Positions 1-34,660 of a stretch of DNA of 34,660 nucleotides are shown one piece after another. Location of the stretch: IMG/VR virus record IMGVR_UViG_3300034682_000115, positions 1 to 34,660 of that record, one strand, 5' to 3'. Each line of letters begins with the position of its first letter. Positions within the stretch are counted from its first letter, which is position 1. A program made the position numbers and the translations under genes. Under the pieces are notes generated by a model, which made no database searches, was not told the origin of the DNA, and worked only from the letters and a program-made list of their open reading frames with translations. This stretch comes from a virus.

Positions 1-9
1 ATTCAGGGG

Positions 10-37
10 TTTACAGGATCTACCCAATCGCTATAAT
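10..37 (+). promoter_or_regulatory. sigma-70 promoter of the tRNA-Thr gene
   Basis: A TTTACA -35 box (10-15) and a perfect TATAAT -10 box (32-37) are separated by 16 bp. The predicted start is about 6 bp before the tRNA 5' end, so this is most likely the host promoter for the tRNA. It lies left of the att core and is therefore host DNA. Confidence 0.75.
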
Positions 38-49
38 CGTCGCCCACAC

Positions 50-127
<78 letters not shown>

Positions 128-133
128 TAAATC

Positions 134-166
134 AAGGGCTTGCAGCGATGCAGGCCCTTGTTTTTT
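134..166 (+). terminator. intrinsic terminator behind tRNA-Thr (phage-supplied)
   Basis: An 11-bp stem (134-144 with 149-159, one G-U pair) closes a GCGA loop and is followed by GTTTTTT. It lies just inside attL, so it is phage DNA replacing the host terminator that now sits beyond attR (34585-34621). Confidence 0.85.
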
Positions 167-173
167 GCCTCAC

Positions 174-195
174 ACGTAACAACGCACGTAACAAG
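174..195. promoter_or_regulatory. candidate integrase arm-type sites, attL side
   Basis: ACGTAACAA occurs at 174-182 and again at 186-194, spaced 12 bp, beginning 46 bp inside the att core. The same motif in the same orientation lies inside attR (34483-34492, with variants at 34450-34459 and 34431-34440). CCGTAACAAG also occurs at 631-640 and 653-662. Matching short repeats flanking the core at similar distances are what lambda-type integrases use as arm sites. Binding is inferred, not shown. Confidence 0.5.
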
Positions 196-1166
196 CACGC
201 ATGAAAGCCTGGATCTACGCGCCAGGTCCTGACCTCCTCCCGACCTGCCTACCTCGCGATTTATGTTGAGGGCTGGGAAAACGGTAATTTTGGTAATTTC
301 TTTTTTGTCCCCGCCAGAAAGCCTTATAGATCAAGGACTTACGTCAGATTCTTAAAGGTAATAATAGGGTAATTTCTTAGTAATCCAATTACCTTTTGAA
401 GGGGTCAGATAGCCCCTTTGCGAAACCCTTTAAATTCAAGGGCTTACGAAAAAATTACCTTTTCAATTACCCTAAATTACCTTTTCAGGTAATCGCTGAA
501 AGCCACGTAAACCAAGGGCTCCAGGCCGATTACACAACCCAATTACCGAAATTACCTTTTTCCCAGCCCTCAGGTGAAAATGGCACCCTGCCAGACCTGG
601 GAAAAACTCGTTTTGAGCCTGGCCTACCCCCCGTAACAAGCGTTCAGCCCCCCCGTAACAAGCACTGAAAGACGTGCAGCGTTGTGCAACGCGGCGAGCT
701 ACCCTAATCGGCTGGAAAGCCCCAGCCAGTCTGCCGTTCAACAAGCTGTGCCGCTTCGCCTGCCGATCACCTGGTGAGCTGCCGCCGGAGCACTGCCGAT
801 TTGGAAAACTGGGCATTTCGGCCTTTTTTCAATTTTTCGTCCAAGCGGGCCGGGGCTTGCAGCGATCGACACGCAAGCGCCTACCTGCGGCCCGCCGTGC
901 AACGCGATGACATTTTTTTGCAAAACCTTGCACGCTGTGCAATGGCCACTGCCCTGCGCAAGCCCACGAACGGCGTGGCCTGGAGGTGTGGTTGCATCAC
1001 CCTTGGTGTTTGCACAAAAAAGGAACACAAAGCCCGTCGGCGGGAGGGGGATAAGTGATTTTTCGGTCGATTTTTTTTTGCGGTGAGGTCTTTCTGGTGG
1101 CCCTGGTTGTTCGGACTTCGCGTCAGCAACCGGTGCCCCAGTTCACCTCGTCACTTTCTGACGGGC

Positions 1167-1197
1167 AAAAAAAAACCGCCTTAGTAGGGCGGTTTTT
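1167..1197. terminator. bidirectional intrinsic terminator
   Basis: AAAAACCGCC (1171-1180) pairs perfectly with GGCGGTTTTT (1188-1197) across a 7-nt loop. There are A's before and T's after, so it can act on both strands. No recognisable gene immediately precedes it on either side, which hints at an unannotated transcript, perhaps RNA, ending here. Confidence 0.75.
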
Positions 1198-1395
1198 CCG
1201 CAAGCCAGTTAGTGGCTGGCTTGCTGTCCTCACGGAAGCTGTCAACGTCATCAGAGTTTACGTCCGAAAAAGGAACGACGCAAACCGTACCGGACAGGTG
1301 CAACGGGTGCGTGAGCTCCAGCAAATAGGATACCATCCCCTCCGCTCGGTTCTGTGAGAGCCGGTTGCATCCTAAGGGTGGGTAGGAGTATTCGC

Positions 1396-1440
1396 CCCCT
1401 CAACGCGGCCTAGTAACCCGCGCCGGATGCGATTGAGGGG
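1396..1440 (+). ncRNA. nested stem-loop, possible structured RNA
   Basis: CCCCTCAA (1396-1403) pairs with TTGAGGGG (1433-1440), and directly inside it CGCGG (1404-1408) pairs with CCGCG (1418-1422). The near-repeat CCTCACGGAAGCTGTCAACG (1228-1247) and its one-base-longer copy (1455-1475) bracket this structure. No known RNA family is recognised, and strand is chosen only because nearby genes run in the plus direction. Confidence 0.3.
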
Positions 1441-1543
1441 CCATCAACCGGCCTCCTCACGGAATGCTGTCAACGAGCGATCCCCAACAGCGTATGTGTT
1501 CCGGAAAAAACGCTGGAGGAAGGTCATTCAGAGGCCTTTAAGT

Positions 1544-1639
1544 ATGAAGAAATTTCTTCGTGCTCTGAGTGGTTTGATGAACCTTTACCGGTGCTTTCGC
1601 CTGTATGAATTCATCCGCGACAACTGGGACGAGTTCTAA
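1544..1639 (+). CDS. 31-residue mini-ORF, possible leader peptide
   Basis: The frame begins with ATG 9 nt after GAGG and encodes MKKFLRALSGLMNLYRCFRL followed by YEFIRDNWDEF, a basic then aromatic-rich peptide. It ends 21 nt before an intrinsic terminator (1661-1692), which itself sits just 25 nt before the next gene. That arrangement suits either a tiny independent accessory gene with its own terminator or a leader peptide in an attenuation device. No family is recognised, and the call rests on ribosome site, stop and terminator positions only. Confidence 0.4.
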   Translation: MKKFLRALSGLMNLYRCFRLYEFIRDNWDEF

Positions 1640-1660
1640 CTAGAACCCTTCTTGGGAGAG

Positions 1661-1692
1661 CCCGCTCTGGTTTGCTCCAGGGCGGGTTTTTT
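1661..1692 (+). terminator. intrinsic terminator between mini-ORF and cargo gene
   Basis: CCCGCTCTGG (1661-1670) pairs with CCAGGGCGGG (1677-1686, one G-U pair) over a TTTGCT loop and is followed by TTTTTT. Only 25 nt separate it from the start of the next gene. No good promoter is visible in that gap, so read-through may control the downstream cargo genes. Confidence 0.85.
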
Positions 1693-1717
1693 ATTGACCG
1701 TATTCAGGGAGATGAAC

Positions 1718-2386
1718 ATGAGCGACAATCCAGTTAAAAAGCTATTGCACTCAATCAACAAAAGCACCCACGTTGCGGACCTACTAGATAAGCTTGGTGA
1801 GGTAGCACTGGATAGATTGTTCGATAACGACATTGTTAAAGAAATCCCAATCATTGGAACCGCAATAGCTTTATTAAAAGCGGGGGACGACTTCAGGGCC
1901 TATGCATTCGTAAAAAAAGTCACTGTCTTTCTTCAGGAAGTAGAGAACGTTTCTCTAGAGGATCGAGACCTTTTTTTCAAAAGGTACTGCGACAACCCCG
2001 AAAAGCTCTCTGAGCTAGGCGAGGCCACTTTGATGGCCCTGGACCGAATCGACCACCCAACGCTTGCTCAAATGTACGGTAGAGCCTTTGCGATAATGCT
2101 CAAAGGAAACGAGCACGCATGGGTGAGCTTTGATCTTCATTCTTTCACAATAAAAAACATGAACCCCTATCTGCTCCGAAACTTAGAGTCATATTATAGA
2201 AGCGAAATGATATGCAGCATTGACACAACCGCAGCCCAAGCGCTTTCCAACTACGGGTTAATTAACGTATCCACGGCACCACGAATTACTAATGACAAGA
2301 AAGCCATGTCCTTGTCTTATGACAAGACAGATTATGGAAAGTTTTTCTATAATCGCATTGTAAAAGGGCTGCCTGCTTATGCATAG
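1718..2386 (+). CDS. AT-rich cargo protein, unknown function (222 aa)
   Basis: The product is a mostly helical, charged cytoplasmic protein. A short hydrophobic helix EIPIIGTAIALLKAG lies near residues 40-55, and a conserved-looking core follows (FVKKVTVFLQEV, then LGEATLMALDRID). The C-terminal part, with ALSNYGLINV and a final GKFFYNRIV, resembles the ends of small proteins seen in bacterial defence and accessory islands. I cannot name the family; a DUF4393/Abi-like relation is only a guess. ATG 1718 is preferred over ATG 1712 because AGGGAG (1706-1711) has proper spacing only for 1718. The gene is visibly richer in A and T than the phage core, a sign of recent acquisition, and heads a three-gene plus-strand block. 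Confidence 0.75.
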   Translation: MSDNPVKKLLHSINKSTHVADLLDKLGEVALDRLFDNDIVKEIPIIGTAIALLKAGDDFRAYAFVKKVTVFLQEVENVSLEDRDLFFKRYCDNPEKLSELGEATLMALDRIDHPTLAQMYGRAFAIMLKGNEHAWVSFDLHSFTIKNMNPYLLRNLESYYRSEMICSIDTTAAQALSNYGLINVSTAPRITNDKKAMSLSYDKTDYGKFFYNRIVKGLPAYA

Positions 2387-2439
2387 CGGGTAGGTTTTAT
2401 CCGAATAAGACTTCAATGAATCAATATTAAGGAAATCGA

Positions 2440-2907
2440 GTGAAAGCATTGTTTTTTGCAGTAATGATCACTTTTGCCGCTAGCGCATCAGCTGAGGACT
2501 CAATCCGCGTAACTACTGAGCTGACCCGAAACGGGGAAATTCTCGACAGCTTCTCCACCTCGACTGCTAACGGTGTCACCGTACCTTATCGCAATGTGCA
2601 GCTTATCAAATACAGGGATGGAGGGAGTAAAAACAAAGTAAAAATTTCGGAGTTAGAGGTTGGAACTACCGGATCTGTCACCCCCCACGTGAGTGGTGAT
2701 AGTATTAGCGTGAGGTTTAATGTGAATTACACAGAGTTGACGCGAATGAATACGGTAAAAAACGCCGGCATCTACATCGACCAACCTCAAACCCAAGGGT
2801 ATCAGCTCTCAACGACGGTCATACTCCCTAGTGGAAAGAAGCGCGAATTCAAATCTTCTGAGGGCGGCGTCGAGTATGTCTACACTATCTCGGCCGCTAG
2901 AAACTGA
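2440..2907 (+). CDS. small exported protein, unknown function (155 aa)
   Basis: The gene starts with GTG at 2440 behind an AAGGA ribosome site. The first 18 residues form a typical Sec signal peptide, MKALFFAVMITFAASASA, with cleavage likely after ASA. The mature 137-residue part is polar and beta-rich (RVTTELTRNGEILDSFST, a VRFNVNYTEL strand) with no cysteines. A periplasmic location is therefore likely. It lies between two cytoplasmic cargo proteins with spacers of 53 and 37 nt, so co-expression is likely. An exported lysogenic product could act in superinfection exclusion or envelope modification, but nothing in the sequence proves that. AT-rich like its neighbours. Confidence 0.75.
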   Translation: MKALFFAVMITFAASASAEDSIRVTTELTRNGEILDSFSTSTANGVTVPYRNVQLIKYRDGGSKNKVKISELEVGTTGSVTPHVSGDSISVRFNVNYTELTRMNTVKNAGIYIDQPQTQGYQLSTTVILPSGKKREFKSSEGGVEYVYTISAARN

Positions 2908-2944
2908 CCAATTAATATACGTTTAGGGATGATCAAATAAAACC

Positions 2945-4369
2945 ATGGCCGATTATTTATATCGATTCCGTCCTACCGAACGGATCCTAGGTATTGGGAA
3001 AGATAATAAACCCATTCCAAGCGAACTTGAAAACCTCCAAATATATCTTTCTCCGCCTGACCAGCTAAACGACCCACTGGAAGGGTATAGAACGATGTAT
3101 TGGTCTGGTGACTTTTTTCTTTGGGAAAACCTTGTTAAGCACTATATATACTGCGCCGTCAACCACTACTTAAGGGCCATGCACTCAGAGTCCGATGAAG
3201 AAATCCCCACCAAAGTCCATGTTTTCTTTACGATACATGACGTAGAACCGGAGATTAGAGATATATGCATTGAGGCATCGTCAAAAGTACTCTCACAAAA
3301 GACGATCAAAGACTATATCAAGCTGATTAGCACAGGCAACAGAGTAGTATACCGACATGAGCTGCTGGCCCATTTAAAAACAATGCATCCGTATATTTTT
3401 AGCGTAGTTAAAGATACATTGATACATCACGACTGGCTTCAATATAACGGCACTAAAAGGCTAAGCCAGGCAGACTACTTGGACATTGTACAGTTTCACC
3501 TGGACAACATCCCCAAGGTCGTGAACGCTACAATTGAGGAAATCTTTACCACCGTAGCATTGATCATGGAGCAGGATGAATTCGCCAACTGCCTAATAAA
3601 CAGTAAGTTTTACACTGATAAAGTACACTATTTTATGTACTCTGGGTTCCCCGGCGCGTTCTGCAAGGCGTTAAATAGCCTCATGATGAATGATTGGTAC
3701 ACCGCTTGCTTCATGAGCGAATGTAGCGATTCGTCATTATGGGGGACCTATGGGGATTCGCATCGTGGCTTATGCCTAAAATATAAAGCGGAAAAAAAGG
3801 GCACCGGTTATACGATCCCTCTTCGCCTGCCCACCCATATGCGCAATGGACAGATAAGAACTGAATATGTGGATGCTGAACTTGAGAAAATGTCGTACAC
3901 TTCCAAGCACGAACAAGCGAATTTTTTTCATTCAATGGATGCTGTCAGCGATCATGATCTAGAAGCCTACTGGTATACCGGCAGCAAAGATCGCCAAGCT
4001 GCGACAATAATAACGAAGGGACGCAGCCCCGAAAGTGTGCGGCAAACAGCTAAGGCAGTTATGCTTACCAAAATGGATGACTGGCGCAAGGAGAACGAGT
4101 ATCGTCTTATCCTCAGCCCAAATACATTTAGTCTTGAAGACAAGAATGACCGCTTTGTTACCTACCCCGCTGAGAGCCTGGACGGCGTAATATTTGGCAT
4201 TAACACTCCCATAGCGATTAAGGCTAAGGTGGCACAGATACTAGCCAAAATCTGCCATGAATCTGGGGCAAAGATAAACGTATACCAAGCGAAATACGAC
4301 GATGAATCGGGAAAAATCACCCATGAAAAACTTAACAAGCAGGACTTAGTGACGATTCTACCTAAGTGA
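2945..4369 (+). CDS. DUF2971-family protein (474 aa)
   Basis: The domain landmarks of DUF2971 are present in order. They are the N-terminal LYRFRPTE and LSPPDQLNDPLEGY (residues 5-48), the central CSDSSLWGTYGDSHRGLCLKY (about 259-280), WRKENEYRLIL (about 380-390) and DGVIFGI near residue 420. The protein is longer than many members (often about 250-320 residues) because of a helical insert at about 50-250. The biochemical function of the family is unknown; members occur scattered in accessory and defence-rich regions. It is the last gene of the AT-rich cargo block and converges on the end of the late operon 45 bp away. Confidence 0.8.
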   Translation: MADYLYRFRPTERILGIGKDNKPIPSELENLQIYLSPPDQLNDPLEGYRTMYWSGDFFLWENLVKHYIYCAVNHYLRAMHSESDEEIPTKVHVFFTIHDVEPEIRDICIEASSKVLSQKTIKDYIKLISTGNRVVYRHELLAHLKTMHPYIFSVVKDTLIHHDWLQYNGTKRLSQADYLDIVQFHLDNIPKVVNATIEEIFTTVALIMEQDEFANCLINSKFYTDKVHYFMYSGFPGAFCKALNSLMMNDWYTACFMSECSDSSLWGTYGDSHRGLCLKYKAEKKGTGYTIPLRLPTHMRNGQIRTEYVDAELEKMSYTSKHEQANFFHSMDAVSDHDLEAYWYTGSKDRQAATIITKGRSPESVRQTAKAVMLTKMDDWRKENEYRLILSPNTFSLEDKNDRFVTYPAESLDGVIFGINTPIAIKAKVAQILAKICHESGAKINVYQAKYDDESGKITHEKLNKQDLVTILPK

Positions 4370-4377
4370 TCAATATT

Positions 4378-4418
4378 TCTAGGGCGTATGCAGTAATAAA
4401 ATGGCTTCTGCGCTCTAG
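4378..4418. terminator. stem-loop between converging transcripts
   Basis: TCTAGGGCG...GCAG pairs imperfectly with CTGCGCTCTAGA across a loop, in the short gap between the DUF2971 gene and the end of the late operon. There is no clear T tract, so terminator function is only plausible. It overlaps the stop codon of the minus-strand spike gene. Confidence 0.3.
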
Positions 4419-5386
4419 AGAGTAATGGATTTTAGTTCTACTAAGAGAGCTGAAGCCGTCGCCGCTTCTGCGGTAAACGTACTCGCTTGCGTGGGGATTG
4501 GAGAAGGTCCATGAGTGTGCGCTGCCAGCTCGGAGGCGATCTGCTCGATCAGGTCTAGCGTGTCACCCAAGACGCGTAGCACATTTACTCCTTCCGACCC
4601 CAGCCAAGTTTTCGGTGCCTGCATACGCTGACTGATGCCAACCACGCTTTTGCGCAGGCCCTGCACCTTTTCCTGCATGTCGCCACCTACCGCAGCATTA
4701 TGGGTCTTGCCAACTACCAGGTTGAGGTCGCGCCCGGTCGCCTGGTGCATATCATCCAGGGCGGCGAATGATGCGGTACCGGCCGAACTGAGCTTGAGCG
4801 CGCCCAACGCCTCTACCTTCTTGATGCCCCCCACCGTCTCAGTCGAGTGGCGCTTCACATCCTGGACATGACTCTGATAGCGCTCGTTGTTGCCCAGGGC
4901 TTCCACCTCCCGCTCGATAGCCTGGTCCCGGATCTTGCCATCGGTCTGGCGCAACCAGTTGCCGTCCGCGTCGACGCGCTGCTGCACGGCATCGCTGTGC
5001 TGCCAGATCTGGTCGCCCTGGGGCACCTTGGGCAGGCTCAGGCCGTGCGGCAAAATCGACTGGATGTAGGGGTGGCTGGGCGAGCCATAGGCGAAGCACA
5101 CCACAACCCGGGTGCCCTCATGCGGGAACGCGAACATGCCCATTTCATCGCCACCACTGGGCAACGGCAGCGGCACACCGGCGAGGATCGGCAGCGCCGG
5201 ATCCGGCTCACCGTCCTGAGCCAGAACCTCGATGTCGACCGCGTAACGCGGCCGGAAGTCATCACACAGGCCGGCGCCGGCCGGCGCGTCCGGAACGGCG
5301 ACCACCCTGGCAAAGCGCGGCAGGTGATAAGCGCCGGTGAGTTCGGGGAATTGGCGCTCCACGCTGCGCTTTATTGCGTCGTCCAT
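4415..5386 (-). CDS. baseplate spike protein (gpV-like, 323 aa)
   Basis: This is likely the central spike that punctures the outer membrane. The N-terminal half contains an OB-fold-like region with PHEGTRVVVCFAYGSPSHPY (residues about 89-108), typical of gpV/gp5/VgrG baseplate proteins. A repetitive, charged beta-helix-type segment follows (IREREVEALGNNERY, VVGKTHNAAVGGDMQEKVQG), where VgrG-like spikes build their needle. The C-terminus has LAAHTHGPSPIPT, a histidine-containing tip motif common in this family. It is the last gene of the late operon and overlaps the hub gene by 16 nt. Confidence 0.8.
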   Translation of the reverse strand: MDDAIKRSVERQFPELTGAYHLPRFARVVAVPDAPAGAGLCDDFRPRYAVDIEVLAQDGEPDPALPILAGVPLPLPSGGDEMGMFAFPHEGTRVVVCFAYGSPSHPYIQSILPHGLSLPKVPQGDQIWQHSDAVQQRVDADGNWLRQTDGKIRDQAIEREVEALGNNERYQSHVQDVKRHSTETVGGIKKVEALGALKLSSAGTASFAALDDMHQATGRDLNLVVGKTHNAAVGGDMQEKVQGLRKSVVGISQRMQAPKTWLGSEGVNVLRVLGDTLDLIEQIASELAAHTHGPSPIPTQASTFTAEAATASALLVELKSITL

Positions 5387-6063
5387 TTGATGGCCATCTT
5401 GGTGTCGGCGAGCGCGACACTGGTGATCCGCTCGCCCTGGTTGATTGAGACGCCGGGGCGAAGCCCTGGCAGTGTCGCGATCGTCGCGCTCTGGTTGCCC
5501 TGGTAGCCGTCGAACAGGTTGACCGGCAGCGGCAGCGGCGATCGCGCGCCAAAAAAGCTGTCGGCCCAGGCGCCGACGAACATCTCGCCGTCGCCCTGCT
5601 GCTGCCAGATGAAGTCCTCGATGCCGAACACCTTGGCCAAGCTGTCCATGGCCAGCGTGCCGGCGGCGAGGCTGTAGAAAAACGGCGCCTTGACCCGCGT
5701 GTAGTCCCGATCGGGCACGCGGAAGGTCAGGCCGGTCTTGGTGCTGATGTCGGCCAGCACGGCGCGCAGGTCGACATGGCGCAGGTTCATGGGCAGCGGC
5801 TGGGCCAGTACGGCAGCTAGCTCCCGGCAGAACACCACCTGCTCGATGCCGTTGGCCGCGGTGCAGCGCTCGACGTAGCCAATGAAGTGACGCTGCAGCG
5901 TGGCCTCGTTGTAGCCGATATCGAAGGTCACCAGCCCTTTGACCGGAACCCCGGCCTGGATGGTGAAGGTCGCGCGGCCAGGCGTTCGCAGATCCAGCCG
6001 AACGTCAGCTGCGATCAGCGGCACCGTAGTGCCGCCAATGGTCAGTACCTGGTGCAGCTTCAT
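5371..6063 (-). CDS. baseplate hub protein (gpD-like, 230 aa)
   Basis: This is probably the trimeric hub that joins tail tube and spike. It is smaller than P2 gpD (about 390 residues). The beginning RLDLRTPGRATFTIQAG and the internal FDIGYNEATLQRHFIGYVER are typical of the gp27/gpD-like beta-barrel, followed by the domain with FRVPDRDYTRVKAPFFYSLA. The ATG overlaps the stop of the upstream baseplate gene, and its end overlaps the spike gene, so the three are translationally coupled. Assignment rests on position and fold-like motifs. Confidence 0.7.
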   Translation of the reverse strand: MKLHQVLTIGGTTVPLIAADVRLDLRTPGRATFTIQAGVPVKGLVTFDIGYNEATLQRHFIGYVERCTAANGIEQVVFCRELAAVLAQPLPMNLRHVDLRAVLADISTKTGLTFRVPDRDYTRVKAPFFYSLAAGTLAMDSLAKVFGIEDFIWQQQGDGEMFVGAWADSFFGARSPLPLPVNLFDGYQGNQSATIATLPGLRPGVSINQGERITSVALADTKMAIKWTTQ

Positions 6064-6605
6064 GATGCGCCTCCCAGGTATTTGTCGACCTTCTGCAGGA
6101 CCGCTTCAAATCCGGTCAGCTCGCCGGCCCCGTCAGACCCACTGGAACCTGAACCGGCGCCGGTGACGCCGTCGCCTGGGGCGGACTGGGCTTTTACGGG
6201 GTTGCCGGCGCGTCGCTGTTCCACCTTCTCTGGGTTCGACAGCTTCTCGCTGAGGGTGAACTGGACGATCCACTGAGCCAGACTGTCATCCTCCCGGGCG
6301 CTGACGCCATCGGCGAACGTCACCTGGCGGATCCCGAAGGCCTCGGCCGTGTCGTTGACCACCCGGTAAGTCGTGAGCTGGCCACCGCCTTGGGTGGACT
6401 CAGCCAGGCGCATGAGCGTGCGCAGATCTGCCATGCGCTTGTAGGGAATGGTCATGGCCACCGTCAGCGTCTTGGGCTTGAACCCTTTCTCCGCCTTGTC
6501 GGTGTTGCTGGTCTGTCCGGACAGATCCTCGGCCTCGATCTTGAGGCTCGCGGTCAGCTTCATGCTGTTGCCAGTGATCTGCGTACCATTCAACAGCAGC
6601 GTCAT
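6060..6605 (-). CDS. baseplate complex protein (181 aa)
   Basis: The start chosen is the ATG at 6605 (MTLLLNGTQITGNSMKL), because the open frame upstream is out-of-phase coding sequence of the neighbouring gene. The protein has a beta-rich N-terminal domain with LKIEAEDLSGQTSNTDKAEK and KPKTLTVAMTIPY. A low-complexity Gly/Ser/Ala linker lies near residue 150, before a short C-terminal helix. Similar proteins sit between the tail fibre and hub genes of Pseudomonas myoviruses and are called baseplate complex proteins; the exact role is not known. It overlaps both neighbours by 4 nt. Confidence 0.7.
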   Translation of the reverse strand: MTLLLNGTQITGNSMKLTASLKIEAEDLSGQTSNTDKAEKGFKPKTLTVAMTIPYKRMADLRTLMRLAESTQGGGQLTTYRVVNDTAEAFGIRQVTFADGVSAREDDSLAQWIVQFTLSEKLSNPEKVEQRRAGNPVKAQSAPGDGVTGAGSGSSGSDGAGELTGFEAVLQKVDKYLGGAS

Positions 6606-7528
6606 AGGCCCACCAGTTCGCGAACAAACGACAGTCCCTGGAGCGAGCCGACCAGCATGACGCCGCTCGACAGTACCCACTCATGCCCCGGGGCGTCATC
6701 GCCCTGCAGCAGCTGCTTGCGCAGCTCGGCCGGATCACCGGGACCCAGCAGGCGGGCCTGCATGGACGCATCGGGCGTGCCGGCACTGAGCAGCGCTTTC
6801 AGCGCATCCAGCTGGGATACCTGCTCGACCGTCTGCTGCGCCTTGCGCTGGGCCAGTGCTGCCAGGTCGCTCAAGGGTGAGCTGTCCGCCGCATAGCTTT
6901 CCAGCTGGGCCAGCTGGCTGTTCATCGCCTGGCTGGCTTCCTTGAGCAAGGTGCAGCGTTCCAGCGGCAGTGCCGACCAACGCGGCAGCGCGCCGGCGGT
7001 GGGCAGCTCCCACTTGTCGGCTTCCAGCGTGAACAGATTACCGGCGCGGCGCTCGGCCTTCTGCAGGTCGGCGATCGGCAGCACCGCATTGAACGCGGAC
7101 AGGGTGCTGGCCAGGCCGTCATACCGCGTGCCCAGGAACAGTAGCACCAGGGCGTACTGCTCGCCGACAGGGCGCTGCGGATCGGTGCTGTCCTGCAGTT
7201 TGTCAGCCAGGCGCTGCACCAGGTTGGGTGCGGACAGGTAGCGCTGATACCCGGTGCCCTGCCCCACGCCGCTCTGGAACGGGGTCACCACAATGCACTG
7301 CGGCACTTCGCCGAACTGGGCGTCCATCGCGGCTCGACCTGCAGCGGCCACGCCGCTGGCCACCGCGCCGATCGCGCTCAGGTCCGTGGTGACCAGATCC
7401 TGCAGCTCGCCCATGCGCTGCGCGGCGCCGGCGAGCTGGGACGTGGCCATGTCCTTGACGTCGACCAGTTGGTCCATCCACTGCGTAGCCTGGGCCGGCC
7501 ACCGCAGCGCAACGGGCGACCAGGTCAT
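6602..7528 (-). CDS. putative structural protein of the baseplate region (308 aa)
   Basis: I do not recognise a named family. The product is alanine- and leucine-rich, largely helical, without signal peptide or clear membrane segment. It has a beta segment around QCIVVTPFQSGVGQGTG (about residues 79-95) and long helices near 200-260. The ATG overlaps the stop of the fibre chaperone by 4 nt and the stop overlaps the baseplate complex gene by 4 nt. Tight coupling within the baseplate cluster suggests a virion or assembly role. Confidence 0.6.
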   Translation of the reverse strand: MTWSPVALRWPAQATQWMDQLVDVKDMATSQLAGAAQRMGELQDLVTTDLSAIGAVASGVAAAGRAAMDAQFGEVPQCIVVTPFQSGVGQGTGYQRYLSAPNLVQRLADKLQDSTDPQRPVGEQYALVLLFLGTRYDGLASTLSAFNAVLPIADLQKAERRAGNLFTLEADKWELPTAGALPRWSALPLERCTLLKEASQAMNSQLAQLESYAADSSPLSDLAALAQRKAQQTVEQVSQLDALKALLSAGTPDASMQARLLGPGDPAELRKQLLQGDDAPGHEWVLSSGVMLVGSLQGLSFVRELVGL

Positions 7529-8037
7529 GCCGGCACCATGACTTCGGCATAGGCAGCCTGGTAAGCCGCCGCAAAATCGGCATTGATGTCGATGACCTCC
7601 TGCAGCGCGATCGTATCCGCCGCTTCGATGGCCGCGATCACCACGCTTTCACCCCGGAAGCACGCCCGGCGATGCGCAGCCACAGCCCGGGCGATCGGCT
7701 CCATGGTTTCAAGGTCCACGACCTGCCAGCCATTCTCAGCCTTCCAGTCAGTGTTCGGAATCAGCCCGTACTTCAGGTCCGTGTAAGTGCTGCTCAACTG
7801 AGCCTGGCTTTCTCGATCCGTCTTGACGCGCAGACCATTGGCAAGGTCGAGGCCGGCTGTCTCAAAGCTCAATCGATACTCGGCCAGCTGGGTCAGCATC
7901 CCAGGCTGGTTCATCCCGATGACCAGCTGCTCGGCCTCAGCGAGGCTTGAGGCGTTGTGCACCGCGCGGTAAGGCGCGGACGGATCGTCACTGACCACCA
8001 GGGCAGCGCCGTTTTCATACGAGTTCAGTTTGTACAT
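7525..8037 (-). CDS. tail fibre assembly protein, DUF4376-like (170 aa)
   Basis: It is probably the chaperone that folds or attaches the fibre encoded directly upstream. The C-terminal half carries the DUF4376 landmarks: RVKTDRESQAQL, then WKAENGWQVVDLETMEP, then VAAHRRACFRGE and a helix ending in ADTIALQEV. Position immediately after a fibre gene is usual for tail-fibre assembly proteins. The ribosome site GAGGA lies before the ATG at 8037. Confidence 0.75.
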   Translation of the reverse strand: MYKLNSYENGAALVVSDDPSAPYRAVHNASSLAEAEQLVIGMNQPGMLTQLAEYRLSFETAGLDLANGLRVKTDRESQAQLSSTYTDLKYGLIPNTDWKAENGWQVVDLETMEPIARAVAAHRRACFRGESVVIAAIEAADTIALQEVIDINADFAAAYQAAYAEVMVPA

Positions 8038-8048
8038 TCAAGGATTCC

Positions 8049-10355
8049 TCAGGAGATGCGCCATAGATCGTTCATCTCGGAGCCGCCCAAGGTGCGGGTG
8101 CCGCCGAACAGATACATTTCTTCGGCAATCACGACTGCCGAGGCGTGATGACGTTTGGTGGCCCCGGAAGGAAGTTCGGTCCAGGAGTTTGCGGATGCGT
8201 CGTACACCCAGAGATCATTGAGGTAGGCGAGGTCATTGTTGGCAGATGCGCGATGGCCGCCGAAAATGTACATCTTGCTACCGATGGCCACCGCGACGTG
8301 CTCATGACGTTGAGTGGCGCCTACACCCAACTGGGTCCACTTATCGGTAGCTGGGTCGTAGAAATAGACATCGTTGAAATAGCCTGAGCCGCGCGTGCCC
8401 CCGAACACGTACATGCGACCCTCAATCGCCACGGCGGTGTGCTCCGATCGCTGGTTAGGCGAAGAAGTGAGTTGTTTCCATTTGCCCGTGGCAGGATCGT
8501 ATTCCCAGATGTCTGCAAAATAGATCTGGCCGCTTCCTCCATACAGGTAAAGCTTGTTTCCGATTGCAACCAGCGAAGCCTGGCGGCGGGCCGCCGGTCC
8601 TCCCAATCCGAGATGCTTCCACGTGTTCGTCGCCGGATCGTAGACCATCAGGTCGCCTTGAGTGGCGCTGCCCGCGACCGCACCCCAGCCATGTCCACCG
8701 AAGACATACATCTTGCCGTTCAGGGCGGCGGCGCAGTGCCCATAACGCCCATAGGGTCCGTTGGCCAACTGAGCCCAGGCATTTTCCTGAGGGTCATAAA
8801 CCCACAGATCGCTCAGATACGAGGCGCCGCCTTGATAGTGGTAGCCGCCGTAGACATACATCTTGCCGTCGATGGCAACCGCTGTGTGGCTGTATCGCAG
8901 CGTCGCACCACCGTTGAGCTGGGTGTAAATCCCGCTGAGCTGGTCGCTGGTGGTGAAGCGGATGACAGGCGACCACTCGGTTTCACCCAGAACGCGGCCT
9001 TTCTTTTTCATGCGTGCGTAAAACTGGGTGGAGTTGGCCAGCGAGGAATCGGGTGTGAAGCTCACCAACTGGGTCGTGCTCCAGCCGCTGTCGACAGCCA
9101 GTGTCGAGAAGTCAGCCAGCATCGAGATCTGCCAGCGGCTGGCCACGTGGTCATCGGTACCGCCCGATACGCTGAACGTGTCAGACGTCAGGGTTTGGCG
9201 GGAATTGACCTTGGTCTGGCCATCCGCCGGGTTGATGATCGCCGGGCGCCGAATGTGGATGGCAGCCGTATTGAACGTCACGGTTCCCCATGCCGAACTG
9301 AGCGTGTCGCCGATCATCATGGCCCGGGCGAAATACTGGCGCGACGGATCCAGGTGGTAACCGGCTTCGCCCAGGCTGAAAGCGGTCAGCTGGTCAGTGC
9401 TGGTGACGTCGAACACCAGGTCCGTAAAGCCTGCGTTACGCGACAACTGCCAGCGAGTCTTGCGATGGCTGTCATAGGCGGCCGGAAAAACCACGAACGC
9501 CTCGATCATCAGCGTAGGCTCTGCCGCTACACCGGTTGCGCTCGGCGCCGGCGAGATAAACGAGGGTTGCTGAATGGCAGCGGCGCCCAGGGGGATTTTC
9601 TGGGTCATCTTCGCCGCGTCGCGCAGCACCTCCAGCGTCACCAGGCCCGCCGGGGCATCGGCCGGAATGGTCAGCGTCAGCGTCTCAAGCTCCTGAACCA
9701 CTGTGCCGACGCTGGTCTTGGCCTTGTAGGTGCTGAACCGATGAAAGTCCGTGATGCGGTAGGTGTTGGTGGTGCCCGGGTAGATCAACACCGGGCCGTC
9801 CAGGCAGATCGACACTGGCGGGGTGTAATCGCTCTTGTTGAGCTTCTTGTCCAGCTCCGCCCGGATCCCGGTTAGGTCCGTGGTGATCTGCGTGAATTTG
9901 TCGGTGAAGTCGAACTGCCAGGTGCTGGCCGGCACCTGGATGCCGGTCAGCGCCTGGGCGCCGTTGTAGTCCAGGATGATGTTGCGGGTCAGATTGTTGC
10001 CGAACTGCTGCGGCGGCACTTCCTGGCGCTTCTGCTGCAGCGGCACGTAAGCGGCGATCAGCAACACCTGTTCGGTCGTCTCCAGGCCGATCCAGTTGAA
10101 GTCGAAATCACCCACGGTGCTGTCAAGCATCAGGCTATAGACGACCTTGTTCGGCGACAGGTAGCCCTCGCGGGTCACGTCCTTGGTGTGGACGATCTGC
10201 TCCGCCGGCGGAAGTCCGGCAGACCGGTCGATCGGCAGCGAGGTGTCGAGGCCTGGAATGTTGGCCAGCACGAAACGCGCGACCGTCAGGACTTCCTGCT
10301 TGCTCTGTTTCAGTGCGATCAGGCTTTCGCCTGCGAGGGTAATACTGGCACCCAT
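8049..10355 (-). CDS. tail fibre with C-terminal six-bladed kelch propeller (768 aa)
   Basis: This is the receptor-binding fibre. Residues about 1-150 match the N-terminal virion-attachment domain of myovirus tail fibres (DUF3751 type: ITLAGESLIALKQSKQEVLT, then VTREGYLSPNKVVYSLML). Two FN3-like beta-sandwich repeats follow, about 265-370 and 371-470, both with a RWQxS core. The rest (about 473-766) is a chain of six kelch units of the type AVAIDGKMYVYGG ... DLWVYDPQENAWAQL. The C-terminal DLWRIS and the strand before unit 1 probably close the ring. The AAGGAAAT ribosome site supports ATG 10355. A kelch tip replaces the usual collar or glycan-binding fibre tip, an unusual receptor-binding solution. 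Confidence 0.85.
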   Translation of the reverse strand: MGASITLAGESLIALKQSKQEVLTVARFVLANIPGLDTSLPIDRSAGLPPAEQIVHTKDVTREGYLSPNKVVYSLMLDSTVGDFDFNWIGLETTEQVLLIAAYVPLQQKRQEVPPQQFGNNLTRNIILDYNGAQALTGIQVPASTWQFDFTDKFTQITTDLTGIRAELDKKLNKSDYTPPVSICLDGPVLIYPGTTNTYRITDFHRFSTYKAKTSVGTVVQELETLTLTIPADAPAGLVTLEVLRDAAKMTQKIPLGAAAIQQPSFISPAPSATGVAAEPTLMIEAFVVFPAAYDSHRKTRWQLSRNAGFTDLVFDVTSTDQLTAFSLGEAGYHLDPSRQYFARAMMIGDTLSSAWGTVTFNTAAIHIRRPAIINPADGQTKVNSRQTLTSDTFSVSGGTDDHVASRWQISMLADFSTLAVDSGWSTTQLVSFTPDSSLANSTQFYARMKKKGRVLGETEWSPVIRFTTSDQLSGIYTQLNGGATLRYSHTAVAIDGKMYVYGGYHYQGGASYLSDLWVYDPQENAWAQLANGPYGRYGHCAAALNGKMYVFGGHGWGAVAGSATQGDLMVYDPATNTWKHLGLGGPAARRQASLVAIGNKLYLYGGSGQIYFADIWEYDPATGKWKQLTSSPNQRSEHTAVAIEGRMYVFGGTRGSGYFNDVYFYDPATDKWTQLGVGATQRHEHVAVAIGSKMYIFGGHRASANNDLAYLNDLWVYDASANSWTELPSGATKRHHASAVVIAEEMYLFGGTRTLGGSEMNDLWRIS

Positions 10356-10366
10356 AGGGGATTTCC

Positions 10367-10966
10367 TTAACTGGCGACCAGGGTCATGTGGTCGAGGTTG
10401 AATTCGAAGCTGGCCAGCTGCAGGCCGATCGTGTGGTCGTCGTCGAACCGGGCGGTCAACGTGGCCTGGTCGTGGCCGTATTCGTAGCTGACCAGGTCAA
10501 TGCCCAGCTCGGTCGTGCCGACCAGCTCGTAACGGCGACAGGTGCGGCCGTACTGGTGGACGATGATGTCCAGGAGCGTGGAGAAATCGGACAGCTGCTG
10601 GTCGTCCAGGAACAGCTGCACGATGTCCCAGTCGCGTTCCGGCTGGCGTTCACGGATTTCGATATCGCCGATGCCCAGGCGCCGGAAGATGCGCTTGAAG
10701 CCGGCCACGGACCCGGCGTCGACCGCGTTGACGAAGGCATACTTGACCCGCAACCGGTACAGGCTTTCGGGCTCACCGCGGTAGCGGGTGATGTCGCGCT
10801 GCCAGGCCAGCAGGTCCAGCACAGAGAGGTGACAGGTTTCGGCGTCCAGCTGCAGCAGCGGCCAGCCCATCCAGTCCTCGACCTTTTCCCACCAGGCTTG
10901 CGCCGCCGCCTTGAGTTTCGTGGGCTCGTCGCCATCGAGCCAGAACGGCAGTTCGAGCTTATACAT
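10367..10966 (-). CDS. tail protein I-like baseplate component (199 aa)
   Basis: This has the features of the P2 gpI family, which forms the outer baseplate where fibres attach. They are WLDGDEPTKLKAAAQAWWEK at the N-terminus, LDLLAWQRDITRYRGEPE around residues 50-67 and a helix-rich middle with GSVAGFKRIFRRLGIGDIEI. The sequence GGAGGTGA six bases before ATG 10966 is a strong ribosome site inside the end of the gene for gpJ-like protein, with an 8-nt overlap. Order J, I, fibre is that of P2. Confidence 0.8.
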   Translation of the reverse strand: MYKLELPFWLDGDEPTKLKAAAQAWWEKVEDWMGWPLLQLDAETCHLSVLDLLAWQRDITRYRGEPESLYRLRVKYAFVNAVDAGSVAGFKRIFRRLGIGDIEIRERQPERDWDIVQLFLDDQQLSDFSTLLDIIVHQYGRTCRRYELVGTTELGIDLVSYEYGHDQATLTARFDDDHTIGLQLASFEFNLDHMTLVAS

Positions 10967-12131
10967 TGACGGTCACCTCCAGCGTCTGCAGGCGCGGGAT
11001 GTCCAGTGCGGACAAGATGTCGTCATTGGCGAACTTCAACGACTCGATGCCGGCGAATTGCTCGTGCAGCTCCTCGGTCAGTCGACTGAACGAGAACCGC
11101 GACTGCGGCCAGGTCAGGGTCGGTGCATAGTCGGACCCGCTGTTCTCGCGAAAAGCGGCACGGATGAACTGCTCGATATTGGCCTGCAGGTTTTGGCGCT
11201 CCGCTGCCGTCAGGACCGACTTGGGCCAGATCTGCAAGTAAAGGCTGTGCAGCGTCTCGGGCATGGCCATGACCAGCATGTCATCGCCGTGGCCGTGGTT
11301 GCCGTCGTTCATGATCGAGGCGTTGATCTCCTCCAGGAACGATTCGGCGGGTACGCCCGTATCGAACAGCACATAGGCATTGGCGCTACCCGGGCCACGT
11401 GGCGCGCCGTGCTGGAAATACACGCCGTCGGTGGACACACCCGGGAAGGCGGCGATCAGTGCGCGGTACACCGCGTCGGTGTGCCACTGGTTGACCGCCG
11501 AGAACTGGTTGCGGGTGCGCAGGCGCAGTTCGTCGTCCAGCTCCTGGTCAGAACCCGGGGCGGTCAGCCAGCTGGCCGTGTTGACCACCGCGACCACGCC
11601 CGGTACCGGCACCGGCAGGACGGCGTAATAACCCGGGGCGAGATTGAAGCCACTGCCTGCCTCGATCGCGATAGCCGGAATCTGTAGTTGTGACTCGCCG
11701 TCCGCAAAGCTGCCCGCTGCCGTGGTCACCAGCTCGAAGATCTGCCCGTTGATGGCGGCCGACTGTACCCGGGTGCCGATTGGCACTTCCAGCGTGCCGG
11801 TGGGCATCGAGCGGGTGAACAGCAGCACGCCGGCCGCCTTGGTCGGCGCCTTGCGCTCGACGTCGACCGCCCAGGCCAGCATGTCGAGCCAGGCGCCGCC
11901 GGCGGTCTTGACGAAGAAGTTCGGCAGTACGGTGTCGCTGATGAAGGTCAGCAGCCACAGCACCGGCTTGGTCACCAGCGCCGTGACCACCCGCCAGAAC
12001 GGCGAGTAGGCCGAGGTGTTGGCCACCTTCGCGCCCTGGGCGACGACCTCCGCTTCCCACGCGGCTTTCAACGTGGCTTCGGTGGTCGGAATGCCTGAGT
12101 CGGTCAGGGCCTGCTTGAAATCGACGCTCAC
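10959..12131 (-). CDS. baseplate protein J-like (390 aa)
   Basis: The baseplate_J family forms the wedge of contractile tails. The family pattern is seen in AWAVDVERKAPTKAAGVLLF, GTRVQSAAINGQIFELVT, APGSDQELDDELRLRTRNQF (about 207-226), and later VLTAAERQNLQANIEQFIR. Length is close to the phage family norm. The start codon is GTG (12131), overlapping the stop of the DUF2590 gene as GTGA. It is followed directly by gpI. Confidence 0.9.
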   Translation of the reverse strand: MSVDFKQALTDSGIPTTEATLKAAWEAEVVAQGAKVANTSAYSPFWRVVTALVTKPVLWLLTFISDTVLPNFFVKTAGGAWLDMLAWAVDVERKAPTKAAGVLLFTRSMPTGTLEVPIGTRVQSAAINGQIFELVTTAAGSFADGESQLQIPAIAIEAGSGFNLAPGYYAVLPVPVPGVVAVVNTASWLTAPGSDQELDDELRLRTRNQFSAVNQWHTDAVYRALIAAFPGVSTDGVYFQHGAPRGPGSANAYVLFDTGVPAESFLEEINASIMNDGNHGHGDDMLVMAMPETLHSLYLQIWPKSVLTAAERQNLQANIEQFIRAAFRENSGSDYAPTLTWPQSRFSFSRLTEELHEQFAGIESLKFANDDILSALDIPRLQTLEVTVNV

Positions 12132-12445
12132 AGGGTCACCTCCAGATCGCCGAACTGCAGAGTCTTGGCCGTCACCAGGTACGTGCCGGATCCCTGCTCG
12201 ATGATCCGCACGGTGCCCGGTACCAGGCGCACGTCCGCTTCCACCAACAACTCCAGCTGCTGGATGTAGTCGCGCTGGATCAGCCGGCTGCGCTCGGCCA
12301 CCAGGGCCACCAGCAGCCCGCTTTCGCGGATCATGTGGCCGATGTCCTGGGCGATGCAGGCGCGGTCTTCAACCAGCCGCGGCTGATTGCTCGGGTCCAG
12401 GGCAAAGCTGTTGTCCTCGATCAGGAGGTCCAGGTATTCGCTCAT
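12128..12445 (-). CDS. DUF2590-family phage protein (105 aa)
   Basis: The family signature is plain: DLLIEDNSFALDPSNQP, then RACIAQDIGHMIRESGLLVA, then AERSRLIQRDY and VRLVPGTVRIIEQGSG. DUF2590 proteins occupy the place of the gp25/gpW baseplate wedge subunit in HP1/K139-type phages, and a baseplate function is the best inference. It abuts the tape-measure stop (12445) and overlaps gpJ, consistent with tight stoichiometric control. Confidence 0.8.
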   Translation of the reverse strand: MSEYLDLLIEDNSFALDPSNQPRLVEDRACIAQDIGHMIRESGLLVALVAERSRLIQRDYIQQLELLVEADVRLVPGTVRIIEQGSGTYLVTAKTLQFGDLEVTL

Positions 12446-14490
12446 CAGCCCACCGCCATGCCGATCATGTTTTCCAGCTCCAGGTTGCTCATAGGTTTGG
12501 TGTTGGTCAGGTTGAGGTTTTCCACATGCACGCCGGCCTTCTGCAGCAGGCTCTGGCTGTTGTTCGTGGTGTTGGAGGTGTTCTGGATCTGGCGTAGCAG
12601 CCCGCCCTGGGGCACGGCGGCCGCGCGCTGGGGCGAGACGCTGACCAGGTCAGCCGTCATGCGCTGACGGGTCTGTTCGGCCTGCTCATCGATGGACGGG
12701 GTCGTGACCAGTTGAGCGGCCGCCGGCGTGGTGATCAGCGGCGCGGAAATCCCCGGGATCTCGGGTGCTTTTGGCAGGTCGCCAAACGTGGCATCGATCT
12801 CCACGCCCGGGATCTTGTTCAGCATCTCGATCAGGCCGCTGATGGCGTCCTTGAAGATCTTCACGATGCCGTCCCAGGCCGCGCTGGCCAGGCCCGTCCA
12901 GCCGCCGATGGTGCCGAACCAGTCCGACAGCGCCTGCAGCTGGCTGCCGATCCATTGGAACGCTGCCGTGTTCATCAGCGCGCCGGTCCACTGGTCCCAG
13001 TAGACGATCGCGGCCGCGACCACGACGCCCAGCGCGACGATGCCGGCGATAATCAGCAGCACCGGGTTGGCCAGCATCGCGGCATTGACCAGCCAGATCG
13101 CGCCCTGCCACAGCAGCATCCCGGTACGGACCAGCCCCATCCAGGTGTACATGATCGCCAGGCCCGCGACGAACGCGGTCACCATCACGGTGTGGTAGAG
13201 GAACATCGCGATCGAGCGGAAACCGGTCCAGGTCAGGATGTTCCAGACGGTGACCATGCCCAGCCACACCATGCGGCTCATGCCGACCACCAAGGTCAGC
13301 GCTGACATTGCCGCGACGATGCCGAAGATCACCAGCGTGGCCATGCCGATCGCCCGGGTGATGTTCGGGAACAGCTGGCTCCAGCGGGTCAGGGTCTGCG
13401 CGATGCCCACCAGGCGTTCCATCAACGGGGTGAGCATCGGAATCAGCGCCTGGCCGAAGGCGATGCGCAAGGCCTGGACCGCTGCCGCGAACTGCTGCCA
13501 CGGATCCACCATCGCCTTGGCCATCTTCTCGGCGTTTTCCAGACCCCGCACCTTGCCGATCTGCTCCAGTCCACCGCGCAGCCGGTCGGTGTCCTTGGCC
13601 AGCGCCGCGATTACCTGGGCACCTTCCCCACCGAAGGCCTCGGTCAGTTTGGTGCCGGCGGCCGCGCTGGTCAGGTCGCCATACTTGCCCTGCAGCTTGT
13701 CCAGGATCTGCAACATCGGCAGGGTGTTGCCGGCGGCGTCAGTCAGCTTGAGGCCGGTCTTTTCCGCTGCGTTGCCGATGTTCTCGAAGAACGCCTTGTA
13801 GCGGCCGCCGGCGTCGCCGCCTTCCATGGTGCTGGACAGCGTGCCGATCACCGCCATTTGCTCGGCCACACTGATGCCCGCCGTGGTGGCGATCGCCCCG
13901 ACTTCCTTGAAGGCATCCTTGAGCTGCGCGCCGTCGGTGCGGAACAGCTTCACCGCCAGGGCGGTCTGGCCCGCCAGCTGGTTGGCCCATTCGACCTTGC
14001 CCATCTTGTCGGCTTGTCCCTTGAACAGGTTGTACATGGTGCCCAGGTACGCGCTGGTGGTTTCGGCGTCGGACTTGGTCGCTTTGGCCAGAACGCTGCT
14101 CGCGTTGGTGATTGCAGCCAGCTGGCTGCCCACCAGACCCTTGATGCCGCCCTCAATCGCACGCGACGAGGCGACGAATTCGGCGGCACTTGCGCCGTAG
14201 GCCACGGAGAATTCCAAGGCCTTGCTGTTCAGTGACGTCAATGCATCCTCGGCCACGCCTAGGGCGCGCACGTCGCCTAGCGCCCGATTGACCTCAAGCG
14301 CGGGTTCGAGCGCTTCGCTAACGGCGACGCCGGCGCCGACCATACCCGCCAGGCCCGTACCCATCTGCAGGATGCTTTTCTGCCCCTGCTCAGCCAAGTC
14401 GGTGATGCTGGCTTTTACTTTGCCCAGGGGCGCAGTGATCTTGTCGTTCAGTGACAGGATGAAAGCCAGGCGGGAGGAGGTATCAGCCAA
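12445..14490 (-). CDS. tail tape measure protein (681 aa)
   Basis: It sets tail length and later passes through the membrane. The N-terminal 350 residues contain the TP901-type core: AYGASAAEFVASSRAIEGGI, ATKSDAETTSAYLGTMYNLF and GGDAGGRYKAFFENI. Several hydrophobic segments follow at about 375-500 (IGMATLVIFGIVAAMSALTL and similar), then a Pro/Thr-rich tail ending with LELENMIGMAVG. At 681 residues it is in the range for P2/HP1-length tails. It begins 7 nt after the frameshift product of the chaperone gene ends. Confidence 0.92.
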   Translation of the reverse strand: MADTSSRLAFILSLNDKITAPLGKVKASITDLAEQGQKSILQMGTGLAGMVGAGVAVSEALEPALEVNRALGDVRALGVAEDALTSLNSKALEFSVAYGASAAEFVASSRAIEGGIKGLVGSQLAAITNASSVLAKATKSDAETTSAYLGTMYNLFKGQADKMGKVEWANQLAGQTALAVKLFRTDGAQLKDAFKEVGAIATTAGISVAEQMAVIGTLSSTMEGGDAGGRYKAFFENIGNAAEKTGLKLTDAAGNTLPMLQILDKLQGKYGDLTSAAAGTKLTEAFGGEGAQVIAALAKDTDRLRGGLEQIGKVRGLENAEKMAKAMVDPWQQFAAAVQALRIAFGQALIPMLTPLMERLVGIAQTLTRWSQLFPNITRAIGMATLVIFGIVAAMSALTLVVGMSRMVWLGMVTVWNILTWTGFRSIAMFLYHTVMVTAFVAGLAIMYTWMGLVRTGMLLWQGAIWLVNAAMLANPVLLIIAGIVALGVVVAAAIVYWDQWTGALMNTAAFQWIGSQLQALSDWFGTIGGWTGLASAAWDGIVKIFKDAISGLIEMLNKIPGVEIDATFGDLPKAPEIPGISAPLITTPAAAQLVTTPSIDEQAEQTRQRMTADLVSVSPQRAAAVPQGGLLRQIQNTSNTTNNSQSLLQKAGVHVENLNLTNTKPMSNLELENMIGMAVG

Positions 14491-14496
14491 GGTGAT

Positions 14497-14951
14497 TTAT
14501 CCGTTGAATGCGTGGGCAATGCCGTTGGCGACTGCGATTTCCATCCGTCGCCAGTGTTCGTCTTCCAGCCATTTGGCTGTGCCCAGGGTGTCAGTGGTGG
14601 GCACCACCCCAGGCAGCCAGCGCCGGTGCAGGGCCATCAGCTGGCCCAGCCCGTCCTGGTTCAGTCCTTCGGCGTGGTCGAGGGCTTTTTTACGATCACC
14701 TCGACATCAGGCGAATACTCCTCGAGGAGCGCGCCGGCGATATTCATGGTGCTGATCGGGTTAGCCAGCAGCGGCTTGAGCGATGCCTTCTGCTCCTGTT
14801 TGATGGTGTTCATCAGCAGGTTGTGGGCCGGGGCGATCTTGTTGTTCTGCGTGGTCGCGTTGTAATACTTGGTGACGTCCGCCGGGGTCAGGGAGAACAG
14901 GAATTCATCGCTGCCGATTTCCAGGGTGATGTCGCGGTTTACTTCGTTCAT
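14497..14951 (-). CDS. tail assembly chaperone, -1 frameshift fusion product (151 aa)
   Basis: A perfect slippery heptamer A AAA AAG sits at 14691-14685 in the right phase (GTA AAA AAG) near the end of the 96-residue chaperone frame. A -1 slip there joins residues 1-89 to 62 residues of the -1 frame (ALDHAEGLNQDGLG ... GIAHAFNG), stopping at 14497. That frame is open, has the composition of real coding sequence, and fills the gap before the tape measure. This matches the G/GT of lambda and E/E+E' of P2, in which the short and long forms together chaperone the tape measure. Confidence 0.8.
14661..14951 (-). CDS. tail assembly chaperone, short form (96 aa)
   Basis: The zero-frame product starts MNEVNRDITLEIGSDEFLFS and contains TPADVTKYYNATTQNNKIAPAHNLLM. 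It is a small helical protein just upstream of the tape measure, the fixed position of P2 gpE-like chaperones. Translation ends with VIVKKPSTTPKD unless ribosomes slip at 14685-14691. No signal peptide or membrane segment is seen. Confidence 0.85.
   Translation of the reverse strand: MNEVNRDITLEIGSDEFLFSLTPADVTKYYNATTQNNKIAPAHNLLMNTIKQEQKASLKPLLANPISTMNIAGALLEEYSPDVEVIVKKPSTTPKD
14685..14691 (-). promoter_or_regulatory. programmed -1 ribosomal frameshift site
   Basis: On the minus strand the heptamer reads A AAA AAG, the most efficient bacterial slippery class, exactly in zero-frame phase. The zero-frame stop lies only 7 codons after it. Downstream sequence is GC-rich and could form a stimulatory hairpin; I have not folded it. 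Low-frequency slipping would set the short:long ratio of the chaperone. Confidence 0.8.
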
Positions 14952-14972
14952 GGTGCGTTCCAGTGGTGTGAT

Positions 14973-15458
14973 TCAGGGTTGTGCCGGCGTGCGGTGCACG
15001 ACCTGGCGGATGTAGTCCTGCAGGCCGAGAATCATTTCCCGGCTGAGGGTGAGTTCGTCCCGGAGGGTGAAATAATCCGGTCGAGCGTCTGCAGCGAGTT
15101 CGGCGGTGACTGCATCAGCCAGGCCGGCGGCGCCGGTGGCAGGCTGGGCAGCGGATCCCGGGCAGACGGCTTTGACGAGCAGCCGCTTATCGCGAGCAGC
15201 AACAGCGCGCTGCAGGTCAACGTTTTCAGTACGCGCACGGTTCAGTTCCTCGGTGCGTTGGCGGTCAATCGCGTCACGGGTGGCCAGCTGTTCGCCGGTC
15301 AGGCGCGCCGCTTTGATCTGCAGATCCAGATCCGCCTGGACGTCGTCGCGCTCGCGGCGCGCTGCCACCAGCTGGTCACGCTGTTGGTCGTAGGCGACCC
15401 AACCCAGCAGGCCGACCAGCAGAAAAAACAGGACAAGGCGCAGCGGGCTGATGGTCAT
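14973..15458 (-). CDS. Rz: Rz-like inner-membrane spanin (161 aa)
   Basis: This is the inner-membrane half of the two-part spanin that disrupts the outer membrane at lysis. An N-terminal anchor (residues 8-22, LVLFFLLVGLLGWVA) is followed by a long coiled-coil periplasmic domain (QQRDQLVAARRERDDVQADL and onward), and the tail ends with DYIRQVVHRTPAQP. ATG 15458 is chosen because it begins the anchor and forms an ATGA overlap with the lysozyme stop; upstream in-frame sequence is lysozyme read out of phase. The Rz1 gene is nested inside. Confidence 0.85.
   Translation of the reverse strand: MTISPLRLVLFFLLVGLLGWVAYDQQRDQLVAARRERDDVQADLDLQIKAARLTGEQLATRDAIDRQRTEELNRARTENVDLQRAVAARDKRLLVKAVCPGSAAQPATGAAGLADAVTAELAADARPDYFTLRDELTLSREMILGLQDYIRQVVHRTPAQP
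15032..15238 (-). CDS. Rz1: Rz1-like outer-membrane spanin lipoprotein (68 aa, nested)
   Basis: This lies entirely within the Rz-like gene in another frame. It starts with GTG (MRVLKTLTCSALLLLAISGC), giving a signal peptide with lipobox LAISGC, so the mature lipoprotein begins at Cys20. The rest is proline-rich (PLPSLPPAPPAWLM), the hallmark of Rz1. It should span the periplasm with Rz. Nested Rz/Rz1 organisation is known in lambda and P2 relatives; the reading frame here is intact. Confidence 0.85.
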   Translation of the reverse strand: MRVLKTLTCSALLLLAISGCSSKPSARDPLPSLPPAPPAWLMQSPPNSLQTLDRIISPSGTNSPSAGK

Positions 15459-15979
15459 GAGCGGCACAGCTCCATTTCGGCCAGGCGCCGCTTGTGCAGC
15501 CCGGGAACGAAGGTTTTGCGGCCATCGGCGCCGGTGACATACGCCCAGACCGGCCGACCATCGGCGCCCCAGGCCAGCGCCTTGCACCCGTCGGCGATGC
15601 GGCCGGCGTTGATCAGCGCAACTGCCCGACTGGCGCAGGTGCTGGGCGTGCCGACGTTGTGACCGTGGCTGCTCAGGGCGTCGAAGGTGTTCTGCCCGAT
15701 CGCCGGATTGGTCAGGCAGTCGGCCAGGGCCAACTGGCCCTTGCTGACCACCAGGCGCTCCACCTCGGCGCAGCGCGCATCGGACCAGTAATCGCCGACG
15801 ATCACCGGGTACGGGCTGGTGTGCCGGGTGATGCCCATGCAGACCGTCGGCAGACCACGGGCCAGCCGGTCCGGGTAGACGATGTTCTCGCCCTTCCCTT
15901 CCCAATTGCCCAGGAACGCGGTCAGCGTGCCACTGCACAGCACGAGGACGCCGGCGGCGATCTTGGCGCGCAGGCTCAT
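15455..15979 (-). CDS. phage lysozyme (GH24), signal-anchor-release type (174 aa)
   Basis: This is the peptidoglycan muramidase of lysis. The catalytic triad of the P1/R21 family is visible as E27 (NWEGKG), D37 (VYPDR) and T45 (LPTVCMGIT). Residues 6-22 (KIAAGVLVLCSGTLTAF) form a weakly hydrophobic Gly/Ala/Ser/Thr-rich segment typical of SAR endolysins, which are secreted to the membrane and released when the membrane depolarises. Cysteines at 15, 47 and others could provide the thiol control. ATG 15979 overlaps the holin stop as ATGA. Confidence 0.9.
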   Translation of the reverse strand: MSLRAKIAAGVLVLCSGTLTAFLGNWEGKGENIVYPDRLARGLPTVCMGITRHTSPYPVIVGDYWSDARCAEVERLVVSKGQLALADCLTNPAIGQNTFDALSSHGHNVGTPSTCASRAVALINAGRIADGCKALAWGADGRPVWAYVTGADGRKTFVPGLHKRRLAEMELCRS

Positions 15980-16182
15980 GGCTTGTCCTTCCAGTCGCGC
16001 AGCATCTGCCTGTACTTGGGGGCCAGCAGCACGATCTGCAGCACCATATAAAGCGCGGTCAACATGTAAGCCACGGCCGACCAGTCGACGGCGCCGGTGG
16101 CACCGGTGGCCGCCACTCCGATGGCAGGCGACGCCTTGGCCAGGGCGATAGCGGTGTCCTGAGCAGCCTGATTCGCGCTCAT
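15976..16182 (-). CDS. putative holin (68 aa)
   Basis: A small membrane protein directly before the lysozyme gene. Hydrophobic helices run over about residues 20-33 (AIGVAATGATGAV, weak) and 36-55 (VAYMLTALYMVLQIVLL), followed by a basic tail, APKYRQMLRDWKDKP. This fits an HP1-type holin that depolarises the membrane and triggers the SAR lysozyme. Position, size and the 4-nt overlap with the lysozyme gene support the call. Confidence 0.75.
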   Translation of the reverse strand: MSANQAAQDTAIALAKASPAIGVAATGATGAVDWSAVAYMLTALYMVLQIVLLAPKYRQMLRDWKDKP

Positions 16183-16391
16183 CGGTAGCCTCCTTTCTCA
16201 AACACGGACTGGCACGGCACACAGCGGGTCATCCCGCCCAGCGCCCGGCGCGCAGCCGGGATCTCTGCGTCGCAGTCCTCGCAATGGGTCAGGCTTGGCC
16301 CGCTCGGGCGCGCCTGGGCAAGCGCGGCGGCAATGGCCTGGTCGCGTTGCCGCTGCTCCAGCGCTTGGGCGCGATCGAACGGGCAAACCAT
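16179..16391 (-). CDS. TraR/DksA-type zinc finger protein (70 aa)
   Basis: A four-cysteine finger, CEDCDAEIP ... TRCVPCQ (C-x2-C-x17-C-x2-C, about residues 37-59), identifies a short TraR-like member of the DksA superfamily. These bind the secondary channel of RNA polymerase and, in phages, modify host transcription without ppGpp. Its start overlaps the tail-tube stop by one base (TGATG). Such genes commonly sit between tube and lysis genes of P2/HP1 phages. Confidence 0.85.
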   Translation of the reverse strand: MVCPFDRAQALEQRQRDQAIAAALAQARPSGPSLTHCEDCDAEIPAARRALGGMTRCVPCQSVFEKGGYR

Positions 16392-16843
16392 CAGATCAGG
16401 CCCTCGATCTCGGAGGCGGCCAGGTACGGCGTGCCGTCGATGTGCACGAAGTCCGGACTGGTGACGTCGTACTGCACCTTCACCGTGGACTTGGCGCCGC
16501 CCTTGGGATCGATGCTCAGCAGGCTGGACAGACGGAGCTTGCAGCCGAAGGCCTCGTACTTGATTTCGTCGTCGCCGGCCTTCGCGTAGAACACGATGTC
16601 GAAGGGCTCGATCTCGCGGAAGCTGCCCGCGCTTGCGGCCTGCTCCTTGATCAACTTGAAGTTGGCAATGTCCACCTCGATTTCTCCGGAGGCGGACACA
16701 TCGCCGTCGACGTGGCCATTCGGTACGCCACGGGTCTGACCCACGGCGCTGTTGTCGGTGATGTCCAGGGTTGCGGCCTCCACATGAACCTTGAGGTCGC
16801 CCAGGTTCACATCGAAGTTTTTGCCGCCAATACGTGCAGCCAT
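16391..16843 (-). CDS. tail tube protein, DUF2597 (150 aa)
   Basis: It forms the inner tube of the contractile tail. DUF2597 markers are LDITDNSAVGQTRGVPNGHV, then GDVSASGEIEVDI, then AGSFREIEPFDIVFYA and FGCKLRLSSLLSIDP. The gene follows the sheath with a 3-nt gap, the sheath-then-tube order of contractile tails. Length is normal for HP1/K139-type phages. Confidence 0.85.
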   Translation of the reverse strand: MAARIGGKNFDVNLGDLKVHVEAATLDITDNSAVGQTRGVPNGHVDGDVSASGEIEVDIANFKLIKEQAASAGSFREIEPFDIVFYAKAGDDEIKYEAFGCKLRLSSLLSIDPKGGAKSTVKVQYDVTSPDFVHIDGTPYLAASEIEGLI

Positions 16844-16846
16844 GGG

Positions 16847-17962
16847 TTACTCCGTGGTGGTGATCGAAAGATCCAGGGCGAGGTTCGCAGTGATGTCTTT
16901 CGGGCAGTTGAGGGGACGCAGAGTCAGGTAGGCGACCACGGCGGTTTTGCTGGTCCAGCTCAGGACGATCGAGTCCTTGGTCGGCGGCTCGATCTCGCCC
17001 GGGAAGACGTTCGCGCCGACCTTGGTGGACTTGGCCATCTGGCGCAGCGGCGCCATCAGCGCGGTGCGGTTGACTTCCATGCTGTTGGCCGAACTGTTCA
17101 GGCGGCGATCACCGATGCGCTGGATCAACAGCACACGCACACGGCGGGCGGCCTTGTCCAGGACACGCAGGTATTCGATGACCTGGACGTCTGCGCCTGG
17201 CGCGGCCAATAGGCTGGCATCGCCGAAATACACGCCTGGATAACCGGCGTAGGTCTGGGTCACGGTCAGGCGGGCCGCATCGAGCACTGATCGGGTCGCA
17301 GACTGCAGGGGGATCCCGTCCTTGTCGGTCGGGATCGCGCCCAAGCCCTCCACCGCACCGGTGGCCACCCGCATCGGGGTGTCGGCGATGCTGGTCGCCG
17401 CATTGGCCAGGCGGCCGGCGAGCACGCCCAGGTCATTGCCATGCAGCTGCGGCACGACCGCTACCCGATCGGCCACCAGGTCACCGACTAGGTCACGCTG
17501 GGCAGTCTGATACTCCGCCCAGGTCTGTTCGCTGGTGATGCCGGCGGCGGCCGCGAGGACGAATAGCCGGCGTCCGTAGGTGTTCTGGACGCCATTCGCT
17601 GCCGCATTCATGGCTGACAGCTCGGCTGCAGTAGCGACCGGCCGGGTGATGACCACCGCCTCGACGTCGTAGTCTTGCTGCTGGGCGTAGGTCAGTGCGG
17701 CGGACCAGTCACCGTCGGCCGCGATCGGCGCTGCCAGGCAGGCCCAGCGATCGCCGCCGTTGGCACGGGCGGCAATGATCTGGGTTTTCAGGTCGCTGGC
17801 CGGGATGCCCAGCTGCGCGTCCAGGTCGCTTTCGGTGTTCAGGGCGATGATCTGGCCGATGTTCTTGGCACCGGGGCCAATGAACAGGAACAGCCGCTCG
17901 ACCTCGGTACTGGTGCCCTGACCAAGGTTGAGATTGTTTACGGATACTCTGCCGAGTGCCAT
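16847..17962 (-). CDS. tail sheath protein, DUF2586 (371 aa)
   Basis: It contracts to drive the tube through the envelope. The DUF2586 family is shown by VNNLNLGQGTSTEVERLFLF at the N-terminus, LFVLAAAAGITSEQTWAEYQ near the middle, and the C-terminal DKAARRVRVLLIQRIGDR (about 270-287), a region used for sheath interlocking. Length is typical. Presence of DUF2586 and DUF2597 instead of P2-type FI/FII places this tail in the HP1/K139 branch. Confidence 0.87.
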   Translation of the reverse strand: MALGRVSVNNLNLGQGTSTEVERLFLFIGPGAKNIGQIIALNTESDLDAQLGIPASDLKTQIIAARANGGDRWACLAAPIAADGDWSAALTYAQQQDYDVEAVVITRPVATAAELSAMNAAANGVQNTYGRRLFVLAAAAGITSEQTWAEYQTAQRDLVGDLVADRVAVVPQLHGNDLGVLAGRLANAATSIADTPMRVATGAVEGLGAIPTDKDGIPLQSATRSVLDAARLTVTQTYAGYPGVYFGDASLLAAPGADVQVIEYLRVLDKAARRVRVLLIQRIGDRRLNSSANSMEVNRTALMAPLRQMAKSTKVGANVFPGEIEPPTKDSIVLSWTSKTAVVAYLTLRPLNCPKDITANLALDLSITTTE

Positions 17963-17973
17963 GTGATGCCTCG

Positions 17974-18651
17974 TTAGCGGGGTGCGGTGATAATTTGGCG
18001 CAGCACGAGATTCACCAACGCTTTGGTTTCGCTCTGGCTTGCGCCCAGGAATTGGCGGGCGGGCAGCTTGATTTCCCAGCTCTGCGCGCCGGTTGAGGCC
18101 TTGCGTTCGTTGTCCAGGACGCGAATCAGCAAACCGGCCTTGGGGTATTCCAGGTGCTGCTGGATCCAGGCAACGCTGGGACGCGTCGCGGTTTTCTTCC
18201 CAGGCAGGCGAACCTTGTAGCCGAGCTGTCGCAGGCGCTTGGCCTGTTTCTCAGTGGCCGCGGTACCGGGCGGGACCTCGGTCAGCTTGCGCATCTGCTG
18301 GGCGGTGACGCGCTCCGATCGGCCGTGGTGCTGCTGCGAAGCGACGTAGCGGGTCAGGCGGTTTTTCCAGCCCAGTTCAGCTTCGGTGTCGGTCAGGCGC
18401 ACGACCTCCAGCAGCTTGGCCAGGCCCGCTTCCATCTTCTTTTTGCCTTTGCCGCTGCTGTCCTTGCGGGGAGCGAACGGCGAGCCGTCCAGATTCTGCT
18501 GGTTGCGCACGCGCTGACGACTGAGTGAGCGCACCCGCTTGCTAACGTTGTTCATTAGCCGGCGACGCTTCTGCGGAGGCAAGGCCAGCAGATCGAGCAG
18601 ATCCTGCGCTTCGAGCATGCCGCGAATGTCGAGGTTGAAGGCGTCAGTCAT
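17974..18651 (-). CDS. phage virion morphogenesis / tail completion protein (gpS-like, 225 aa)
   Basis: It terminates or stabilises the tail. The start is ATG 18651 (MTDAFNLDIRGMLEAQDLLD), overlapping the gpR stop by 8 nt, rather than an upstream in-frame ATG. The family pattern is in RRRLMNNVSKRVRSLSRQRV and GSPFAPRK (about residues 32-65), then a basic central part. Highly positive charge is typical for the family. Confidence 0.85.
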   Translation of the reverse strand: MTDAFNLDIRGMLEAQDLLDLLALPPQKRRRLMNNVSKRVRSLSRQRVRNQQNLDGSPFAPRKDSSGKGKKKMEAGLAKLLEVVRLTDTEAELGWKNRLTRYVASQQHHGRSERVTAQQMRKLTEVPPGTAATEKQAKRLRQLGYKVRLPGKKTATRPSVAWIQQHLEYPKAGLLIRVLDNERKASTGAQSWEIKLPARQFLGASQSETKALVNLVLRQIITAPR

Positions 18652-19090
18652 TGCGTACGACCTCGCCCTGTTCTGCGGTCCACAGCTCATATGGGATCGG
18701 AGACCAGGTCTTGCCGAACATCTTGATATCGCCGTTCGGGTCCTCGCTCAGGTACTGGGCTTCTGCGAACTGGATGCTAATCGTCACGTCGGCCAGGTCT
18801 TGCGCCAGATCGGTCACGTCGATCGCCATCACCGGCGCCGGCAAATCGTCCCGGTCGTCGTCATGCGTTACCAACCAGCTACCCAGCAGCGCCATCAATC
18901 GGGACGGGTTCCCGCTGAAGTCGTCCATGCTCAAATGGCCGGTATAGGACATGTCGCCCATGTACATGCCGTTTTCGTCCGGCTTCCACACCAGTTCCTG
19001 GGTGGCATCAGTGACCCAGCTGTCGAACTGCTCAGGCAGCACCAGGTTGAAAGAACGCAGATGCGCGGTCAGCGCCCGTAACTTGTTCAC
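18644..19090 (-). CDS. tail completion protein gpR-like (148 aa)
   Basis: The beginning KLRALTAHLRSF and a following patch, YTGHLSMDDFSGNPSRLM, correspond to the P2 gpR family. Acidic composition and size fit. It lies between the head completion (gpL-like) and gpS-like genes with ATG overlaps, which is the P2 order L, R, S without the intervening lysis genes of P2. Confidence 0.8.
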   Translation of the reverse strand: MNKLRALTAHLRSFNLVLPEQFDSWVTDATQELVWKPDENGMYMGDMSYTGHLSMDDFSGNPSRLMALLGSWLVTHDDDRDDLPAPVMAIDVTDLAQDLADVTISIQFAEAQYLSEDPNGDIKMFGKTWSPIPYELWTAEQGEVVRND

Positions 19091-19551
19091 AGCAATACCG
19101 CCGTGATTCGGCCGCGTCCCTGCAGGGCGCGGATCGCCTGCTGGCTGCGTGCGAGAAGGTTGGCCGATGACTCGGGGGCTTCTTTACCGGTGTTTTCTGC
19201 CGTTTCGCGGCGGGTGGCGGTTGCGTATTGGGGCAGCAACTCAGCCTTGGCCCGGTAGTAAACGGCCTGGCGATACAGCTCAGCGAAATAGGTGCGCTCC
19301 GGCAGAACGGTGCTGTCTGCAGATTCAACGTTCGACACTCCAGCCGACTGCCATTGCGCTTTTTTCCTGGCAAGGTCGGTGTTAACCGCACCCATGGCCA
19401 AGGTCAGTTCGGTGACCTGCAGGTCCACTAGCCGATCAGCCGGCAAGCGGTGGGTGCGCTGAAAGCTGCCCAGGTCGAGGTCGGGCCAAAAGCCGTCGTT
19501 CTCGATCTGCTGCGGCGTCGCGCTGGGTGTCGGGTTTCCGGAAAAGCCCAT
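19087..19551 (-). CDS. head completion/stabilisation protein gpL-like (154 aa)
   Basis: The P2 gpL family is shown by NDGFWPDLDLGSFQRTHRLP and by VYYRAKAELLPQYATATRRE (about residues 100-120). It closes the filled head before tail joining. ATG 19551 is preferred, but an in-frame TTG two codons upstream could also be used because AGAG lies near both. A hairpin (19595-19615) precedes it on the transcript. Confidence 0.85.
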   Translation of the reverse strand: MGFSGNPTPSATPQQIENDGFWPDLDLGSFQRTHRLPADRLVDLQVTELTLAMGAVNTDLARKKAQWQSAGVSNVESADSTVLPERTYFAELYRQAVYYRAKAELLPQYATATRRETAENTGKEAPESSANLLARSQQAIRALQGRGRITAVLL

Positions 19552-19594
19552 CTGCAAGTCACTCTAATAGGGCAGGTTGCGGCTTCGGGAAAGG

Positions 19595-19615
19595 CCGAGG
19601 TCATAAATGACTCGG
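19595..19615 (-). promoter_or_regulatory. hairpin in the transcript between small terminase and gpL
   Basis: CCGAG-C-TCAT pairs with ATGA-CTCGG (bulge of one base, two-base loop), a stable stem in the roughly 100-nt gap between the two genes. It has no T tract. It could be an RNase site or attenuator that changes the ratio between head genes. Confidence 0.4.
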
Positions 19616-19650
19616 TCTTGCCGTGGCAGCTCCCTGCGGGGGGTAGTCGG

Positions 19651-20376
19651 TTATTCGGGTGCGGTGATGCCGGCTCGTTGTTTAGCCAATGCCTTACGGC
19701 AGAGCTTGATGCGGGTTTCGTTGCCGGCTTTCGCGTACAGCTCGGTGGAGCGCTCCAGGTGCTGGAGTGCGGTTTCCCACTGCTCGGCTTCCATGGCACG
19801 GATGCCGATCAACTTGTGGTACTTGCTCGGGATCTGTTCGGTCAGGTCCCACTCACCGTCAACACGCGGCAGCAGATCAGACAGGTACGGCTCTGGACTG
19901 CGACTGGCGCTGTATTCGGCGTAAGCCCACTCGATGACCGCATCGGCGACGAAGGTCTGAATGTCGCGGCGCTTGAAGCGCTCAGGCATCTGCTGGCCTT
20001 GCTCGATGGCGATATCGGCCAGCTCCATTCCGTCCACGAACTGCTCCGTGTCGAACAGCCAGATCAACACCTGCACCAGGACGCGGTTCGGGAAGTTCAG
20101 ACCCGACTCGCAGTAGCGCTGGATGTAGTCCTGGTACTTGGGCAGCAGCTCGTTGCGCTTGAGGTCCTGACGCCCGGCCAGCCCCTTGATCGCGCTCAGG
20201 CGTTCAAGGTCCTGATCCAGCGCCGCTTCCTGCAGGGCCAAGTGCTTGCGTGCATTGGCGGGGCTGCTTAAGGCTTCTGCAGCCGAGTACGGCAAGGCGG
20301 CAGCAGCCGCAGCACTTACAAGCGCTGCGCTGCCCATGGCCTGGATGCGGCGTTTATGCGCCAGGGCCAGACTCAT
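19651..20376 (-). CDS. terminase small subunit gpM-like (241 aa)
   Basis: It is the DNA-recognition subunit of the packaging motor. The P2 gpM family pattern appears in LKRNELLPKYQDYIQRYCES, LNFPNRVLVQVLIWLFDTE and MELADIAIEQGQQMPERFKR (about residues 70-150), followed by a basic C-terminal helical part. The start overlaps the capsid stop as ATGA. Position after the capsid gene is exactly that of P2. Confidence 0.9.
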   Translation of the reverse strand: MSLALAHKRRIQAMGSAALVSAAAAAALPYSAAEALSSPANARKHLALQEAALDQDLERLSAIKGLAGRQDLKRNELLPKYQDYIQRYCESGLNFPNRVLVQVLIWLFDTEQFVDGMELADIAIEQGQQMPERFKRRDIQTFVADAVIEWAYAEYSASRSPEPYLSDLLPRVDGEWDLTEQIPSKYHKLIGIRAMEAEQWETALQHLERSTELYAKAGNETRIKLCRKALAKQRAGITAPE

Positions 20377-21392
20377 CCGACCAGCTCCACGTTTTCGGTC
20401 AGTGCGAACTTTTCCAACTGCTCGATCACGTAACCTTCGTTGCGGCTGTTGTAGTCCTCGACGCGGGAGCGCTTTGGATTGTCCACGGTCTGCTTACGCC
20501 AGCTGGAATCCTGGAAGTAGATCGACAGGTTGTCCCAGCTGGTGACGACCACCGCATTGACCGGGAAGTAAGGCACGCTGAAGCTCGGCAGTCCGCCGTA
20601 GGTCGCGATGACCTGAGCGTCTTCGATGCGTTCTTTTTCGGTCGGCACGTCGCCTTGCTTGGCGTAAAGCTTGGCCTTGTCAGCGGCCAACAGGTCGCTG
20701 CCGATGATCGCAATCAGGTCGCCGCCGTCACGCAGGCGCTCGTCGACCATCTGCTTGGTGTCGTGCACTAGGGCATCAAGGTTGGCGTAGTCGCCGCCTT
20801 CACCCAGGATGACCTTGCCCGCTACCTTGCCCTCCTTGAGCACCTGCGCCGGGATCTGCTCACGCGCGATCTGCAGCCAGCCCTTGTTGACGTCCTGCAG
20901 CATCGGATATGTGGCGATATCGGTCTGGGATTCAGCCTTGAGGCCGTGGAAACCGACCATGATGCGATCGAGTGCGATCTGCTTCTGCACGGCGGCGGAA
21001 TAACGCTGCTGGAAGTCCGGGAATTTCGCCCAGGCATCGATTTTGGCGTAAGGAAGGCTGACGTCAGATTCGGTGGAGAACAGCTCGTAAGTGCTGTCGT
21101 CCAGTGCCGATGCGTCTTTGGCCTCGCGATCCTTGGTCTTGGTATTGGTGCGACCGGTCACGGGACCGGAGACGCCCAGGAACACCTTCTGTCCCTTGAT
21201 CTCGCTCACGCCGATGACGTTGATGCGGCTCAGGAAGTCGGACTTGGCGGTGATCGCGTCGTTGAGTTCCTGGGCGATCGTTGGCTCGACGCTGAACGTC
21301 TTGCTGGCCAGCTCGACGCCGTAGCTTTCGGCAAGTGCCAGCTGCAGGGCGGCAAACATCTTCGCGCCGTATGTGCTCAGAGACTGGGCCAT
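20373..21392 (-). CDS. major capsid protein gpN-like (339 aa)
   Basis: The P2 gpN family is clear, with the start MAQSLSTYGAKMFAALQ and internal VIGVSEIKGQKVFLGVSGPV, IALDRIMVGFHGLKAESQTD and DLIAIIGSDLLAADKAKLY. Length is near the 357 residues of P2 gpN; proteolytic trimming by the scaffold protease is expected from that system. ATG 21392 is used, one base after the scaffold stop region; extra upstream codons in frame are not coding. Confidence 0.93.
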   Translation of the reverse strand: MAQSLSTYGAKMFAALQLALAESYGVELASKTFSVEPTIAQELNDAITAKSDFLSRINVIGVSEIKGQKVFLGVSGPVTGRTNTKTKDREAKDASALDDSTYELFSTESDVSLPYAKIDAWAKFPDFQQRYSAAVQKQIALDRIMVGFHGLKAESQTDIATYPMLQDVNKGWLQIAREQIPAQVLKEGKVAGKVILGEGGDYANLDALVHDTKQMVDERLRDGGDLIAIIGSDLLAADKAKLYAKQGDVPTEKERIEDAQVIATYGGLPSFSVPYFPVNAVVVTSWDNLSIYFQDSSWRKQTVDNPKRSRVEDYNSRNEGYVIEQLEKFALTENVELVG

Positions 21393-21393
21393 A

Positions 21394-22317
21394 TCAGAGC
21401 ACCTTCTTGATGGTGGTGGTTGCTGCGCCTGTGGTGCGCGGCAAAACGCGACCAGCCGGGTTGTTTTGCAGAGCACTGAACTGCGCTTGCAAACCTGCCA
21501 GTGCTGTCAGCACGGCCTGGTTCGTCGGGTTGCCTTTGCGGGCAAAATCCCGATCCGCCTCAGCGGTGGTCACGATGTCATCCACAGCAGCGGTGACGTC
21601 GTCGATCGGAGCCTGGTCAGGCTCAGGGGCATCTACAGCGACTGGATCGACAACGGCCTGAATGCCGGCGACGACCACAATCAGTTGAGCCAGCAGGGCT
21701 TTGAGGGCCGTTGCGGTAGCTTCATCCATTGGGGGTTTGCTCTCGGTGGTTGGGGGTTGGGTTTCTTCGGGGTCAGGCTCCGAAGCGAAGCCCTTGAATA
21801 GTCCGGACAGCGCGCTGAACAGCTTGGCCAGCTCGCTCTGAGGCTCATCCTTCTGCAGGCGTCCAAGGGGAACGGCCGCCGCGAAATGCACTGGCTGGCC
21901 AGTCTTGCGGGAGAAATAGAGTTCCTGGGTTCCCAGGCTCGCCGGCGAATCGGTCACAGCCAGGCCTGACAGATAGGCCTTGCCGGTATTCGCGAAATCA
22001 GGGGTGATTTCGATGCTGGTAAAAAGCTTTTCGCCCTGGTCGTTCAACGCGAGCAGCTTGTCGTTAGGCTTGAGCTGCGCTTCCAGCGCGACCTGCCCAG
22101 GTTTCAAACCCTCCACGTTCTCCAATAGTCGGACCGAGAACACGGTGCCGTAGGCACCCGGCCAGCGCTCGTGCTCGGACCAGATCGTCGCGGTATAGGT
22201 GGCGGTGTCGTACGTCTCAGCGATGTCGCGCAGTTCCTGGACGGTAATGACACGCCCATCAATGGTGGGACCACTGGTGGCAATTCGTTTCCAGTGGCTG
22301 ACAAGGGAACGGGGCAT
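21394..22317 (-). CDS. capsid scaffold and maturation protease gpO-like (307 aa)
   Basis: The N-terminal domain aligns with P2 gpO: the serine-protease triad D20 (TIDGRVI), H49 (SEHERWPG) and S101 (FTSIEI) lies at the same spacing as D19, H48, S107 in P2. A conserved VTDSPASLGT motif follows at about 121-130. The C-terminal half is low-complexity and helical (PDQAPIDDVTAAVDDI), the scaffold part. It is the first gene of the long minus-strand late operon. Confidence 0.92.
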   Translation of the reverse strand: MPRSLVSHWKRIATSGPTIDGRVITVQELRDIAETYDTATYTATIWSEHERWPGAYGTVFSVRLLENVEGLKPGQVALEAQLKPNDKLLALNDQGEKLFTSIEITPDFANTGKAYLSGLAVTDSPASLGTQELYFSRKTGQPVHFAAAVPLGRLQKDEPQSELAKLFSALSGLFKGFASEPDPEETQPPTTESKPPMDEATATALKALLAQLIVVVAGIQAVVDPVAVDAPEPDQAPIDDVTAAVDDIVTTAEADRDFARKGNPTNQAVLTALAGLQAQFSALQNNPAGRVLPRTTGAATTTIKKVL

Positions 22318-22479
22318 AGGCTCAAACTGCGCTCATCGGTGAAGTGAGGCCCCAAGATATGCAGCCCAAGCCCCGCCAACAAACGGTTCATTTCCGCCTT
22401 TCTCCGATTTTTCATTTCTAGGAGAAACGCGGATTTTATCTACACGTTTTCCGCGTTTTCGCCGCATAGACTGCGGCCC
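22318..22479. promoter_or_regulatory. divergent late control region with two overlapping inverted repeats
   Basis: This 162-bp gap separates the leftward scaffold operon from rightward terminase-portal. Inverted repeat 1 is TTTCTCC (22399-22405) with GGAGAAA (22421-22427); inverted repeat 2 is AAACGCGGA (22425-22433) with TCCGCGTTT (22450-22458). In P2, divergent late promoters here are switched on by Ogr, which binds dyads. The P2 TGT-N12-ACA site is not visible, so these repeats are candidate sites for this phage's own Ogr. Confidence 0.5.
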
Positions 22480-24537
22480 ATGTACTACTCGACCGAAGTA
22501 AAAGAAGCCGCCAAACGCCTGTTTCTGCGCCGCTACAAGGCCAAGGAAATTCAGGCGCAGCTCAACCTGCCCAACATCCGGATCGTCTATCACTGGATCC
22601 GGGTCGGCGGTTGGGAGGACATGCTCACCGATGAGGAACCGCTAACGGCGGTCAGTCGGCGCATCACCCTGCTGCTGGAAAAAACCGACGTTCTCACCAA
22701 GGGGGAACTGGACGAACTCGACCGGCTGACGACGCTGCGCGAGCGTCTGGCAAAGCAGTGCGTCAAGCCGGTGCCGCCGGCACCTGGTGCGCCGGCAAGC
22801 GAGGATGACGACAGCAGCGGTCGGAGCGAGCCTGCCCGCAAACCGCGTGGCGGCCGAGGCGACAAGAGCGAGAAGAAGCGCGAGAAGAAGGCCAAGAACG
22901 ACGTCAGCGGCCTGACCGAAGTCGACTTCCTGGATAAGTTCATCAGCCAGATGTTCGACTACCAGAAAGAGCTGTTCGAGGCCAAACAGAACCCGCTGAC
23001 GTGCCGGGTCCGGAACATCCTCAAGAGTCGCCAGGTGGGCTTGACCTACTACTTCGCCGGCGAGGCGTTCATGGACGCCGTGCTGACCGGCGACAACCAG
23101 GTGTTCTTGTCGGCCTCCCGGGCGCAGTCGGAGATCTTCCGCAGCTACATCATCGGATTTGCCCAGAAGTGGTTCGGCATCGAGCTGACCGGCAACCCGA
23201 TCACCCTGAGCAACGGTGCCGAGCTGCGATTCCTGAGCACCAACAGCAGCACCGCCCAGGGCTACCATGGCCACGTCTATGTCGACGAATATTTCTGGAT
23301 CCGTGACTTCGAGAAACTGAGCACGGTGGCCAGCGCCATGGGCACCCACAAGAAGTGGCGCAAAACCTACTTCTCGACGCCCAGCGCTGTGTCGCACCAG
23401 GCGTATCCGTTCTGGACCGGCGAGGCCTTCCGCAACAGCAAGCGAGGCAAGAAAGCCGGCGGCGAGTGGCCGACCGAGGCGGCCTACACGAAAGGCGCAC
23501 TGTGCCCAGACGGTCAATGGCGCAAGACGATCACGCTGGACGATGCGATCGCCGGCGGGTGCGATCTGTTCGACATCGAGCAGCTGCAGCTGGAGTACGA
23601 CGAAGACAAGTTTCAGCAGCTGTTCTACTGCAAGTTCATCGACAGCACGCAGAGCGCGTTCGGCCTCAAGGACCTGGAGCGCTGCTACTCCGACCTTACA
23701 TTGTGGGACGACTACAACCCCGAACTGGACCGCCCGTTCGGCAACAGTCCGGTCTGGCTGGGCTACGACCCGAGCCGGACCCGCGACGATGCCACCTGCG
23801 TGGTGGTCGCGCCGCCGTTGGAACCCGGGGCCAAGTTCCGGATCCTGGAGAAACACAGCTGGCGGGGGACGTCGTTCACTCACCAGGCCGCCCAGGTCAA
23901 AAAGCTCACCGAGCGCTTCAACGTCCAGCACATCGGCATCGACATCACCGGCGTGGGCTACGGCGTATTCGACCTGGTGCGCGACTTCTACGCGAAGGTC
24001 ACACCGATCCACTACAGCCTTGAAGCCAAGAACATGTTGGTGCTCAAGGCCCAGGACACGATCCAGGGCAGCCGCATCGAGTGGGACGCCGGCTGGACGG
24101 ATATTGCCCAGGCATTCCTGACCATCAAGCGCGGCACCACCAACGGCGGCCAAATCACCTACAGCGCGAGCCGCACGGAAGCCACCGGCCACGCCGATAT
24201 CGCCTGGGCAATCATGCATGCCCTGGCCAACGAACCCTTGAACACGAACAAGCGGCGTCGTAGCCGCTACCTCATGAGCGGAAGCAATGCCCAAACGACG
24301 CAAAAAGTACCAGGCCAGACAGCAGGCCCCACAGCAGCAGCCCGTCCGGTCGTTCACGTTCGGCGAGCCGGAGCAGGTCCTGAGCGGCAACATCGGCGAG
24401 TACGTGGGGGTGTTCCCCAGCGACGACGGCAAGATCTACAAGCCGCCGGTGTCGCGGGCCGGCCTGGCCAAGCTGCTGCGCGCCAACGCGCACCACGGCG
24501 CAATCCCCAAGTTCAAGCGCAACCTGCTGCTGCGTGA
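22480..24537 (+). CDS. terminase large subunit gpP-like, with out-of-frame 3' extension (685 aa)
   Basis: This is the ATPase and nuclease of DNA packaging. An N-terminal helix-turn-helix (about 1-45), a variant Walker A region (ILKSRQVGLTYYFAGEA, about 180-196) and Walker B VYVDE (266-270) are seen. The nuclease domain starts at WLGYDPSRTRDDATC (about 427-440). The family end is expected at SRYLMSGS, about residue 602, near P2 gpP (590). Here the frame continues 83 codons through the start of the portal gene (24287-24537), with a repetitive Ala/Arg/Gln composition typical of non-coding-frame reading. A lost stop by small deletion or substitution at about 24285 is likely. I see no good ribosome site before ATG 22480. 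Confidence 0.88.
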   Translation: MYYSTEVKEAAKRLFLRRYKAKEIQAQLNLPNIRIVYHWIRVGGWEDMLTDEEPLTAVSRRITLLLEKTDVLTKGELDELDRLTTLRERLAKQCVKPVPPAPGAPASEDDDSSGRSEPARKPRGGRGDKSEKKREKKAKNDVSGLTEVDFLDKFISQMFDYQKELFEAKQNPLTCRVRNILKSRQVGLTYYFAGEAFMDAVLTGDNQVFLSASRAQSEIFRSYIIGFAQKWFGIELTGNPITLSNGAELRFLSTNSSTAQGYHGHVYVDEYFWIRDFEKLSTVASAMGTHKKWRKTYFSTPSAVSHQAYPFWTGEAFRNSKRGKKAGGEWPTEAAYTKGALCPDGQWRKTITLDDAIAGGCDLFDIEQLQLEYDEDKFQQLFYCKFIDSTQSAFGLKDLERCYSDLTLWDDYNPELDRPFGNSPVWLGYDPSRTRDDATCVVVAPPLEPGAKFRILEKHSWRGTSFTHQAAQVKKLTERFNVQHIGIDITGVGYGVFDLVRDFYAKVTPIHYSLEAKNMLVLKAQDTIQGSRIEWDAGWTDIAQAFLTIKRGTTNGGQITYSASRTEATGHADIAWAIMHALANEPLNTNKRRRSRYLMSGSNAQTTQKVPGQTAGPTAAARPVVHVRRAGAGPERQHRRVRGGVPQRRRQDLQAAGVAGRPGQAAARQRAPRRNPQVQAQPAAA

Positions 24538-25321
24538 GTTCGTCCCGTCTGCCGGCTGTAGCGCGCAGACCATGGGCCGGGCGGGACTGGACTACATGGT
24601 GTTCGGCGAGGCGTACTTCTATCGCAACCGCAGCGCGTTCGGCGAAGTCCTGGAGCTGGAGCACCTGCCCGCCATCAACATGCGCGTGAAGGTCGACGGT
24701 GGGTTCGTGATGCTGCTGCCCGACAACAAGGAAATGGAGTTCGGCCAGGACGAGATCGAGCACGTCATGGACTACGACGTGGAACAGAACATTTACGGAA
24801 TCCCGGACTATCTCGGCGGCCTGCAGGCGCTCCTGCTGAACGAAGCGGCCACCCTCTTCCGCCGGCGCTACTACAGCAACGGTGCGCACGCGGGCTACAT
24901 CTTCTACACCAACGACCCGGACATGACCGAGGAAGACGAAGACGAGCTGCGCGCCCAGATCAGCTCCAGCAAGGGGGTGGGTAACTTCCGGTCGATGTTC
25001 GTCAACATCCCCAACGGCAAGGAAAACGCGATCCAGATCATCCCGGTGGGTGACTTCCAGGCCAAAGACGAGTTGGAAAAGGTGAAGAACATCACGCGTA
25101 ACGACGTGATCGCCGCATGGCGGATGAATCCTGCCCTGGCCGGCATCATTCCGGAGAACAGCGCGGGATTCGGCGACATCGAGAAGATCGATCGCGTGTA
25201 CACCAGCAACGAAATCAGACCGATCTGTCAGCTGTTCGAGCAAGCAAACGAGTGCCTGCGTGTGGACAGGCGTTTTAGCTGGAGAGAGCCGCCAAAATTA
25301 GGGGAAAGCACTACATCTTGA
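24287..25321 (+). CDS. portal protein gpQ-like (344 aa)
   Basis: This is the dodecameric head vertex for DNA entry and exit. The family markers are FGEPEQVLSGNIGEYVGVF near residues 25-43, GLDYMVFGEAYFYRNRSAF, YGIPDYLGGLQALLLNEAAT, and RNDVIAAWRMNPALAGIIPE close to the C-terminus. Size equals that of P2 gpQ (344). Start ATG 24287 lies within the overlapping extension of the terminase frame; the basic beginning MPKRRKKYQARQQ is typical. Confidence 0.93.
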   Translation: MPKRRKKYQARQQAPQQQPVRSFTFGEPEQVLSGNIGEYVGVFPSDDGKIYKPPVSRAGLAKLLRANAHHGAIPKFKRNLLLREFVPSAGCSAQTMGRAGLDYMVFGEAYFYRNRSAFGEVLELEHLPAINMRVKVDGGFVMLLPDNKEMEFGQDEIEHVMDYDVEQNIYGIPDYLGGLQALLLNEAATLFRRRYYSNGAHAGYIFYTNDPDMTEEDEDELRAQISSSKGVGNFRSMFVNIPNGKENAIQIIPVGDFQAKDELEKVKNITRNDVIAAWRMNPALAGIIPENSAGFGDIEKIDRVYTSNEIRPICQLFEQANECLRVDRRFSWREPPKLGESTTS

Positions 25322-25392
25322 GCTATGTCCAGCCGATAACCCTAAATCTTGAGATAGAATACTGGCCACTGGACATCCCTGGGGAGGGACAC

Positions 25393-25653
25393 ATGCGGAT
25401 TCATTGCACGACGTGCGGACACAAAGGACGGATCAGTTCGCGGGAAGAAGTTACCCGCGCTTACGTGAAGTTGTACTGCCAATGCCTCGACGCGAAGTGC
25501 GGGCACACCTGGGTGGCCAATCTGACGTTCTCTCACACGCTCAGACCGTCCGGGCAGCAGCTGGATGTCTTGCTGTTTGATCGCTTGAAGGGGTTGCCAG
25601 CGGCGCAGCAGAAAGAGTTGTTCGAGCAGTTGGGAAAACAGGCAGTCGCATAG
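25393..25653 (+). CDS. ogr: Ogr/Delta-type late transcription activator (86 aa)
   Basis: A zinc-binding transcriptional activator of the P2 Ogr family, which binds late promoters and contacts RNA polymerase alpha. The finger is CTTCGHKG (starting at residue 5) followed 22 residues later by CLDAKCGHTW, i.e. C-x2-C-x22-C-x4-C. ATG 25393 follows GGGGAGGG; the longer in-frame opening is not family-like. In P2 this gene lies after the tail genes, but here it follows the portal gene. Confidence 0.87.
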   Translation: MRIHCTTCGHKGRISSREEVTRAYVKLYCQCLDAKCGHTWVANLTFSHTLRPSGQQLDVLLFDRLKGLPAAQQKELFEQLGKQAVA

Positions 25654-25670
25654 CAAGCGAACCGCCGACC

Positions 25671-25710
25671 AAGGGCCGACGGTCAGCGGCTGATTATCCA
25701 GCCGGCCCTT
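25671..25710. terminator. stem-loop terminator between converging genes
   Basis: AAGGGCCG (25671-25678) pairs with CGGCCCTT (25703-25710) followed by TTTGG, between the plus-strand activator and the minus-strand small gene that ends at 25694 inside the loop. It probably serves the plus-strand transcript. Confidence 0.5.
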
Positions 25711-25876
25711 TTGGGAGCACGGTTAGCACTTCCATCAAGCGCAGCACTTGGTGCTTTTCTTGATCCGTCAGCTGGCGAAAGCGCTGTATCAACCGCTGCT
25801 CATTGGGGGTTATTGCGTACTCGCTGGACCTACCCGAACCGAGAATTTCACGCGTAACCACTGCCATCTCCGACAT
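25694..25876 (-). CDS. small protein of unknown function (60 aa)
   Basis: The start is supported by a strong AAGGAG seven bases before ATG 25876. The product is MSEMAVVTREILGSGRSSEY followed by a helical C-terminal part (LIQRFRQLTDQEKHQVLRLM). It is soluble and basic-acidic mixed, like small regulators or anti-repressors near immunity regions. No family is recognised; it follows the repressor gene in the same direction and may be in its operon. Confidence 0.65.
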   Translation of the reverse strand: MSEMAVVTREILGSGRSSEYAITPNEQRLIQRFRQLTDQEKHQVLRLMEVLTVLPKGPAG

Positions 25877-25965
25877 GCTTTAACTCCTTGAATGCATTTG
25901 GGAGCGAGCAGTATCGGACGGGGGCCGAAGTCTCTAGAACGGGACTTGGAGAGTTAATGGGCAGG

Positions 25966-26316
25966 TCAAGAGGATACAAAGCCAGCGTCATCAGCCATTG
26001 CGCTCAGGAAGCGGCGGATAGCTTGCTGGTCAAAGTCATTGATGCTTCGGTACTGCTTGACGATCAGATCCTCTGTCTCAGTGAGCGAATCGACAGGCGA
26101 CGTGCGTCGAGAACCGGTCAGCACATACAAGACGTCCAAGCCCAACTTCTCGGCTATCGCACTCAAATACCACGCGGGCGCGTCGCTCGTTCCTGCCTCG
26201 TAATTGGCTTGGGTGCGCTTCGCAACGCCGAGCATATCGGCCAGCTGCCCCTGCGTAAGGCCGCACCGCATTCGTTCCTCGCGCAAGCGCGATCCGATCT
26301 CTTCCGAAAGATGCAA
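25966..26316 (-). CDS. XRE-family phage repressor (116 aa)
   Basis: An HTH_3 DNA-binding domain fills residues about 7-65 (SRLREERMRCGLTQGQLADM, ANYEAG, APAWYLSAIAEKLGLDVLYV). A short acidic tail without peptidase domain follows, so it is of the small CI/C type, not LexA-cleaved. The only start that keeps helix 1 is TTG 26316, weakly served by GGATGA. It is transcribed away from the gp16-like regulator and is the likely maintainer of lysogeny. Confidence 0.87.
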   Translation of the reverse strand: MHLSEEIGSRLREERMRCGLTQGQLADMLGVAKRTQANYEAGTSDAPAWYLSAIAEKLGLDVLYVLTGSRRTSPVDSLTETEDLIVKQYRSINDFDQQAIRRFLSAMADDAGFVSS

Positions 26317-26400
26317 AATTATTCATCCGATGGCTTTACAAATGCACAAATGTGCATCATTCTGCATTCCACACCACATGATAATGCATGGAATTGCACT
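26317..26400. promoter_or_regulatory. immunity switch: divergent promoters and operators
   Basis: This 84-bp gap separates the divergent repressor and regulator genes. A perfect inverted repeat ATGCAC-AAAT-GTGCAT lies at 26342-26357, a clear operator candidate. More TGCA half-sites follow (26363, 26384, 26395), and TGCATTCC (26363-26370) is imperfectly inverted as GGAATTGCA (26390-26398). A possible -10 GATAAT (26380-26385) would give the rightward transcript a leader of only about 9 nt. Confidence 0.6.
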
Positions 26401-26613
26401 ATGCCGAAGACCAGCATCAGCGAGCAAGCCCGCCAAGAAGCGCGTGAAGCACTTGAGCGTCGTGGCCAAACGGCCAAAAGGTTTGCACAGCAGCACAACC
26501 TGAACCCCAGCACCGTATACGCGGTGCTGAGTGGACAGAGCCATTGTCGCCGGGGAGAGGCACATCGCGCCGCCGTACTCCTGGGGATCAAAGACGGCGT
26601 GATTGGACAATAA
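26401..26613 (+). CDS. BcepMu gp16-like DNA-binding regulator (70 aa)
   Basis: A small helix-turn-helix protein of the BcepMu gp16 type: GQTAKRFAQQHNLNPSTVYA (helices 2-3, about residues 23-42), VLSGQSHCRRGEAHRAAVLL and the usual GIKDGVIGQ end. It begins a new transcript and would act as the Cro-like antagonist of the repressor. It has no ideal ribosome site (GGA about 8 bases before ATG) and possibly a very short leader. Confidence 0.8.
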   Translation: MPKTSISEQARQEAREALERRGQTAKRFAQQHNLNPSTVYAVLSGQSHCRRGEAHRAAVLLGIKDGVIGQ

Positions 26614-26642
26614 GGCCACTGGCTATCAGGGACTACTAGAAG

Positions 26643-27122
26643 ATGAAAACTCAAGTTCTGAAAACGCGCCGAGAAGTGGTCAGCGCAATCATTTGCAGCT
26701 ACCCCGGTGGACGCGAATGTGCGGCAGCTCGCATCGGCCTGGCGTTGAAGAAGTTCGACAACCACGCCTATGAGAACAACAACAGTCGCCCACTGACCGA
26801 CGCCCAGCTCTACCAGTTGGAGCAGGAAGCGGGCACCCAGCATTTCCCCAACTACGTGGCGGCAATGTATGGCGGTTTGTTCGTTCCGGTACCGGATCCG
26901 GACTCACTGGATAACGTCGAAATGTACACGCTTTCTGTCCAGGTGGCGGCCAAGCGCGGATGCGTCGACCAGGAGATTGCCAAGGCGCTTGCCGACGGCT
27001 CCATCAGCCCGGCCGAGGCAGAACACATCCTCAATGCACACAACCTGCACATGGCGGCACGTCACGCCGAGGTGCTGGCAGCCATTGACCTCTACCGTGC
27101 CAAATCAGGGCCAGCCCAATGA
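26643..27122 (+). CDS. YmfL-like phage regulatory protein (159 aa)
   Basis: It is probably a CII/YmfL-type early regulator. It shows VVSAIICSYPGGRECAAARI and LKKFDNHAYENNNSRPLTDA (about residues 12-54), the pattern that gives the family its name, and a helical C-terminus with AKALADGSISPAEAEHIL. It overlaps the next gene by 4 nt (ATGA). A role in deciding lysis or lysogeny, or in early transcription, is inferred from family and place. Confidence 0.7.
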   Translation: MKTQVLKTRREVVSAIICSYPGGRECAAARIGLALKKFDNHAYENNNSRPLTDAQLYQLEQEAGTQHFPNYVAAMYGGLFVPVPDPDSLDNVEMYTLSVQVAAKRGCVDQEIAKALADGSISPAEAEHILNAHNLHMAARHAEVLAAIDLYRAKSGPAQ

Positions 27123-27484
27123 ACGAAGTGTCTGCAGTAAAGGAATACCAGGACGTGCTCAAAGCCGCCGCCCTCACCTACCTGGAGCGGCACCAGTGCG
27201 AGCATCTGAGCGATGACCAACAGCTGATCGCCCGGGTTGTTCGTCACCTGGTGACCGACTACGACGTGCTGACCCAGCTGGCCGAAAAAATGGTGCACCT
27301 GGCCTACAACGATATGAGCGCGATCCGCGATCGGCAGCGCCTGGATGTGCGCAACAGTTCATCCACTCATTCGGTCATCGTCGACCCCGCCACCGGCAAC
27401 GCGTGGGCCATCCCGGTCAGCCTGATCTACGAACGCATCATCAACGCGCCCGACAATGCGCGTTATCGCCTAGCCGACTCCTAA
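27119..27484 (+). CDS. early-operon protein, unknown (121 aa)
   Basis: No family recognised. The helical N-terminal half (KAAALTYLERHQCEHLSDDQ, VRHLVTDYDVLTQLAEKMV) and a C-terminal part, SSTHSVIVDPATGNAWAIPV, are seen. ATG overlaps the YmfL-like stop. Short acidic proteins here in related phages have no known role. Confidence 0.65.
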   Translation: MNEVSAVKEYQDVLKAAALTYLERHQCEHLSDDQQLIARVVRHLVTDYDVLTQLAEKMVHLAYNDMSAIRDRQRLDVRNSSSTHSVIVDPATGNAWAIPVSLIYERIINAPDNARYRLADS

Positions 27485-27558
27485 CACCCCCCTAAACACA
27501 TCGCCTGCCCCCATTCCCGTGGGTTTGGGTGAGCTGCGCCCGAAATCGAGGTTTAACG

Positions 27559-27798
27559 ATGGGAAACGCCGTAATCATCAACACCCCACTGCCCTCGGAC
27601 GAGGCGCAAGCGCTGTTCGAAACCCTGCGTACGCAGTACCGGGCGAGCCTCAACGAGCACTGGTACGACGATCAATTCCGCTTCGTACCGATTGGCATGC
27701 GCCACGGCGCAATCCTCGCTCACATACCCGCAATGTCTGCACAGAAACGCCTTATGGCCGCCCTGTCCCAAAGCCTCAAAGCAGTGAACCGACCATGA
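27559..27798 (+). CDS. early-operon protein, unknown (79 aa)
   Basis: The product MGNAVIINTPLPSDEAQALF continues with WYDDQFRFVPIGMRHGAILA and is about half beta, half helix. Start ATG 27559 follows AGGTTTAACG. Its stop overlaps the primase start (ATGA), so the two are translationally coupled. Family unknown. Confidence 0.65.
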   Translation: MGNAVIINTPLPSDEAQALFETLRTQYRASLNEHWYDDQFRFVPIGMRHGAILAHIPAMSAQKRLMAALSQSLKAVNRP

Positions 27799-30581
27799 GA
27801 GATGACCTTCGCCACGATGTCCTGAAGCGCCTTGAGGCCGACTACGGCCTCAAGCATCGGGCTGGCACCAAGTACATGCGCAAAGGCGAATGCCCGAAGT
27901 GCCGCAAGCGCGAGATGTACACCCACTTCGACAGCCCCTGGATGGTCATCTGCGGCCGCCAGGAAAAGTGCGGGCACAGCCTGCATGTGAAGGACATCTA
28001 CGATGACCTGTTCGAAGACTGGAGCAAGCGCGCACCCGTCACCCCCGACAACCCCATGGCCACCGCTCGGGCGTACCTGGAATTCAACCGGGGCTTCGAC
28101 TGGGGCCTGGTCGGCACCTGGTTGACCCAGGAAAGCTTTTTCTCCCGTGAGCACAACGCCGGCAGCGCCACCGTGCGCTTCGCCCTGGAAAAGGGCGGTT
28201 ACTGGGAACGGCTGATCGATCGGCCCCAACGTTTCGGCAAGATGAAGGCCCGGTTCAAGCCGGGGGAATCGTATCGGGGTGTCTGGTGGTGTCCGCCCAG
28301 CGTTGACCTGCAGACGGTCAAAGAGCTGTGGATCGTCGAAGGGATCTTCGATTCCATCGCGCTGATCCACAATGACGTGGCGGCCGTCTCGGCCATGTCG
28401 TCGAATGCTTTCCCCGAAGAATCCCTGAAAGCCCTGCTGGCCACGCGGGGCGACGACCTGCCCAAGCTGGTATGGGCGCTGGACAACGAACCAGGCGCGA
28501 ACGCCTATACGCGCCGCTGGGTGCGCCAGGCCAGGCAGCTGGGCTTCGTCTGCGAGGCTGCGCTGATTCCCCAGCGTGACGGCCGCAAGGTCGACTGGAA
28601 CGATCTGCACCAGCGCTGGGCGTTTGTCGACGACGTCGACGAGCGCGCCGAGCGGATCCGCAAGGACCTGAAGGAAGCCCGGCATGAAGGTGCCCTGCTG
28701 CTGGCCGAAACCGCCGCCGAAAAAGCGCTGCTGCTCTACGACTGGCACAACCGCGGTGAATTCCACATGCGGTTCGCGGACCGGCTCTACTGGTTCAAGC
28801 TGGACATGGAGAAATTCAACCGGGCCATGACGGACCTGGAAAACAGCGAGCGCGGCGAGGACCAACTGCTGAACCAGGCGCAGCAGCGCGAAAAAGCCCT
28901 GCAGCAGTCCGGGACCATCACGGAAATTGCCAACTGCTACCCGCAGGCCCTGTACTTCCAGCGCAACGAGATTACCGACGAGTCCTGGTACTACTTCCAG
29001 GTGGACTTCCCCCACGACGCCGGCAGCGTGAAGAACACGTTCACCAGCGGTCAGCTCTCGGCCGCGAGCGAGTTCAAGAAACGACTGCTGGGCATGGGTG
29101 CCGGCGCCATGTTCACCGGCAGCGGGCAGCAGCTGGACAAGCTGATGAAAGACCAGCTGTTCGGGATCAAGGTGGTGTCGACCATCGATTACATCGGCTA
29201 CAGCAAGGAGTACGGCGCCTACGTCTACGGCGACCTGGCCATCAAGGACGGCAGCGTCTACCAGGTCAACAAGGAGGACTACTTCGAGTTCGGCAAGCTG
29301 CGGCTCAAGACGCTGCAAAAGGGCGTACCCGTGCAGCCCAACCCTGACAGCCGGGAATACAGCGAAGAGTGGCTGCGCTTGATGTGGACGTGCTTCGGCG
29401 CACAGGGCGTGGTTGCCCTGCTGTTCTTCTTTGGCTCCCTGTTCTGCGAGCAGATCCGCGAACGCCACCAGTCGTTCCCGTTCCTTGAAGCGACGGGTGA
29501 AGCCGGCGCGGGTAAAACCACGCTGCTTAACCTGCTGTGGAAGCTGCTCGGCCGGCCAGGCTACGAAGGCTTCGACCCCATGAAGTCGACCAAAGCCGGC
29601 CGCTCGCGCCTGATGGGTCAGGTGTCCGGCATGCCGGTGGTGTTTTTGGAGGCTGACCGTCATGGCGACGATCGAGCCCACGCCAAAAACTTCGAGTGGG
29701 ACGAGCTGAAAGACTTTTTCGGCGGCGGCACCCTGGCCACCAAAGGCGTCAAGACAGCGGGCAACGAAACGTACGAGCCCCCGTTTCGCGGCACCATCGC
29801 CATCAGCCAGAACGCCGCCGTGGTCGCGCATGAAGCGATCATGACGCGGATCGTGAAGCTGCATTTCGTGCGCCCCAGCGTCACGCCGGAAAGCCGTGCG
29901 GCCGCTGACAAGCTGAACGGGCTGGATGGTCATGCCCTGAGTCACTTCCTGATCAAGGCGCTGCGCAGCGAGTCCGTCGTGCTCGCTGCGTTCCACCAGG
30001 CCATGCCGGTTTACGAAGGAAAACTGCGCCGCCTCAATACCCATTGCTTCGACTGCGACACCGCGTTTCCCCAGGAGGGTGGGTGCCGCACCTGCGGAAA
30101 CAACGTGCGTGGCCACATCACCATCGAGCGGATCAACAAGAACCACGCCCAGCTGCTGGCCCTGCTGGACTGCATTCGCCACGTCGTGACGCTGAGCGAA
30201 GTGCAGGTGAGCACCACTCGCCGGCAGATCCTGGAAATGGCCCTGGAGCGGCAACGCACCACCAACGTCGATCATCCGGCCGTGGCGGAGTTCTGGCAGG
30301 TCTACGAGTACCTGGAATCGCTGTATGACAAGCCGTTGGTGAATCACAGCAAGAACCAGGACCTGATCGCCATCAACCTCAATGAGTTTGCGGAACGCGC
30401 CGCAGAGCATCGGCAGAAGCTGGCGGATGTGACCACGCTCAAGGATCTGCTCAAGGAATCCAAGAGCCACAAGTACCTGGACTACAAAGCCGTCGACAGC
30501 GCCGTGCGGTCGGCCCAGGCGCTGCAAAACGGGATGGTCACGCGCTGCCCTACCGTGAAGTGCTGGATCTTCAAAGCCTGA
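27795..30581 (+). CDS. TOPRIM primase-helicase replication protein (928 aa)
   Basis: This is the replication protein of the phage. A zinc finger (C33, C36, C53, C59/H61: GECPKCRKRE ... VICGRQEKCGHS) precedes a TOPRIM domain with E182 (IVEGIFDS) and D230/E232 (ALDNEPGA). A helicase-type P-loop GEAGAGKTT (568-576) follows, then VVFLEADRHGDD and GTIAISQNA, like sensor motifs of SF3/AAA helicases. A second CxxC pair (FDCDTAF ... GCRTCGNN) lies near residues 750-770. ATG 27795 is chosen from the ATGA overlap; a longer in-frame frame is the preceding gene read out of phase. It would prime and unwind phage DNA in the cytoplasm. Confidence 0.88.
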   Translation: MRDDLRHDVLKRLEADYGLKHRAGTKYMRKGECPKCRKREMYTHFDSPWMVICGRQEKCGHSLHVKDIYDDLFEDWSKRAPVTPDNPMATARAYLEFNRGFDWGLVGTWLTQESFFSREHNAGSATVRFALEKGGYWERLIDRPQRFGKMKARFKPGESYRGVWWCPPSVDLQTVKELWIVEGIFDSIALIHNDVAAVSAMSSNAFPEESLKALLATRGDDLPKLVWALDNEPGANAYTRRWVRQARQLGFVCEAALIPQRDGRKVDWNDLHQRWAFVDDVDERAERIRKDLKEARHEGALLLAETAAEKALLLYDWHNRGEFHMRFADRLYWFKLDMEKFNRAMTDLENSERGEDQLLNQAQQREKALQQSGTITEIANCYPQALYFQRNEITDESWYYFQVDFPHDAGSVKNTFTSGQLSAASEFKKRLLGMGAGAMFTGSGQQLDKLMKDQLFGIKVVSTIDYIGYSKEYGAYVYGDLAIKDGSVYQVNKEDYFEFGKLRLKTLQKGVPVQPNPDSREYSEEWLRLMWTCFGAQGVVALLFFFGSLFCEQIRERHQSFPFLEATGEAGAGKTTLLNLLWKLLGRPGYEGFDPMKSTKAGRSRLMGQVSGMPVVFLEADRHGDDRAHAKNFEWDELKDFFGGGTLATKGVKTAGNETYEPPFRGTIAISQNAAVVAHEAIMTRIVKLHFVRPSVTPESRAAADKLNGLDGHALSHFLIKALRSESVVLAAFHQAMPVYEGKLRRLNTHCFDCDTAFPQEGGCRTCGNNVRGHITIERINKNHAQLLALLDCIRHVVTLSEVQVSTTRRQILEMALERQRTTNVDHPAVAEFWQVYEYLESLYDKPLVNHSKNQDLIAINLNEFAERAAEHRQKLADVTTLKDLLKESKSHKYLDYKAVDSAVRSAQALQNGMVTRCPTVKCWIFKA

Positions 30582-30596
30582 CCAGGAGCACCTGAC

Positions 30597-30881
30597 ATGC
30601 ACATTCAACTGATCACCGGCCAGAGCAAGACGGCCCGACTGCAGGCGCTGCTCGCGAATCTGCAGGCCAACGGCAAAGACGCCCGAATTATCGAAGCCAA
30701 CGTGTACACCGCCGAGGGGCTGCGCTCGATCATGGACGTGGTGGCCAGCGGTGGCCAACGCACATTGCTGGTCGACGATTGCAGTCCTGAACAGATCGAG
30801 GCCGTATTGATGTGGCAGTCCGATGCGGACGAGGACAACCAGCTGGACGATTTGGAGATTCACCTGGTGCGCAAGGCGTAA
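30597..30881 (+). CDS. small P-loop-like protein, unknown (94 aa)
   Basis: The beginning MHIQLITGQSKTARLQALLA and the later GGQRTLLVDDCSPEQIEAVL look like a minimal P-loop fold, with a degenerate Walker A (GQSKTAR, lacking GKT) and a Walker B-like strand (TLLVDD). No known function. It sits 15 nt after the primase with AGGAG before ATG 30597, so it is the tail of the replication operon. Confidence 0.6.
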   Translation: MHIQLITGQSKTARLQALLANLQANGKDARIIEANVYTAEGLRSIMDVVASGGQRTLLVDDCSPEQIEAVLMWQSDADEDNQLDDLEIHLVRKA

Positions 30882-30969
30882 GCCTGGTCACCGATGGAAG
30901 AGACCGGCGAGCGCCGGCAAAAAAGGCACCGAGGAGTTGCAGCTCCCCGATACCAACTACTGACAGGAG

Positions 30970-31263
30970 ATGGCTATGCAAGCAACACACCTCATCAGCA
31001 GGAACGAAAACATTACCACAGCGCCCGACAATACGGTGCCCGCGCCGACGCGCCGTCTGATGGCCATTCGCATCGTGGGCACCGCGCTGTTCGACTACCA
31101 GATCCGGAAAACCGCCGATGCACGGATCCGGCTCGAAACCGTCACGACCATGGCGCACCAACTGGGCGACCTGACCGCCAGCGACGCCGCCGTCGTTGCC
31201 CAGTTGCTGGCCAGACCTGTCGGATCAACCGCATGTCCCCGTGCCCAGGAAAACGGCCAGTAA
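30970..31263 (+). CDS. small protein of unknown function (97 aa)
   Basis: Start is ATG 30970 or the second ATG two codons later; AGGAGATGGCT precedes. The middle RLMAIRIVGTALFDYQIRKT is amphipathic, and a helical C-terminus follows (TTMAHQLGDLTASDAAVVAQ). Family not recognised; related short genes lie before the integrase module of Pseudomonas prophages. Confidence 0.55.
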   Translation: MAMQATHLISRNENITTAPDNTVPAPTRRLMAIRIVGTALFDYQIRKTADARIRLETVTTMAHQLGDLTASDAAVVAQLLARPVGSTACPRAQENGQ

Positions 31264-31290
31264 TCCGGCTGACAGCTTCTGATAACCCTG

Positions 31291-31319
31291 CCCCGGCCAC
31301 GGCGCTAGACTGGCCGGGG
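31291..31319 (+). terminator. strong hairpin before the integration module
   Basis: CCCCGGCCA (31291-31299) pairs perfectly with TGGCCGGGG (31311-31319), followed by TTCTCC, not a clear T-run. It may end the early operon or limit read-through into the integrase genes. Confidence 0.5.
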
Positions 31320-31344
31320 TTCTCCACTTGATAGAGGACTAGCC

Positions 31345-31557
31345 ATGAATTCCCGATCGGACCATGTCCTGGTGTTCACCGACCTGCAGCGCATCACCGG
31401 CTATCAACGCCGGTCAGACGTCGAGCGGTCGCTGCTCGACCAGGGCATTCGCCTGTTCCGTGGCCGCACCGGGCCGTGGACGACACTGGACCTGATCAAC
31501 CAGGCCGCTGGCATGACGCCGGCCGCCGCCGAACGGTACGACGCTGACATCCTATGA
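31345..31557 (+). CDS. DUF4224-family protein beside integrase (70 aa)
   Basis: It reads VFTDLQRITGYQRRSDVERSLL, then GIRLFRGRTGPWTTLDLIN, the DUF4224 pattern (a small winged-helix-like domain). Proteins of this size next to integrase are often excisionase-like or integration accessory factors; that role is not proven. The last codon overlaps the integrase ATG (ATGA), strongly suggesting coupled expression. Confidence 0.75.
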   Translation: MNSRSDHVLVFTDLQRITGYQRRSDVERSLLDQGIRLFRGRTGPWTTLDLINQAAGMTPAAAERYDADIL

Positions 31558-32702
31558 GGAAAGCACGGAAGCGGAAGCACAATCCGCACATCCCCGCCCA
31601 CATCGACCAGGCCGCGCTTCCAGCGGCCATTTATTTCGATCATCGCGGCAGCGGCGTGTGGTACACGCTGCACTACGACGAGACCGGCAAACAGCGCCGG
31701 CGCAATGTGGCTCCGGCCCAGGTCAGCCTGGCCGACCTGCACCAGATCATGGAACACACCTCGGGCGTCGACCGGGGCACCTTGCGGTATGTCTGCGCGC
31801 AGTTTCACCGCAGCGATCGCTATCAACGACTGGCCCCCAAGACCCAGGCGGACTACTGCTATTCGCGGGACGTGCTGCTGGGCCTTCCCACCCGGCTGGG
31901 TAAGCCGCTCGGCGAGCTGACGGTCAAGAAGTTCACCGCCGCCCTGGTGCAGCGGATCGTCGATCGCCTGGCGGACGAAGGCACCCCGTCGAAAGCCGCG
32001 CATGCGTTGCGCTACCTGCGGCGTGTGCTGCAGTGGGGCCGTAATCGGGGGTTTCTTGATGTGAACCCGGCTCTGGGCATCGAGGCCCCGGTGGAACGCA
32101 AGCGCCGACGCCTGCCGAGTCACCCGGTGATGGACGCCCTGGTCGACCGCGCCCGGGCCTTCGGTCGACTGGCGCGGAACGAAAAAGGCGGCTGTCCGGA
32201 GTACCTGAGCTACGTGATGGAGATCGCCTACCTGTGCCGACTGCGCGGCATTGAAACGATCACGCTGACCGACGCCCACGAACTGCCCGAAGGCATCATG
32301 ACCAATCGGCGCAAGGGCAGTCGGGACAACATCGTGCGCTGGACGCCGCGTTTGCGGGCGGCCTGGGAAGGCGCCAAGGCGTATCGGGCCAAGGTGTGGG
32401 CCAGCCACGCGACGGTCATCCCGATCCGCCCCGATCGGCGCTACCTCATCGTCGCCAGCCACGGCGGGGCCTTGCGCAAGTCCAGCCTGGACACCGCCTG
32501 GCAGCGGTTCACCCTTTCGGCGATCGAGGACGGCACCATCGACGCGACGCAGCGCTTTGGCCTGCATGACCTCAAGCGCCGAGGCATCACCGACACGGTC
32601 GGCAACCGCGCCGACAAGCAGCAAGCCAGCGGGCACCGGGGCGAAGCGATGATGGACATCTACGACCTCAGCATTCCGCTGGTCAACGCCTCACAAACCT
32701 AG
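31554..32702 (+). CDS. int: tyrosine site-specific integrase (382 aa)
   Basis: It recombines attP with the tRNA-Thr site. The N-terminal part has an arm-type DNA-binding segment (IYFDHRGSGVWYTLHYDETG), followed by a core-binding SAM-like domain (about 75-185). Catalytic residues are R231 (LRGIETITLTD), K254 (NRRKGSRDN), H338 (GLHDLKRRG), H361 (SGHRGE) and Y370 (MMDIYDLS). The usual HxxR arginine is Lys341, followed by R342, R343; this HDLK variant is common in a phage/ICE integrase branch. The order accessory-int-attR fits, with 1.8 kb of small genes in between. Confidence 0.93.
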   Translation: MRKARKRKHNPHIPAHIDQAALPAAIYFDHRGSGVWYTLHYDETGKQRRRNVAPAQVSLADLHQIMEHTSGVDRGTLRYVCAQFHRSDRYQRLAPKTQADYCYSRDVLLGLPTRLGKPLGELTVKKFTAALVQRIVDRLADEGTPSKAAHALRYLRRVLQWGRNRGFLDVNPALGIEAPVERKRRRLPSHPVMDALVDRARAFGRLARNEKGGCPEYLSYVMEIAYLCRLRGIETITLTDAHELPEGIMTNRRKGSRDNIVRWTPRLRAAWEGAKAYRAKVWASHATVIPIRPDRRYLIVASHGGALRKSSLDTAWQRFTLSAIEDGTIDATQRFGLHDLKRRGITDTVGNRADKQQASGHRGEAMMDIYDLSIPLVNASQT

Positions 32703-32951
32703 CGAACGGCCGGAGACTTCCACCTGGAACGCCTTGATGCCTGCCGATTCAGCGAAGCGTCCAACCGCCGTCAGGCTGGCCCAGGTACGCAGCGCCTCAC
32801 GGCGCGAGCGCACCGGTAGCCAGCGGCTGCCGGCACCGCCCACACGGATCGCCAAGGACCATTTCTCGTCGTGCCGGCTGACCAGCACCTCGCGCACCGC
32901 ATTGGCTTCGAGCATGGCTCGTAGCGTGTCTTCCTGAATACCCTGACGCAT
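32691..32951 (-). CDS. ParC-like partition-associated small protein (86 aa)
   Basis: It resembles the small ParC-type proteins of plasmids and integrative elements: GIQEDTLRAMLEANAVREVL at the N-terminus, then SLAIRVGGAGSRWLPV, RTWASLTAVGRFAESAGIKAF and a beta end. ATG 32951 is preferred because it begins the family pattern; a longer frame upstream is weak. The 3' end overlaps the integrase end by 12 bp on the opposite strand. Function in a prophage is unclear, maybe maintenance during the excised state. Confidence 0.6.
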   Translation of the reverse strand: MRQGIQEDTLRAMLEANAVREVLVSRHDEKWSLAIRVGGAGSRWLPVRSRREALRTWASLTAVGRFAESAGIKAFQVEVSGRSLGL

Positions 32952-32953
32952 GA

Positions 32954-33244
32954 TCAACCCAGCTTCCTGACTTGCTCCGAAAACTGGTTGACCTGCTGCT
33001 GCGATAAACATCCCATTTCTCTGAAACGTTCCAGATGATCGATCAAAGCTGTTCGAGCAATCGGGTCGCCTGACACGATCCGTCTACACGTAACTTCTAA
33101 AATTGCCCGGGCCAGTTCAGGGTTGTCGAGCGTCGAGGCATCGAACGCCAACGCGATCGCGGCGGCCAACTCGCCCAAATCGGGATTTCTACGTTGCAGT
33201 GCGCGCAAAGCATTCATCTGCCGGGCGGTGATGGGTAACGACAC
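32954..33244 (-). CDS. small helical protein, unknown (96 aa)
   Basis: The start is GTG 33244 because GGAGG lies six bases before it; an apparent longer frame lacks such support. It is helical: LPITARQMNALRALQRRNPD, ARAILEVTCRRIVSGDPIAR, LSQQQVNQFSEQVRKLG. No family named. It lies two bases before the ParC-like gene and is co-transcribed with it. Confidence 0.6.
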   Translation of the reverse strand: MSLPITARQMNALRALQRRNPDLGELAAAIALAFDASTLDNPELARAILEVTCRRIVSGDPIARTALIDHLERFREMGCLSQQQVNQFSEQVRKLG

Positions 33245-33330
33245 GAGGTCCTCCGGGACATTCGTATAACTCAACCGTGAGCAGCGAAAATGGTAGACCA
33301 AAAATAGGGGTTCTGGTTTCCAGCGACCGC

Positions 33331-33353
33331 AAAAAAGCCCGCCGAAGCGGGCT
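33331..33353 (-). terminator. intrinsic terminator on the minus strand
   Basis: On the minus strand AGCCCGC (33353-33347) pairs with GCGGGCT (33342-33336) over a TTCG loop and is followed by TTTTTT. It ends the small gene at 33386-33646 and isolates it from 32954-33244. Confidence 0.9.
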
Positions 33354-33385
33354 CTGCCGTGGGGGCCGATTGAACATAGCGCGCG

Positions 33386-33646
33386 TTATCTGTAGTCCTT
33401 GGCCTGCCACCCTGGCAGCCTGATAGCGATGTCCCGTGTCGGCCTCCACGCGGTCAGCCTCGCGTCGGCCAAGTCGGTTAACAGCTGCCACTGGCTCTGG
33501 CTGATCACGCCGCAGTCAAGCAATGCCTGGCAATAGCCGGTCATCCCGGCATGCAGCTGTCTGCAGCTATTTAGGGTGACGGCTGTGCGCAGCTCATCGA
33601 TGCGGGCCATGGCTCGGGCGATGGCGGCGGTACTTTCGATGGACAT
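33386..33646 (-). CDS. small helical protein, unknown (86 aa)
   Basis: Start ATG 33646 (MSIESTAAIARAMARIDELR) follows AAGGA; longer in-frame starts have no ribosome site. The middle QLHAGMTGYCQALLDCGVIS continues to QWQLLTDLADARLTAWRPTR. It is followed by a strong terminator, so it is a stand-alone gene. Similar small proteins occur near prophage ends of Pseudomonas, without known function. Confidence 0.6.
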   Translation of the reverse strand: MSIESTAAIARAMARIDELRTAVTLNSCRQLHAGMTGYCQALLDCGVISQSQWQLLTDLADARLTAWRPTRDIAIRLPGWQAKDYR

Positions 33647-33772
33647 GAAGCGTCCTTGATATCTGCGGCTCGAATTTACCGTCATGAGGTCATTATGGCA
33701 TTCACGCTTCATAAACCCTGCTACTCGCAGCTCTGCGACTGTCGATCCGTATTTTCGCAGGCGCAAAAATTT

Positions 33773-34195
33773 TCAGCGTACGGCCCGCGCCCGCAAGGCC
33801 ATTACCACTTTTGCTGAAAGCCCTTGAATATCGTCATTGTGAAACACTAGGTCGATTCGATACCCCTGCGTCTCCGCGTCCAAATGTTCCAGGTTGTTGA
33901 GCAAAAAATAATATTTGCCCTGGTAAGCCGCGGCGAGATCAGCGGCAAGGCTACGAGCCGCCTCACCAGGCGTGCTTAAGGTCCATTCAATAACCGCGGC
34001 GAACCGTTGCTCAGGAGTAGGAGGATGCTCTCCATTAACCTCATCCAGCACAAACTCGTTGTAGAGCTTCGCACCGACCTCCGGGTCTCCTGCAGGGTTG
34101 CCCGGGCAGAGTCTGGGCTCCCAGGGAATCACGTAGGTCGATTGGCCTAAGACGTCTTGCAGGACGTAATCCGAAGGCTCTACCAAGCGTTGCAT
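33773..34195 (-). CDS. unknown protein, 140 aa
   Basis: ATG 34195 (MQRLVEPSDYVLQDVLGQST) is favoured by TGGAG eight bases upstream; an in-frame ATG nine codons earlier (34222) is possible. It includes VIPWEPRLCPGNPAGDPEVG and later AAYQGKYYFLLNNLEHLDAE, VFHNDDIQGLSAKVVM. No signal peptide, no recognised family. It has a separate ribosome site and lies next to attR. Confidence 0.55.
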   Translation of the reverse strand: MQRLVEPSDYVLQDVLGQSTYVIPWEPRLCPGNPAGDPEVGAKLYNEFVLDEVNGEHPPTPEQRFAAVIEWTLSTPGEAARSLAADLAAAYQGKYYFLLNNLEHLDAETQGYRIDLVFHNDDIQGLSAKVVMALRARAVR

Positions 34196-34533
34196 GGCAA
34201 TGGCTCCAGGTAAAGATTGCATGGTAGCGCATCCCTAGCCCCGAGGGAGGTGAAGGAAAATGGCGGCCAGACTATCTTTTCCGGTCCGCTCTGGAGCCCA
34301 TCCAGGGCGTAACCAAGGTGCGCAGGTAACACTTGAAGAATAGAGGCAGAGAGGTGCTAGAAGGTTCAGAACGGTTCTGCGGAAGCGTTGACTTTTGGCG
34401 GCCTCACTCATTTCCCAACTCCACAGAACCACGTAATAAGTGATGGCCGCGTCAACAAGCATAGGGTGTCCACACATAAGCCACGTAACAAGAAAATCTA
34501 TAAGCCATTGATTTAAATATTAAAAGCATCTTC
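34196..34533. other. attR-side interval without a supported gene
   Basis: No supported gene is seen. A minus-strand open frame (34235-34477) has no ribosome site or recognisable motif. The segment holds the candidate arm sites 34431-34440, 34450-34459 and 34483-34492, and then AT-rich sequence up to the att core. Confidence 0.5.
34431..34492. promoter_or_regulatory. candidate integrase arm-type sites, attR side
   Basis: ACGTAATAAG (34431-34440), CGTCAACAAG (34450-34459) and ACGTAACAAG (34483-34492) share one motif and orientation, ending 41 bp from the core. The exact copy ACGTAACAAG also lies at 186-195 on the other side. This symmetry supports integrase binding; it is inferred. Confidence 0.5.
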
Positions 34534-34580
34534 CTTGTAATCAGTAGGTCCCGGGTTCGACTCCTGGTGCCGGCACCATA
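34534..34580. repeat. attR core (47-bp direct repeat)
   Basis: An exact copy of 81-127: the tRNA-Thr 3' part from the anticodon loop on, CTTGTAATCAGTAGG to GGCACCATA. No 5' tRNA half precedes it, so it is a remnant and not a gene. It is the right border of the prophage. Confidence 0.93.
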
Positions 34581-34584
34581 CAAA

Positions 34585-34621
34585 ACAAAGCCCCTGCAGA
34601 AATGCAGGGGCTTTGTTGTTT
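34585..34621 (+). terminator. original host terminator of tRNA-Thr
   Basis: ACAAAGCCCCTGCA (34585-34598) pairs perfectly with TGCAGGGGCTTTGT (34603-34616) over a GAAA loop and is followed by TGTTT. It lies immediately beyond attR and probably ended the tRNA transcript before integration. Confidence 0.75.
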
Positions 34622-34660
34622 CTGGCGTTTGGAGCTCACTAGGAGGTCCGCATCGCTGCG

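Follow-up and report, generated by a model that had tools for sequence, protein, structure and literature searches.

P2-like phages of Escherichia coli carry a cos-proximal anti-phage hotspot between gpA and gpQ, in which non-defence cargo is also found (Rousset et al. 2022, PMC9122126). A similar cargo slot is described here in P2-like phages of Pseudomonas, between cos and the tail gene D. The window, meaning the whole 34,660-nucleotide stretch of viral DNA that was analysed (positions 1 to 34,660 of IMG/VR record IMGVR_UViG_3300034682_000115), is an intact P2-like Pseudomonas prophage with both attachment ends present. Its slot holds three genes, called A, B and C, together with a small cassette around a micro-gene, S. 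The features are the following:

50..125, plus strand: tRNA-Thr, attL (ARAGORN), with a second copy of its 3' part at the right end (about 34536-34582)
890..1085, plus strand: conserved cos region, the outer border of the slot (blastn matches in about 75 Pseudomonas P2-like prophages)
1392..1543, plus strand: structured leader of S (covariance model, 8 loci)
1544..1639, plus strand: gene S, 31-aa protein MKKFLRALSGLMNLYRCFRLYEFIRDNWDEF; 31-36-aa homologues at the same model position in L001, L073 and L186-L190
1655..1697, plus strand: intrinsic terminator ending the S transcript, GCCCGCTCTGG...CCAGGGCGGGTTTTTT
1718..2386, plus strand: gene A, 222 aa, helical, with a winged-helix-like part predicted at the C-terminus
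2440..2907, plus strand: gene B, 155 aa, exported, similar to a portion of the secretin beta-domain
2945..4369, plus strand: gene C, 474-aa DUF2971 protein, PADLOC candidate PDC-S31
4415..5386, minus strand: late gene D (tail), the inner border of the slot; 63-81% identity to D of L001, UFJF_PfPro and phi3

An exact 24-mer of the tRNA-Thr 3' part at 91-114 occurs again at 34544-34567 (chance expectation 0), which confirms the attL edge assigned in an earlier note on this DNA. About 0.8 kb, plus a conserved element at about 890-1085, lies between attL and the block. This element is read as cos because it is common to about 75 related prophages and lies at either terminus of the linear genome of UFJF_PfPro. 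The A-B-C block fills the space from cos to D. It had been described as three A+T-rich genes encoding proteins of 222, 155 and 474 aa, situated outside the late operon, and this description holds: all three open reading frames were found at those lengths, the block has 44.4% GC versus 62.1% for the window to its right, and it represents variable cargo between cos and D. The left edge, placed at 1544, is a real ORF start, but it belongs to the 31-aa S, and the 222-aa gene A begins at 1718. Further cargo may also be encoded near attR, where two ORFs of 149 and 80 aa (33773-34477, minus strand) lie beyond the phage core in DNA of lower GC content.

Eighty D-bearing loci were retrieved, and 74 cos-D slots were measured. 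The slots of these related prophages are 0.8-5.5 kb long, with a mean GC of 46.6% versus 61.3% for the adjoining core. In 73 of the 74, the GC content lies more than five points under that of the phage's own core, so that low GC characterises the slot in general and is not a special feature of this prophage. PADLOC assigned the 108 slot proteins to AbiLi (8), AriA of PARIS (8), PtuA of Septu (7) and HEC-01A (7), counts that overlap because related ATPase models cross-match. Pfam domains among the same proteins include AAA_21, GmrSD, KAP, RloB, SIR2_2, AbiJ and others, as well as two non-defence types, acyltransferases and 2OG oxygenases. Across the 74 slots, variable cargo with many homologues of known defence genes lies by cos between conserved phage genes. 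The cos-D slot is a defence-type hotspot, and turnover of its contents is seen directly.

The cos-D slot of UFJF_PfPro (L006:30942-32036) carries an annotated glycosyltransferase and that of phi3 (L007:31606-32220) an annotated HicAB. An ORF of ~98 aa recurs beside cos on the D-ward side (L010, L028, L034, L052, L058, L062 and others) and may be a conserved phage gene. A second cargo slot was observed in another P2-like lineage, in the gap between gpS- and gpV-like genes (L118, L119, L120, L161, L168, L170-L182). It is used by A-type genes, C-type genes and, in L172, Septu.

The block probably consists of lysogeny genes (morons) that were acquired separately and stacked in the cos-D cargo hotspot of Pseudomonas P2-like phages, and not of a three-gene system. 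The position of the slot, its borders, its turnover and the independent distribution of A, B and C are all direct observations. In the closest relative of the prophage, IMG/VR contig 2506783021_000004 (L001), the leader and S are followed by A (92%) and B (80%), and these directly by D; a search of its record found C to be absent. The leader, S, A and B are thus one segment common to both prophages, and of the two only the window has C, between B and D. Single-protein scans of genome and viral collections yielded few loci. The earlier note had proposed a search for co-occurrence, and among 399 Pseudomonas genomes homologues of A (9 genomes), B (5) and C (10) were never found together, no genome carrying more than one of them. 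This is the outcome that the note itself had named as refuting its proposal. Since each gene is rare, chance alone would be expected to leave the three sets of genomes without overlap (P 0.79-0.89), and the result therefore establishes only that each of A, B and C occurs without the others. On this distribution, together with the lack of C in L001, an obligate A+B+C unit was rejected.

The DUF2971 assignment proposed for C is upheld by its match to PF11185 (24.5 bits versus a Pfam cut-off of 22), and PADLOC places the protein in PDC-S31 (E 5e-18), where the PDC label denotes a candidate system. Full-length relatives share 25-33% identity. The motifs YRFR, LNDPxEG, WGxYGDxHxGxCL and WxxExEYRL are kept with few departures in 20 diverse full-length C-type sequences. 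In the AlphaFold model (pLDDT 83), ~190 mostly helical residues separate the conserved N- and C-terminal parts. Relatives of C occupy the cos-D slot in 11 other prophages (L049, L084, L128, L130, L126 in degraded form, L151, L152, L154, L155, L156, L159) and the gpS-gpV slot in L161 and L168, and they adjoin ThsB of Thoeris (L127, E 4e-161) and PDC-S20 (L152, E 4e-89). C-type genes are thus found near defence genes or solitary in P2-like slots. Judged by this association, the most likely function of C is that of an anti-phage protein acting as a single gene. A full-text literature search returned no experimental report on DUF2971, the mention there being an annotation paper. An ADP-ribosyltransferase-like fold, suggested by the motifs of C, was rejected: Foldseek found nothing below E 0.1 in the PDB or BFVD, and a PDB profile search nothing relevant. 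As Foldseek gives no PDB relative of the model of either A or C, an enzymatic activity of these proteins is unsupported.

Protein A has no match of note in Pfam, PADLOC or NCBIfam, and none that is significant in PHROGs. Its AlphaFold model, of moderate confidence (pLDDT 69.5), consists of helices apart from a beta-hairpin close to the end, an order reminiscent of a winged helix. The winged-helix reading is based on this order of secondary structure and on weak PadR matches. A hydrophobic stretch covers approximately residues 38-57, where model confidence is low. Assignment to a known fold was tried by profile search and by Foldseek, and neither found a PDB match. Relatives of A are mostly solitary and lie on the opposite strand, in the gpS-gpV gap of other P2-like prophages; one is located in a cos-D slot (L117, 60%) and another adjoins Septu PtuA/PtuB (L172). 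Compared with L001, A differs by 45 synonymous and 17 replacement codons, which indicates purifying selection. A is a P2-phage cargo family, usually solitary and without a family name. That it is used repeatedly as solitary phage cargo on the reverse strand suggests that A has a function in the lysogen.

The claim that the 155-aa protein is exported agrees with the Sec-type signal peptide of B, MKALFFAVMITFAASASA. The similarity of B to the secretin domain PF00263 (E 4e-5) scores 23.7 bits, under the gathering score of 27.5, and is seen in three of six relatives at E 0.003-0.09. Its best PDB profile matches, the secretins BfpB and PilQ, are weak (0.016-0.095), and Pfam gives no N-domain match. 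B was rejected as a true secretin, being under the PF00263 cut-off and aligning to one PilN sequence in hhalign with a probability of 0.5%. Relatives are carried on Pseudomonas and Stenotrophomonas plasmids. The chromosomal ones are divergent and lie between an SNF2 helicase gene and a pilL-pilN-pilO type IVb pilus operon (L136:6570-7094, L137:6703-7212). These pil surroundings of some relatives back what is a guess, namely that B might interfere with secretins or type IV pili.

With the genes taken as separate acquisitions, C would act on its own as an anti-phage protein, by abortive infection or exclusion, and the ~190 mostly helical residues inside it may serve to sense infection. Gene A, whose product consists of helices with one hydrophobic stretch and a winged-helix-like end, would likewise serve exclusion as a solitary gene. 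B would be a periplasmic mimic of a secretin strand that perturbs the pores of secretins or type IV pili. The most serious rival, although we consider it unlikely, is that the genes provide host fitness (envelope change, conversion) or are neutral passengers, and are not directed against phages. It would fit the non-defence cargo known in P2-like hotspots (PMC9122126), the glycosyltransferase of UFJF_PfPro, the acyltransferases and 2OG oxygenases of other slots, and a protein B that is exported and linked elsewhere to pilus genes. However, C belongs to a defence-candidate family whose members lie next to Thoeris and further defence genes at unrelated sites, and A is under purifying selection.

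A two-gene envelope or exclusion unit of A and B (with S), next to which C would be an unrelated single-gene defence protein, is improbable. Such a partnership is conceivable because A and B are joined in both phages of the lineage, where the order S-A-B is kept and only C differs. On the other hand, about 25 other loci have A but no B, one of them being L117, where A lies in the same slot, and B is found apart from A on plasmids and in integrative elements. B has also changed faster than A relative to L001 (30/156 versus 17/223 replacement codons). Very improbable is the single defence or conversion module of the earlier note, in which a periplasmic B would work with cytoplasmic A and C: the genes are adjacent on one strand with short gaps, the A-B pair is kept in L001 and an A relative lies by a DUF2971 gene in L125, but C is missing in L001, the homologues share 0 of 399 genomes and the typical surroundings differ for each gene. 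What stands of that proposal is the defence-type cargo, since the slot is rich in defence homologues and C falls in the candidate family PDC-S31; the joint unit does not stand. In L125 (L125:7888-9452), an A-type gene and a short DUF2971 (PDC-S31) gene stand side by side between the gpS- and gpV-like genes of another P2-like prophage, so that A-type and C-type proteins could sometimes cooperate.

Upstream of gene A, positions 1392-1700 form a separate cassette, made of a structured leader, the 31-aa ORF S and a terminator, and found in 8 loci. The covariance model of the leader was built on five sequences and recovered three loci outside its building set (L073, L189, L190; E 1e-12 to 1e-14). 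A 33-36-aa ORF begins at the matching position in each of these, and L073 is itself a cos-D slot. Proteins of 32-33 aa are encoded at the S position in the distant loci L186-L188, and the leader was located again when the same 399 Pseudomonas genomes were searched at the DNA level. In the eight-sequence alignment, which was fitted to the model and favours structure, 95.1% of the pair cells are paired, and 24 cells carry double changes versus 9.3 in shuffles; this signal collapses on a one-column slide. The single-sequence fold is unremarkable (z -1.6), the structure being visible only by comparison. A known RNA family was sought in Rfam, with no match to the leader.

Compensatory changes are present in the last hairpin of the leader, directly before the S start codon. 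In this hairpin, AAGGUC pairs with GAGGCCUU, the site of the likely ribosome-binding site. The leader is predicted to sequester the ribosome-binding site of S, and the combination of a small protein with a sequestering leader would match that of type I toxins. The stem of the S terminator is kept in five of five aligned loci and its T-run in four of five. Where readable, the genes downstream of S are convergent (L073, L199, L200), which makes a role of S as a leader peptide for A unlikely. The terminator after S and these convergent genes indicate that S is a stand-alone unit. The protein family (31-36 aa) shares a consensus end, Y-x-F-I/L-R-D-x-W/F-D-D.

C4 antisense RNA is a phage-immunity element. 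In L186, a C4 antisense RNA, its a1/b1 targets and an isrK-like match (L186:883-1088, minus strand) are located just downstream of the S cassette, and this neighbourhood suggests a phage immunity region. At the S locus of the window, no Rfam antisense family was found, only sub-threshold RNAI-like matches. Type I toxin genes with sequestered ribosome-binding sites are known from the tisB and hok class, and by analogy a type I toxin-like role of S is plausible. We tentatively propose, as a possibility, an undescribed class of micro-genes in Pseudomonas prophages and other apparently mobile elements. Its members would combine a 31-36-aa protein with a conserved, covarying ~150-nt leader whose last hairpin hides the ribosome-binding site, and would act as type I toxin-like or infection-triggered killers; A would add an unnamed family of solitary P2-phage exclusion genes.

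The block as such is ordinary in kind, being P2-like hotspot cargo, and the S cassette is its newest element. Well-bounded, AT-rich defence-type hotspots are now located in Pseudomonas P2-like phages, at cos-D and also at gpS-gpV, and the single genes of a slot can be cloned and assayed one by one. Three single-gene candidates come out of the block: the A family, which has no name, the DUF2971 proteins of the long type, and B with its resemblance to secretins. The cassette of leader and micro-protein is new to Rfam and has good statistical support, from covariation and from the held-out loci.

In comparison with described systems, S resembles type I toxins such as tisB and hok in being a stand-alone micro-gene on mobile elements, with a terminator and a structured leader in which the likely ribosome-binding site is paired. 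It differs in that its peptide is only mildly hydrophobic and its leader has no Rfam match, and it is a candidate only. B resembles part of the beta-domain of the secretins PilN, BfpB and PilQ, and its relatives adjoin an operon with a secretin gene; at 155 aa and without N domains, however, it is too short for a channel subunit. C has the DUF2971/PDC-S31 residues towards both ends of its chain, whereas it and its full-length relatives contain ~190 extra, mostly helical residues in the middle, and short DUF2971 members (L125, 244 aa) are about half its length. The slot itself extends from cos to D, and not from gpA to gpQ as in the E. coli P2 hotspot, and the protection given by its cargo is putative. 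Like that hotspot, it is a region of ~1-5 kb by cos with quick turnover, often more than one system and many defence genes.

Follow-up and report, generated by a model that had tools for sequence, protein, structure and literature searches.

Evidence for a programmed −1 frameshift linking the tail assembly chaperone to DUF6890 in an HP1-like member of the Peduoviridae

Does the short chaperone gene that precedes the tape-measure gene of this phage encode one product, or also a second, longer one made by ribosomes that slip into the −1 frame? We examined this question in a window of 34,660 nucleotides (positions 1 to 34,660 of IMG/VR virus record IMGVR_UViG_3300034682_000115). Among named phages, the nearest that we found were UFJF_PfPro and phi3, two Pseudomonas phages assigned to Peduoviridae, and the capsid, scaffold, and small terminase genes of the window are of the P2 type. 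The tail genes considered here lie on the minus strand in the order sheath (16847..17962; PF10758, E 5e-128; phrog_907, tail sheath), tail tube protein of the HP1 Orf24 family (16391..16843; PF10772, E 8e-57; phrog_1182, tail protein), lysozyme and Rz, chaperone, and tape measure (12445..14490; phrog_28, E 7e-94; PF10145, E 6e-25). The chaperone gene sits between the tube and tape-measure genes, as in the lambda G/GT plan, with the lysis genes separating it from the tube gene.

The chaperone gene (14661..14951, minus strand) encodes an E/gpG-like protein of 96 residues that matches PF10963 (Phage_TAC_10, E 7e-18) and phrog_1214 (E 1e-31). Its codons 87 to 89 read GTA AAA AAG, placing the heptamer A_AAA_AAG (14685..14691) in the X_XXY_YYZ phase; seven sense codons and a TGA follow, so that the heptamer lies 21 nt 5′ of the 0-frame stop. 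The sequence-only reading of this locus had reported an in-phase A AAA AAG at 14691-14685, seven codons before the stop of the 96-residue frame, and each of these numbers was reproduced from the sequence. From the heptamer the −1 frame (14497..14685) is open for 62 codons (14685-14500) up to a TAA stop (14499-14497); this extension matches DUF6890 (PF21830, E 1.3e-21; phrog_7050, E 3e-23) and is under purifying selection. The predicted fusion therefore consists of chaperone residues 1 to 89 plus 62 residues, in agreement with the 151 aa given earlier. The −1 frame had also been described as running exactly up to the tape-measure gene: its 62 open codons stand, and that gene does follow directly 3′, but the two do not abut, since a 6-nt gap separates the extension stop from the TTG start at 14490. 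Most close relatives have ATG-GCT-GA at this place. With an apparent TTG start six bases behind the extension stop, the tape-measure gene may be translationally coupled to the fusion.

By itself, the window provides moderate evidence for a frameshift site. When we resampled synonymous codons, keeping the protein sequence fixed and drawing codon usage from six late genes, 1.5% of the resamplings (P about 0.015) had AAAAAAG in phase within the last 16 codons, and 6.8% had any in-phase X_XXY_YYZ heptamer there. A 62-codon open frame arose in 23% of dinucleotide shuffles. AAAAAAG is found 12 times on the two strands of the window versus 2.3 expected, so that finding a copy is in itself weak evidence. 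Only three copies, the slippery site among them, lie between 4.4 and 22 kb.

Comparison with relatives decides the case that the window leaves at moderate strength: because the heptamer is conserved among them, the site is more than a chance occurrence. Our first set comprised 92 loci: the window, 17 stretches taken from the records of named phages, and 74 IMG/VR loci retrieved with the short protein as the query. Each of the 92 has an in-phase A_AAA_AAG, A_AAA_AAC, or A_AAA_AAA where the short frame ends, and the extension lies in the −1 frame in 91, the remaining locus ending at a contig edge. An extension-only search enlarged the set to 405 loci, counting the window and 404 fetched sequences; 399 of them combine an in-phase A_AAA_AAN with an extension in −1. 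These loci are not independent, since many contigs were fetched by both queries and they cluster in few host groups; after collapsing to distinct junctions, the same arrangement is found in 320 of 326. According to the sequence-only reading, close functional relatives that had lost the heptamer would speak against a frameshift; these 320 junctions keep it. They fall into three forms: AAAAAAG, with 21 nt to the stop (162 distinct junctions; the Pseudomonas-type group, to which the window belongs), and AAAAAAC and AAAAAAA, both with the stop immediately after the heptamer (80 and 78 junctions, respectively). Across the three, conservation reaches down to about 30% protein identity.

The six departing junctions differ in kind. 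Two (L254 and L368) carry one extra A, around position 1495, that brings the chaperone into the same frame as DUF6890; these could be sequencing errors, decayed genes, or phages that make only the fusion. One (L182) has one A fewer in the run, one (L207) has an intact heptamer and an extra base inserted downstream, and one (L041) is the contig end mentioned above. Only in L313 (around 1490-1505) is the heptamer lost (GTAAAGATATAA) and the extension intact in −1. Damaged extensions occur in 3 of the 399 loci: two (L049 and L052) are lost after residue 23, and one (L240) contains a single stop.

As an independent test, we started from a Pseudomonas genome, sampled its class and its phylum evenly (369 and 398 genomes, some of them in both samples), and scanned these samples with the DUF6890 profile, setting aside two places in the starting genome. 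All eight new places above the curated cutoff have an in-phase heptamer at the junction: AAAAAAG in three (L495, L499, and L503), AAAAAAC in four (L496, L497, L498, and L502), and AAAAAAA in one (L500). One match below the cutoff (L501) lies within a long unrelated frame and has no adjoining chaperone.

We also tabulated codon choice at the slip site. Two distinct junctions, one AAAAAAG and one AAAAAAA, were too short for the codon table and were left out of it. In the AAAAAAG group, all 161 of 161 junctions have GTA ahead of the lysine pair, as opposed to an A-ending codon for 33 of 1,026 other valines in the gene (3%). In the AAAAAAA group, GTA is used in 77 of 77 junctions versus 73 of 357 elsewhere. 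The codon supplying the first A in the AAAAAAC group is GTA in 72, ATA in 7, and CTA in 1 (n = 80); elsewhere in these genes A-ending codons account for 14 of 302 valines, 0 of 358 isoleucines (ATA), and 21 of 617 leucines. Since the junctions were preselected for the heptamer, this contrast is to be read as how strictly the heptamer is kept, for which the unselected figure is 320/326.

We asked which mechanism best explains the anatomy of the locus, its conservation, the families to which the two halves belong, the selection seen in the −1 frame, and the modest similarity in fold to a known chaperone. Taken together, these point to a programmed −1 ribosomal frameshift in the tail assembly chaperone gene of this HP1-like member of the Peduoviridae that would yield a short chaperone and a fusion, a reading to which we assign a probability of roughly 0.9; all evidence that can be drawn from sequences agrees with the frameshift proposed earlier. 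Most ribosomes would read 96 codons and terminate, which yields the short chaperone. A smaller share, with Lys-tRNAs on AAA and AAG, would slip back by one base at A_AAA_AAG and read 62 more codons in −1, producing a 151-residue fusion that ends in DUF6890. By analogy with lambda, many short copies may coat the tape-measure protein, and a few fusion copies may recruit tail-tube subunits via their DUF6890 part; we regard this recruitment of the tube by DUF6890 as probable. Slippage itself, its level, and the binding partner of each product are what we infer in this scheme.

We searched for elements that could stimulate the shift. Upstream of the heptamer, the window contains GAGGTGATC (14694..14702, minus strand), a Shine-Dalgarno (SD)-like sequence that matches the end of 16S rRNA, with a spacing of 7 nt between GAGG and the heptamer. 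We rejected this possible stimulator for lack of conservation: only 35 of the 161 Pseudomonas-type junctions have GAG as the matching codon, and other places in the gene have a lower mean anti-SD energy than this site. A potential hairpin (GGGCCA-loop-TGGCCC; 14631..14647, minus strand), whose role is putative, begins 37 nt 3′ of the heptamer; it too was rejected, as its pairing (78%) is close to that of a control slid by one base (73%). No downstream hairpin in the window satisfies the 4- to 10-nt spacing rule of IS3-type sites, and a near hairpin was predicted in 17 of 40 sampled members of the Pseudomonas group versus 21 of 40 and 18 of 40 shifted controls. In some relatives of the AAAAAAA type, a hairpin with about 12 pairs starts 7 nt past the heptamer. 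Four Vibrio-type loci (L311, L316, L319, and L080) show strong hairpins right after A_AAA_AAA_TAG, with differing sequences. Downstream folding energies are low in the AAAAAAC group, for which high GC content may account (mean z near 0 in a 60-nt test). According to a survey of motifs in Escherichia coli, A_AAA_AAG is among the best when stimulators are present, and motifs without a stimulator reach at most about tenfold over a background of 0.055% (PMC4066793). With unstimulated motifs at that level, an efficient shift in the window would need a further element.

These differences raise a tentative possibility, to which we give a minor share of belief: that the shift signal of one homologous chaperone pair has diversified by lineage, with three heptamer forms and differing stop distances and helpers. 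In such a scenario, the Pseudomonas-type phages would use A_AAA_AAG, followed by a short 0-frame tail and lacking any recognizable stimulator; A_AAA_AAC and A_AAA_AAA might be helped by a slow stop codon directly behind the heptamer; and part of the Vibrio-type phages might be helped in addition by the strong hairpin 7 nt downstream. If this were true, the Pseudomonas form would either depend on a kind of stimulator not yet described or run at a very low ratio.

Among alternatives to ribosomal frameshifting, the one that survives best, although we consider it improbable, is transcriptional slippage, in which RNA polymerase would gain or lose an A in the run so that some mRNAs encode the fusion in one frame. 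The site is indeed a run of A's, seven long in one group; an extra A does fuse the frames in 2 of 326 distinct junctions; and conservation of the run per se fits both mechanisms. However, the window and two of the three groups have no more than A6, whereas transcriptional slippage has been linked to runs longer than seven A's (PMC3711429), and the run is always placed in the X_XXY_YYZ phase required by ribosomes. Ribosomal slippage is the best reading because this phase is found in all 320 junctions and because two of the three groups have A6.

Still less probable is that DUF6890 is a separate short gene, translated from an internal start (e.g., the ATG at 14637) by reinitiation or from its own ribosome-binding site. 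It is annotated as its own coding sequence (CDS) in 9 of 21 record views, and the window does have an ATG at extension codon 17 (14635..14637, minus strand), the first able to start a separate short ORF. A possible start is present by codon 16 in all but one of the 77 distinct junctions of the AAAAAAA group (76 of 77); with only one lacking it, this group offers no argument against internal starts. The window's ATG, however, is not kept in relatives, and first possible starts are scattered from codon 4 to codon 54, with none in 10 of 80 AAAAAAC-type junctions. ATG, GTG, and TTG are all absent before codon 33 in 24 of 161 AAAAAAG junctions and before codon 34 in 28 of 80 AAAAAAC junctions, so that the invariant L24-P25 of the extension lies ahead of any start in these junctions. 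Selection also acts in the −1 frame ahead of the ATG: over codons 10 to 16, which lie past the 0-frame stop and before the usual internal ATG, dN/dS is 0.07 in the window's group, compared with 0.20 over codons 17 to 60. (The corresponding values in the AAAAAAA group are 0.36, a weaker signal, and 0.10.) Finally, a separate gene leaves the invariant heptamer unexplained. Least probable of all is the absence of any programmed event, i.e., a chance A run beside a decayed or unused open frame: the shuffling and resampling values for the window alone would allow it, but three heptamer forms conserved to about 30% protein identity and present at 8 of 8 independently found places argue against it.

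For the short product, structure prediction gave a modest match to a known chaperone. An AlphaFold2 model built from 40 sequences (pLDDT 91) consists of a beta hairpin and helices; its best match among solved structures is the uncharacterized 3fgx (Z 9.3), followed by the HK97 tail assembly chaperone 2ob9, to which the similarity is middling (Z 5.1 by VIA, rmsd 3.6 over 77 residues; Foldseek E 1.7). The extension was modeled as three helices (pLDDT 87.5), and a fold search with the extension alone gave no significant match (best E 1.6). Sequence searches of solved structures with either half likewise found nothing significant (best E 0.26).

How does this pair relate to known systems? Its likeness to P2 E/E+E′, asserted in the earlier reading, holds for the plan: P2, also in Peduoviridae, makes a short chaperone and a −1 fusion (91 and 142 aa, compared with 96 and 151 aa here), with a heptamer close to where the short frame stops and the tape-measure gene next. 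It does not extend to protein families or gene neighbors. P2 E and E′ belong to PF10109 and PF06528, neither of which was listed at E ≤ 1 among matches to the window halves (PF10963 and PF21830); the P2 heptamer is TTTTTTG rather than AAAAAAG; and directly upstream of the chaperone P2 has the sheath and FII genes, whereas the window has lysis genes. A profile comparison with P2 E was dropped because the 80 P2 E relatives kept were 99 to 100% identical to P2. The heptamer of lambda G/GT also differs from AAAAAAG. Lambda shares the plan and presumed job with the window, but the proteins differ, and the lambda products have been assayed whereas those of the window are predicted from sequence. In lambda, many short copies are made per fusion copy, and the products bind the tape measure and the tube protein (reviewed in PMC5009743).

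The homologous pair is found in HP1 and HP2 (orf26), K139, phiO18P, PV94, and ESSI-2, all of which have the chaperone frame, the heptamer, DUF6890 in −1, and the tape measure; tblastn with the window pair matches HP1, HP2, K139, and others. These HP1-type relatives have A_AAA_AAC or A_AAA_AAA with the stop right behind the heptamer, unlike the window, with A_AAA_AAG and 21 nt to the stop. The window's heptamer is the one common to E. coli dnaX and IS3-family sites (PMC3711429 and PMC4066793). In dnaX the shift is stimulated by an SD-like element upstream and by a hairpin on the 3′ side, and at IS3-family sites mostly by a 3′ structure; none of these is conserved in the window's group. The natural signal variants on homologous proteins in this phage family provide material for studying how strongly a tail frameshift depends on a stimulator.

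If the frameshift reading is right, the mechanism would be an ordinary one; the records examined leave the fusion product of this homologous family unannotated. We surveyed 21 record views of 20 phages (phiO18P was seen twice): none annotates a joined frame, the extension being a separate CDS in 9 and missing in 12. This includes HP1, HP2, K139, and phiO18P; the P2 record, by comparison, gives E+E′ joined, with the frameshift site marked. In the literature searched, we found no paper with DUF6890, PF10963, PF21830, or Phage_TAC_10, and none linking phage HP1 to a tail translational frameshift. Because Xu 2004 may list HP1, we do not claim that the HP1 case is unpublished. DUF6890 (PF21830, phrog_7050), listed as of unknown function, would on our reading be the −1 half of a chaperone fusion rather than a free protein.

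Two other features of the window deserve mention. The Rz gene contains a nested frame of 68 aa that starts with GTG (15238-15032, minus strand) and has a lipoprotein signal, LLLLAISGC, with the lipobox judged by eye; it probably encodes an Rz1-type outer-membrane spanin. Near one end of the record, on the strand opposite the tail module, lies a gene of 474 aa (2945-4369, plus strand) with a weak match to DUF2971 (E 7e-5), possibly a cargo gene.
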